From positions 124,001 through 188,000 of the forward strand of contig BLZA01000002.1 in NCBI GenBank assembly GCA_013423385.1: a stretch of DNA of 64,000 nt. The letters are read 5' to 3'. The notes below the pieces were generated by a model, which was not told the origin of the DNA, did not search any database, and saw only the letters and a program-made list of their open reading frames with translations. The stretch comes from Naganishia liquefaciens (Eukaryota > Basidiomycota > Tremellomycetes > Filobasidiales > Filobasidiaceae). Below are positions 1 to 64,000 of the stretch, piece after piece. The translations under genes were made by a program, and so were the position numbers. The number at the start of each line of letters is the position of its first letter. Positions within the stretch are counted from its first letter, which is position 1.

Positions 1-550
1 TGACGTTGTGAAATATTGTACTCGTAGCATGGTTGACATAGTATCCTCGTTCGAGTCTGACTTGCCATGCTTTTGCTCATCGGAGAGATGAGCGCCGATA
101 CCGAGAGCTACACTGAGCAGAGCGAGCAGAACTTGGTTGAGCTTGATCAGCCAGCAGCTGGATGAGCAGGCGCATTTTCCCTTGGTACCGGCACACGATC
201 GCTGCTGTACCTTCAGTCCGCACGCGCAACTGTACTTCGCGTGGAATAGAAGCAACTTGGACTTTCAACCCTGTATTTCGGTCCATTGCTGCTGCCTGTC
301 GTCTTATGCTTCTCAGGTCTTCCGCAAGACGCCACGCTTCCCTGCTCATTCCCTTACTTGCAATACAACGTCGTATGGAGCGCGATCCAGCGATACGTCG
401 CCGGTCCACACCCCGACAGTGAAACCGCAAAACATCCAACGTGAGTGTCCTTTCCGCAAACTCGCTTCAAGTCTGTCGCTTATACAAGTCTACCAGCCCA
501 CCATATAAGGGATTTTCGCACGCCTAATCGGGGCATTCCCAGCCGTCGAG
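1..550. other. Upstream region of the Set9-GW gene
   Basis: Only short, overlapping and mutually contradictory open frames are present on both strands, with no recognisable protein family. The stretch probably holds the promoter and 5' leader of the gene starting at 551, and perhaps the end of a neighbour outside the window. No tRNA or repeat was seen. Confidence 0.4.
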
Positions 551-3500
551 ATGGGGCGGACAAGAGGTCTAAAGAGACTGCCACGACCCGTCTCCTTGGC
601 AGAATCGGAATCTCCTCCTCCCGAGCGCCCGGTGAAACCGCATTATCGCACGACAGGCCGCAAAGGCCCACCGGCGCGATACGACGTCCCTTCGAGTGAT
701 TCAGAGGAGAAGAGCGAAGAGGAGGACGGTCCCGATGGTCCTGGAGATGAAGGGGTCATTCGACAAAGTCCAGAACATTCGAATCTGGACGAGGAAAGCG
801 ATTTGGATCACGACGACAGCGAGGATGACAATGATGTTGAGGATGAACAGGACGACGAAGAGCGAGAAGGAATGGTGGCTCTCGAATCAGATATCGACGT
901 TTCCGAAGAATGGTCACCTCGACAGTTGGAACTCATTCAGCTCGCTTCCGACCTATCTGCAAACGACGATCTCCTTTCCTGTATTTTCGTGGACACGTTC
1001 GGCAGCATGTCGCTGAAGGACGACCTGGGGGTTTACTATCACCAAGGTGACTTCGTCAAGCCGTACTTTGATAGGAAGCAAGTGCTTGAGATGGCGCAGC
1101 AGACTATTGTCGAGGGCGACGTCCAGGGCGCTATGGATCGATGCCTTAGACTGCAGATCATTCGAGATCACATCAGCAAATTGAGGTCGAACCAGCAAAT
1201 CAAGAAATTTGTCGCTCATATCAAGAGATATCTGATGCTCTACCATCCTGCATCGCGAGTCGAAATCAGGACGACAGACAGGTATCGATTCGCGACCAAT
1301 AAATCCGAATTGGCGGTATTCTCTACGGTGGACTTGGACCCGGGTCTCACCGAGTACGCGATCATGGACATCCAAAGTCTTCATCAACAGCCAGAACAGC
1401 CTGATTCCGCTGGATCGAATCGAAGCAAATTCAATGCGCCCACCCTGCATGGTCTCCCGAACGCTATCAATGGCGCCATCATGGGTGGAGAGCTTGCACA
1501 TCTCGGCAACAACCTGTCAGCCGAACCGCGACCTCCGATGCTCGTCCTAGACGAGATCACTGGTGCGATGGAAGTTATGCCCAAGATTTGGGAACAGCGA
1601 TTGAGCGGCAACGCGGTTGATGATGAGGATTCGCTCTTGAATCCGGTGTTGGCGGCTCGAAAGGGTAAACAAACGCGCAACGTGCCTTATGGTGATATGG
1701 ACCTCGACGTCAACGGCGGCATCGGCGGACCCAAGAAGACGGCGGAGATTCGGGACTTTAGTATCGTCAATTCGGGAAGGCAAGGACTAATGCTCTTCCT
1801 TGGACCGGGACGTTTCATCAACCACGATTGCTCGCCGAATGTCGAGCTTATCACAACAAAGAGGAACGTCATTACCTTCCGTGTCTTGAGGAGGATTCGG
1901 GTCGGCGAGGAGTTGACGACTTGGTAGTGAGTGGTTTCATCGCTAAATCGGGATTAGAGCTAATTCCCTTACAGCGGCGATAACTACTTCGGCCAAGGGA
2001 ATAGGGACTGTTTGTGCTTGACTTGCGAGCTCAATCAGCGAAGTGGATTCTCTCGCGTTGGTGATGAGGATGCGTCAGACTTCGTCAATGGTGAAAGCAT
2101 CGCGAGGCCATCAGGGTACCCAGGAGCTGTCGCCACGACTGCCCAGAGAAACGGCAGACACGCGCTGGAAGACGACGATCTGCAAGCGGGCATGACAGTG
2201 ATCGTGACAAATCAAGATGGCACAGGCGCTTCAACCGAGACGATCGAGTTCATCGACGCATCTCAGGTCGAACCTGATACCGACGAGGTCATGCCCCTCG
2301 GACGCGTCAGATTAGAGGAAACTTCGCGAGACGCTTCGCGAGACTCTGGTCGTCTTCGCAATCAGGCTCGCTCGAGACAGCCGAGTATGGAAAACGACGG
2401 ACCGTTGTTGGGAGTCCTCCAGAGTCAGGACGCGAGCAAGCGTTATCTGAGACGCAGCGGTTCTTCGTCTGCTATACCGCATCGGATGGCCGATTCCGTA
2501 TCAGTCTCATCTTCAACGCGCGGTTCACCTACACCCTCGTCGAGCGGCATGGGTTCTGCTAGACCCGCTTCGCGAAACTCCAGACGTGCTGCGGTTCAAG
2601 GTAGGGAGCGGACGAGCAATATGATACACAATCCGTTTGGGGCGACTGCGGATAAGAACGGAAAGAGGGTGAAACTCACCTCGGATGGCACGGAGCATCT
2701 CATGGATCCTTCGCATGCGCACCTTGACGATCAGGATCCACCGGGGACAATCAGATGTACTGTCTGTCTGAGCGTCATGGAGCCGGTCTGGATATCAGAT
2801 CGATACATCGAGCAGTGTTCTCGGTAAGCATTCAGCTATCTCAGCGATATCCGTTCTAATGGAGATGACACAGGTGCATTCGCCACAAGGCCATCTATGG
2901 TGTCAAGTGGCCAGCTAGAACCAAAGCTGAAGAGCAACCTTATCCTCCGGTCAATATGCGACCCAGCTGGTGGGTTCCTCAGCGCATCAACAAGTATCAA
3001 TATACAGCAACAGCGACGAGAGAGACAGTCGACCACATGTACAATCACATCTCTCACGCTATGGATCAAGAGATTTCCGAGGCAGAGAGGCTCATATCAG
3101 AACGGCAGGAAGCCGAAAAGGAGGCCAGGCGACTTAACCGATGGGAAACTCTCAACGAGGAAGCGGCGATCAAGTTCCGGAAGGACCTGGAAGCTGCCCA
3201 AAACAAGATGCGCAAAATTGATAAGGAGTATGATATTGCGCGAGAGGCTTCGAAGGTCAAACCGAAGCTGCATTCCGGTGGAGGGAATTGGGGCCGCTAC
3301 GAGTACGTCTGGGAGGAAGAAGATGACGGACATTCAAAGATACAACCTGGTTCGAAGAGGAGTAATCGAGCGACGTCGTTTGCCAATTCTCCTCCGCGAT
3401 TCAGCAAGAGACGTCGTACTAACGAGCAGAACTGCGATAATCAGCTTTCAGTCAGTCGGTATGGGCGCGAGAGGAAGGCCACAGAAAAGAGCGTCGCTTC

Positions 3501-6500
3501 TGGTTCATCCCACCGTCCGCGTATCGAAGCTAAAGAACATCCTGCGAAGAGAAGGAAAGAACGGCCCAGACCCCCGGGCCCAATCTTTAGCGCTATTCCG
3601 CCATCACCGTCAAGGGAGATCATTGCCGAGAACGACTTCGACATCTTGCCCATTCCGGACATATCCGATGCAGTCGATTACACCGCGAAGCGATCGGACA
3701 AGGAGGTCGAGGATATCTACGACTCTGACGTAGAGATCATCGCGTCCCACGTTTCGTGTGCTGTGCAGGAAGGTCGCCTCGAGGAAAAATACGGATCGCA
3801 TGTTAATCCTATCTCAATCGAAGGAGACGAAGAAATCGGCAATGCTACCGCACATAACGGCAACGACATTTCCAATTTGACCCATTTTGACGCGAGCGCA
3901 CCACACTTGATGCCAGTGACGCCCGGCTCGGTCAATGATGGTGGAGTCCTCAAGGAGGCAACCTGTGATCAGGCGGAGGATGCACAATCCTTTCCATGTC
4001 ATCCGCACAACAAGAACAAGACAGGCATCAACCCAACGAAATGCCGTGAGGTTTTTCGTGGAACACTCTCCAGCCCAGACTCTCCTAACTTTAGCACCGG
4101 GTACGTTGTACGGCCGGAAAGTTACCAATTACCTAGAGCTCTTCTGGAAAGAGGCAAGGGAACGAGAGCCGCAATCAAGGCTATGAAACGTGCCCTGTCC
4201 GGAAAGACCCTGACACCTGCTGACGAACGGCGAAAGGCAAATCCCTTGCTGCATAGCGCCGAAGCGGAAATCGCTCGAGCTCGACAGGTCGCCGCCTTTC
4301 TGGGAAGTGCCAAACGACACTCGCCTCTCAGGTCGGCATTGAGTTATCAGCACGTTCACTTTGCAAAGCCTTCTCCATTCGTGAGCCCGTTGCAAACGCC
4401 CGAGCAACAAGGTAAAGGTCAGGAATCGGGAGACGGTTTGAAGTCTACGCCAGGCATCAACCTCACTGGCCTTGTGAGAGATATCGAAGTTACAGTGCCG
4501 GCTGATAATCTAGCTGCTCAATCCGGGTCTCAGCCGACTCTGGGAGGGGCTCTGCGATCTGGCTCTGAACCGATGTCGGACAGCGTCGAAGATACTACGA
4601 GTGATCCAGCCGCAATAGAAGGGGAAAAAGAGCAAGAGAATCGGGTCAGTGCTGTATACCTTAATGTGAGATCGCGACTGATGGTGATCACGGACTCCTT
4701 GCCATCAAGCAGTCCACCCTCGCAGCCGAAGCGGACTCAAGCAAGGGAACGAAGATCCCACCATTGGTGCCCCAGTTTCCGGGCCCTGCTGTTTATGCCT
4801 TGAACCGGCAGCTTACAAGCATGTTCCCTCCGGTGGATCAACTCGAGACGGCTGTAGCGGTGAACCTATCGACGAATACGCCGGAGACCCAAGTCCCATC
4901 TTCAGTTGCACCATCAACGCCAGCTGCCATCGAGGAAGATGCCATAGAGGAAGATGACATTGGAGGGTGTTGTCCCCCGGATGCTCTTTCGCCAACGCAC
5001 GCTGAGGGACCGCTGCAATCTATCAATTCCGCCGATTCAGCTGCGATCGCTCGCAAAAGACAAGTAGAATCCGAGGAGATAAGGATTTCGGAGACTTCAG
5101 GACACGAAGAGGCGTCGATATATGAGAAGCCAACTCCGACGGTGGCGTCGATTGCAAGTCAAGTTGTTCTTTCCATAGACCCGGTCTGGAAACCTGCAGG
5201 ACTGACGGATCCGATAAAAGGGTCTACAGAGCATCAAAACGTCGCTCCGGGATCCCGTCCTCCACCCTACCAAGATGCTAGGGATATCGAAAGAGGAGAG
5301 CTGCTCAAGAGCGTACCTCAAGAGAACCGATCTTCAGATCTCGTGAAAGCGGCCATTGTGACAGTAGCGGACGCCGCTGGCCCAGTGCTAGCAGTCGCAA
5401 ACGGACTGGACGACAGTCTACTAGTGTCGGGTGTCGCGGAATCACAAACGACGGATTCGCTTAGAGGCATAGAACAAGTGGAATCGCCCGCTCACCGAAA
5501 CATCGATGCTCTGTCTATCAGCGATGTCGCCGCGACGTGTCATGTACAGCTTGAGCCACCTCCGTCGCAGGCGAAGACGGCCGATCTGGAGGCATCTCGA
5601 AGCACTGTTCTTTCAGAATCGACCCGAATCGACGTCGACCATCAGGGAATGGCGAACGATGACTCAAGGAGTCTTCTTGCTAAAATGCGCGTCAAGTCTG
5701 TGTCTGAACAGCCGGTCGTGGAGGAGTCCGCCGGAGAAGAATCAACGACGGCGGCGCAGAGCCTCGAGTGGGCCTTACTCCCAGAGTCAGAGCGTTCGGC
5801 TGAAGTCTTCTTTACCGTGCAAAATGCTACGCAGAACGTAGACGTCTCTATGGAATATTCCGAGCCTCCCACGTTATTCAGTGTGCCGGATCAAGGTGAA
5901 GCGCAATCAGCTGTGCCACCGATGCTCCCTGAGGAACATGTCCTTTGCAGCCATTCGAGCTCGTCGTCGGACGATGCCACGAGTTCGAGAATAGCCTCAG
6001 GGACCGATATCATTAGTGCGGCGGAGCCTGCGGTCACGGCGCCAGTTGCGGACATTTCGCCGCTCACGTCACCTATGAAGTTTCAAGCGAACGAAGGTAT
6101 AAGTTCGTGTAGAGAATCCCAAACCTTGTTCGCGCTGACGGTCCTCATACTTTGACAGCAGTCACAACGTTGGACTTGCCAATTCCATCTCCGCCTGGCG
6201 AAAGGGAATTCTTAAATGTAGAGACAGGCACTGAAAGCGCTGTCCAGGAGATATCTGCCGCATCTGGAGAACCGAGGGCGAAGAGTCCAACTTCCTCTTT
6301 GAAGGAAGCCATGGCTCCGCTCAGATCCCAGGAGTCGATCCCCGTAGCCGTCTCTTCCGAAAACGATAATGTGGAAGAATCGCCCCGCTCATATACCGTG
6401 ATACCGGTAGGTGGACATCTGCACGAAGCTGGAATAGTTCCCACATCTCTACATCCGGAGAAAGCCGAGGCTGTGCAGAATCTACCTTCGAACAGTACCC

Positions 6501-9500
6501 TCGTCTCGCAGCAGACTGGAGGACAGGCACCGGAGAAAGCGGAACCCATTGTTCCTTTGGAATTCAGCGCGCTTGAGAGGAGTGACTCTGAGGCCGAAGC
6601 AGTACCCGCGTCTGCCATACCTGCGGACTTCGGTGGCGGAGAGATTGACGCGACCGCCGCAACCCTCACTGACAAATCCCAATCGCTGGCTGATGCGCCG
6701 ACATCAGCTCAGAACGAAGTCAGGATGTCCAGCAATGAGGACAGCGCTGCTGATTCACAGTCCGTCTTGCTGGGGACTGTGCCAGTGCAATCGACGGCGG
6801 AAGTGGTATCTGAAGAACGGACTTCATTGAGCGAACCTGCTGAGCCCGATGACCCGGAAGAGCCGATGTCCACCATAGAAGCTAGTGCAATAAATCAGCC
6901 TGACGGCGTAAGTTCTCGATGAGTTTACGCCGCATCCACTCTTACACCTTTTTGCAGTATATGTCGCGTTCTGCAAGTCCTTTCGAGTTCGCACCTCCGA
7001 TGTCTCCTGCCTGCGAAAAAACGATGTCCCCCGTTTGGAGATCCCCAGAGATCCCTTCGGGCGCTGTGAGTCCCTCCGGTTCTCCACTTGCATGCCGCGC
7101 CTGATTGTACGCCAAAGGTCAATCAGCCACTCGCCACTCCCTCGTCCTCAGTCGCCACGCCAAGCAGCGTACCACAGAAAAGGAAAAGGACAGGTCTCTC
7201 AACGCCAATACCAGAGGACGCGGAAGTTGTTGTCCTGTCCAGCGAAGATGAAGTTGAAATCGTCAGGCCGCTTAAGCGAGTCGCGAACGCTCAGATATTC
7301 CAGCAAAACCATGTACTACCCGGTCACAATGATCGGTTCGGACACGATGCTGCTCCCTTTGCCTCACCGAGGCTAGCCAGGAACTCGCAACTCCAAGCAT
7401 CTCCGGCATCCCGTACTCAAACCACACCTGCTAGAAACCCGGTTCCAGAGTCGCCGGCCGCTCCATCTCTCGACCGACGAGGTGTCCGAAAAAGCGAGAA
7501 GGGAGCGTTGTTCCTGAAGTCTACGAAGAAGCAATTAGAATCTCGCAGAACGATACAGGCACTTAGGCGCATTCAGCTGGTATCCGCTGGAATCACAGAT
7601 TTCCGCGATGGTGATGATGGACCTAGAACAGAAGCGAGTGCAGAAGTATCATCGGTCGCTGGCGTTGAGACGGCTTGGGGAGGAGTGACAGCAACCGCTG
7701 AAGTATCGTCTACCAATTGGGATGTGCCTGCGCCCGGGTTATCTGCTGTGACAACGGGCTGGGGCGGTGCATCGTCCGGATATCAAGTCATGAGAGGGCC
7801 TTCAGCACCAAACAACAACGGGTGGGGAGACAATGTGCCTGTCACGCCAAGCGCGAATACCGGATGGGATGACGAGTCGGCTTGGACTGATCGGCCTTCT
7901 GCCTCTGTCGAACCTGGACGGAGAGCCGAAACAAACGATATTGTTTTGCCTTCCGCCTCGACAGCCAGCACTGGCTGGTGCGACGAGCCACCTGCCTTGC
8001 GTCCGACCTCATCTACAGCTTTTCGCGAAACCAGCCGCAAAGTTGCGCATTCGGCCACGGAGGTGAATACAGATTGGGGTACAAACCAATCCGGGAGCAC
8101 AGCTGAGGCATCCTCATCGACGGCCTGGGATCCGCCAGCGGCTGCTACGCCGACAGCTCCACAGGCTGATGCCGCTTGGGGAGACAACTCGACTGCTTCG
8201 GCTGCGAACAAGGACGATACTCCGATCACAGCTGATGTTTCTCTGGCCTGGAACGTAGGCTCGGAACATGCTACGGCTTCCACTGTTGATCCCAGTGGTG
8301 GCTGGGGAGATGTGCCGTCGACGTCGACGGCCAATAATGGTTGGGATACGGCGCCTGCTGTATTCGATGTCGGGCGCAACTCTTGGGTTGAGTCGTCCAA
8401 TACAGCGAACCACTCAAGTTGGAGCTACACTGCCGATCTATCGCATCTCCGTAACACACCATCTACGTCTAGCTTCTCCAAGCAGAATTCTGCAGATGGC
8501 TGGGGAAGTGCGTCCCGTAGCAGCTGGGGCAGCGCGCCTGCAATGCGAACCAGCCATGCGGTTTCAAATTTGGATTCTGCGTGCCCCCGTGAACCTATGG
8601 CTCAGCGCATGAAAGATGGCTGGCCTGCTGCAACGCACAACTCTTCTTCCACTCGTACACAAGTGGGCGAGGGCGAGTCGAGCCATTCGTCTCGCCACGA
8701 CGCGAGGGATTGGCGATCAGGTCACGGCGACCGCGAACAGAGGCAAGTTGGCTATATTCAATCATAGAGCCTACGGCTAATACGATACTCTCACAGCGAG
8801 AGACAGTGTGGAGACAAAGAAGTTACGGAAAAGAATAAACCAGAGGAATTCCGCGAATCAGAATCTGGCAACAGTTGCAAAGAACTCGCCGTTGATCCCA
8901 ACGCTTGGGAACCAGAACCTACCGCTGCTGCCACCGCTACTGATTGGGGCTCGTGGGAAGCGCCAGTATCGAGCGGGATTCCGAGCGGCTGGGGCGTCCC
9001 AGGAACAGATGTACGTAGCGAACTGGACGCCAGACCTCAGGCGTTGTCTTCTCGATCTCGATTTCCCTCGCCTTCGAGCAGACCAAATTCTCGCCACAGC
9101 GGTGCGATATGCTGGGAATCTCCTCCGTCTCACCAACAGCCTTCAAGGGAAAGGGAAGCAAGTGACGTGCGGAAGCCAAAGACTGCCGAAGCCGCCCGAC
9201 CCAGACGATCGGTCGCAGAAGATTTTTGGAATGACGATTCGCCACCCGAACCAGCGCTGATGGAACCAGCAATCGGATCAGTCGAACAAGCAGCATCAGG
9301 ATGGGGCGATGCTTGGACTCCCAGCGATCCTGCCACAATTTTCAAGGATGATGGGTGGGGCAATCCCTTGAACCTTTCGTCCAACGCCTCTACGGGTATG
9401 GGCTGGTCCCAACCGACTCGCGGGCGACCTCACTCACGCAGCCACGGCCGCGACTCTCATCGAGGGCCAGCTTCGACTCATTCCCGACAGGGAAGCGAAA

Positions 9501-10632
9501 CACGGAGAAGCTCTAGAGATCGTCGGCGCGATCAACAGTCACCAGCACCGCGACACTCCGAGAATCGTCATCAATCTGAGCATTCTTTTAGAGCCAGATC
9601 CCCCGACCGAAGGGACTTGACAACCGCCGACAGAGCACAATCTCGAGAGCACCAAAGAGAGCGGGATAGGCCTTCCACGCGTGATGACCGCCAAGACAGG
9701 GATCTTCGCGATCGCGATCACCATGACCGACACGCGTCGCGGCGAGAGCCTCATCGCAGAGACCATGACACTCGATCTCCCCATCGCGAACGCAGGTCTG
9801 ACCGGGAAACCGACGGGAAGGCGTCGCGTAATCGAGAGTCGGATCATCGAGATCGCGACCGGGAACGAGATGGCGGCGGACGTCGGTCCACCGAGCACGT
9901 CCATGAGCGTTCAGAATCATCCGGACCAAGGCATAGGTCTGCGCACCGGGAAGATGATGAACGTGATTCCAAAGAAACCTTTAAACGACGCCATCGCGAT
10001 CGAGACGACCGAGAGAGGCGACCTCGAGGGGATTCGATCGACAAGCCTCGCCGTTCGGATGCCCGATCCGATCCAAGAGAACAGGATGGACGTACTAGAG
10101 AAACGAGGGAAGTAGACAAAGACTCGCGTAGGGATTTCGAAAACAGAGTTCCAACGCAAAGACCTGCCGATCGAGTACATCCCGACCGATTGCGCACTCG
10201 AGACGAGTTTGCGGAACCAGGTAAGCAGCATGCCGTCTCTGAAACAAACGATCTAATGTCTTTTGCTAAGATGATCCGGCTCCTGTAACCGAGCAACCTC
10301 TCCCCTCGATGACAACGTCCAACGATATACCGCTGGGCTCAAAAAGAGTATTTGGACGACCAGCTGTTACAGAGCCGAGCGACGTGCGATCGACCAGTCT
10401 CAGTGTCGCTTCTACGCTTGCAAAGCGCAACGAGCCCACCGGCGATGAGGCAGACAGTACGAGTGAACCTGGCGAGAGCTACGATAAACAGGCTGCCCAC
10501 GCTACAAGGAAAAACAGGGAAATCGGATGGGGGGAAGCGACCGCTACTGCGGAAGAAGCGAAAGAAATCTCATGGGGTGCATGGAAGCCGTCGACCAGTT
10601 CAGCCCTTCCTTTCGTCAGTGCTGGTTGGTGA
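551..10632 (+). CDS. set9: Giant Set9/Kmt5-type SET-domain protein with C-terminal GW/WG array
   Basis: Nine exons (551-1926, 1975-2823, 2874-4644, 4713-6096, 6159-6907, 6958-7065, 7118-8742, 8797-10220, 10271-10632) join in frame to a predicted 3215 residues. The seventh intron begins GCAAGT (GC-AG type). Residues about 140-475 are the H4K20 methyltransferase Set9/Kmt5 SET region: the cofactor-binding motif GRFINHDCSPN lies near 420-430, YGDNYFG near 459-465, followed by the post-SET CLCLTC. A second C-x2-C pair (CTVC near 719, CSRC near 741) followed by H and WP matches the fungal Set9 tail. An acidic D/E-rich stretch (residues 55-115) precedes the SET region. The next ~1500 residues are low-complexity. 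From about residue 2264 the protein carries about 20 tryptophans next to glycine, an Arg/Asp/Ser-rich block, and ends in GW before the stop. Fungal Set9 proteins known to me are several-fold shorter. The enzyme call is strong. The single-transcript call rests on eight phase-consistent introns. Argonaute binding is inference. Confidence 0.82.
7672..10632 (+). repeat. GW/WG tryptophan repeat region (candidate Argonaute hook) within the Set9-GW protein
   Basis: Translated in the gene frame, I count about 33 tryptophans here, 20 of them flanked by glycine: AWGG, TGWGG, NGWGD, TGWDD, TGWCD, DWGT, AWGD, GGWGD, NGWDT, DGWGS, SWGS, DGWPA, DWGSW, SGWGV, SGWGD, DGWGN, MGWSQ, IGWGE, SWGAW and a terminal AGW. 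Linkers are Ser/Thr/Ala/Asp/Asn-rich and of irregular length. That is the usual signature of intrinsically disordered Argonaute-binding platforms (GW182, Tas3, plant Pol V/SPT5L families). The repeats are not DNA tandem copies, so spacing and composition rather than sequence are conserved. Confidence 0.75.
9420..10216 (+). repeat. Arg/Asp/Glu/Ser-rich low-complexity block inside the Set9-GW protein
   Basis: About 265 residues (roughly 2828-3093) dominated by RD, RE, RS and HR dipeptides, resembling RS/RD domains of RNA-processing factors. It sits between the main GW array and the last two GW motifs. The shadow frames here are also open, as expected for purine-rich arginine repeats. A role in RNA binding or condensate formation is inference. 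Confidence 0.7.
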
Positions 10633-10969
10633 GTACGTGTGGGGGTTTGCGGCGTTGGGCGCTGGACAATGCAAAGGGCCGTTGTCATGCTTTTAAAGTT
10701 AGGTCATTTTTGTTCGTATGTATAGGTGCATCCATGGACTCCCCCGTATGTATGGCTCTTGGGGTGTTTATGTTATGGATACGTCGCCATTTATCATCGC
10801 GGCGGGAGCGTCATTGTTATCAGAATCGCATATGCTGCGTCTGACCTAGGAAATTACCTATAAGCCATAGGGACTTTTGGATGCGGGATCTAGGGGAACA
10901 AGACGATGCAAAAAAGCGAAGGAAGAGCGCAGTAAGACTCACTCCTTGGCACCAGGCCCAGCAAAATGT
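10633..10969. other. Intergenic: 3' region of Set9-GW gene
   Basis: No convincing open frame. It presumably contains the 3' untranslated region of the upstream gene and, at its right edge, the transcription end of the oppositely oriented tRNA gene. Confidence 0.5.
10963..10966 (-). terminator. Pol III T4 terminator of tRNA-His
   Basis: Read on the minus strand, four consecutive T lie three bases past the discriminator base of the tRNA, the normal RNA polymerase III stop signal. Confidence 0.7.
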
Positions 10970-11068
10970 TGACCCTACTGTGAATCGAACACAGGCTTAG
11001 GCAGAACAGTCCTGCATCGTCGTACAGGTCACCACAATGCCTCGTCGTAACCACTTGACTATAGGATC
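10970..11068 (-). tRNA. trnH-GUG: tRNA-His (anticodon GUG) with a 27-nt intron
   Basis: On the minus strand a full cloverleaf can be drawn. The acceptor GATCCTA pairs with TAGGGTC (one T-G wobble), with discriminator A. The D stem is GTC/GAC around AAGTGGTTAC, the anticodon stem AGGCA/TGCCT, and the anticodon GTG lies in a loop starting TTGTGG. The T stem is CTGTG/CACAG around TTCGATT. A 27-nt intron sits one base 3' of the anticodon, the canonical position. Box A (TAGTCAAGTGG) and box B (GTTCGATTC) are present and a T4 terminator follows. Histidine tRNAs carry an extra G-1 added after transcription, which would not be encoded. Confidence 0.93.
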
Positions 11069-11515
11069 ATGACGAGGAGACAATCTCCGTTTCCTCATAT
11101 ATATATTTCTCAATTGCAGCGACTTTTCGCCCACTTCACCTTGAGGCCAGCAGCGCGACCTTCTGGCTGGAAGCTCAGTAGGCTGCTTTCCACATGCATC
11201 GCAGTCAAACTCCACGCTCTGTCGCTGGACAGGGGTCGGTAGAAGCTCTCGAACAATGTTTCAAGATCCTCAGACGCTCCGAGGGCCGCTTGACCGAAGA
11301 GCTGCTTGAAGTCTGCGAAAATGATGTCCGTGCACAATCCATCCGAGACAAGACCGGCGTTGAACGGCAAATATGACGAAACCGGACCGAGCGGGCCGGC
11401 TACCGATTTCACAAGGCCGACGACTTTGGTGGTTCACAACGACTTCAGCGCTCGTTCAGGTATATCAGCAGCATATGCCAAGTTTCCGTCTTCGAACTGT
11501 TACCATTCTGCAATC
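11069..11515. other. Intergenic / 5' leader of the DUF2264 gene
   Basis: A TATA-like run (CATATATATATTT, about 11096-11108) lies here. The frame of the DUF2264 gene is open upstream of the chosen start, with an in-frame ATG at 11321, but the extra residues do not resemble the family. The true start or a leader intron cannot be fixed from sequence alone. Confidence 0.4.
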
Positions 11516-13736
11516 ATGGTGCTTCTCAACCGCGACAACGGATTCTTGGGCAACGCCTTTGAGACGCGACAAGACGTCGTTGCCGGTTTGAAGGGCCTCC
11601 TCGACCCCTTGGCACCGCATACCTCGCCCGGCGGTGCCCTGATCACTCTCGGCTCTTCAGGAACACATTACGACCTCCGAGCATGCCAACTCGAGGCATT
11701 CGCTCGTCCTCTGTGGGGTCTCGTGAGCTTGCTGGCTGGAGGCGATGAGTATGAACGCACCGAGACGTGGATGCGGGGCCTGGCGAGCGGGACAGACCCG
11801 GAGAGTGATGAGTATTGGGGTGCCAGTAAGGGCAAGGATCAGCGTATGGTGGAAACCAGTCCGATTGGATTTGCGTTGGTGATGGCGCACGAGCAGCTGT
11901 TTGATGTGAGTCGCTTTCAGGGTTTGTAGCCAGTCGTTTTGATGCCTCGGATAGCCTCTTGATGACAAGTCAAAGAAGAATGTCGCCGCCTGGCTCGGAG
12001 CGATCAACGACAAGCCAATGCCGGATAGTGCGTACCCGCTCTTATTGATGGATTGCGCCTAACATACCTCCCCAGCCAACTGGCTTTGGTTCCGTGTCTT
12101 TGCCAACCTGGCCCTGTCCAAAATCTCGCCCGACGAGCACTACAACCCTGCCCGAATGAAGGCCGACCTCGACCACCTCGATACCTTCCAGCTCCGAGGT
12201 GAGGAATCCGGTTGGAGCCGAGATGGACCGGAGGGTGTCTTGCAGCTCGACTATTACTCGGGAAGCTTTGCCATTCAGTTCGCACAGCTGGCGTACAGCA
12301 AGTTGATGCAAAAGGAAGATCCTGAGCGGTGCGAGAATTACCGGAAGCGGGCTTTGCGATTTGCGTTGGATTTGCTGTATTACTTTGATCAAGAAGGTGA
12401 GTCGACAACGCAAGACGTGGAAAACTCGTGCTAAGTATCCGGCAGGACGATGCATTCCCTTTGGCCGCTCAATGATTTACCGATTTGCCGTCGTCTCAAC
12501 GTTTTCCATCCTTCCCTTTGCATTCGACGACTTGCCGGAGGACTATCCTCTCAAGTGGGGCCATATCAAGGGTCTTGTCTTGCGTCATTTGAGATGGTGG
12601 GGCACTCAGGAAGATATCTTCAAGAGCGACGGGACGCTCAATATTGGGTACTGCTATGAAAACATGACGATGACGGAGAACTATAACGGTTTCGGTGGGT
12701 GCCGTCAGCTTTTGTGCAAGGCTGTGCTGACACCTTTATAGGCTCCCCCTACTGGTGCTGCAAAGCCTTTGCCTGTCTCGCCGTCCCCTCGAGCCATCCT
12801 TTCTGGCAATCCCCCGAACTCGCATGGCCTACAGATGCCTTTCCGCCAATCACCTCCATCCTGGACCCATTGCACATCATGGTTCGCCTTCCACCGGCTT
12901 CCCCGGCGCTTGCTACGCACACATACCTACTTTCCTCGGGTCAAGCATGCCACTACGCGCTCAAGGCCGCGGAATCCAAATACGGCCGCTATGCGTATTC
13001 GTCGGCCTTTGGTTTCTCGTGTCCGACGGGTGCATTTGGGCTCGAACAGATGGCAGCGGATTCCATGCTGGCGCTGTGTGATGATCCGGAAGAGGAAGGG
13101 TTTGGCCAGGGTGAGCGATGGCGCGTGAGGCGGATCGCCGAGGGCGCCGAGTTGGTCAAGTATGGACAAGGCCATGAACAGGTCTACCTGCATTCCGTGT
13201 GGAGACCATGGAAGGATTCCGTCGCTGTGGAGACGTGGCTCTTCCCGCCGATGAGCGCCGCGCCTGATTGGTACCTGCGCGTCCACAAGATCACGACCGA
13301 CCGAGCGTTACGGTCCTCTGAGGGCGGATGGCCATGCTACGGCCAAGGCCCGGACGGACGGGCGCTCGTTCAGGTGTTTAGCGGAGAAAGGGGCCAGGGC
13401 GGACTAGAAGAGGTTGGAACCGTGCGCGCGATCACGAGCAAGGGGATCGTCGGCCTGCGGGATCTGTCGACGGGTCCGCAACGACGACAGGGCAAACTCG
13501 TGCAATCGGATGCCAACTCCAATCTGATATTTTCGCGGTCCGTCTTGCCCTCGTTGTTGGGCAGTCACGCGGCCGGCGGAGAGGAATGGCTCGTGACGGC
13601 CGTATATGGGCAGCCGGCAAAGGTGGGAGAGTCCGTGGTGGATGAGGCGTGGAAGGCCGAGTGGGAGAAGCAGCCGGTGTTGCCGCGGCCGCTCGAGAAG
13701 GTCTTGCCCGAAGAGGTCAAGCAGTGGTTCAGCTAG
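11516..13736 (+). CDS. DUF2264 family protein
   Basis: Exons 11516-11905, 11970-12027, 12076-12396, 12446-12694 and 12742-13736 give about 670 residues. The N-terminal part shows the DUF2264 signature: TRQDVV, then [14 protein letters not shown], then GTHYD, then FARPLWGL and LLAGG. Later [10 protein letters not shown] and SPYWCCKAF also fit. The family is widespread in bacteria and fungi, is predicted to form an alpha/alpha barrel like some polysaccharide-active enzymes, and has no settled function. There is no signal peptide with the chosen start. An upstream in-frame ATG at 11321 would add 65 residues. I chose 11516 because it falls just before the conserved start of the domain. Family assignment is firm; start is uncertain and function unknown. 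Confidence 0.85.
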
Positions 13737-13806
13737 ATTGTATCATATACAAACATGTCCCAATTGGCATAGATATTCTCCCTTTGCTTTGCTGCCAGCC
13801 CGTTGC

Positions 13807-14485
13807 CTAATCATCATCATCCCCCTTGTATCCCGCCGCGCCATTCATATCCGCCTCCTTTTCCCGCCTCGTCCAATCCAACCAACTGCCCTCGTAGTTT
13901 CTCACATTCTTGTACCCGGCTTCGTCTGCAAGCTGGCACGCCGTCGCACTGCGCTTGCCCGAGCGACAGAAAAAGACCATCTTTTGCTCCGGCAGGGGCT
14001 TGGCGAATGCGTGTTCCTTTTGGAAAGTGCCGGCATTGTAGGTTGGGGAGAGGTGGGACTTGAGAACGCTCAGTGGGAGGGAAACGGCGGAAGGGATGGA
14101 TCCGAGGGCTACTTCGTCATTCTCTCGGACGTCTGTGAAGGGGGCGTCAGCTCGGAGATTGATACTATTTCGTGACCGACATACCGACAATGAGAATGTC
14201 CTACGAGATCGTAAGGTCAGCACGGTCCATTGATACGCAACGTACCAAGCAACTCACGTCCGTCGGCTGCTCCGTCAGCGGCTTCAACTCTTCATACGAA
14301 ACAATTGGCGGACCCCACGACTTTGTCGTTTTGAATCTCGCACCGACAAAGACCTGCGCCGCAGACGGGACACGGGCGGTTCGCGCTGGCGTCGGCGCAG
14401 CAACGGAGAAGACGCACGGCGCGATGGTCGTGCGGAGCGGGGTGGCAGCCCTGAGGATGTTGCGGAGCGGGAGTGTTCGGTTCAT
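13807..14485 (-). CDS. Mitochondrial rhodanese-like sulfurtransferase
   Basis: Three exons (14485-14258, 14200-14185, 14132-13807) encode 189 residues; the middle exon is only 16 nt. The N-terminus (MNRTLPLRNILRAATPLRTT) is Arg/Ala-rich and free of acidic residues, as in mitochondrial targeting peptides. The single rhodanese domain shows DILIVDVRENDE spanning the splices, GSIPSAVSLPL, and the catalytic-loop motif FFCRSGKRSATACQLA with the active-site cysteine followed by RSGKRS. The C-terminus has NYEGSWLDW. Proteins of this form move sulfane sulfur to acceptors such as thiols or cyanide; the exact acceptor is not predictable. The 3' end faces the 3' end of the DUF2264 gene, 70 bases away. 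Confidence 0.88.
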
Positions 14486-14725
14486 GGTGGTGAATTGGAT
14501 TGAGTGGCTTGAATGAGCCGAATGTGGCGATGGATGATGCTTGATCATGCGGGATATATCCCTACCTGGAGGCCGGGATGACGTGCGATGCGACCCCCCA
14601 AGACGCGCAGAACAGAGAAAGCGCACTTCCAAGCGCGCCGACCTCTCCGGTCCTCAACTCGACTTGAGTATTCCACTCGTCCAGGTCGACTGCTCTACAC
14701 CCTTCCACGCAAAAGCACACACACC

Positions 14726-15281
14726 ATGTCCCTCATCGCAAACGTACTCGGCTTCAGCGCATTCGGATTCGCAACAAGATGCTTCCAACTCGGCCTGCAA
14801 AAGCGTTTCATGTTTGAAGGTGAGCTTTCTCCAGACGGCGCGATCGGATATCAGGAAGTGTAGGGCTGACTCCCGAATAGCACCGCAGACGCATTTGATG
14901 ACCATGGCGGGCTTTGGAGCGGCTGGATGGGGGGTGTATGAGTTGGAGCAACGACAGTGGGTAGTCTCAGTGTTTTCATTTCGAGCGGGAGGTGCTGGCG
15001 GCAGAGGAGGTTGCGAAGACCAAGTTTCCTGGCGATTGCGCGAAGCACTGCGCATATTTCACTCGTTCGACACACGCTTTCCTCTTTCACGATGGCTTCA
15101 CCCAACCAAACTCCTCGCCCCGACATCCTATGCCATCAATCCTACTTATGACTAATCTCCCGCCATCCTTTCCCACAGAAAAGTCCTCATCGACGCAAAG
15201 AAGCAAATCCTCCTCGCCAACCGGGAAAAGGAAAACGCAGAATACGAAGCCAAGCGGGCGAGCGGTGGAGAGGAACACTAG
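14726..15281 (+). CDS. Small conserved-looking membrane protein, 90 aa
   Basis: Exons 14726-14819, 14881-14956 and 15179-15281 join to 90 residues. The N-terminus is hydrophobic (MSLIANVLGFSAFGF), a second hydrophobic stretch (MAGFGAAGWGVYEL) follows, and the tail is a charged helix rich in K/E (KVLIDAKKQILLANREKE). This layout of two short membrane segments and a charged C-terminal helix is typical of small inner-mitochondrial-membrane subunits, but I cannot name the family. The second intron is about 222 nt, long for this genome, and could hide a further exon. It is divergent from the rhodanese gene with about 240 bases between start codons. Confidence 0.65.
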
Positions 15282-17805
15282 GTGTCTGGGCCCAGAGAGA
15301 GTGTATGGACGACAGTGTAGGATATGGCAATGGGATGCTCGCGGGAATACAGGGAACCTTTCCGGAGATGCGGTGTTCGGTTCGAGCCCTCGGGAAGGTG
15401 CACGGAGCTCGCATGCAAACCCACGTGCGTACGTGAGAGATTAATGGATGGTGCCGGAGCAGAAAGCCGCCTGCCTGGATTCAACTGCTCGACCAACGGG
15501 ACCGACGAAATCTTATACCTCGGCAATCTCGCACCCTACCGCGATGCCGATGCCTTCCTTCACGCTCGCATCCCATCATCGTATCCGTGCGCGACCTGCT
15601 CGAATTTGTCGATTCATGGATTCCAGACTCAAATATCGCCAACCCCACACGCATTCGTTCCCTTGTAGAGATCGCACAATCTGTGATTTTCCCCGTGATC
15701 GCTATTCGCTTCACCTTTTCATGCTACATGGCGTAAACAACCTTTCCTCCCGCTCCAACATCTATCACCTCGTTGACCAAGATTTTTCATTGTATTCCTT
15801 GAATCGCTTGCTCCCTGCACTTTGGGTACATGGCGCCGATATCCCTCCCGGAATGTGAGCGGGCCCCTTCACTTTGTCGATATGGCACCAAGTGGATGAG
15901 CTTTTTCGCCCATCAAGGCGGTCCTTGAACGCTGGCATACCACTCAGCTGACCGTTTGCTTACCCATGGAAAGTACTGTCTCGGCCGACTTTTCGCTGAC
16001 GAGTGTCTGGACTCGTCGTCATTTTCTCGCCGTAAGGATTGAGAGGACTGCATACACAGCAAAGGACCCTACAGCTACAAGGCCGAGAATCGGGATCTTC
16101 CGCAGGTTCACGAGGCTTGCCTACATTCCAAACGTCCGGGACGCGAGATGATATAACGAAATGCGCCAACGAGCGCAGAAAGAAATTGCTTCCAAACACT
16201 GATAGACCTGCACTCCCAACAGCGGATTCCATGAGGGGCATGCGGTCGAGCGGTGCAGCGCCCTTGACTCCGCCTTGAGGTAATTCAGTCGCAGAAAGTA
16301 TCTGCCATCGATTTTTGTTCAAGGGTCCTGCATGCTTTGATGAACGGTCCGACAGATGCAAGGTCACAGTTGCGAGCATACCGTTGCTTCCTTTTCTGAG
16401 GGATTTTCGAGCCTTGTCTTTCAGCGCTTCTGTCTGAGCTTTCCTGAAAGGCTTTTACGAGCGATGCACAGCGCGCCGAGGCGCCAGGTATTAGGATATC
16501 GATTCTTGACGCAAGCTCGGTTTTGTGATATTACATGTTTCGAAGGGTATACAGATGGAGCCTGATAGTCGCCTGGAATTGCAGCACTTCTCCAATCACG
16601 ACGGAATTTGTGTCGACATTCTCAATTCCACGTAAATGAGCGCCATTTCGATTTTGCATCGTAAATCTGTAACAAACATCGCCATTTCGGAAACTTGCGT
16701 GCATAGCACTCTGCGAAATGAAGAGCCCTGATACTTGACTGTTATCGCCTACGGAACCGTAGATCCAGGCGCTCTCATTAAGAAAAGCAACGAAAAGGTG
16801 GCATCGCGTTGCTAGACACCTTGAGTCGCGATCCTCAGGCCTACTACATGTTCGTTCCCCCCGCTCCTATCCTTGAGCTTTCTCCCAGGCAGGAGGCCAG
16901 GAAATACATAGCCATGTGAGGCGCATGTGAGTAGTCACTCAAAATACAAAGATGAAGTATATCAAAAGCCGGCTATGCGACCGATGTCAGAGTTGTGATC
17001 CGAGGGGCTGCCGGGGAAGGCATTCCACGATCGGCCACGAGAACCTCTTTTGAGTGGCACATACTCAGCCGAAAGAAGTGCTTGGGAGTCGGAGTCGGAG
17101 TGCACGTGAATGACTGGACAGGTGCCAGAGGTACCATCGGGTGGGAGATCTGCCTTTACGGATGCAAGCGCAAGATCCTTTACGCTCCATGCCTTGAATC
17201 TGGAACAGACCGGTAAATAGAGACTGAAAGGTCGCCGTCCTTCAGTCTTGTCGGAACGAGATTCTTCTTGTCTATCTGCCTCACCTAGCAATAGTGTGTC
17301 GAGACGATATAGGGTGATGCTGGCTCATCAGGAATCCGAGGACAATCGTTTCTCGGATCCTTGATCTGCAATATAAGTCTTTGACAAGCAGGGAATGACG
17401 CAGCAATACGACTGATGAGCTGACGAGCTGACGAGCCGACGAGCGTGTTATTTTCCCTCACAGTCCTGTTTGCCCTTGGCCGCTCACTTTACGGTGCTCA
17501 TCGACAGTCAAGACATCCGGCCATCGCCAGTCCCTGCTGTGTGCCTACGATGCTGACTCCGAGTCTCCGATGGACGTCCCTGCGCATTCTTGCATGAAGC
17601 GGTGTGGTCCCCGACAAATCAAGTATATGAGGGGTTGCTTGCGCACGACTGCATCCGCAACCCGCAATCGCACTCAGTCTTGTCCTTTTATGCTTTACAT
17701 GGCTTGTACATTGCGCAGATCTATGAACTGAAAACAAGCTGCAGGGCTATATACTTGGCCATCCAGGCCGAAACACTGATCATCCGTTACGCGCCTTCCT
17801 GGACT
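15282..17805. other. Large gene-poor interval
   Basis: About 2.5 kb without a gene I can support. Open frames up to 139 codons occur but lack family resemblance or consistent splicing. One possible terminal exon with a membrane segment is noted separately (16019-16120, minus). A GTTCGAG at about 15378 resembles a tRNA B box but no cloverleaf can be folded around it. A short GACGAGCT-like direct repeat occurs at about 17405-17445. The left part should contain the 3' end of the small protein gene and the right part the 3' end of ssn6. Confidence 0.4.
16019..16120 (-). other. Possible terminal exon encoding a C-terminal membrane anchor
   Basis: On the minus strand, an AG (TGTAG) at 16121-16125 is followed by a 33-codon frame ending in TGA. 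Its peptide, beginning ASLVNLRKIPILGLVAVGSF and ending in TARK, has a single hydrophobic span flanked by basic residues, like a tail anchor. No upstream exon could be joined with confidence, so this may be chance. Confidence 0.2.
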
Positions 17806-20800
17806 TTACGAGGTGGTGTCCATTGCCTCGGCCTCCTTTTCGGCCGATACTGGTTCAGCTGGAGTTTCGTCCAGCTTCAGCTTTGCGTCCGCCGCAAGTT
17901 TCGACGCCTTGTCGTCGGTCGCTGCCGCTTCTTTCTTAATCTCAGTCTCCTCAACAGGATTTCCTACAGCCGATAAAACAGGTGACGCGTTCCCGGTGGA
18001 CATCGTTGGCGCCGGAGTTGCGGTTGTCGGCAAAGGGGATGTCTGCTTTTTGGCAACGTCTGGAGACTGCTTCTTCGCAACGTCCGTGACTTGAGCAGGA
18101 GCGGGGGCGTCCGACCGTTCCGCTGGTTCCTGCACCGTGATTGCGGCGTCCTTAGGAGGCGTGGCGCTTTGAACCACATCTGGAGTCTTGGCAACGCCGC
18201 TAATGTCCTCTCGAGTTTCTTGTATTATCGCCCGATTGGCTTCCGGTGAGATGGCTGAAGGTCGGCTGGATGTCTCGATGTCTTCATCCTTGACGCGCTG
18301 TGACGGCGAGATCAGTTCATTGGCTGTCAAGTGTGACGTTCCTGTAGGCGTAACCCTGATTGGGTTTAATACTTCGATCGTTGTCGTCACGGCTCGAGGC
18401 GGAACCGATATCGATTTAGGAGCTGGACGCGCGGGCGAGATATCGGGGTTTGTCGATGAAGCAGGATCCCTCAACGGCGACTCGTATCGCGCCTTCTTTT
18501 CGCGAGTTTCAGTATCCTCCCTAGACGGGGATGACGCCGTTGGCCGCTTCAAGGTCGATGAAGTGCTGCCGCTGCTGCTGCTGTTGTTGTTGTTGTTGCT
18601 GACCGGAGCACTAGGTTGGGGATCCGTGCGAGGGATAACAGGCGACCGAGCCGGCAGCGGCACGACTGGTGTATAGGTGCTTTCCTTGCCTTGGCCTGAC
18701 CCACGATAACCAGCAAGACCCATGAGAGCGTCAGCTGCACCTTCGTCGTAGTCTGTGAGGGGGATGTCAGCGAGAACCGGGGCGTTATTGATTCGACTGA
18801 CCTTCGTCAATGGCCCGCGACCTCGGTGGACTGATGGGCTTGGCCGGCACCGCCTTGGCAGCCTCCGCCTCCGCTTGCCTAGCTAGTTCAGCTTCACGTC
18901 CGTGCTGCTTCTCGGCCGCTGTGGCCTTGACGCTCTTTTTCTTGCGTCGAGACGAGCCAGGTCGGCTGTGGCTAGACATGGGACGGACCGGAGACGCGGC
19001 CCGGCTTGGCCTTTTCGCGTCTTCAGTTACGCGAGTGTAGCTTCCTGCAGTCGAAGATGACGGCTTGTCCTCCTCTGATCGAACACGGGTCTGTTCCGAC
19101 ATTTCCCCGCGCCTTCGCTCACCCATACGCGTGCGGTCCGCTTCATAGCCGCTTTCACTATACCGGCCAGTACTGGTGCCACGCGTGCGGTCTCCAAGGT
19201 CTCTGGCCGACAATCTATCGCTTGATTGATGTTGAGCAGCTGGTGCATGACGGCCGTCTACACCCGTCGACTCGTGTCGACCGTAGTTGTAACCGGGACT
19301 GCGCCTGATCGATCGAGGTGAAGTTTCCAGTCGCGAGTCTAGGTGGGATCGAGCAGCGTACGACGCGTTGGCCCGCGAGGCAGTCGGAGAAACTCGCGGT
19401 GATGGGTTGTAGTTGCTGATAGTTCTTTCTGATCGTTCCCTGCTCCACTCCTCATGTCGACCGACACCCGAACTGCTGCCAGGTTGATATGAAGGTTCAC
19501 GTCGGCCGTGAGGATGCGCACCTGCGGGTGTTCTCTCGGCCGGATGTCGCTCCTCGTCCTCGCCTGCGATGGATCGCCCAGATAGGCTTGGAGCAGGACG
19601 ACCAGGAGCGATGGATCGGTCCCGTGAGTCCATCTCCATGGGCGCGAACGTTGGTGGCGGTCGAGACGGAGCGCCCCGAACATCAGAGGTCATTTGCAGC
19701 GGCGGTGGTCCACCGCCATTGCGGAATGCACTCTCACTCGTTGGCGGTGCCACTTGACTAGCCATAGGTGGAGCGGCAAGGTCTCGGCCATTGACAACCG
19801 GCTGGGATTCCTCGGCCGATGGGATAGGCACGCCGCCTTCGAACGGTGCGGGAGCGTTCCCGTTACTAGCCTGTGCGCCGGGGAATGCACGATTCGCCAC
19901 TGTCTGGGCATAAGCTGTGGGGTGCACATCCTGAGGCGGCGGCGGGTCCGTGAGCGTGACACCATCTCGTTCGGCGTTTCTGAGCATGGTAAGTCGGGTC
20001 TTGATGAGACTGTTTGTCGGGTCAAGGTCGTGCGCGCGGGCATACGCATCAATGGCATCGTTGACCTGATTGTTGCACGACTCGTACAGGCTACCCAGGT
20101 TGAACCATACTTCTGAAATGAAGGGGTTGAGCCGAATCGCGCGGGAGTATGCGTCCAAAGCGTCCCGGTACTGATTGATCTGGTAATACAGCACTCCAAT
20201 AGAGCACCAGAAGGTTGGGTTTTTGCCATCTCGGTACACGGCCTGTTGATAGGCTTCGTATGCCTTGTTGTACTTTTGACCCTCCATGAATGCGCGTCCG
20301 AGCAAGTACCAGCTCTTTGCATCGGCAGGATCCGCTTCCAAGCTCTTGGTGAGGTACGAAATTGCAGTGTCCTGATTGGAAAAGGCAGCACTCGGCTGGT
20401 GATAAAGCCAACCAAGCTGCTGCAGGACTTTGGCGTGGTTGAGATTGTCCTTTAGTACACGCTCGTAAGCGTCCTTGGCAGCGTTGAACTGCAGGTGGTC
20501 ATCAGCAGGGGGATATAGGTAGCCAAGACACGACTTACGTCTTTCTGTTGCTCGTGTACGTGTCCGACTTGGAACCAGATATCGACCTCGGTCAACGGTT
20601 TGGGTGGATTATTCAAGATGTAGCGGAAACACTGCAAAGAGTGAGCGTTGTCGTCGAAAGCGCGAGCATTCCACTCACCTCGAGACTGGCTTTGAACTTT
20701 TGCTGCGTCTTGTATATAATGCCGAGCCTAAAGTATACCTCGTTTGCCTTGTCAAAGTCTACAAAGGATTTAGTACAAGCCGAGAAAGCAAGATCGGGTG

Positions 20801-22785
20801 GCCTACTCGGTTCCATCCGAAGCACGCTTGAGAAGGCTTCCTCGGCGTGCTCGAGCGATCCGTATCGATCGTACAGAATGCCGATCCCGTACCACAGTTT
20901 GGGATCCTAAACCGAATTGTGAGCATACCATAGTCCGAGCGACAGATATCATACCTTGGGATTTGGTAATCGGTAGAGCGCCTGTTGATATGCAGTATAC
21001 GCCTTTTGCAGGTCGTCCATCATCAGGTAACAATGACCCAGAGAAGCCCAAACTTCGCCGTTCTCCTGCGAAATGTTGAGTACCCGCTGGTAGTAATCGA
21101 CAGCCTAGAGAGCGGAATCAGCGATGGACCAGAAAGTAAGCGAGTCTTGACACACCTTGTGAAAGTCCTCTTTGGCTCGAGCTATCCCAGCCACTTGCGT
21201 CAAGGCACTGACACTCATGGGGTTATGCCTCAGGGCATTCTCATACGCCGAATTGGCACGATCTGCGTCGTTGAGCTGCTCGGAAACGGCACCTGCGGGA
21301 AAGCGTGAGCTCCGTCGGGGGAATATGAGGAGAAGACATACCGATCAGTAGCCAGGTCTGTTCATTTGCTTGAGCCAGCGCTTGCAAAGGAGCTTCCGTC
21401 CCCTTGACGATGGCTGCCTGTATGGCGTGGACGCTAGGCACTGGCGGAACGGATTGACCAGAAGGCGCGACGCCATTCGCGAGGCCTGGCGGAGGCAAAG
21501 GCGGTCCTCCTGCTACAGAACGTGGCGATGCAGCATTGAATGCCGGTGTCACACGGCCGTTCGGTGCGGGACCCGAAGTACCGGCGGGCGCTCCCGTACG
21601 AAGAGTGTGGTGTTGATGGCTAGAATGAATCGGAGTCGAGTGAGCAGTGGAGACCCCCGCATTTCCAGGTGCTGGTGTAGTGGCTCCGCCGACCCTGGAT
21701 CCAGCACCGAGGGAAGGCGCGTGAGATCCAGCTCTTGCAGCGGCCGACGCTGCATTGGGGATCAACGGTGTTCCCGTGGCCATTGCAGCCGCTCGTTCAG
21801 TCTCCCGCGCCACGGCATCCCGATCCCTTTCCCTCTCCCGGAGCAACCGCGTCTCCTGCTGTTGCTGCTGAAGATGCATGTTTCTCTCTCTTTCACGCTC
21901 GCGTTCAAATCGATCACGCTCTCGTCCACGTGAACGATGTTCCGCTGCAGCATATTCCCGCTCGCGTCGGTCTCTCTCCCTCTCGCGCTCTCGCAACGGA
22001 TCAACAAGCGCTCCTGGTGGTGGCGGCATGGCTCCCGAGGGAGCATTTCCCGGTGCAGAAGGGTAAAGTTGGCTTGCCGGGTTCTGCGATGGGTGCATCG
22101 CATGGGGCAACCCATACGGATGAGCTGGATCTGTCGGCGGCGGTCGAGAAGATGCGGGCAAGGCGGATCCCGATCGTCCCACAGGTGGAGCCGAAGCGGC
22201 TGATGGCGGAAACATTCCTGCACCACCTGGATGGCCGTGAATGCCAACGGGCGGAGGATGCATTCCTCCCGACAAGAGAGGCGGACCACCTGGCAGCGAC
22301 GGTGGCGCTGGAAGCCCATGAGCCGGTGCCATGGATCCGTTGTATGGCGGACCGGTTCGTCCAGATTCGACGCCCCGCAGCGAATCCCTTCGCAGTACGC
22401 CATCACGCTCCCTTTCCCGTTCAAGCATTATATCCCGTTCCCGTTCCCGATCCCGTTCGAGCTCGGACATGATCCGCATCTCCCTCTCCCTGTCACGCGG
22501 ATCACGTTCCCTCTCCCTGTCCAACCGCAGCGATCCTGGTCCCGGTCCAGATGCAGCATGCTGTGCCGCAAAGTAGTCGCGCTCTCGTTCGACTTGCCTC
22601 GCGTGATGGGCAAGGTGGTCACGCTCATGATGGTGCAGTGCGTCCCGTTCGTCGCGACGTTCACGCTCGTATTCGCCCATCATCGGCGGCGCCCTGCGCA
22701 TATCTCGATCACGCGAGTACTCCATCTCCCGCTGTTGCTGTTGCTGCTGTTGTTGCTGCTGCTGCTGTTGTTGTTGTTGTTGTTG

Positions 22786-22816
<31 letters not shown>

Positions 22817-23022
22817 TGATGATGGTGATCTCGATACTCGCGTTCGCGTAATTCACTGCGATGTCTGTCCCTGTCGCGCATCTCCCGTTCGCGATAGATC
22901 TCCCTTTCGCGCTCTTGCATCCTCGCATCTGCGCCGTTGCGCGGCTCGCCTCTGCCCTCGCGCTCAAAGTATCCGCCTCCCGTTGGGTAGAGCATTCCCG
23001 GTGGAGGTGGTGGATGATTCAT
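17806..23022 (-). CDS. ssn6: TPR general corepressor Ssn6/Cyc8
   Basis: Eight exons (23022-21342, 21292-21156, 21104-20955, 20906-20807, 20758-20679, 20631-20539, 20488-18802, 18752-17806) give 1624 residues in phase. The first ~500 residues are Pro/Gly-rich with a pure Q tract of about 29 and long R/E/D repeats. About ten tetratricopeptide repeats follow, e.g. QTWLLIGAVSEQLND, ENGEVWASLGHCYLM, DPKLWYGIGILYDRYG, ANEVYFRLGIIYKTQQKF, EVDIWFQVGHVHEQQ, AKSWYLLGRAFMEGQKYNKA and SEVWFNLGSLYESCNN. This order matches Cyc8/Ssn6, partner of Tup1 in gene repression. The remaining ~700 residues are Ser/Pro/Ala-rich with basic patches and no domain I recognise. A similar R/D-rich composition occurs in the Set9-GW protein. 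Confidence 0.95.
22732..22818 (-). repeat. CAG/CAA tract encoding about 29 glutamines in Ssn6
   Basis: On the plus strand, alternating CTG and TTG triplets run without interruption; on the coding strand they read as Gln after HHH. Mixed CAG/CAA codons suggest an old and stable tract. A smaller Asn/Ser tract lies at about 18570-18600 in the same gene. Confidence 0.9.
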
Positions 23023-24568
23023 GACGGGGCGATGGGCAGTCTCGTCGTCGTGGCAATGGCTACTGCGCTGCTTTGAGATTGATCAATCAGTCAAACAATC
23101 AATCTCTACGGTATGCATCGCCATTCCCACCCGCAAAAGGACGTCCACACCTCGCCTTGTCCACGTCGATCCCCTCGCGCCGTCCGGCCACCCGATTCGC
23201 CTAGAATTCAAGTGGCAGGAAACGCGCGCGCTTCCTTTTTCTGCCTCGTTGCCCGCCCGCAACCCAGACGCCACGCTGCAGTAGCGCCCGGATGTCCAGG
23301 TACACCGCGAGGTACACCTTCTTCGTTGCCGGTATTCGATTCGGTCACGCGGTTGTATATGGTTATCGGAATGGGAAGCAGCAGCGCAAGCCCCGCACTG
23401 CCCAGGTTTTGCTGAGCTCGAGCTGGAAAAAGCTGCGTCAAGCTCGAGGTAAACACATCCATGTCATTTCACGCGATCGGCCGAGGGTATGCAATAATTT
23501 GAGCATGCAATCAGACGCCTTTCCTTTTGCAAGCCCTTCTGCAGCTTCTTGCGCCGGTGTTTTATTGAGCCACTGTAGTTCCTTGACTTGTCCGCACCTC
23601 GGCACAACATCCCCGCTTTCGGTAGTTGTCTCTCCCCAACGTCACGCATATGGTTCGCGTTCCTTCCGGCATCCCTTCGAGCTTCCCTCATCAGCTGCTT
23701 TCGTCACTCTTGCGGCGTCTTTTGACTAGCCTCATGGCTGCGACCAGCTCTGCGACGTGCCCTCACGACTTGTCATGAGTTGGGAGAACGCCTCTTGAGC
23801 GTTTCAAGACGTCGGAGTCAAATACAGTTGTGTTTATGAGTCGAGATTCCACCTATTTCTTCGATCGCTGTGCTTCAAACTAGCATACATAATAGTTGAC
23901 GAAGCCTAGAGGATCTAGTGCGACGAGTAGCGCCGAGCTCAGGACAAGGGTTTCTGGCGTAATCAATCGCTTGACCAATTAGCTGCTCGATCGACAATTG
24001 GGTTACTTTTTAAATTGCTAGCTCGTTGCTGTACAGATTGCTGTACACGAGAATTGATGGCTTGTGCATTCATCATGGCTGTACCTTCCGGGGACGTGGA
24101 GTATCTGCGGTGTACCTCGGTGAAAGGACATGTGCAGCGAGATCTCCGGCTGTGCAATCCGGTTCAAGACGGACTGCTGAAAGTTCGTTGCGCACAAAGA
24201 CGTCACAGCTAGACAGTTGCAATTCGTGTTCCAAAGACCCAACTCGCCATCGCAGAAAGGGAAGAATGACGCGCGCGTCCTGTTTGTCAACGTTGAGTCT
24301 CCTTGTGCTTCATGCAATGTGCGCTCTCGCTCAGGGGAAATACATGCCCAGTATCAGGAAGCCTCTTCTGCCAAAATACGACTCGGGCATGCGACCGAGT
24401 TTCTGCATGACGTGAGCACCGGCCGCCGAATCATCTGCGGCTGCGAAATGTGACAGCGAGACACTCGGCGAGAGACGCGACGTGTTGATAATTGATTGTC
24501 TTTTATGGAGCGCTCACTGCGAAATTCCGAGCAGCAGAAGCACAGCGTCTAGCTTCATCCCATTAAGC
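23023..24568. other. Divergent intergenic region between ssn6 and the PTM1-like gene
   Basis: About 1.5 kb shared upstream region of two divergent genes. Short frames on both strands have no recognisable content. A long 5' leader for ssn6 is plausible, as is common for broad regulators. No clear TATA box or tRNA was seen. Confidence 0.4.
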
Positions 24569-27500
24569 ATGCCATCGCTCGTACGTGCTTGCGCCGTGCT
24601 CGCGCTCGGAGTGAGCTGTTTGAGGAGTGCTGCCGGGTATCGAGGTGAGCGGAATTACGCTCCAGGTGACATTGTTCTGAACAGCAACCTCGATGCCAAG
24701 TCGACATCCAGGATACAGATGAAGTCAGGGAAGTATGCAGCGGAATGTTTGGCGGCAAGAGCGCCTACATTGATGGTACGTGTGGATCAGTACGAGGCGA
24801 CTTGGCATCATACTGATGTACAGTTCCTCTTCCAGTAACATTCGACCCGACATCTTCCGGACAAGTCGCCTTGGTCATCTACGAATGGGCCGACGTCGCT
24901 TATCTCGGTGCCGAGACTCCTGATGAAACGGTAGGTAGCGCGCACGATAGTAATCTGCCAGTGCGTTGGCCATGTTCCTTGCTGGGCAAATTGCGAACGC
25001 TGAAGCTCCTTTGCAGAAAACATATATCTGTACCACATCTGCGGGTAGGTTCTTCGCGGCGCGTCTCGCTGACGGATACTGACATCGTCCAGTCCGCTCT
25101 GGTCTATGCACGAAATCCGAATTAGGAGCATTCATCGCAACATTACCGCAAGGGAAAACACTCAACGATACTTCGATATTCACAACCGGCCTTCGTTTCG
25201 ATTCATCGTCCTTCCCCGTCTATGAAGACGAGCCTTCGTACGATGATGTCGATGACGCCGAAGAATCTCCATCCTACGATGACGAGCCCGTCGCGTCATC
25301 GACAACAAGCGCTCACTCGGCAAAGCCTACCGCGATCGAGGAGCCCATCGATATGAACATGGACGAGGCCGAGGAGGCCGAACTGGAGCAAGAACTCGAG
25401 ACCGAGCTCATGGAGGAGCTGTTGGAGGCCGAGGGCAAAGTCGAAGATGCCGAATTCGCTGCCGAGGAAGCTGTGTACGAGGGTCGACCCGTCGAGAGGC
25501 GATCGCATGGAGGGATCCCCAGCTTGAGGATCGGCTTCGCCGGCGCCGGCGGCAAGCGACGTCTCACGAAGCGCCAGATCGCCGATGAATTCGGGCTCGA
25601 GGATCTGGGCATGGCAGATTCCGGAGATTCCGATGATGCGGAAGCCATCGAGGAGATTATCCAGGAGATGGAGGATGCAGAGGCCGCACAGGCCGCACAG
25701 GAGGCCGAAGAGGAGATGGCGGATGATTATGTAGAAGTGATGCCGACCAGCACTTCCTCGTACACAAGGCCCACCCCGTCATCCAAAAGGCCCAGTTCGG
25801 GTTTGAGCAGTGCGACACTCGAGGGCTCGTCCAATGTCGTCCCAGTCTACAACGGTCCTATCACTTATGCTGTTCCCAAAACGGGATACTACTGTGTTGG
25901 CAAGTCCCACATTCCTTCTATCTATCTTGCGCTCATCATTTCGCACTAGGCGTCGTTCCCGTCACGTTGGTCAACTCGAAAAAGCGATCCACTGCTCAAA
26001 TCGAGGCGAGGCAAGCCGAGCACGCAGAGTACTCGGGATCCGTATTGTTCAAGAATGTATTTCAAGGGGAGCTTCCTGCTGCGGAATACCCGAAGATTGG
26101 TGTAAGCTACTTTCTCGCCTTTCAATATCATGCTGACACAATGAATTAGTTCTATGGCTTCTTGAGCTTTGTGTACGCTGTTCTCGCTGCAGGATGGGGA
26201 TTCTTGTGCTTCCAGAATAGGAGAGAGCTTTTGTGAGTGCCTGCGTTGGCGTTTAGCAACACGAACTGACGTCATATGTACAGACCGATGCAGGTCAGCT
26301 AATAAGAGTGTCTTCACGACTCCCACTCACTCTTGCTTGCAGTACTACATTTCGGGCACCATCGTCTTTCTGGTCATGGAGATGCTTGCCAACTTTGGCT
26401 ACTACCGATACATCAACAAGAACGGAGGCGGTTCTGGTTCCATGGCTTTCCTGTTTGTCGGTGCGTTTCTCCAGCGCCATCCACGAGGCCGTGTCCGTGC
26501 TGATAATCGGAACAGTCGCTGCACTCAACGCCGCACGAAACTCGCTATCCTTCTTCCTCTTGCTGATTGTCTCGATGGGACTTTCGGTTGTCACCCCTTC
26601 GCTGGGCCCTATCATGAATAGGGTTCGACTGCTCACGGCTTTGCACTTCGTCTTTGGAGGTGAGCGTAGTCAGCGTCTTGCGGTGCTACCAATCTGACAT
26701 GTCCCAGTCTTGTATGCCATCGGAACCGTTCGGGTTGAAATCGAGGTGAGTTGGCCGCTTTGCTCGTTCCTCCAACGTTAACGCCCCTTGCAGAGCGCAT
26801 CCCTCTTCCTGGTCCTCTTCATGATTTTCCCTCTGGCTTTGACGCTGACGGCATTCCTGATGTGGACCATCATATCGCTGAATGGTATGTGACCACCAAA
26901 CACAGGATTCCCCGCTCAACTGTTTTTTTCGGACATAGGCACGATAACCCACCTGGCCGCCCGTAAACAGCGACACAAACTGCAAATGTTCAAGCGACTC
27001 TACCGTATTCTCATGATCTCTGTCATCGCCGTTGCCGCCTTTTTCGTCATTTCTTCGCTCAGCTTGTCCAACCGGCTGGATGAAGGCAAGTCCTCGCAAG
27101 AAGCCCCTTGAAGCAGATAGCTGACGACAAATCCAGATTATGCGCCGAGAAATTGGAAATACCGATGGGTCTTGCTCGACGCTTCGTTGGCGCTCATCTA
27201 CCTCGGAGCGTTCAGCGCCATCGCTTGGCTCTGGCGGCCGGTAAGTTGCACGACCTTTTTCGAGTGGAAGCCGACTGAATGCTTTGCTTGCAGTCACGAG
27301 ACAATGTCCGATTCGCCATGTCACAGGAACTCGCGCAAGACGAGCACGACGCTGATGACTATGAGTTTGGCTCGTTGGAGAACCGACCGGTGCAGCACGA
27401 CAATGACTATGACGATATGGACGAGGAACGACGTGGCTTCATTCCGAATGGCGAGCAGGACGGGTACAACAAGGGGGAGAATGTCGTGTTTGCGCTTGAA

Positions 27501-27614
27501 GACGAAGACAGCGATGAGGAACGAGGGCGGGGCGGATTCCGTGATGAGGAAGCGGCCGAGGCCGAGGGTGACGTCGGGCGTACGCGGGAAAGGGAAAAGG
27601 GCAAGCTGGACTAG
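24569..27614 (+). CDS. PTM1-like (GOST / Lung-7TM-receptor family) Golgi membrane protein
   Basis: Fifteen exons join in frame: 24569-24644, 24701-24775, 24836-24930, 25017-25044, 25093-25899, 25950-26101, 26150-26232, 26284-26293, 26343-26460, 26516-26659, 26708-26745, 26794-26884, 26939-27085, 27137-27240 and 27294-27614. One exon is only 10 nt, and the introns at 25900 and 27086 start with GCAAGT. A signal peptide (MPSLVRACAVLALG...) is followed by a luminal domain with EVCSGMFGGKSAYIDVTFDP and a long Asp/Glu-rich insert. Then come about seven membrane segments with family motifs: YYISGTIVFLVMEM, NAARNSLSFFLLLIVSMGL and NWKYRWVLLDASLALIYLG. The cytosolic tail is acidic. Yeast PTM1 and relatives are Golgi/endosome proteins thought to act in trafficking. 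I infer the same location; the cargo is unknown. Confidence 0.9.
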
Positions 27615-27687
27615 ACAACCTAGATATGGCATAGATAGAGGGTACATTCATGGCTATACAACGTGTTACATTGGGCCGGCTCTGACT

Positions 27688-28827
27688 CTACTTGGCGTCG
27701 ACCTCGATCATGGCGCTGGCAGCGTTGATGGGCGTGACATGCGGTTCTTGCGGCCAGTCTCCAAACTGGAATTGCGACTGTCAAGGGTATTGGAATCAGC
27801 TACCGCTCGCGAAAAACGAACGACTGCCTGGCACGCTCACGTTGCGCATGTTGAGCAGTTCCCACGTCTCGGCGCCGGCATAGTTTGGCTTGCCAGTGTC
27901 TTCGACCGACCCGGCAGCGCCGACGGCAAAGAGGGCCGACATGAAGTGGTCGTCTGTTCCTTGCTATAGAGGCGAACGCGCGAACGGACGGGAATCGTTA
28001 GGGATCGGTTTCTCCCGTTGAGGGGGGGCGGGGAGGCTCGGGGTTTCCCGACTTACAGCATCTCTGTACTGCGGGTGCTGCATCAGCCTTGCCATCCCGC
28101 GTCTCAGTGCCGGTCCCGTATTCTGCGTGACAACATCCTTGAACGCCTCGCCAAAGTCCACGGCCCACTGCTCGGGCGGACGTTCCTGCGCAAGGTTATC
28201 CCGGTACCGAATGACCTGTGCCCAGTTGTTGCGGTACAGGTTGTGTACTGCGCCGCCAGAGCCGATGATCAGCGTGTTGGCTTGCCGGAGTGGACGGAGC
28301 GCTGCGCCGATTTTCATGTGAAAGTGGGGGTCGAAGCGTGCGTTGTGGGAGACGATGACGTGCGGGAGAGACTTGCCGCCGGGGAACATCCATTTGAGGA
28401 TCATGCTGTCGGGGTTGCGCAGTCAGCAAATCCGCAGAACATTGAATGACGAGAGACTGTAAAGTCTCAAAACGTACAAGGTATCGTGAATCTGCTCAAA
28501 CTTGGGCTCGAGTGCCGCATCAAACCCGGCGTCGGACAACAAGCCGACGACCTCGCTCGCGAGCTCCAAGTCGGGGTTCAAGTCGAAATCGACGTACCGC
28601 GCCGGATCGACCCAGGCGACGGGCTGTTTGGGCGGCGCAGGGTTGGCCGAGACGAGGATTTTTTCACCCATGGTTTCCCAATGGGCGCCCATCATGACGA
28701 TACGCTCGACACCTTGCTCGAGCGCTTGACGGCCGACTTGTTCCCAGTAGGCGGCTGCGGCGGTGCGGTTCTGCAGCATGGCGGTGGAGCCATGGCTGAA
28801 GAAGAAGACGGGCAGTGTCGTGGGCAT
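27688..28827 (-). CDS. LigB/DODA-type extradiol aromatic ring-opening dioxygenase
   Basis: Exons 28827-28478, 28405-28057, 27963-27841 and 27777-27688 give 303 residues. Family motifs are FFFSHGST near the N-terminus, MMGAHWET, EQIHDTF across the first splice, VIVSHNARFDPHFHMKIG, and IGSGGAVHN. The spaced histidines are the metal ligands of 4,5-DOPA-dioxygenase-like enzymes, which open catechol rings next to the hydroxyls. The C-terminal PNYAGAETWELLNM is also typical. The substrate in fungi is usually unknown and need not be DOPA. The gene's 3' end faces that of the PTM1-like gene, 73 bases away. Confidence 0.92.
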
Positions 28828-29155
28828 GGTGATGCTGAGGACGGTGAGGAAGACGAGGAGCGCATTATGCAGGAGGAGGGTGGGCGGTGGACTCTTGAAG
28901 CAAGGTTATGTAGGAGGACGTGAGCGGGACGCTGTCAACGGGCGTGACCTTGTGTCTGACGCGGGGATTCGGTGGACGGAGACTCCGCGCGAGACAACGC
29001 CGGTGCGCGGGGCCGGAAGATGCGAGAGCGAGTTGGAGGGCTTTCTTTATGCAGGGACCCGCTTCAGTCTCTTTCCTTGTACATTATACAACGCAGTTCT
29101 CCTCGCCATCTGGTCCCCTCCTCCTCTCCTCGACGCCCGTCGCACAGCAGCAACC
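28828..29155. other. Shared promoter region of two divergent genes
   Basis: A 328-base interval between the start of the DODA-type gene and the start of a small orphan gene. A TATA-like ATTATACAA lies about 70 bases before the plus-strand start. Nothing else was recognised. Confidence 0.5.
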
Positions 29156-29647
29156 ATGTCAGGCCACCAGCAAACCCTGCTCACCGTCTCTGAAGGCGGC
29201 ATCCCTCCACCTGCGGAACACATTCTCAACCTCGTCGGTGCCGCCGATCAAGCTGAACCGAGCACCGCCACGGCACGAGACGCCCGAATCTCGAGCGTAC
29301 CCATCAGTGAATCCCTGGCGATCCCCCCGGCGCGTCCATCCCATATCCAGAACCCGGAGGATTGGCCCGACGTGCGCGGCGTGCCCGAGTATCGACCGGT
29401 CGATCGGCACTTGGATTATTCGATTCGGCCCATGGGCGCGAATAATATCGAATGGACCTTTCTGCAATTCATGTTTTCTGGAGTCAGGGTCGTCGGGGTG
29501 AGTTTGAAGGGTGGTGCGACAGTTGAAACCGGCATTGCAAGCAAGGTTGCTGATCTCCTGCCACAGCTTGCAAATCGCGCGTGGAGGAATACGGTGGGCA
29601 AGGTGACGGACGAGGTGTTCAAGTACAAGGTCGGTGGACAGTGGTAA
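29156..29647 (+). CDS. Hypothetical protein, 140 aa
   Basis: Two exons (29156-29497, 29567-29647) joined by a phase-0 GTGAGT...CAG intron give 140 residues. The sequence is hydrophilic, with a central segment HIQNPEDWPDVRGVPEYRPV and a C-terminal segment containing NNIEWTFLQFMFSGVRVVG then LANRAWRNTVGKVTDEVF. That ending is weakly hydrophobic with basic flanks, so peripheral membrane association is possible. I do not recognise a family. The good splice sites, Kozak-like AACCATG and divergent promoter support a real gene. The long antisense open frame over 29159-29932 is judged a shadow. Confidence 0.6.
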   Translation: MSGHQQTLLTVSEGGIPPPAEHILNLVGAADQAEPSTATARDARISSVPISESLAIPPARPSHIQNPEDWPDVRGVPEYRPVDRHLDYSIRPMGANNIEWTFLQFMFSGVRVVGVSLKGGATVETGIASKVADLLPQLANRAWRNTVGKVTDEVFKYKVGGQW

Positions 29648-29946
29648 AGACAGGAACAGCGTCAAGGGGGGAAGGGGGGGGGGAACTGTATCGTTGTAGC
29701 TATGTACGATATCGTGAGGTTGGAGATGACTTGTCTTCCATTGGTTATAGCGACTGGGTGATTGATACGATATAGCTAGCTGGTCCAGCTGCGGGCTGCG
29801 GGTCATCTTCAGCTGCTCTGCCTGCTGCCGGCATCCCCGCGCGCGATCGACGGGGCCCTGGGCGGCTGGCATGTGCTCACAGTCGACAAAGCGTCCTGGT
29901 TTCCCGCTCCTATACCCTCCAAGCTCACACACACAAACACCACACC

Positions 29947-32900
29947 ATGCCCGTCACACTCGGCGTACGTCCCTGTGCCCTCGTACGGATAACCCCACTG
30001 ACAACCCGCTGGGGCGCAGAACTGGCCGCGGTTCCAGTACTTTAACCAGCTCGAGGGGAAACAAGAGAGGAGAAATCGGACCGTTCAGGTACGTTGGGAC
30101 GCGACGAGACGAGACGAGACGTGAAGAGACCGGTCACGCCCTGGGACTCTACGGCTGAATCTTGCTGTCTACTTTCGGCCGCTGGTCGAGTGTAGAGCTG
30201 TACAGGTGGGTTCAAACTCGTGCGGAGTAGAATCATTGCCCCTTTGCTAATATCGACGGACATGCACAGAATGCAGAAGAAGAAAGTCAAAGTGTGATCG
30301 CAAGTTTCCGTGTGGGCCTTGTACGCTGCGCAAGGAGGAGCATCTTTGCGTCGAGCACCAGCGGGTTCAGTCCGAGGGATTAACGCACGTATACGGCTTG
30401 CCGATTTGACTATGGGCTGATGAACCGCTGTCTTTCATTCGCTTACTCTGCTATCCGTACATCTCCTACCGCACCCACCTGATCGCTCGCACCGCTTTCG
30501 CGCCCGCGTTACAGCGGCTACACCCATCTCCAAGACTTTGACCTCCTCGCCATGCGCTGCAAAGAGCTTGAACTCATGCTACTCACGCTCATCAACGACA
30601 ATGCATCCGTTCTCAACCTGTCACGCGTCCAGCCGTACCTCGAGGGCGTGGATGCCGAGATTGATGGCGACGAGGAAGGCGGTGGGGATGCCGCGAGTGA
30701 GGGACCGTTTGATGAGCCTGACGAGGGACAGGCCGAACCGAGTGGTGCGGGGGAACAGGAGAAGCGGACGGGCGTGCGATTTGAGGAATCTGCCAAGGCT
30801 GCCAATACGACCGCGACGGGACCAGCAGCCATAACGACCTCGTCACATCGAGATCCATCGACGTGGTATGCGGATCCGGGACAGACGACACCGGGCGGGA
30901 TGCGTCTTGCGAATATCGTGCACGCCGGTACCGCCACCTCGGGGGGAGAATCATCATCCTTTGGCGGATCCAACACGATGGAACGCCCCGCGACGTCTGC
31001 GGCCGCACAACAACTACTGGACTTTGGAAGCGGGTATTCGGCGCATCCGTGGAACGGAGACAATCACGCGGCTGGTCGAGTGGGCGAGGAGTTTTCGAGT
31101 CACGCCAAGTCGAGGAGACAGGTCGTGGCGGAGAGACGGACGCGCGAAGGGTCGTCGCCTGGTCGTGATGACGATGGCGTGCGTCCACCGTTTAGTCGTG
31201 CACCGAGTCTGACGGAGCACCACGCCGCACTGGCGTTGGAGGTGCGTCCCCCTTATTTCGTGCTTTCATCATCACTGACCATTTCACTAATATACAAAGG
31301 ACATGGCACTAAATCGCAGCGTCGCGCGGGATGTTGGGAACGGACGCCATGACGGATCCGTCGGCGGTCGCTCGTCTTCCGTGCCAGAGAACGCCTCGAA
31401 TGGTCCCGCGATGATGCCGGGTACGCAGCCGAGCTGGGCCAGACGCGTACGCGTGGATGGACTGGATGTGTTGCCGCCTATCACGCAGGCGCAGCCGATT
31501 GTCACGTATTTCGTGAGTGTGCCGTCGTCATTCCGGAGGGTCCGTGCTGACTGTAATCGTAGATGCAAGAGTGAGTGGCAGGAATGGATGATAGGAGAGA
31601 GCTAGACGAGAGCTAACGAGAGATGGAACGATGCAGACTCGAGTGGCTGTGAGTACCATGTCCTGTGTCGGGGCATCGCTGACCCCCTCAAAGTTTCCGA
31701 ATCTTCCACATTCCAACATTCTTCCATCGTCTCACAGTCTTTCACAGCCAACTCCCGCTCGTCAACCCTGTCACCAATGACCAGGCCGCATTCGTTGCAC
31801 TCTACGCCGCTATCATTTGCACTTCGCTGCATCTCATGGATGAGCACACACTGGCAAACGTCGGAGTCACGGTCACTCAACGGCCAAAGCATCTACAAGA
31901 TTTGAGTGATCTCGTGGAGCAGGCGCTCGTAAAGTGTGATTGGGCGGGCGTGCCGCGAATTGAGACGTTGCAGGCTTATATGTGAGTTTCATTCCGGTCA
32001 TCTCGACCTGCGCTGAGTGCGTCTCAGCATTATCGGTCCGTACTGGTCGTCGTTTGGGAGACTTGAAGCGCACCTGGGTATGCTTGGGACGGCCGTCAAG
32101 GTGAGTCTCTATGGTTTGGCGGTCTAGCGGAACGCTAGCTAATGCTGGTTTGCAGGTCGCACACAATCTCGGGATCAACCGTCTCGGGTCCGAATTACAC
32201 AAGGAAGCGACGTACCACGACGTGCTGAATCATTTCGGGCGAAAGTGGGTCATGGCGAGCGATCGGGAAGTCGGACGGCGGATATGGTGGACTCTGGTAT
32301 GTCGCGCGAGACAATCGAGGACCCTGGCTGATCCTCGTAGGTCGAGCTCGATTGGAACGCTTCGCCCGATCATCAATTCAATCACATCACGCCCAAGAAT
32401 CTTTCGTCCTGTGCCGAGCCTGCGCACGTTAATGACGAAAGTCTGGTCGGCCATGGACCAATCATACCACAGCCGTTAGACATACATACGGTACGCCCTA
32501 GCCCATCAGGAAGACTAAGGTCTGACGTTCCTCCAGGGCATGAGTTTCTTTGTGAATCGCCTGCGTTTCCTGTACCCATTCCAACGTTTCGTCGAGAGTG
32601 CGATTGAAAACGGCCGTCTACGATACGAGGTCTTGATACAGTACGTCCAAGGCTTCTGTCGAGATCCGTCACTGATCGCAAATGTTTAGGACACAAACCG
32701 ATTTCGGACGTACCATCGAGGATCTTTCACCCTTTTACCGACTCAATGCAGATTTCGCAATGGATCTTGAATCTTATGCGAGCGACGCGAGGGAGCTGGC
32801 GCGTATGGCGGCCGAGAAACGGGTCATCAATATGAACGGCCATTTGAGGATTCTGCGGTGTCATAGGTTCTACCTGCCCGAGGCGTACCATATAGCGTGA

Positions 32901-34004
32901 GTTAGGCCATTGATCAGGTGACTGTACTAATAAGCCAACAGGAAGTACAACTTTTCGAAGGAGGCCGTGCTGAGAAGCTCCAAATGGTTGCTCAACAATA
33001 ACCCAACGCGTGATCCCATTCCGGGAGTGCCTTTGCGATTCTGGTGAGTCTCGACGAGTCTCTCTCGGCAACGACCAACCGTCTCTGCTTAGGCAAATAT
33101 CATATTCGCTGCTCGTGGCTACCATCATCTCGATGCTGCACTTGTGCCATGTAGAGAGCCTGGAAGTTGCAGATGCCGCCATGCTCGTACGGCGTGGTAT
33201 CGACTCCTTGCGGTACGTCTACTTGGTCTTTAAGGCGTCTTTATACTGACAGAACCGCAGCGTTGACCAGGGATCGCCAGCCCTTCGCGCGTCTGCCGAT
33301 GCCATTCAACAGTTGTATGGTATGTCATTCGATGTTTTTCAGGCGCAATACTGGCTGACCAGTCACGGTAGATCTGGAGATGGCGGAAAGACAGCGTAAG
33401 CGGCATACACAGCCGCCGCCGATGGGCAACACTTGGGGTGGCAAGCGGAAACGGGATGAGCAAGAGCAGGATCTGAACAAGTTTCAGCGTTTGGTCAAGA
33501 AGGCGTTTGTGAGTGCGTCTGTTTTGGCCTTTCCACGGGATGCTGATGAAAGGATAGGCACCACCGATGGAGAATGAACAACGTTTGATGGAACAATTCA
33601 AGGGTGTTGAGACGCCTTTGCGACAGTTACCACCGCCGCCAGCAGCGCGTTCGTCGGCATTCGACTATATGCTTCCATTCGCGGATCACCCGATGTCCAT
33701 GAATACTGGCAACCAGAGCGAACAGGGATACGGCGGTCCTCAAGGCTACCCTTCCAATCCGCCGTATGAAATTGGGCTACAGCAATACCCATACGGAACG
33801 CCACAAGGCGCAGGCTTCCAGCCACCAGCATCGCAATCCCTCTTGGGCGATCCGAGCGTATTCCTGGCGGATGAGAATCTGTTGGAATTGATGAAGTGGG
33901 GTGCGTCCAGTATGGGACCAGATACGTTTGGATCGGGGCTGTGGCCCTTCCCGGGTGATACGCCGTCTTCGCATGATGCCGGCGGCAGTACGAAGCCATT
34001 TTAG
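29947..34004 (+). CDS. Zn2Cys6 fungal-specific transcription factor
   Basis: Nineteen exons join to 976 residues: 29947-29964, 30020-30088, 30196-30205, 30270-30369, 30515-31241, 31300-31512, 31563-31570, 31637-31648, 31748-31981, 32028-32100, 32156-32296, 32341-32490, 32537-32640, 32690-32896, 32942-33043, 33093-33212, 33261-33319, 33372-33508 and 33558-34004. Exons of 8, 10 and 12 nt are included. The DNA-binding domain C-x2-C-x6-C-x5-C-x2-C-x8-C (CTECRRRKSKC, then FPCGPC) lies near residues 31-57 and is assembled over two splices. The middle region (GPYWSSFGRLEAHLG, VAHNLGINRLG, GRRIWWTL) matches the fungal_trans regulatory domain. The C-terminus is Pro/Gln/Gly-rich, as in activation regions. 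The fourth intron (30370-30514) uses a weak GTCCGA donor, chosen because it is the only one in phase. Target genes are unknown. Confidence 0.85.
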
Positions 34005-34736
34005 GCACGGATATCGATGTTGTATATAGGTCAATGGGTCATGGGCGATGTGTGTCATAATGAGCGAAGACAGCGTTCCGACCCAAGTAGATAGACAGAG
34101 AACGTCTGCTGCGCGATGCTGTTGTCCGATCGTCCTGAAGCAACTGGTAATGTTGTGATACCTGGAAGGGATTGACTTATCGTGTTACGATCCTTCTGTC
34201 ACAAAAAACAGGACCCATCAAAGGTGTCATCGAAGAACCTATCACGTCATCACAGCGCCGGATTATATAGACAAACAGTGATGAGGTCCGCTTCTTGTAA
34301 AACTGGAATGCTGCCTCTGACTCATCTGAATGTGCATTTCGGATTGCTAGGGACAGGAGTCCGCCATACGTGTAGACTTGTGGCTTCCCCTAGATGCAGC
34401 TGCCGATACGACGATTGCAGTTGCCAAGCCGTTCTCACCCATGATTATCGACCTCAGCAATTGAGACCGTATGCTTCAGCCCGCCTCGCTTTCGCTCCAG
34501 GGTTTGGACATCTGCAAGCAAACCATGAAATCTAGCAAGTCACGACTAATTCGTTACCTAGGTGCAGAAGAATGTCCGGAGAAAGACAGCGGAAGGGAGC
34601 AGAAAGAGCACGTGTGAGATGGCGGACTACAGTATGGCGTGGGGTTGATTCCCTATCCGCGATAGTGGCATACCACATTACGAATTTCGCGTGCAAATGT
34701 ATCTATTATGCAATCCTCTTGTACAAAACTACTTGG
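34005..34736. other. Convergent intergenic region
   Basis: Between the 3' ends of the transcription factor and the CocE-type hydrolase. No supported gene, tRNA or repeat. The plus-strand frame from 34572 is antisense to the hydrolase and is rejected. Confidence 0.4.
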
Positions 34737-36781
34737 CTATACGATCGGCAGGCAGAGCCAGTTCTGGTCATTGGGACCCAGATGCAGGATATTCTGGCCA
34801 CCGAGATCAGCCTCGTTCCTATCAGTTTCTTCATTGTGCAGGAAAATGCCACATCCCTGACTATCACCGGTAGCGACTTCGAGGACAATCTTTCCGCCTG
34901 GACTGACGACCACCTGTGTCGGCCAGATCTCTACGAGCAGATCGTACTTTTGCTCCGGCTCGAGGTAGGCGACATCCTTGGATTCGTAGTCGCGACGCGG
35001 CAGCCATTCCCGGTGACGCGGGTCGGATTCGTTGATCGCACGCAGGGAAGCGCGAAGCCAGCCTTCAACAAGATCAATTTACGCTCAATTGGGCACAAGA
35101 TCACTCACCTTTTGCCAGAGGAACGGGGTCTCCCGCGGTACCAGTGTAGAAGATCTCCTTGCCTTCGGCATCCAAATGTCGAAGCGTGACGAACACGTCA
35201 AGATCCTTGGGTGCGGTGCCGTCAGCACGCTTGGCAACCGAGTAGACCAGGTTCGCAGTCGGGTGACCGGCAATCTCGGTCTCCTTGTCGAACGTGGCAG
35301 TGAACATGATCGGATCCGACTTGCCGAGCGCCTCGAGCTCGATCTTCTTTTCCTCCTTGGGCAATTCGGTGGCGAGGGAGAGATCTGGCTGCAGGTAGTA
35401 CTTGGTGTACTGCGTTCGCGCCAAGGGCCACTCCTTTTCGTCCCGGAAGGCGAACGTCTGTTCGTATTCCGTCTTGTTGAAGCCCGGGTTGCCCTTGCGC
35501 ACGAGCAAGCTGACGGCGGGAACCTTGACGTTTGGACCCTCGGTCCATCCCCTGCTGTCCTCGCCCTTTAGCCAGGCGTCGAGGAAGGATTTTTGGAGCT
35601 CGACAAAGTGCGGAAGGTAGAATGGCAAGTCGTGTCGGCCCGAAATGAACCACAGCCACTTGTTCTTGGTGCCGGCTTCGAGGTATCCGACGACATTGCC
35701 TCGCAAATGGAGCAGAATCCCACCGAGGTTGGCGACGCTAAGCACGGGGACGTCGATGTCTTCAAGCTTGTACACTCGGGAGGCGTGATACGGGTCGTCG
35801 AGGTATCTGTTGACCTTGTTGTCCTCTGTTTGATCCTTTCGCAACGCAACGAGCTCTTCCTTGGGAAGCGTACCTTCAAGGCATTCGGGGCCTGCAAAAT
35901 TATCAGACAAGGGCCTTTTCGAGCGGACGCACTACTCACCAACCGGAGGGCCGAATTGACCTGGACCGAAGCGCCTCGGTCGCTTGTCTGCGGTACCGTA
36001 CTGCATGGGTCCGACCTGGTTGTTCCACCAAAAGTTTACAAAGTTGTTTGATAGAATACCTCCGTGTCGGACTCGGTCTCGGTAATAGTCGGTCATGCCT
36101 GGAGAAAGCAAGGTCAGCCATTTCCCTGATGCCTGATTGTAGCGGCTGGGCTCACCTTCCCAGGGAAGAATACATGCCAGTCCCTTGGGCTTTCGCGCGG
36201 CGACTCGCCACTGGCTTCCACCGTAGTAGCTGTCGACGGATTAGCGTTGATGCGAGGTTGTCACGCATGCGGCCCGACTCACGAAATGCCCAACAAGCCG
36301 ACTTTGCCGCTCGACCACGGCTGCTCTGCGCACCACTCGATCACTTCCGCGAAATCGCTGCTCGTCTGATCGCTCATGGTATCCAGGAAGCCATAGCTCG
36401 AACCGAGACCCCGCTCATCAACACGGACAACAACGTAACCATGCCTGGTCCAGTATGTCGGTTCGGGCGTTTCCCAGGCGGAAAGTTCAGACTTTTGTTC
36501 GTCGGGGATCTCCTTGAACGAGTTGCCGTGAAAGTCGGCATAAGGGACGTCCTTTCCGTAGGGACCGTCTGTCGCAAGGGTGAGCTCGAGTTTGCGGGCC
36601 CTGAAGCAGACTTACAAGTCAAGATGACCGGGTACTTGCCCTCCTCTTTTGGCCTGTAAACGTTTCCTCGACAAAGACCTTGCCCATCTTTGAGCGGAAT
36701 GTCGACATTCTTCTCGAAAAGCAGGGTCGGAAGCTCCTTGACTTCGTGCAAGGCGTTGGGCTTGGGAAAGGGCAGCGGCAT
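34737..36781 (-). CDS. CocE/NonD-family alpha/beta hydrolase (X-Pro dipeptidyl-peptidase-like)
   Basis: Seven exons (36781-36616, 36568-36283, 36229-36156, 36098-35940, 35891-35109, 35062-34737 with phases that agree) encode 597 residues. The order is typical: a strand-rich start with YRPKEEGKYPVILT then YGPYGKDVPYAD, DERGLGSS, the nucleophile elbow GKVGLLGISYYGG spanning a splice, a helical cap (DYYRDRVRHGG), LWFISGRHDLPFY carrying the likely Asp/His region, and a C-terminal jelly-roll starting near DPIMFTATF. The family hydrolyses esters and amides such as cocaine or acyl-amino-acid esters; the natural substrate here is unknown. There is no signal peptide, so it is probably cytosolic. It is transcribed away from the adjacent FAD monooxygenase, suggesting shared control. 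Confidence 0.9.
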
Positions 36782-37270
36782 GGTGAATAGTATGTGGCTG
36801 TATCGCCAGCGATGACGGAAGGTCTCTCGGCGACTGACCTGATATATGAATGCATTGTCACGCTAGCGAAGACATATCCGGAGGCGAACGGGTGTGGTTG
36901 GTCATGGTGGATGCCGAGCTCTAAAGTCGAATAGTCGGTTGGGAGATGGCCAGCGGAGGACCCGGAGACGGGCTGCAGGGCAAACGCGTGACAGCAGCCC
37001 ACCATCGGAAGCAAAACACGAATGTCTCAGCGGTCGGACTCCTCGCGCACGGACTCCTCGGCTTCAAGGGAGGTGTTTCACCGCAATCTGATTATTGTTC
37101 GTGCGAATCCAGAGGATTGGTCACGCCGGTCCGTGTGAGCTCGCGCGGTCGAGTTCCACGCTGCAGAGCGCCCTCGTGCAAGGATGTAGGGTGGCAAGGT
37201 ATAAGTTGTAGACTAGTCATTGGCCGCATCACTTCACGCACTCTACCATCTCCCAACTTTATCACTCACA
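36782..37270. other. Divergent promoter between hydrolase and monooxygenase
   Basis: A 489-base interval shared by the two divergently transcribed metabolic genes. The monooxygenase side has a TATA-like element (listed separately). No open frame is supported. Confidence 0.5.
37200..37205 (+). promoter_or_regulatory. TATA-like element before the FAD monooxygenase gene
   Basis: TATAAG, about 70 bases upstream of the start codon. Position and sequence fit a TATA box with a short leader; function is inferred. Confidence 0.4.
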
Positions 37271-38785
37271 ATGCCCGTCGCTACCCAAGAAAAGCTCAAG
37301 ATCATCGTTGTTGGAGCAGGAATCTGCGGTCTAGCTTGCGGGGCTGCCTTGCGTGAGCATGCCGACGTCACTGTAAGTCTCTCGACACCGGATTATCGTA
37401 GGACACAAGCTCAGAGCGATTACCCTATCCTAGATTGTAGAATCCGTAGCCGAGATCAAGGAACTCGGCGCCGCTGTGCATCTCGCACCTAATGCTCATC
37501 GATTGATCCAGAACTGGGGCGGTGATCTCTACCAGTATGGCTCGGTACCTAACCGAGCCGTCAAAGAGTACACCAAGGACGGTCACGTCAAGTACAAGTG
37601 AGTGCTATGGCAGAGCGAATGCGAAAACTTGCTAAAGGTCTTGCAGCATCCCCGTTGATACCAAGGCGGAATTCGGTGTCGAGTGGATTCTCTGTCACCG
37701 GGTCGATGTGCAAGCAGAACTTCATCGACTGGCTACACGTCCAGACGGACCGGGCGAGCCATGCAAGGTCCTGCTCAACTCGCGCGTCGTCAGCTGTGAC
37801 CCAGAGCAAGGAAGCATCACGCTCAAAGACGGCACCACTATGACGGCCGACGCCATCATTGGTGCCGACGGTATTCGTTCAGCCGTAAGATCCGCTGTCA
37901 ACCCTGTGTTTTCGTCGTCGCCCTCGAGTCATTCCGCCTATCGATTCCTCGTGCCGATGGAAAAGATCAAGGCCCACCCCGATCTCGTCGAGCTGGGCGT
38001 GTGCGATTCATTGACCATGATCGACGGCATCGACAGGCGTATCATTGCATATCCATGCAGGAACAAGACGCTGCTGAATTTCGTCGTGTGTCTGCGTGAG
38101 TCGGGACAGGGCTCGGGATTTTCCTGGAAACGGAAGCTAACCGTCTCGCAGCCGACAGCGAGTTGAATGAGATTTCCGAGGAAAAGTGGTCGGCCAAGGG
38201 TGACCGTAATGCCCTGCTCAAGTCATTCGAATCCTTCCTGCCCGTGCACCAGAAGCTCCTCGCGTGAGTCCGTCCGCAAAAGCCATCAGCGACATCAGGC
38301 TGACTTTTTTGCCCAGCCAAGCAGAGGAGATTGGCCTTTGGCAACTCCGCGACCAGGAGCCCTTGAACCAATGGGCTAAAGGCCGCACCATCATCGTCGG
38401 CGACTCGGCGCACGCCATGCTGCCGCACCAAGGCCAGGGCGCCGCCGCGGCCATTGAAGACGCCGAAGCACTCGGTTACGTTCTGCGCAACGCGACGCGA
38501 GACCAGGTGCCGGAACTGCTGCAGAAAGTCTTCCGGCTGCGGTACCGACGTGCGACCATGGTCCAGCAGGCGAGTCGTGCGGCCGGGCTGGGCGACATGA
38601 TGAAGAAGAATTCCGGGTTTGAGGGTGGAGAGCTGCCGAAAGAGTTTTCCAACATGATGAAGTTTAGGCAGTTCAACATGGCGTACCTCGGTGCCGAGGA
38701 CTGGGAGAAGAACCACCAGGAGTGGGTCCTGCCGCAGAGCGCCGTCAGGGACGGGGTGTTGGTGGATAGCGCAGTGGCGGCTTAG
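37271..38785 (+). CDS. FAD-dependent aromatic monooxygenase (salicylate-hydroxylase-like)
   Basis: Five exons (37271-37372, 37434-37597, 37647-38095, 38152-38263, 38317-38785) encode 431 residues. The Rossmann FAD motif IIVVGAGICGLACGAAL is at residues 10-27. LGAAVHLAPNAHRLI follows the first splice. The DG motif ADAIIGADGIRSAVR lies mid-protein. The second FAD-binding GD motif IIVGDSAHAMLPHQGQG precedes AAIEDAEALG. These are the defining elements of the class A flavin hydroxylases (PHBH fold). They use NAD(P)H and O2 to hydroxylate phenolic or cyclic substrates. No membrane or targeting segment is seen. The partner hydrolase could release a phenolic acid that this enzyme hydroxylates; that link is inference. 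Confidence 0.93.
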
Positions 38786-39086
38786 GCTGGATGAGTTGTA
38801 TTTATAGCGTATAGTATATTGTGTGTTTCCTGCCAAGGCTGTTGAGAAATCAACATGGGTGACGCTCGTGCGCTCGCTCATGTGACTTGTCATTTCCGGA
38901 CTGCACCAGATTCCAGATACCAAGCCGGATCCAGTAGCCCGTCACGCATCCTGCAAGAAAAAAATGACATACAATCCGAATTCAAAAAGAAGACAACCGG
39001 AACCCGAGCAGAGACCGCAACAGAATCACAACTGGTAGACCTCACGACGTATCATACCCTCGCCCCCCCCCCCCCAGTACCTCGGC
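38786..39086. other. Convergent intergenic region with a cytosine run
   Basis: Between the 3' ends of the monooxygenase and the membrane protein. It holds a run of about 13 C at 39063-39075. No gene is seen. Confidence 0.5.
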
Positions 39087-40583
39087 TCAATACCTCGGCC
39101 CGGACCCGGCAAAATGCGTCGCGGCGGCATACGGCCCTTCCCCGCGCGTCGGCCTGCCCAGACTCGGCTCGCGAGCCAACCCGTGCGGTGCGTGAGAATG
39201 ATACCCGTCCGACACGTCGTCGCGGTACGATCCGTCGGGCTGATATGCGGAAGCATTCAAGGGCGATGCACCCGCGCCGGGGATGCCTGCTCCGCCGGCG
39301 CCAATGCCCGCAAACGTCGTTGGTCCGCGACGGAGCGTCGTGTATCCTTCATCGTTGTCGGCATTGTCCATGTCGTATGGTTCCTGATGATGCGGATACG
39401 ACGACGCGACTCCGGCGGTGAAATCATGACTCGGCACACCCGCCAACGCCGCGCCGCCCTCCATCCCGGCCAAATCATACTGCTGCGCATGCACGTGGTG
39501 GTCGTATACTTCATGGTCATCATTGTCGAGCTCGTCGACGAATTGCCGGCGCTGTCGATCCGCGGACGAGGTCGACCCGGCGCGGCCGTGGGTCTTTTCG
39601 TAGAATGCGTCGGGCGAGGTCGGCGAAAAGTCGAGGGGATTCATGCGGCCCTGAGCGCGGCAAAAGCAAAACAGGAATTGCGTCAGATCGGTATCCTTCA
39701 GAAGAACCCGTGGCGCGCGGGATGGGACACCCACATCGAATCGCCTCGAAGGCCTCAACTTCCACCGCCTGATAATCGTCCAGAGCGCAAACGCGCCCAC
39801 GGCGATACCTCCTACAACACACACGACAATAATCGCCGTCTTGGTTCCGGACGACATTCCGGTGGTTTCTCCCCCTGAACCAGCAGCGGCAGCACTGGCC
39901 GTGGCGGAGACGGACGCAGTCTTGATCGAGACGGACCCGGTCTTTGCGGCGCGGGTGGTTGCCGTGGGTGTGGTGAGGACGTCGGCGGGGTCTGTGACGG
40001 TGCTGCGAACGGTAGAGATGATTTGAGAGGCGCTGCTAATGGGCGTGCTGGAGAGAGGTGTGGAAGAAGTGGAATCGATGGTTGAGGAAGACGAATCCGA
40101 GGTCGAGGTCGAGGCGAGAATGGTGGATACGGTAGTCGATGTGACGATGATCGAGGCGCTCGAGGAGGATGTCACGGCGGCAGTGGGAACGGCAATCGAC
40201 GTGCTCGTCACCGATGCCACCACCGACGTCGCGCTCGACGCCACCCCGGAATCACTCGCAGAAGAAACCACTCGGCTCGAACTACTCGTCGGAACAGCCG
40301 CCGCACTACTGGTCACCACCGCATCACTGCTACTCGTCGTCTGTCGCTGCGCACCCCCAATCTCAATCGACGCCGTCGAATCGTGGTCCGTCTCATTGTA
40401 CGCCGCGCCCGCCCGCGGGACGACGACCATGTGCGGGGTGGTACGCGGATGATGATGCTGGTGTTGACGATGTCGTTGTACGAGTCTGTCGCGTGGACCG
40501 TGGGGGTTGGCGGCGTCAAAGAGGGTGGCGGTCGCTGTGGCGGATGCCAGAGCGAGGAGGGAGAGGTGCTTGAAGATGCGCAT
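39087..40583 (-). CDS. Mucin-like single-pass membrane protein (stress-sensor-like)
   Basis: Two exons (40583-39735, 39650-39087) encode 470 residues. A signal peptide (MRIFKHLSLLALASATATAT) is followed by about 200 residues very rich in Ser/Thr/Val/Ala, expected to be heavily O-mannosylated. Then comes one membrane span, with core TAIIVVCVVGGIAVGAFAL, and a basic stop-transfer (RRWKLRPSRR). The cytosolic tail is acidic, His/Gly/Tyr-rich with a DDHEVYDHHVHAQQYD segment. This architecture is shared by Mid2/Wsc cell-wall sensors and SKG6/Axl2-like proteins, but no conserved head domain is present, so only the type can be named. The start was placed at the ATG directly before the signal peptide; the longer open frame upstream has no initiation logic. 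Confidence 0.78.
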   Translation of the reverse strand: MRIFKHLSLLALASATATATLFDAANPHGPRDRLVQRHRQHQHHHPRTTPHMVVVPRAGAAYNETDHDSTASIEIGGAQRQTTSSSDAVVTSSAAAVPTSSSSRVVSSASDSGVASSATSVVASVTSTSIAVPTAAVTSSSSASIIVTSTTVSTILASTSTSDSSSSTIDSTSSTPLSSTPISSASQIISTVRSTVTDPADVLTTPTATTRAAKTGSVSIKTASVSATASAAAAGSGGETTGMSSGTKTAIIVVCVVGGIAVGAFALWTIIRRWKLRPSRRFDVGVPSRAPRVLLKDTDLTQFLFCFCRAQGRMNPLDFSPTSPDAFYEKTHGRAGSTSSADRQRRQFVDELDNDDHEVYDHHVHAQQYDLAGMEGGAALAGVPSHDFTAGVASSYPHHQEPYDMDNADNDEGYTTLRRGPTTFAGIGAGGAGIPGAGASPLNASAYQPDGSYRDDVSDGYHSHAPHGLAREPSLGRPTRGEGPYAAATHFAGSGPRY

Positions 40584-41143
40584 GGCGGGAGAGATGATCG
40601 GCGCAGCCGGGGAGAGTGTGGTTGTCCTTGTCGTGGACGTGATGGAATCCAAAATGAGAGTGGATGGATGGAAAGAGTGGATGCGGCTGATGCAAGCGGG
40701 AGGGCGTTCTAGACTGCCAGCAAGACGACGCACGCGGATCACCACGACGAACAAGGGCGCGCGCGTGTCAAAGGAGGAGAGCAGCTGCAGGGCTTGGATG
40801 CATTGTTGTGATTTCCCATGATTGCTTCCGCACGCGACGCGTCGACCGGCGGGATGACCCGACGCGCCGCAGGGCGGGTCATGGGAAAACAGTCGGTTTA
40901 GGATTCATCAGGTTCTCAATTCTAGCTCTCATTCTAGCCCTCATTCTAGCCTTCATTCTAGCGCCCATTATAGCCCCGCACCATGACGAATCCTCTCGAT
41001 CGACGATCCGAGACAGCGAGGGCCGGTATGCACCCACTTTTCTGTCTGTGGCGGTCACACGACCACTCGGCAGGCACATGGATAAATTACTGCAAGGGCT
41101 CCCTTCGAATTCGTTGGCATCACAAGCAAGGCAACATTACACC
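40584..41143. other. Divergent promoter region with a tandem repeat
   Basis: 560 bases between divergent starts of the mucin-like gene and the PAF-acetylhydrolase-like gene. It contains a 12-bp tandem repeat (40921-40980). Open frames crossing it on both strands are of low complexity and not supported. Confidence 0.45.
40921..40980. repeat. 12-bp tandem repeat, about five units
   Basis: Units of the form TCTAGCCCTCAT: four near-identical copies (40921-40968) and a fifth degenerate one (40969-40980). It sits about 160-220 bases before the next start codon, so it lies in promoter or leader. Confidence 0.85.
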
Positions 41144-43009
41144 ATGCCAACAATCCCCTCCATCATCTCGGGCTCGCTCCCGCACTCTTCCGGTCCATAT
41201 CCCGTCGGATATTTCACCATCGCCCACGCCCCCTTTCCTGCCCAAGGATTCGTCCTCGACAGTCCCACCATCGATACCCGCGCCCATGCCAATGCCCGCG
41301 TATATGGTGCACATGATCGTGGAACTGGGGGATGGGAGGAGGGACATGTACCGGCGTTGGGGTTGAGGAGGGTCGAGTATAGTGTTTGGTATCCCTGTGA
41401 GGCGCCCCAAGGGTGGTTTGGCAGGGATGCGTCACCGGGTGGCGTTGGATGGTTGCCGAGGTGCGTGGGACACCCTTTCTTTCTCGATGGTACCTCCTGC
41501 TGACGACCCCGACATTAGTCCTGTTTCCGACGTATTAGAAGGATATACCCGATTCATGAACGATTCGTCTTGGCTTCGCGCCGCATACCCATTCCTCCGC
41601 GGCTTGGGCGGACGGCTACGCGTACGTCCCTATTCATCTCAACATACTTTCTTTGCTCCCGCTCATACGAACGCCCTCCCAGATCCCCGTACACCCGGGC
41701 GCAAAGCCCCTCGAAAAAATAACCCCGCCCTCCGCAACCGCCTCCTCATCTCCCACCACCTCACCCCGCACCCCACCCCTCGTCATCTTCTCACACGGTC
41801 TCGCCGGCACCCATCTGACATATTCGCACGTCTGTAGATCACTCGCGTCCCGCGGGTACATCGTCCTCAGTATCAGTCACCAGGATGGGTCCGGGCCCTA
41901 TGCGAGTGTGCCGGGCGGCGCGTTGTGGGGCCAGGGGGGTGTCGTGAGGGAACGACAGAGGGAGGGGGCGTTGGGAGGAGATGATGAGGGGAAGGGGGTC
42001 GGGAAGATCGTGAGGGATCCGTCGGGCTTGCAACCTGGTTCGAAATCCGCCGAGACCGAGGATGTCTTCAAGCTCAGCTACTTGCGCCACAATGAACTCG
42101 AGTACGTTGCATCCTTTCCCTCTCCACCCCATGATAAAGACGTTCTCCTGACGTGCCTCTCAGCTGGTCACCCGATCCTCAACCCGACGTCATGACCCTT
42201 CGGTCCTTACAACTCGATATCCGCGTCCACGAACTATACGCAACTTACCGCTCATTCAAAACCCTCATTACATCATCCGCGACATCCCTCCCCGCAGGAC
42301 TACGCATCACCGCCGACTCGATCCACCACACATCTGCCGCGGCCGTGGAATGGCTCTCCGGGGTTTTCCCTCCGGGGAGCGTCGCGACGGACGAGGTGGA
42401 TCTCGTGGGGCATTCGTTTGGCGGCGGGACGATGTTGTGGGCGTTGGAAAGGGGAGTGCCGGAAGGAGAAGAGGCGTTACCGGTGCGTAAAGCCGTTGCA
42501 TTGGATCCTTGGTACGTCAACCTCTCCTCGAATTCCCTGGGCGCCCGCTCATCTCCCTTACTATGCATTTTTTTTTTTCAAGGGTCGACCCTTTACCGCT
42601 GCCCGCGCCCGTGGTGAAAACCCAAAAGGACGCCCCCGCCGTGCCCCTCCTCGCGATCAACAGTTCCCGCTTCACGCTCTGGTCCACCCACTTTACGCGC
42701 CTCAAGCGTCTTGTCCGGGCCGCCAACGGATCACTCGTCACCCTGCTCGGCGCCGGCCACGAAACTTTTTCCGATTTCCCGCTCCTGTGGGCGCCGACGG
42801 GTGCGTCGCTGGCGCTCATACGCGGGATTGATGACCTTGTCTATGCGTTTTTGAAGGGCGAGTTGAAGCAGTGTGAGAGGATCAGGGGGAGGGAGGTTGA
42901 TGGGGGAGTTGTCAGGACGACGACGATGCACAAGGGAAAGGAGACGGGCAAGGAGAGGATGGTGGGTGAGTGGGGGGATGTGGTGGTGCATGAGCTCGGA
43001 AGGGATTAG
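41144..43009 (+). CDS. Platelet-activating-factor acetylhydrolase-like lipase
   Basis: Five exons (41144-41460, 41519-41621, 41683-42101, 42164-42511, 42583-43009) encode 537 residues. Family marks of PAF-AH isoform II are EYSVWYPCE near residue 80, LVIFSHGLAGTHLTYSHVC (oxyanion region), HQDGSGPY, the nucleophile motif DLVGHSFGGGTM, ALDPWVDPLP carrying the acidic residue, and GAGHETFSDFPLL with the catalytic His. The enzymes remove short or oxidised acyl groups from phospholipids. No signal peptide is apparent, so it is probably intracellular. The fourth intron ends in a 10-T pyrimidine tract. An upstream in-frame extension is open, but the chosen ATG is the first that gives a typical start. 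Confidence 0.9.
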
Positions 43010-44344
43010 GAAAGGGCGCTCGAATTCTCGAGCGCCCTTGAAAAGGTACATGGGAATGCAGGATAGATGTCGGCGGTTCGAGTCATATCACATTCATGGC
43101 AGTGTTTGTAAGATGAACCCGGGAACTTGGTCGTATACGCCGAGTCGCCTGCTGTAACACTGTTATTTTATCTCGTCAACTTGTCCCTCCAGCGAGTATG
43201 GTCTGTAATTAGCGTCACCACTCAGTGAACATGAGCCGAGTGGGCAGTCCCAGGCCGACCTTCTCATACACCGGATACCAGCTCCAAACATCTGCAACGA
43301 ACAACGGTGAAAAGCAAAGGTGAATGTTGACGCTATTGTCCTCCACCAGCCTGAGCACTCGATCTTACACCTTCGTGGACATCTGTTGTCGAGCATGACA
43401 TGCATACGTTCCGCTTCTGCTTGTGCGCAGTGGAAATGTAATTTACGTTCCCATTGTAGAGATACGCGGGCTTCCCATGGGGTTCGCCGTTATCAAGGTC
43501 TTCGTAGGTGATGAACTCCAAGAGAGCGAATGTATAAGCCCCTTTGACAAGTACACCCAGTGTGTTTTGCATGGTGTTTTGCTGGGGAATGTAGGGAAAG
43601 TTGCCGGTAACAAAGCAATGGGCCATCATGAGGGCGACGTCTGGAGAGCATATGAGAGCTATTTCGCGTCGCCTCGTCGGCAAAGTGTTGCAATGCGAAA
43701 AACGTAGCTCTGCCGTATGCGAAGCTCTCTTGAGTATCATTGTAAAGCTCAGCTCGAGGTCTTTCAGACCGCGAGGGCATCTGTCGTCAAGGATTCGCCT
43801 TGCGCTCGAGTTGCAAAGGCCCATGACGCCCATACTCTGATAAGAATCCTAGCATGATTTGTGTCGAGTAGGTCAGTAGCATTGATAGCAAGAACAATGA
43901 AAAGGCAATCAACAAATAACGAAGAAGACAAGAACTCGTTCTTGAACAATGTCAGAACAATGCGTTGATGCACGTTGAGGATCGCCGTCTTTCACGCCGA
44001 AGGAAAGGAGAATTATGCCGATCGCCTTTTGACGGCGACCTGGGTCACCTTGTCAATCCAGTATCCATCGGAGCATGTTATCCTCCATGGTGAGCGAAGT
44101 TGAACGCTGTTCACTAAACTCCAGGGCTGTGCAACTGTAAAGGCGCGACCTCGACCTTTACCTCCTGTCTGGCGCATCAGGTGCGCGCCACCGCTCGGCG
44201 TAGCCATATAAACGCGACACAGAGGCTAGGCGCGGCCTTTCTGCTATACCCTTTCCCTTTCCAGTGATTGTGATCATCCACACGTACGTAGGCTTCTGAA
44301 GGACTCTGCGTCTCGCTGATCCGCGTCACAGTATTGCAATCAAT
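43010..44344. other. Intergenic, 1.3 kb, with an undecided open frame
   Basis: The minus-strand frame 43333-43833 (166 codons) has protein-like composition, including FVTGNFPYIPQQNTMQNTLG and ALLEFITYEDLDNGEP. A plus-strand frame over nearly the same bases is also open, and neither resembles a known family, so I do not call a gene. A GGTTCGAGTC at about 43073 resembles a tRNA B box but cannot be folded. Confidence 0.35.
44207..44212 (+). promoter_or_regulatory. TATA box before the 1095-aa protein gene
   Basis: TATAAA in the context CCATATAAACGCG, 133 bases upstream of the start codon. Confidence 0.4.
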
Positions 44345-47300
44345 ATGAAGCGACGAAAGAGGCAAGGTTCGCCTTGGCTTACGCCGCGAAGCGTGATCCG
44401 TGCTGGTTTCCTAGCCTGCATCACCATCACCTGCGTCAACTTGGATCTCGTCAGCTTGGCGCGCACGATCTCCAGCTACTCTGAACGTCTTTTGAGCGAC
44501 AACACCAGCCCATCTTCGTCCGACATCCGCAAAGATGATACTATCGTCGACCCTATCCGTGTTAAAGTTCAAGATCCATTTGTCAACATCATTGATTGCC
44601 GTCCCGATCCCGATTCCGATTCCTCCAAAGGCTTTGACTTTGCTAAAGCGACTCGAGCTTGTGGATGGCCGGATATCCACGGTTTTGGGATCACGGCCCA
44701 AACGCTGGTGGATTGCCTTCAAGCGGAGCACCAAAAGTTCGAAGAGAGTAAGTCTGATGGAGGAAAGGCGATGCAGATGCTGACACGTTTCTACAGATCG
44801 TCCTCCTCCAGAGTCGAGCTCTTCGAAGGCGCACAAGATCCAGTTCCTAGTGTTCCTGTGGATCGTCTACAAAGTGCGTGTTGTCACAAGCTGATGGACT
44901 TGACTGACCCGAGACCTTCTTTCAGGTCATCTTTCCCAATACAGATTGTCCCTGCTGTGACAGCTGTTCACCTTCCCAGTCTGGGCCATCCCCTCCAGCA
45001 ATCAATCTCTTTCTACTTAATCGTCCCACGCGTCGAGCCATCTGGCGCTCGGCGCGACGCAACCAGCGAAAACAGCAGTCGTCACCTGCTTCGCTCGCGG
45101 AATCACGGACCGCCTGGACAGACATGAAAGCGAGCATCACGCTCCCTCATTCACGAGCTCCTTCCCGGTTCTCGAGCATGTCTTACGAGCCTTCTCTTTC
45201 CCGTATCTCATCCACCACGGATCTATCCGTGGATCAGAATGCCGAGATAACAGCCATCTCAAAGCCTTCATCGCATGCTAGCTTATCTTCTGCTTCGCCG
45301 TCGACACATGTTCCGGAGCGTCCTTCTTTCCAGGCATCGACCGGACGTCGAGACCTCACAAAGAGCGTTTACGGCCACAGCCCTTCCAACTGTGGAAAAT
45401 CTTCTCCCTGCAGCAGTGAAAACTGCATCATGCCAGGCCTTTACAGCCGTACCAAGGGCAATAGCAGCAGCAGTGACCTTCCTACTGATATGCAGTCACC
45501 GGGATCGAAGAGCGTTGCGAACACAGCTCTCGCCATTTCTTACCCAAAGGGATTTGCCTCCTCACACCAGGGATCTCTTCATTCCTTGGCCTCTAACCAC
45601 CGCAGCGCTAATGCTAGGGGTAATAGCGACCAGCATCTCTCCCAATTCTCTCCTCACAGCTCCACTTCCAGCGGTAGTAGAGCCTTTGCGAAAGAAATTC
45701 TGAGCGGAACGCCCGAACCCATGCTCCCCTTGGTACTAGCCAAGAATGCAGCACGGGTTCAGCGCGACGTCGGACCGGCGGCAGACACGACGTTGAACTC
45801 CCTACAGGGAATGGTTTCCCGCATGACCGCCAAAACACAGTCATACATTGCAGCTGCTCCGCAAGGTAGCGTCAACCCAGTACTGGCCAAGAAACACCTT
45901 GCCGGCGTCAGTATACTCAGCAGCAACGCAGAGGAAGTTGATTCCAGCCGAGTCAATACTTTCGTCTACCCCTCTCTTGACAGCTCGCCTCAACAGCGTC
46001 CTTGCTACAACAGTCCTCCTCAGGCTGTCGCAAAGTCGCCTCTCGAGACTATCGAAGAGGATCCTCTCGACGTTCTTGACAGAGAAATTGCAGCCGCTAA
46101 AGCAGCCGGCACCTTCTCCCCCAGTCGCTCCAGTTTGACTGCATCTTCCCTCAGCTTTGGGCTCCTATCACCAAACAAATGGCAAGGACATATTGCCGAA
46201 CGCATGTCAGCTGACACGCAGGCTTCCTCTGCATTCTCCGGGACTTCCATCCGATCTCGCAACGCGGGTCGCACCAGGGAGTCCGGCTCTGGGATGACCG
46301 GCATACAGCGGCCAGGGAGTCCTACGGTATGGTCTCCTCTGAAGCTTGACCCCACCGCCCGCAACGGAGTTTCGAAAGTTCCTGGTCCTTTTGCTCTTCC
46401 TCCGGTCACTACGCCATACTGGCGAACCGAACCCGCTGAAAGCGAGACGCCCACCAAGTTTACTGGGCTGCAGCCGGCGACGTCCTTGCATTACCTGCCT
46501 GCACTCAACCCTGTCGTCGAAGCAGCAGAGCCAGTCACCTCTGAAAGCTCTTCGATACAGGATTTTCAGAAGCCAAACGACGTCCCGGAGACTGGCTCTC
46601 AGGAGGACCATGTCATGAGCGACGCTTTCTCGGAAGCGAGCCTCCCTTCTTCTCCAGCTCGACGATTGACTCTTTCAGGAAGACCACTGATCGCTACGTG
46701 TCATGGGAAGCGCTGGGTGACTCCCGACTACCTAACCAAATCGATAGCGTTTCTCGAAGTGTCTGATGATGAGTTGAGCCTGGAGGCAACTCCTCCTGCT
46801 TCCCCGGAAAAAATGCAGGTAGATAGCGCTACCAAAGCTCAGCAGCCAGTCGGCGTGGGATATTACGCTCCGCCCCCCGAGCTGACACACCAGGGCAGCC
46901 CTTCCGAGGTGCAAGCACTAGGTCGTCTTGCCTACAACTCTCCTCCGGAGGCGCGTGCTTTCTGGAGCAATCACCGGTATGTTCAAGGTACTCCGACTCC
47001 TCTGACCATAACCGAGTCTGCCGAGTCCCTGGTACACGTTGCGTCTTTCGGCGAGATTATCAATCTGGCTCAAGCGCAGCTTCCTGTTGTCAAAGCTGGA
47101 GCATCTTTTGGAGTCGGAAAAGCAGTCCCAGATTCCGCGCAGACGGAGCACATCGCAGCCCCGCCTGGCTTGCAACCAATTCCCACTTTTTCTCGCATTC
47201 CAATCCGGGCTCCTACCCCTACTATCCGAGCACCCAGCCCCATCATTACCGTACCAACCTCGAAATACATACCGGACACCCAGAATCTGGACCGCGCAGC

Positions 47301-47733
47301 TGAAAAGCCCTCCATCAACGCTCATCGAGTAGGAGAAAAGCGCAAGCAAGACTCGCGGCAGACCCCTCTGGTACCGAAAGCGGACGTTAAAAGACCCAAG
47401 GACTTTGGTCTGTTGCGAGAGGCTCTCCTCTCGGGACAGGTGGCGATGCCTGCGCTTCGAACACCCAAAGATACAGCGGCAAACAAGCGCAAGCAAGATT
47501 CGAGGCTTACTCCTCTCGAGCCTCGCATTGACAAGAAGAAGCCGCGAGACTATTCTCCACGATACAGTAGCCCGCTTGCTGCCAACAACGAAAACTCCGA
47601 CTCGAGCGATACCGCCGCTTCCAGACCGCTGTCGGCAGCAGAGCGACGTAAGAGGCAAAACGAATACTCCAAGAATCTCCGAAGGGAGACTCTTGCTTTG
47701 CGGCCTTCAGATCGCGCGAATCGAATCTTGTAG
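44345..47733 (+). CDS. Unknown membrane-anchored protein, 1095 aa
   Basis: Three exons (44345-44747, 44797-44873, 44926-47733) join in phase to 1095 residues. The start MKRRKRQGSPWLTPR is strongly basic and precedes a first hydrophobic segment (FLACITITCVNLDLVSLA). A second one (IQFLVFLWIVYKVIF) lies near residue 150 and is followed by a cysteine cluster, DCPCCDSC. The remaining ~900 residues are Ser/Pro/Thr-rich and probably disordered. Near the C-terminus a basic motif, RKQDSRQTPLVPKADVKRP, recurs about 45 residues later as RKQDSRLTPLEPRIDKKKP. The end is Arg/Lys-rich (ERRKRQNEYSKNLRRETLAL). I do not recognise the family. Two membrane segments plus a long basic tail would fit a nuclear-envelope or ER protein, which is speculation. 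Confidence 0.75.
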
Positions 47734-47977
47734 ATGGCCCCGTGAAATGGTGTAATATTGTTACGATATGGACACTTCCAGCTGCCCAGGGCGCGGAAGT
47801 AAGACGTGAAGAGACTCTCTGCTGCCGAAGGCGCGAGAGCGAGTTGTAACTGGAATCTTGTCTATAATGATGTGAAACTGCTATTGTACAAGCCAATGCT
47901 ATTACACGAGATTCGCAAGCCACATATACAAAATCGTTGCAATTGGTGTCGATCGGTCCCCGCGCAAGTCAAAGACT

Positions 47978-49737
47978 TCAATGCCATTTCGTGAGGGAAG
48001 AAGGCTCGTCGTAATCTTGATTTCGCGCCGAAGAGACTGTCAAATGCCATACAAGGCCAAGCCACTCTTGGGGAACCCCTGGTAGGCAGTAGTGGCTGCA
48101 GTCTATCGTTGGGTTGAGATGTGCATCGGGACGTTTAACGGAGATTGACCAGAGGTCAAGGTAACGCATGTAGAAGCGAGTCGGGCGAAGGTACTGGTTC
48201 GACTCGCTCGGATTGTAGCCGAGTCGCGATGATGCATATTGGTCCATGATGGGGTAGAGGTTCCTTGACAAGAGTCAGCCAAGCAAGTGAAACGGTCCCC
48301 ATACTTGCCAGTTGAAATAGTCGGCGTTCGGGTTCTGGGTAGAAAAGTGGTCGGTGCGGTTGTTTTCGGCTGTAGAGGTGTTGGCTCGGCTTCCAGGATC
48401 GTCGCGAACGACTCACGAGCAAGGTACTGCCAACATTCAGGATGACCAGGTACGGTACTTCTCCACCATGCGAGCACGTCATACTCCTGCGCTGCTGCTG
48501 TCACCTTTTCGAGAACCCTGGTGAACTGCGGCAACATTAGCTCCTGTCTCCATTCCTCCTTCAGGACTGACCGCTCCGATCCATCCCCGCAGCAGATCCT
48601 CATTCTTGACGAGACGGAACGAATGAGAAGGCCAGAGCTCAATTGCCGTCCAGTGTGGTGCAGAGTTAAACGATATTGTGCTGGTTTCCTCGATCGGCAA
48701 AGATCCATCCGGTCTTTCAATGAGCTGAATCGGCTTCGCGAGTAAGTCGCTCCACAGCTCGTACCACCACGACCTGTCGTGTATCCAGCCGTTTTGGAAG
48801 TATGTCGGTCCGTTGACCCAAGGCTCATAATACCATACTCCTTTAAAAATTCCGTCCAATTCGGATCGATGAAGCAAGTGGTGTTCTCGCCAATAATTCA
48901 ATACGGGTCGCGCAAACCGCTCTTCGGAAATGCCAGCTTCACGTGCCAGTCGCGGAGCGAGAGGATGATTCCGGTTGACGGTAATGTTGTAGACACGATC
49001 GATTGAGCGATTGATGTCAAAGAGTGAGTCGTGCTTGGTGACCATGGTGTAGTAGACGGCGCGATAGATCTGGTCGGCGAGCGAATCTAAGTGAGGCGTG
49101 AGTGGCGATCACGCCGTGATTGTCATACGCACCACCAACGAGACTGAAGCTGATCAGCCGAGGTGTAAGTGGACCACCAGATCAGCTTACGAGCATCCAC
49201 CTCGGCTTCTCAAGCAAAATTTGGCAAAGTTCCAGGCATCCCATTGGTGCTTGCGACAGCCGCTCTTTGGTTTCCATTCGTATTGCGCCGTTTCGAGGAT
49301 CCGCACGTAGTGATCCGGATTTCCTTCGGGGGGTTCGCTACCTCGCGGAAGGTCTCGAGCCATGCATTTGAATTCTCCCTCGTTCTGGTAACATGAGCAC
49401 CGGGATGGAGACGGCCAAAGGGACTTACTGTGTACTGGTAGATCTCGCGAAGTCTCATCAATGTTACGTCCTCGTCGCGTTTCAACCATTCTCCATCGAG
49501 GTACTCGGCCTCGGTGCACCAGTCATCACGCTTGATACGGCCTCCTTCCGAACTGGTTGAAACTCTCTTGCTTAATCGTAGAACGTTTCCCAAAGACATG
49601 CCGGTTCCTGATGTCATGCGGATCTCCATCAATCGCGTAAAGGCAAAGTAAGCGAGGCTGATTAAAAGAAGGCGAAGAATCCATCGTCGAGGCGACAGAA
49701 GGAGGTAGCGGTAGTTGATCTTTGTAATGGAATGCAT
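47978..49737 (-). CDS. PC-esterase-like (Cas1/TBL-type) type II membrane protein
   Basis: Seven exons (49737-49429, 49384-49191, 49149-49133, 49086-48572, 48525-48417, 48369-48309, 48263-47978) encode 496 residues. One exon is 17 nt and the last intron has a GC donor. A basic start precedes a single signal anchor (WILRLLLISLAYFAFTRL). After a stem come WKPKSGCRKHQWDAWNFAKFC and the nucleophile motif FSLVGDSLADQIY. The C-terminus has HLNPTIDCSHYCLPGVP, in which the D-x-x-H pair (DCSH) completes the triad. This matches the GDSL-like PC-esterase fold of fungal Cas1-type and plant TBL proteins, which O-acetylate or de-acetylate cell-surface glycans in the Golgi. The glycan here is unknown. Confidence 0.88.
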
Positions 49738-49930
49738 GTTGCGTAAAGCAGGTGAGGCGTAACCAAGATGGGTTAATAGGAGGTCCATCCATTCATCCGA
49801 CTTCAACTTGAGAGTTGATGCACCTTCTACGGAAATATCTGACGTAATATCTTAGTTCGCGTAAGTTGGCGATATTCCACTTGTGCTAATATGAACCTAT
49901 AATACAACCTATAAGTACAACCTCTAACTC

Positions 49931-51495
49931 TTAGAACACACTCTGTACGCCGCCCTTGCCGACATTGGCCCTGACATTGCTCCGCATACTCTCGAGCATC
50001 CCCGTCATCGATTCGAGCTGCTGGGCCTGATAAAGTGCATTCCCATCCATCACCTTGGCGCCCAACGCTGCCTCAAACGCCTCTTTCTCTGGCCCGCCTT
50101 GTCGAATCGTCAGGTTCTTGAGGTCGCCGAGGTTGCTATGAAAGATGCCCGCGGCGGACGCCGGCAGGAAATCCTCGTAGACGATGGGCTCGACACGAAT
50201 GATGCCTTGGTCGATGAGTGTATCGATGGGCTGCGACGTGCCTTCGAGCATTGACGGACGACGGGTTGCGCGTGTGGAACGGACGTAGCGGAAGTAGGCG
50301 AGTTGGCGGGCACGCAGTTCCTCCCACGTATCAGGGAATGCTTGAAAGTGTTTCTGCAAGACACCTTGTCGTGTCGCGTTATCGACTGGTCGACCGGCGA
50401 GTTCCTTGGCGACGGCGGCGAGTTCCCGCTCGGCATCGGCCATCAATCGTTGATACAGCTCGAGACCCGCCGGCGTCAGCGCCACGCCCCGCTGCTCGAT
50501 TTCCCCAAAGCGAGCGCGATGGAAGCCAACAACTTTACCGTCGGCCACGCGCGGATCGGGAAAGTAGATGGGCTCCTGCACGGCCTGGAAGCTCGTTTGG
50601 CGCAAAAGGATTGGGCACTGTCGGTTCGGCGGGCCCTCGATTACATGTTTCGACTCGATGCTGCGGGGGGAAATCAACACCTGATGCATTGATACTTCTA
50701 ATCAACTTACTGTTTCTCAGGCATCCGAGCCTGCACGGCATCGATATCGAGCGTCCGCGGCGTGAGATGATTGATATGCGGTCCCTTGAACGCCACGATA
50801 TCCGCCACAAGGCTATGCGCATCCTTGAGCTCGTCATACACGTCCTTTTCCACCAGCGCATCCGACTGCCATCGGAACGTCTCCATCGCAAAGCGAACGA
50901 GTTCCTTGGCTTCGGCCTCTGTCAGACCACCTTGAGATTCCGCTTTCGTGATCAACTCGACCGTCTCCCGCTGGAAGATCTCGCGCTGTGCGAGTCGTTC
51001 CCTCGTAATCTCGCGCACTCTTGAATCCTCGATCAAGTCCTCCCGCAGCAGACTCGTAAACACGCGGAAGGGATTGATTGTGAGCGAATCGGGCGTGATG
51101 GGTCGGAACGCTGTGGCGTGGACAGGAAGACCGGCGATAGAGAGGTCATAGTAGTTGACGGGATGCATAGCCATGAGCGCAAACAAGCGCCGGAGAGTGT
51201 GTAATTCAGAGGGTTTACCGACGCGGATAGCGCCGTGACGTTCGACTTTGAGTCTGTCTGCGGGATATCAGCGCTGACGTCCGATACATGAATGGGAGCA
51301 AAACTTACTCTCCTCCATCTCTCGCTTGAGTTCTTCGCCCTCGAAACCATCGTGCTTGGCAATGGCTTCAGCATTGACTTCATCTACGAGCTGCACGAGG
51401 TCGCCATACAGCGGGACCTCGGTGCGATACATGCTCGATAGGGCCGAGCAGAAGAGGGAGCGGATCGCATCGGGGCTAATAAAGGGTGACGACAT
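49931..51495 (-). CDS. 2-oxoadipate dioxygenase/decarboxylase (DUF1338, HglS/YdcJ family)
   Basis: Exons 51495-51309, 51257-50711 and 50660-49931 encode 487 residues. Conserved stretches are VERHGAIRVGKPSEL (first metal His), MHPVNYYDLS, HINHLTPRTLDID (second His) and IEGPPNRQCPILLRQTSF, then ARFGEIEQRGVALTPAG carrying the acidic ligand. FPDTWEELRARQLAYFRY and VEPIVYEDFLPASAAGIF close the domain. In bacteria and plants this VOC-superfamily Fe(II) enzyme converts 2-oxoadipate to D-2-hydroxyglutarate in lysine catabolism. The same role is likely here. The short gap (193 bases) to the PC-esterase gene upstream of it is unremarkable. Confidence 0.93.
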
Positions 51496-52290
51496 GGCGA
51501 TATGATGGGTATCACGGACGACGGTGTTCCATGAGCGGAATGCAGAGCATCAGAGTTCATGTTATGTATCAGGGGATCGTACATGATGACGGCATGCGGC
51601 GGTCCTGATGGGCGGTGATGCAGGCGGATCTGTGACAATGGGCGCTATGAGCGGGCGGTTGAAGCCACATGACCTGGACGGATGACCTGCGAGATTGCCA
51701 GATAACAGCCGGCTACCCCGCTTGCCCCGCGTCCAGAGCGGGCGCACCTCGGTCCTCTCCAGCGCCTAAAGCGCGCCTATCTTGCCCGTCATGAGTAAGC
51801 CCCTGAGTGGTTCACGCGGCTATCCACTCTAGCATCACTACGTCGAGAGCGTCGACGAGCGCAGAGTAGCTATATTGAGACCGACGATCGTCTACCCTGC
51901 CGCGCAGATGCTCGATGAGTAGAAGACTGAAGCTACCGGGAGATGCAGGCCCGGAGAGGACAATGAATGCCGGGGAAACATTAGGACAGTGCCCGCACGA
52001 GCTGGCTTTGAATCGGACAAGGTCAAGGCGTCGGCGGACACGATTTGTTAATCGGGCAAGCAGGAAAGGGAATGATGGGACCGGCTTTGACAGGCAAGGA
52101 ACCTGTCCGGAGAACGGCAGGACCGCATGGTGGAGACCGGCATGGACCAAGAAAGAGCTTGTACATGTGGCACAAGCGCGGGGAATGGGTGGGAAAAAGG
52201 ACATTTGGTTTGGTATGATGCACGGTGGGGCGTTGCTTGTAACAAGTCATGTAGTCAAATGCATGGTATCCTTGTATCTCATGGATCCAA
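51496..52290. other. Intergenic between 2-oxoadipate dioxygenase and proteasome genes
   Basis: About 800 bases: upstream region of the dioxygenase gene and 3' region of the proteasome gene. Several overlapping frames are open on both strands, none protein-like. No RNA gene or repeat recognised. Confidence 0.4.
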
Positions 52291-53576
52291 TCATGTCGAG
52301 ATCGACACACTGCCCTCTTGTGCACCTCCGCCTCCCGTTCCCTGCGTCACTTCCGAATCAGGCGTGCCCCCAAGTTCCAACTTTCGTAGCAGTGCATCCA
52401 GCTCCGCAGCACGGTAAATCTTGGCGACTGGCTCCTTGGTCTCGGCGTGCAGGGTCATGGTTGCAAATTCCACTGCGATCGATCAGCAATGAGAATATCA
52501 GAGACCGCAGGAAACTTACGCTTCTCGCTGCCGAGCTTGGTAGAGTCCATCGTCTTGCTCATAATCTTCAAAGCCAACGCCTTGGCGTCCTCTAGCGACA
52601 TATCATCCTTGTAGTCCTGCTTCAGTAGCGATTGGGCGCTGTAACGACGTCAGAGCATGCTCGAAAGACACGACCTGTACCCACTTGGAGTTGTTGGCAC
52701 CGATACACGTTGCTTTCCATCCTGAATAGTTGCCGGACGGATCCGAGTGATAAAGCTGGAATCCGTGCAGCGGATCGTGGCCGATGTACAATAACGACAC
52801 ACCGAATGGACGGAGACCTGAAAAAATATTATTTCATCAGGGGATGCAAAGCGAGAGACAGCAACCTACCACCAAACTGCGTGTAACCCTGCTTCATGTC
52901 ACACAGCGTCTTGGCCAACATCTCGACGGGAATCTCCTCGTCATATGTAAGAAGATGACGCTGGCATGCATTTCGAGCATAATTGACGAGCGAGTTGGCG
53001 TCGGACGTGATTCCGGCGACGCCGGCAAGGATATTGCTGAGGAATTGTTAGGAACGGTGAGGTAGGCTGAACAACCGGCTCACCTGTTCAGGAGAAAGAT
53101 CTTTTCACCACCGCCGCCTGTCCATGCTTCAATGCCCTCGCCTCCCGAGTTGCCCCCAGCGGTAAGAGATAAATCTAAAAGCTTTCCTGTGACTTTCTGC
53201 AAGACGAAAAGCATTAGCGGACTCCTGATACGCAAGGTGATCAACATACCTTTTCCGCTACCATCACCACACCTTCCTTGGTCAGGATTGCCATGACCGT
53301 TCCTGCTTGTGAGATGGCCTCCATGGCATATTCGACTATGCAGGCATATGGGTCAGAACCGTAGAAGGAATCGCAGGCGGCATGCACTCACTCTGGAAGA
53401 CTCGACCTATTCGAGGAATAGAAACGCGCATCAACGTCAGTACAATAATCCGCCTCCTCCATCACTGGTGCCTACCTTCCGGCGAGAAGATGGTCGTTCT
53501 CGAATCATACCGTCGGGACTGCAAACAGATCAAAAGGGTGAGAGGTGATCGAGACCAGCGGGAAAACACATACCAT
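52291..53576 (-). CDS. PRE9: 20S proteasome subunit alpha-4 type (PSMA4/Pre9)
   Basis: Nine exons (53576-53574, 53518-53476, 53406-53392, 53335-53250, 53196-53084, 53036-52870, 52817-52685, 52638-52520, 52472-52291) encode 286 residues. The first coding exon is just the ATG, and the third exon is 15 nt. The N-terminal proteasome alpha signature is [18 protein letters not shown] followed by [36 protein letters not shown] and [18 protein letters not shown] follow, with [18 protein letters not shown] near residue 160. These match the alpha-4 class (mammalian nomenclature; yeast alpha3/Pre9). The tail has a Gly/Ser-rich extension after KLEL. It acts in the outer ring of the 20S core; alpha subunits are not catalytic. 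Confidence 0.95.
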
Positions 53577-54845
53577 GATGCTCGTTGGATTTCGGCTCCT
53601 CTAAGGTGACCTTGTCCAGTGTACTGATGTTCAAATCGTTGTTACAACGGAGGATCGCGATAAAGGTGAATATACACAGAAATGGACTTGAATGTTCATC
53701 GACGACGCTTGCGCGGAGCCGTTGATGATGACGAACCGTCTGCGCGAGAACGCGATCTCGAGCAGACAAGGTCACGTGATCTCAGAGTCGTCCTGACCAT
53801 GCTCTCACCTATCCTCCCGCCCGGCTCTTCTACCATGATGGTGTGGGCGACGAGAAGCTCAAGGCTGTAGCATATCCGAGCACAACGACATATTCGTCGC
53901 CTAGTGATGCTATCATGAAAAGCTCCTGCTTCAACAGCTAGCGAGGAGGGCGAGAAACCCAGCCAGAAAAAGGTATTGCGACAACGTTTGGCAGTGCAAG
54001 GAGCAAGCTAATTTCCATGGCTAGCAGTAAAGGCCCAGATATACGGATCGCGTCGACTTCTAGTAGCATGTTCCGCAATTTGTGATATCGGCATGATGTT
54101 GATATCAGCATGATCTTGATTCCCACAAGATTGAGCCTATACGTCGATCTGACCGCTCGGGTGCTATCTCCGGTTGTCATCTGAATAGACCTGACAAGTG
54201 TTGTGGAACCGCCCGGCCCTCCCAACGGAGCTTAAAGATCAGAGTGAAAGGGGTACTCCCAAAACGGCTATGCTTGTACCCTCAGCGCAGACTTCGTACT
54301 GGAGATGAGGCGTGAGTTTTTTTTACCGCAAGGGGATTCGGATTTACAGTATCATGAATTGAGCCTCGGCTGGCTGAATCGCAAAGGCATTGCTCGTTCT
54401 GCCTGAACTGGAGCCAGCCGGGGTTCAGTTCATGACAGACAGGGACCCGCCGTAGACGCAAAATTTGTTTCCAGAGCGCAATTCGACCTTGAATGCTACC
54501 GGTCAGGGTTCGCGCGACTTACGGATCGGTCCCAGCATGACCATGAGGTGCATGGTCACCATAGCGCAATTATAGCCATCGACAGCCGTACGCGAAAGCT
54601 CAAACCTTAAATGCGATAGGTGGCAGGAAGAGCAAGGGATACACCAGGGTCCTCCAGCTCCATATATAGAAGCCGGTCTCGGAAGCAAATGACACCGTCC
54701 GATCTCACGTCATACCTGGCGAGCAGTCACCTCTGACATTCAGGGTGAATGGAGTGTAAAGGGCTGTTGGTCTGAGGGTCAAGACCTACATCAACTCTCT
54801 CTTGCTCGTTTCTTCCGCCCCTTAATCCCGCGAATCGTGCTAAGC
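53577..54845. other. Intergenic between proteasome and phospholipase D genes
   Basis: About 1.3 kb of divergent upstream sequence. A TATA-like CATATATAG lies near 54661, about 185 bases before the phospholipase start. Short open frames up to 95 codons have no recognisable content. Confidence 0.4.
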
Positions 54846-57800
54846 ATGGTCAAGAAGCCCGGTCACGGCACGCTCAAGGGCAAGGTCAGTCATCTGCGAG
54901 ACAAGCTCGAGGACGTTGCAATCTCTGTATACACGACATACAACTCGAAACACCGACATGATGAAGAGCATGAGCATGCTCTTGATGCCAAACTAGAGGC
55001 GATCCGGGACCAACATCGGTTCCGATCTTTCGCGCCGATGCGGGACGGCAATGTCGTAAAGTTTCACATCGATGGGAAGGATTACTTTTGGGCGATGAGC
55101 GAGGTGATCGATAGTGCCAGGGAGTGCATCTTTATCATGGATTGGTGGCTTAGCCCAGAACTCTACCTTCGAAGACCTCCGGCGGAGCATCAGGAATGGC
55201 GGTTGGACCGGCTGCTGAAGCGGAAAGCAGAAGAGGGCGTCAAGGTGTATGTTTGCGTGTACAAAGAAGTAAGCAATTTGGCATCTTGAGCGGACAGGGC
55301 TGATGAGATGAAAGGTATCCGCCTCGATGACCATGAACTCAAGGTACACCAAGGTGAGCTATAATCGTGAAGAAAAGGTGACGTTTCTGACCTCGTTTGA
55401 CAGCACGCCCTGGAGGACTTGCATGAAAACATCGTCGTGATGCGCCATCCCCAACACGCAACGGGCGAGCTCATCTACTACTGGAGCCACCACGAAAAGC
55501 TCTGTCTCGTGGACAACAAGATTGCCTGCATGGGAGGACTCGATGCGTGCTATGGAAGATGGGACACGCATGACCATCCTTTGTCCGATGTGCATCCGCA
55601 AGAATTCGAGAGGACCTTGTTCCCCGGACAAGACTACAACAATAGTCGAATGATGGATTTTCAGACGGTAGACAAGTTTGCGAGCAATGCTCTGGCCATT
55701 CAGGACGCACCGAGAATGCCTTGGCACGATGTTTCCCTTTCCATCATGGGCCCTTCGGTATTCGACCTGTCCGTCGAGTTTACAGAACGGTGGAATTTCA
55801 TCAAGGAGTTCAAGTACCGACACAACCCACATTACGAGTATCTTGCGTTGCCAGCACCTTACGGTACAGTCCAGGCAGAAGCTCGGAGGCAAGAGGAACA
55901 ACGACACGCCCAACGTCTAATCGAACACCCTCGATTGGCCCTGTATGAGGAAAAGGGACGTCAATTCTTTCATCCATTCCACCATCCGCCAAGCAAGCTA
56001 CCTCGAGCAGAAGAAAGTGTCCCAGTTGGCAGCTGTCGTGTTCAGGTTTTACGTTCGGCCGCAGATTGGAGTCACGGTATCCTGACAGAAGACAGCATTC
56101 AAAAGGCGTACATTCAGCTTATTCGAGAAGCGTCACATACCATCTATATTGAGAATCAGTTCTTCATTACCAGTACCACGGATGGAAGACCGGTCTCGAA
56201 TCAAATCGGAGCTGCCCTGGTAGAGCGGATCGTGAGCGCAGCCAAGGACGGACGCGAGTTCCGCGTGATTATCGTGATACCGGCCGTTCCAGCGTTTGCA
56301 GGAGATATTCAGGCCGCCTCCGGTATCAAGGCGATCATGGAGGCGCAGTATCGGTCTATTAACCGTGGAGGTGAATCAATCATGGAAATGGTTCGAAAGG
56401 CTGGTTTCCCGCCGGAGCAGTATATCAGCTTTTACAACTTGAGGTCGTACGATCGTATCAACAGCCGTGAGTACTGCACTAGCGAGCTGAGCTTTGCTTA
56501 CATGTATTCTAGCGAGAAGCATCATTCGCGCCATGGAAAAGAATGTGAGTCGCCAATTGCATGGCAAGAATAGCGCTGATGAGCTCTTTAGAGCGGCGTA
56601 ACGTTTCACCAAGCGCAAGTCGCAATGGCCCGAATTTGGACTGGAAAAGACTCTCACGAAAGCCAACAAGAAGTCGTGACGCTGGAAAGGCCCAGAGACG
56701 AGACTGGAGATCCGAATCAAACTGGAGAAAAGCAAAAGGTGTCGGAACCCGTCAAGATGCCGAACACTGTTGACGAGGTTCGTATACAGATCAGAGCAAG
56801 GCGATGACGCGGGAAGCTGACTTTGCATGGCAGGCGGTCGAGATAGTACGCAGGTTCCAGGCTGGTGCTGAAGGATCTGACAAGAATGTGTAGGTACTTC
56901 GACTGGTGGTTTTCTGACTCGCTAAAATTATCTACCTGAAGCTCGGATAATGGTAAGGAAATTGTGCAACGGCAGGCCAACCTTTGAACCTCGGTCCCAC
57001 AGTCGGTCAACATGTCTTCCAGATGAGTTCATCACTGTTGGACGAGCAATGGAATGGCTCTTCGGAAGAGGAGCTCGAGTCGTTTGTCTCTGAGCTATGC
57101 TATATCCACAGGTTCGTGCGATCACTCAAACCCTTTGCAATTTGCAGCTACTGAGCTTTCCTGCTAGCAAGTTCATGTGTGTTGATGACCGCAGAATCAT
57201 TTGCGGTAGCGCAAACCTTAACGACAGGTCTCAGTGCGGCGACCGCGATTCCGAGATCGCGATTTGCATTGAGGACATGGAGCTGATCCCGTCTACTATG
57301 GACGGCAAGCCGTACATGGCTGGCAAGTTGACCTCGGCGTGGCGACGAAAGCTGATGCGAGGTGAGTTTTGCTGCAAGAATGGCGCGCACTTGTTTACCT
57401 TTATCGATCTCAGAGCATCTTGGTTTGATGGGTAAGTTTAGGTGAATCTATCGCGACAGGCTCGCTAATACGACGCTAGGTCCTCAATCTGCGTGGAACG
57501 AGGGCAAGGATCCGACGCTTTCGATGCACCCTGTCCCAACACCTATCGAGTACGACTGGGACTCAAAGGAGGATAAAATGGTCGAAGACATGTTGTCCCT
57601 GGAATTCTGGAAATTGTGGAGCCAGACAGCCATGCGGAACCGGGCTATTTTTGAAAAGATTTTCCGATGTGTAGGTCATCGCGTACTCGCCTTCGAATCA
57701 GATCTGACTCCATCCAGATCCCAAACAACGATATCCGATCGTGGAAGGATTACGCGGCGTACCTTGCACCCTCAAAGGGCACACTCGTGAGTTGTCATCT

Positions 57801-58195
57801 GGTCTCGCGGGGCTGTGCCGAACTGAATTCCTTCCTTTTCTCAGGCAGGACATGTGGCGGATAAGGCGATCGGTGTTCAAGAGGTCAAGGAACTGCTGAG
57901 CCAGGTTAGAGGCAAGCTCGTAGATATGCCTTTGGATTTCCTCATTGTGAGTAGTTGTCGCTGTCATGGTTCTGCTGCTGATTTTCTCTACGCAGGATGT
58001 CAAGGAGATGACAACGGGTGATATCGCCAGCGTGTGAGCCGCTTCAAGGTATCATCGCGAAGAAGCCGAAGCTGATATTCTCTATCACAGCAATGCCTAC
58101 ACTCTGCCAGTCTGTGAGTCAAGATTTTGCGCTGGGGAGGCTTTGCTCAGGTATGGATATCTTCTGACTCGACATTTTTTCCAATAGATCTGTAA
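54846..58195 (+). CDS. Phospholipase D (Spo14/PLD1-related, no PX-PH)
   Basis: Sixteen exons encode 853 residues: 54846-55268, 55315-55353, 55404-56466, 56513-56544, 56592-56777, 56834-56889, 56942-56952, 57003-57111, 57168-57361, 57414-57431, 57480-57670, 57718-57786, 57845-57946, 57996-58033, 58091-58113 and 58188-58195. Exons of 11 and 18 nt occur, and the last coding exon is 8 nt. The first HKD motif is HHEKLCLVDNKIACMGG. The second, HSKFMCVDDRRIICGSANLN, is completed across a splice. FKYRHNPHY and IYIENQFF are also typical of eukaryotic PLD. The N-terminus is short (about 60 residues before the catalytic part), so the PX and PH domains of yeast Spo14 are absent; many fungi have this shorter form. 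It cleaves phosphatidylcholine to phosphatidate at membranes. Confidence 0.94.
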
Positions 58196-58697
58196 TTGAG
58201 GTCAAGAAATCCTGCCGCAGTCGCCGGTGTCTAAATTTCCGCTTGGTATTTCTGTCGAACGTTCTTCTCAGTTTCGCGTTTGCAGCCAGTAATCATGATG
58301 TGACTATAGACATGTCATCAATTCATTGATACGTTTCATCGACTGCCTGATAACACTGTCTATTTCGTGGAGGAGCTCTGGCTTGTGGTGGTTGTGCTGC
58401 TTGCGAAGCTCGGTGGCAATTTCTTTTTATCAGAATGACAGAATGACGTGTGCAATCCAGCATAAAACTTGTCAACATCAGTCTGAAACCGCGGATGCAG
58501 AAGCGACCGCACTCGACTTCTCCGGTGACGGAACTACCGGATTGAGAGGTTGTACGGTATCGCTCCGACATGAATGCATCACGGACGTCGCCGGTCATAC
58601 GAATGGACCTACTATCGTCCAAACCTATATAGCGCGATGGCCATGATCAAAGGGCTCATTGCCCGCAAAGACGGTGATCTCCATGCAACCACGCAAC
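58196..58697. other. Intergenic before fumarylacetoacetase
   Basis: 502 bases holding the 3' region of the phospholipase gene and the promoter of the next gene, including a TATA-like element at 58626. The minus-strand frame here is not supported. Confidence 0.45.
58626..58632 (+). promoter_or_regulatory. TATA box before the fumarylacetoacetase gene
   Basis: TATATAG, 72 bases upstream of the chosen start codon at 58698. Confidence 0.45.
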
Positions 58698-60270
58698 ATG
58701 CCGTCTTTCATCCCCATTGACTCGGACAGCGATTTCTCGATCCACAATATCCCTTTTGGAGTCTTCTCCCAACAGGGTGGTGAGAAGCGATGCGCAACAC
58801 GAATCGGTGACACCGTTGTGGATCTTCGACAGCTCGCGAGAAAGGGCGCTTTCGACGGCGTCGAGGGTTTCTCAGCGTCGTGGTTCGAGCAGGTATGACT
58901 CATCTGCCCTTGTTGATAATCGCTCACCGCTTTCGCGCCGCAGACGACCTTGAACGATTTCGCTTCACAGCCGCTGAGCACACGCCGAGCTGTTCGCTTA
59001 CATATTCAGGATCTCTTCACCCCTGACACCAATGTCTCACTGGAGGGAAAGAAGGACCTCCTGAACACTGCGCTTTTCGATGCCAACACGGTCGATTTGC
59101 ACCTTCCTGTTCGCGTGGGAGATTACACCGACTTTTGTAAGCTTCATTTTCAGCTTTTGCTGCGTAACTTACCATTCTTCAGGTGCCAGCGAGTACCATA
59201 CCACAAATGCCGGCAGGCTTATGAAAGTTCCTGGCCCTCCCCTGCCACCAGCATGGAATTACTTGCCCATCGGCTATCACGGTCGAGCATCATCCGTTGT
59301 CGTCTCGGGTACGCCAATCACCCGTCCACGAGGCATGCGCCCCCCTGCCCCATCAAGCAATTCCGGACCCTCTTTTGGCCCGACGGCGAGCCTGGACATG
59401 GAGTACGAGATGGCTGCGATCGTTGGGGGCAAGGGCAATGCTCTGGGAGAGACGCTGGGCACGGGTGATGTCATGGAGAATATCTTCGGATTGGCGATCA
59501 TGAATGATTGGAGTGCAAGGTGAGTCCGTACCGACTACTTTGAGCGTTCACCAACGTTTCGCAGGGAGATTCAAGGCTTTGAAATGACTCCCCTGGGACC
59601 ATTCAACGGAAAGAATTTTGGAACAACAGTGTCGCCATGGATTGTCACATTGGACGCACTTTTACCTTTCAAGACTGGGTTGCCGCCTAGAGTCAGTCGG
59701 CTGCATAGTACCGGGGTGTTTATCTGACATTCACACAGGAAGGGATCCCAGAGATGGCCAAATATCTACAGGAGGACGATGACCAGCCAACCTTTGACAT
59801 CGATCTGGACATGAGCATCACTGGTAAGTGTTGCCCCTCGCGTCATTTGCCGAAACTTACGCGCTTGCAGCATCCGGCGAGGAGAAGCCGACGCATGTCA
59901 TGCGGTCGAACCTGAAGCATCTCGCTTATTCGTACGTAGCTTGATACAAGCGCACTGCAGCTACTGACAGCCTCCCAGTTTCGGCCAAATGCTCGCGCAT
60001 CACACCGTCTCTGGATGTCCGATGCAAGCAGGCGATATGCTTGGTTCCGGCACGATCTCTGGCCCAGAGCCAAACTCGCTCGCCTGTCTGCTCGAGATTA
60101 CCGAGCGTGGAAGTAAGCCGTTCAAGACCAGCGGTGGCCAGGAGAGGGTGTGGCTTCAAGATGGGGATCGGGTAGATATGACCGCGGTAGCGAAGCGCAC
60201 AGTTGATGGCGAGAACGCCAACGTGGGCTTTGGGAACTGTTCTGGAGTGATCAAGCCGGCAAAGGCATAA
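58698..60270 (+). CDS. fah: Fumarylacetoacetase (tyrosine catabolism)
   Basis: Seven exons (58698-58892, 58944-59136, 59183-59519, 59565-59691, 59739-59823, 59871-59930, 59978-60270) encode 429 residues, the normal length. The N-terminal domain has DSDFSIHNIPFGVFS. The catalytic part has VGDYTDFCASEYHTTNAG (metal and catalytic His region), YLPIGYHGRASSVVVSGTPI, MEYEMAAIVG, LGPFNGKNFGTTVSPWIVTL, HHTVSGCPMQAGDMLGSGTI and PEPNSLACLLE. The enzyme splits 4-fumarylacetoacetate to fumarate and acetoacetate, the last step of phenylalanine/tyrosine breakdown. In many fungi it lies beside homogentisate dioxygenase and maleylacetoacetate isomerase; neither is here. An in-frame ATG at 58683 would add five residues; MPSFIPIDSDSDF resembles family starts better. 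Confidence 0.97.
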
Positions 60271-61645
60271 ACGCGGAAACGCTGTTTCGTTGTACGTTCA
60301 TAGGGCAAGGCTTTTATATGTCTATTAGGACCGCTCAAGCAGATGAGTGTGAAGGAGTGTTGCAACAATCTTTCTGAGAGGAAACCTCATTTGTCTATAG
60401 GATCCCGCGTCGTGAACGGCGTGAGGTGTTCTTTGATGGGCGTCTTGAGGGTCCTTCGATGGCTTTTCTGATGGCATTGTGACAGAAGGACGGCGACATG
60501 ATGCACATACTCTTCCAGGTATCACAACCGATATGATCTAAAAGGGTTTCTCTTTTGTCGAGATGCTTTGTCGTCTTAACTTTAGAATCGCGCGACGTAC
60601 CGTGATGCCAGTCTCTTCGGTAACGATTCAGCGCTCAGCCTGATGGGCATTGCGACATGCCAACGTGCTTATCCCACCTTATATGACCTGGTGGCTACTG
60701 CATGTTGCTAGGATTGGCGGCTTCACGGAAAACGTGGGAACCCGCTTTGACAAATGACCACGCAAGCTACTGACTCTCAGAGTTTCTGGCAAATCTTCTC
60801 GTCTGATCCCTAGCGGTGAGTGAGGGGCGACAATAGTCATCAAGGCTTGCGTATTCTATACCCCACATTTCCTTCGAGACGACCCCGCCACCATTTCTGG
60901 CTCAGATAGCGGCCGAGAAGTCTTGCTGCGGAGAACACAGTGACGCGCGGGTCAGAGCTTGTCATCAGTTTTCGGAAGACTGAAACGCGAACAAGCGAGT
61001 GCCCATGAAGAGCTTGTTGGCGCGGCATCTTGGTTGTCAGGTCAGTGGACCGCAATGAGGGATCTTCGCCAAGAGACAGATGACTTGATGGAGAACATCT
61101 TGGAGTGTGAGGCTTCATTATTGCTGTCAGAAACACAGTCGGTCACGATCTGAGTGCTGGTCCGGCTTGAGAAGCAGGAAATAGCCAAAGTCGTGGGTGG
61201 AGGTGACGGAGAAGTCGGCCCCACCGGTGCCCCACTGGGAGCACATCTCGAGGGCCAGATTCCTCTTTCAGTTGGACCGGCATACAGCTCCCACGCGTTC
61301 CCGCTAAACTCGGGCGGGACCATTGGCGGGACAGAAGGACAGAAGGCTTTGACAATGTTTGCAGCCTCTCATGACTCAGGAGATCTCCACGATAGAACAG
61401 ATGATTATGCGGGTCAGGCGGGACAGCAGAAGAGTAATGGACCAAGACAAGTGCATTCTCCCGGAAATCCAGGAGCAGTGTCCTTGGACATTGCGGCCTC
61501 AGCATCATTGGCAAGAGACTCTCCACCTTGCGCGACCCTGATCAGGAGTTCCCCGTCTACGAGACTATATAACGGGACAATATTTTGTTCACCTTGATGC
61601 GCGAACGTTGTCGTACGCCTGACAAATACCTCAACTTACAGCAAC
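60271..61645. other. Intergenic before the MFS transporter gene
   Basis: About 1.4 kb. Plus-strand frame 60959-61153 reads as a helical, charged peptide (RLKREQASAHEELVGAASWL, then RQETDDLMENILECEASLLL) and might be an exon, but no start or partner exon joins it convincingly. Other frames are mutually overlapping. A TATA box precedes the transporter gene. Confidence 0.35.
61566..61572 (+). promoter_or_regulatory. TATA box before the MFS transporter gene
   Basis: TATATAA, 80 bases upstream of the start codon at 61646, with a pyrimidine/AT-rich leader between. Confidence 0.5.
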
Positions 61646-64000
61646 ATGGCATCGAAAGACATCAACATCATGGACAATGACATGCTCAAGCAAGAGGTGT
61701 CCCACTGCGAGACGGCGACAAACTATCACGTCGAACATGACTCTCAGCCCATCGACGAAGAGCCCAAGTTGCATCTCAAGACTTTCTTGGTCCTCCTGGT
61801 ATGCACCATGGCTCACGTCGCCCATGCCCGAGCTGATCCTTCGCGTCTCAGGCTGTTGCGATGTTGAACTTTTCGCAGTTGTACAAGTAGGTCTAAGGTT
61901 GCACTGGACAGCAAGAGATCAGCTCACATCCTGCTTCTCTCAGTGTGATAGCACTCGGTGCCGTAAGTATCCCTTCGCATTCATCCCTCAGCCAGTCGCT
62001 GATTGCCTAACAGTTCTCCCGTGATATTGCCGCAATCGTGGGAGGTACAGACAAGGCTGTCTGGCTGTCACAATCCGTTGCCGTTTGCACTGCCGTCCTC
62101 GCCCCCATCTTCTCACGAGGCAGTGATCTCTTCGGCCGAAAATACTTCGTGGTTGGCGCATGTGCTGCCGGTCTCGTCGGCGACATCATCGTGTCTCGGG
62201 CCACCAGTATGAACATGGCCATCGCTGGCGCAGCTATTACTGGCATTTCTTACGGCGCTCAGGTGGGTCCTTTACGTTTCCATCTGTACATGCGCTCAAG
62301 CTCGCTGGCCCTCCTCAGCCTTTGGCCTATGCTATCCCGTCCGAGGTTGTACACCGCAAGTACCGTGTTCCGGCAAATCTGTTTGCCAACGTCGTAAGTC
62401 GGGTTGGCTGATGAGAGGCGCATTCAGTCTGACATCTTTGGAAGGCTGGAGGCATAGGCTCCGTCGTTTCTCTCGTCATTGGTAGCAGTCTGATGCGCAA
62501 CCATCGTGAAGACCGCTTCAGAATTGTAAGTCGAAGCCGAGCATCGCCTACATTCGTCTGATGGCTAGTCACGAACAGTTGTTCTACATCTCAGCCGGAA
62601 TCTACGCTCTCTCAACTCTCATCTGCCAATTCTGTTACAATCCGCCCCGGCTTCCAACCCAAGTCGGTACTGTCCGCGAGAGGCTAGGATACGTGAGTAA
62701 CCGAATCCTTTCGACTCCTTTTCGCTCACACGGCTCTGCAGATGGACTGGGTCGGATACTTTTTGTTCACGGCTGCTTTGTCGGGTTTGACGATCGGTCT
62801 CACTTGGGGCAAGAATCCTTGTCAGTCGCCCAAGCCGCGTGCGAAACCGTCTCTGACAATCAATTTTCAGATCCCTGGAATTCCGCACACGTCCTTGCTC
62901 CTTTGCTTCTCGGTGTGGGCCTTATCATCGTCCTCGCCGTGCATCAATGGAAATTCCGCAAGGATGGATTGTTCTCGCGACACATGTTCTCCAATTCAAG
63001 GAATCCGGCCATTGCGCTCATCACTGTTGCCATTGAGGGTGCTGGTACGTCAACTTGGACTAGCACGATAACATGAGCTGATATTTGCACTCCAGCGTTC
63101 TTCGTAAGCCGATTTTCTGTTAGGTCTCTCATCCTTTCAGCTCATGCTTCTATGACAGTGTATCACTAACTACTTCCCAACGCTTGTTGGAGTGGCTTTC
63201 GAGACCGATTTGAGACGTGTCACTACTATGTACGTGACTTCCGGGTTGCCTTGCAGCAAGGACTGATGTTCTTCGTGCTGTCAGGCTATCCATCGGATTC
63301 TTTACCGTCTTCATATCTTCTCCCGTTATCGGTTGGTTAAACCAAAAGTACAGGGACTTGAAGATCCTCAACGTGGTATCTTTCTTGTTTTTTGCCATCT
63401 TCTTCGGTATGGGCATGATTTTGACAGCGCGATGATAGGCTCATAGAAATGTCGCAGGTTGCATGATCAGCGTCAGTCTAGGATCGTCCACCGGTCTGTG
63501 GGCATTCCCCATCTTCTACGGTATCGGATTGGCGTGCGGTTTGGCCGGCATCATGGCGGCTGCTCAATTCGGCGCCCCGCCTGATGCAATGTGCGTCTCG
63601 CCCCTTTATACTCGAAACTTTGGGCTTACACTCCATCTCTAGTGCCACTGTCAGTGCTTTGGTCATTTCCTTCCGATCCATGGGTGGTTCTATCGGTCTT
63701 GCCGTGTGTGAGTCGCGTCAGTCGGCCCCAAACGACACCATGGTCTAATACCGATTCTGCAGGCACGGCCATCTTTTCCAGTAAATTGTCCACGGAATTG
63801 GGCAAGCAAATCGCTCCGCGTGTACTGGCTCTTGGCTTTAATCCTCAATACCTCGGCGCGTTCATCGGTGCTCTTGCCAGTCAGAACATCCCAGCAGTGG
63901 CACAGATCCCTGGCGTTACTCCGCAAATTATCGGTGCGGGCGTTGTAGGACTCAAGACAGCGTTTATCCAGTCTATCAAGTGGATCTGGGTGTTCGGTCT
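61646..64000 (+). CDS. TRI12-like major facilitator (efflux) transporter, 3' truncated by window
   Basis: The first exons (61646-61798, 61852-61886, 61944-61962, 62014-62262, 62319-62393, 62445-62526, 62580 onward) join in frame, and coding continues to the last base of the window. After a hydrophilic start, the first membrane segment runs through LHLKTFLVLL and AVAMLNFSQLYNVIALGAF. Then come TDKAVWLSQSVAVCTAVLAP and the MFS loop motif SRGSDLFGRKYFVVGACAAG. Later segments include LFYISAGIYALSTLICQF, WVGYFLFTAALSGLTIGLTW and PLLLGVGLIIVLAVHQWKF. The order and motifs match the fungal TRI12 drug/toxin or siderophore efflux group with 14 spans. The substrate is unknown. No toxin or siderophore biosynthesis gene lies in the window. 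Confidence 0.88.

What the first reader, a model, noticed from the sequence alone, without database searches (positions are those of the whole stretch)
551..10632. H4K20 methyltransferase Set9 fused to a GW-repeat platform
Eight introns join nine exons without a frame conflict from a clear Set9 SET domain (GRFINHDCSPN, YGDNYFG, post-SET CLCLTC) to a C-terminus full of Gly-flanked tryptophans. Known fungal Set9 proteins are far shorter and I know of none with an Argonaute-hook-like region. If real, one polypeptide could read small-RNA Argonaute complexes and write H4K20 methylation, a direct RNAi-to-chromatin bridge analogous in logic to Tas3 or Pol V tails.
Basis: partly seen in the sequence, partly recalled or inferred. 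Interest (0 to 1): 0.88.

Follow-up and report, generated by a model that had tools for sequence, protein, structure and literature searches.

The report
Histone methyltransferase with Argonaute-hook tail
In this yeast-like fungus the single enzyme that should methylate histone H4 at lysine 20 appears to carry a very long tail packed with the tryptophan motifs that other proteins use to hold Argonaute, so one protein may physically link RNA interference to a chromatin mark.

Summary
Nine exons and eight introns at 551-10632 join into one open frame of 3219 aa. The N-terminal part is a Set9/KMT5 SET protein, closest in the PDB to SUV420H1/H2. From aa 2270 on there are 33 tryptophans; the main array has 23 GW/WG against a shuffled maximum of 13. 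The layout recurs in a deposited, unnamed 3067-aa protein of Naganishia friedmannii, from SET to a final ...AGW, and three unnamed contig ORFs carry all or part of the tail. Fourteen of fourteen other Tremellomycete Set9 hits are 1033-1447 aa and lack it (that search sees only about 490-1560 aa). The genome has one Set9, two Argonautes, an RdRP and a Dicer-like RNase III pair. Weak points: the ~800-aa linker is not alignable between the two species, intron 4666-4712 lacks transcript support, and Argonaute binding is inferred; the Argonautes keep only part of the Trp pockets. Most likely a lineage-specific Set9 with an AGO-hook; the RNAi-to-H4K20 bridge is plausible but untested.

The parts
551..1926 (+). 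Exon 1: acidic N-terminus, conserved Set9 N-terminal block (about 911-1336), a less conserved insert, most of the SET domain (about 1538-1926)
1975..2823 (+). Exon 2: end of SET (YGDNYFG), post-SET cysteines (2009-2026), first part of a four-cysteine block
2756..2877 (+). Four-cysteine block CTVC...CSRC, split by intron 2 (2824-2873); a zinc-site-like block with a counterpart in the Tremellomycete Set9 proteins read
2874..4665 (+). Exon 3: rest of the Set9 part; similarity to P0001 continues to about aa 1250 (4398)
4666..4712 (+). Intron 3 (GTGAGA...CAG, 47 nt), the junction that makes the fusion; if retained, the frame stops at 4801-4803 and gives a 1384-aa Set9-only protein
4713..6096 (+). 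Exon 4: linker, open (0/400 simulated), no detectable similarity to the P0001 linker
6159..6907 (+). Exon 5: linker continued, open (0/400 simulated)
6958..7065 (+). Exon 6: short linker exon (weak on its own: open in 110/400 simulations)
7127..8742 (+). Exon 7: start of the conserved tail and first part of the GW array
7223..7264 (+). Conserved SUMO-interacting-like motif EVVVLSSEDEVEIV (label by recalled pattern)
   Evidence: counterparts in P0001 and P0055-P0057
7496..7615 (+). Conserved 40-aa block EKGALFL...SRRTIQALRRIQLVSAGITDFRDGD
7676..8742 (+). GW array, first part (W2270 to W2615)
8743..8796 (+). Intron 7, GC-AG (AG|GCAAGT)
8797..10220 (+). Exon 8: GW array second part (W2662-W2828, about 8906-9406), then RD/RS-rich stretch (about 9416-10205)
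10271..10632 (+). Exon 9: last four tryptophans (10528-10629), protein ends ...SAGW, stop 10630-10632

Best explanation
One gene encodes a very long Set9-type histone H4 lysine-20 methyltransferase with a ~1100-aa C-terminal Argonaute-hook. The hook's tryptophans insert into pockets on the PIWI domain of small-RNA-loaded Argonaute and hold several Argonautes beside the enzyme. At nascent transcripts matched by small RNAs this places the methyltransferase next to the nucleosomes to be marked, or lets Set9-bound chromatin collect Argonaute. Shown here by sequence: the SET family, the open joined frame, the motif array and its recurrence in relatives, and RNAi genes in the same genome. Inferred: splicing of intron 3, Argonaute binding, H4K20 activity, and the coupling. 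My estimates: one fused gene 0.85 (0.87 before I weighed the Set9 proteins that predictors joined to other domains); tail binds Argonaute 0.55; it couples small RNAs to H4K20 methylation 0.4.
For: Frame and exons. Family: SUV420H1/H2/KMT5B are the ten best solved relatives. Layout recurs: P0001, 3067 aa, 68% identical over the SET part, collinear to the last residue; similarity z 264, 68 and 67 in three Set9 blocks and 31, 19 and 13 in three tail blocks. Tail: 28 W in 558 aa, 23 GW/WG, median spacing 17, and the same kind of array in P0001 and P0055-P0057. Of 34 window tryptophans in aa 1961-3219 (one of them, W2077, before the tail), 24 align with W in P0001 and 17 with W in every sequence present at that column (alignment favours W matches, and the 17 include W3201, where the P0056 ORF is probably past its exon). 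Set9 is single-copy and no other locus resembles the tail (one candidate in the first look). RNAi set: two Argonautes, RdRP, two adjacent RNase III domains. Both Argonautes keep the residues equivalent to C691, Y698 and P700 of human AGO2 (read by eye; L003 against AGO2, L002 against AGO3 and AGO1); PMC9262622 places C691 and P700 in pocket 3 (passage), and PMC12477606 finds pocket 3 distinctly conserved in fungi (section 35). Intron 3: a GTRAG donor with an in-frame acceptor occurs in 41 of 600 simulations. A two-gene model leaves 17 bases between the Set9 stop (4803) and the first ATG of the next frame (4821).
Against: No transcript data. The linker (aa 1300-2085) has no detectable similarity to that of P0001 (z -0.2 and -1.2), which is what a mis-joined pair of genes would show; P0001 is a database protein of a hypothetical gene, and predictors do join Set9 to neighbours: P0028 and P0031 carry unrelated domains besides SET. 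The branch-point-like site of intron 3 lies at -34, outside the -14 to -25 of the six other introns that have one; intron 6908-6957 has none. With any GT allowed, 485 of 600 simulations offer a bridging intron. In both Argonautes the residue at AGO2 K660 is L and those at F587 and V591 are T, so the animal-type pockets are not all kept. P0055-P0057 come from unnamed contigs and do not show whether SET lies upstream. Tryptophan-rich disordered tails can bind other partners, such as CCR4-NOT in the case of GW182 (PMC10991848, passage).
Confidence: 0.5

Rival explanations
1. Fusion real, but the tail does not serve RNAi: the W/G-rich and RD-rich stretches form a disordered scaffold for RNA-processing factors or condensates, and Set9 works as in other fungi.
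For: An RD/RS-rich stretch follows the array; fungal Argonaute GW pockets are variable (PMC12477606 section 35); only part of the pocket residues is kept here; the 14 Tremellomycete Set9 hits do without the tail.
Against: Spacing, G/A/S flanks and repeat turnover fit Argonaute hooks, and RNAi genes are present.
Confidence: 0.33
2. Two adjacent genes, a Set9 of ~1384 aa ending at 4803 and a separate GW/RD protein, joined by gene prediction in both species.
For: The Set9 part alone has the size of the Tremellomycete Set9 hits (1033-1447 aa); similarity is lost across the linker; intron 3 rests on consensus only; two other Set9 entries (P0028, P0031) carry unrelated domains, as mis-joined predictions do.
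Against: Linker exons of 461 and 249 codons are open (0/400 each), so a second gene would have to begin about 17 bases after the Set9 stop, leaving little room for a terminator and promoter; the same two parts are joined in both species.
Confidence: 0.14
3. Both products are made: intron-3 retention gives a 1384-aa Set9-only form and splicing gives the long form, so splicing sets whether Set9 carries the hook.
For: The retained frame runs on to 4803 and gives 1384 aa.
Against: The extra codons after 4665 may stay open by chance; no RNA evidence; retention may lead to decay.
Confidence: 0.15

Closest known systems
Set9/KMT5 of Kwoniella, Naematelia, Papiliotrema, Saitozyma and Tremella (P0002-P0015)
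   Same: SET domain and N-terminal block (10 of the 14 aligned); a four-cysteine block in the three read in full
   Different: 1033-1447 aa, at most one G-flanked W each (14 of 14), no GW tail
Naganishia friedmannii hypothetical protein QFC21_007205 (P0001)
   Same: Same layout end to end: Set9, linker of similar length, SIM-like motif, 40-aa block, GW array, final AGW
   Different: Linker not alignable; the RD region reads differently, perhaps a misplaced exon in its model (one search did not support a simple frame shift)
NERD of plants (PHD finger + GW repeats, binds histone H3 and AGO2; PMC7544125 passage)
   Same: Histone-directed module and Argonaute motifs in one polypeptide
   Different: Plant protein; binds histone H3, not described there as a methyltransferase
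NRPE1, SPT5L and SPT6L AGO-hook tails of plants (PMC10991848 and PMC7544125 passages)
   Same: Long, disordered, variable GW/WG arrays on a chromatin-associated protein; one lineage tailed, its relatives not
   Different: Transcription machinery, not an enzyme that writes histone marks
Tas3 of the fission-yeast RITS complex (recalled)
   Same: GW-type link from Argonaute to chromatin
   Different: No catalytic domain; leads to H3K9 methylation
Gwc1 and Gwo1 of Cryptococcus (PMC4778953 and PMC6643885 passages)
   Same: GW/WG or GW182-like RNAi proteins of related fungi
   Different: No SET domain mentioned in the passages seen; no named Cryptococcus protein among the three tail hits

Membership tests
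Set9 / KMT5 (SUV4-20) H4K20 methyltransferases | SET domain closest to SUV420H/KMT5B-C | tested here: met
   Ten best of 15 PDB matches are SUV420H1/H2/KMT5B
Set9 / KMT5 (SUV4-20) H4K20 methyltransferases | N-terminal conserved block and NHDC motif region shared with fungal Set9 | tested here: met
   Invariant and nearly invariant columns in the 14-sequence alignment
Set9 / KMT5 (SUV4-20) H4K20 methyltransferases | Methylates H4K20 | not testable with these tools
   needs an enzyme assay or mass spectrometry
AGO-hook (GW/WG) proteins | At least three GW/WG-type tryptophan motifs (PMC10991848 required three or more motifs with a matrix score of 6 or more) | tested here: inconclusive
   23 GW/WG in the main array, far above shuffles; the scoring matrix itself was not available
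AGO-hook (GW/WG) proteins | Tryptophans about ten or more residues apart | tested here: met
   Median gap 17; 24 of 27 gaps at least 8 (the ten-residue count was not made); spacing rule from PMC9262622 passage
AGO-hook (GW/WG) proteins | Host Argonaute with Trp-binding pockets | tested here: inconclusive
   C691, Y698, P700 equivalents kept; K660, F587, V591 equivalents changed in both Argonautes (by eye)
AGO-hook (GW/WG) proteins | Binds Argonaute through the tryptophans | not testable with these tools
   needs pull-down with W-to-A controls

The most novel reading that the evidence does not exclude
A fungal lineage fused its only H4K20 methyltransferase to a multivalent Argonaute platform, so small RNAs place H4K20 methylation through a single polypeptide; retention of intron 3 would release a hook-free enzyme of ordinary length, making splicing a switch between RNA-guided and general Set9.
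Probability: 0.3. Interest if true: 0.92.

Novelty: new variant of a known kind. Interest (0 to 1): 0.73.

Why it matters
In the cases I know, RNAi reaches histone methyltransferases through adaptor complexes. A writer and an Argonaute platform in one polypeptide would be a one-protein bridge, would tie H4K20 rather than H3K9 methylation to small RNAs, and would give a compact yeast system for testing how small RNAs direct chromatin marks. My searches listed no paper on such a fusion by title or abstract start: 7 of 7 papers listed; 20 of 168; 15 of 21; 10 of 10. Most subscription papers are not held.

Tried and rejected
Codon-usage scoring to prove coding of the linker did not separate frames and is not used as support. 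A DNA pattern for paired GW codons found nothing in the genome, the window's own tail included, so it says nothing about rarity. Chromo-shadow search was uninformative: no control rang. The idea that P0001 is merely frame-shifted in its RD region was tested against three frames of window exon 8 and not supported (z 1.1, -0.1, -0.7); it stays a guess. The idea that the tail is a known Cryptococcus RNAi protein was not supported by the tail search (3 hits, none named), but only 7996 candidates were scored and lengths are limited. Absence of Cryptococcus from the 53 hits is likewise no evidence of absence (7999 candidates scored, E 1e-10). One basidiomycete hit, P0017 (Cristinia sonorae, 1106 aa), has two G-flanked tryptophans, not an array. 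The species of the window was not determined; N. friedmannii is only the closest named hit. Ordinary composition as the source of the array was rejected by shuffles (its binomial test uses a recalled 1.3% W background).
Full report
What is there. Window 551-10632 (+) holds nine exons that join in one frame and give 3219 aa. All eight introns are 47-62 nt; seven are GT-AG and one, 8743-8796, is GC-AG with the donor AG|GCAAGT. The joined frame has no stop but the last. The other five frames hold 2-37 stops per exon in seven of the nine exons; in exon 9 they hold 1-6, and in the 108-base exon 6 no frame has a stop. In first-order Markov simulations seven of nine exons were never open in 400 trials; the two short ones were open in 110 and 4. 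Codon usage does not help in this genome.

The enzyme part. Exon 1 matches Pfam SET at 37.6 bits (cut-off 22.4) and, in the PDB, the H4K20 methyltransferases SUV420H2 (E 1.1e-11) and SUV420H1/KMT5B. The alignment with Set9 proteins of other fungi shows invariant residues in the N-terminal block and around the NHDC motif. It is the only such gene found in the 19.4-Mb genome; the next matches have E 0.06 or worse. The name Set9 and the H4K20 specificity rest on this family assignment; a review states that fungi possess only one KMT5, Set9, which makes H4K20me1/2/3 (PMC9224773, passages).

The tail. From aa 2087 on there is a SIM-like motif, a 40-aa block, a GW array, an RD/RS-rich stretch and four last tryptophans ending in ...SAGW; 33 tryptophans lie from aa 2270 to the end. 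The array (aa 2257-2814) has 28 W, 23 GW/WG against a maximum of 13 in 2000 shuffles, a median spacing of 17, and flanks 85% small or polar. No Pfam family was found in the tail exons or in P0055-P0057 at E 0.1.

Relatives. A search with the full length, scored on aa 121-480, considers proteins of 1770-5633 aa; it returned one protein at E 0.001 or better among 1651 candidates: P0001, 3067 aa, from Naganishia friedmannii, 68% identical over the scored part. It is collinear with the window to the last residue. Similarity is strong in the Set9 blocks (z 264, 68, 67), absent in the linker (z -0.2, -1.2), clear in the tail (z 31, 19), absent in the RD stretch (0.8) and clear again at the end (13). 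A profile of the first ~900 aa, which considers about 490-1560 aa, found 53 proteins (7999 candidates scored, E 1e-10 or better). The fourteen from Tremellomycetes, P0002-P0015, are 1033-1447 aa and have at most one G-flanked tryptophan each. Two lichen-derived entries, P0028 and P0031, carry unrelated domains besides SET, a reminder that predictions can join neighbours. A profile of the tail found three proteins (7996 candidates scored), all ORFs of unnamed contigs, with the same motifs and 19-32 W in the array; P0055 covers only its first half. The tail is thus a conserved feature of a lineage near Naganishia; whether P0055-P0057 are also fused to SET cannot be seen.

One gene or two. The loss of similarity in the linker is what two mis-joined genes would show, and the Set9 part alone has the usual size. 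Against this, the linker DNA is open over 461 and 249 codons, so a second gene would have to start about 17 bases after the Set9 stop at 4803. The bridging intron has a GTRAG donor and an in-frame acceptor, which 41 of 600 simulations also offer (485 of 600 if any GT is allowed); its branch-like site is unusually far from the acceptor. I put the fusion at 0.85. If intron 3 is kept, the frame ends after 1384 aa, a Set9 of ordinary length.

Does the tail bind Argonaute. The genome has two Argonaute PIWI genes, an RdRP in two pieces and two neighbouring RNase III domains on contig 6, as in a Dicer. Aligned with human Argonautes (L003 with AGO2, L002 with AGO3 and AGO1), both keep the equivalents of C691, Y698 and P700 (AGO2 numbers), while K660 is L and F587 and V591 are T (read by eye). 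PMC9262622 places C691 and P700 in pocket 3 (passage); the other pocket residues are recalled. A recent comparison finds pocket 3 distinctly conserved in fungi and warns that fungal GW sites are variable (PMC12477606, section 35 read). So binding through at least one pocket is possible, multivalent by number of motifs, and not proven.

Mechanism. I think the tail gathers small-RNA-loaded Argonaute next to the methyltransferase at nascent transcripts. Which partner recruits the other is open. Plant NERD, a PHD-finger protein with GW repeats that binds H3 and AGO2 (PMC7544125, passage), is the nearest known single polypeptide of that logic; plant SPT6L shows how an old chromatin protein acquired an AGO-hook in one lineage (PMC10991848, passages). 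In Cryptococcus, endo-siRNA production is independent of H3K9 methylation (PMC6643885, abstract passage), so a link to another mark would be new for these fungi as far as I know.

Literature. Searches for Set9 with Cryptococcus and H4K20 (7 of 7 papers listed), H4K20 with RNAi and Argonaute terms (20 of 168), AGO-hook with SET or methyltransferase terms (15 of 21) and H4K20 with small RNA terms (10 of 10) listed no paper on a SET-GW fusion by title or abstract start. Beyond listings I saw passages of PMC9692433, PMC6643885, PMC4778953, PMC10991848, PMC9262622, PMC12477606 (one section in full), PMC9224773, PMC7544125 and PMC5666084.

Noticed in passing
window genome G000: C2:6885, C5:6222, C6:5271, C9:4809: Four of eleven chromodomain matches lie within about 7 kb of a contig start, in open frames of 537-1753 aa; they look like chromodomain retroelements near chromosome ends.
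   Followed up: no
G000:C20:447234-447626 and C17:20880-21254: Two further RNase III matches besides the Dicer-like pair, one with stops inside the match (perhaps introns); Cryptococcus uses a non-Dicer RNase III in RNAi (PMC6643885 title).
   Followed up: no
G000:C6:463361-463525: A single Pre-SET match just under the family cut-off (27.5 against 29.1 bits) in an 875-aa frame, a possible H3K9 methyltransferase.
   Followed up: no
window 7223-7264 and 7496-7615: A SIM-like acidic motif and a 40-aa basic block align without large gaps in all five tail sequences, unlike much of the GW array; the block has no Pfam match and may bind a partner.
   Followed up: partly
window 4666-4803: If intron 3 is not spliced the frame runs on to a stop at 4801-4803, giving a Set9-only protein of 1384 aa.
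   Followed up: partly
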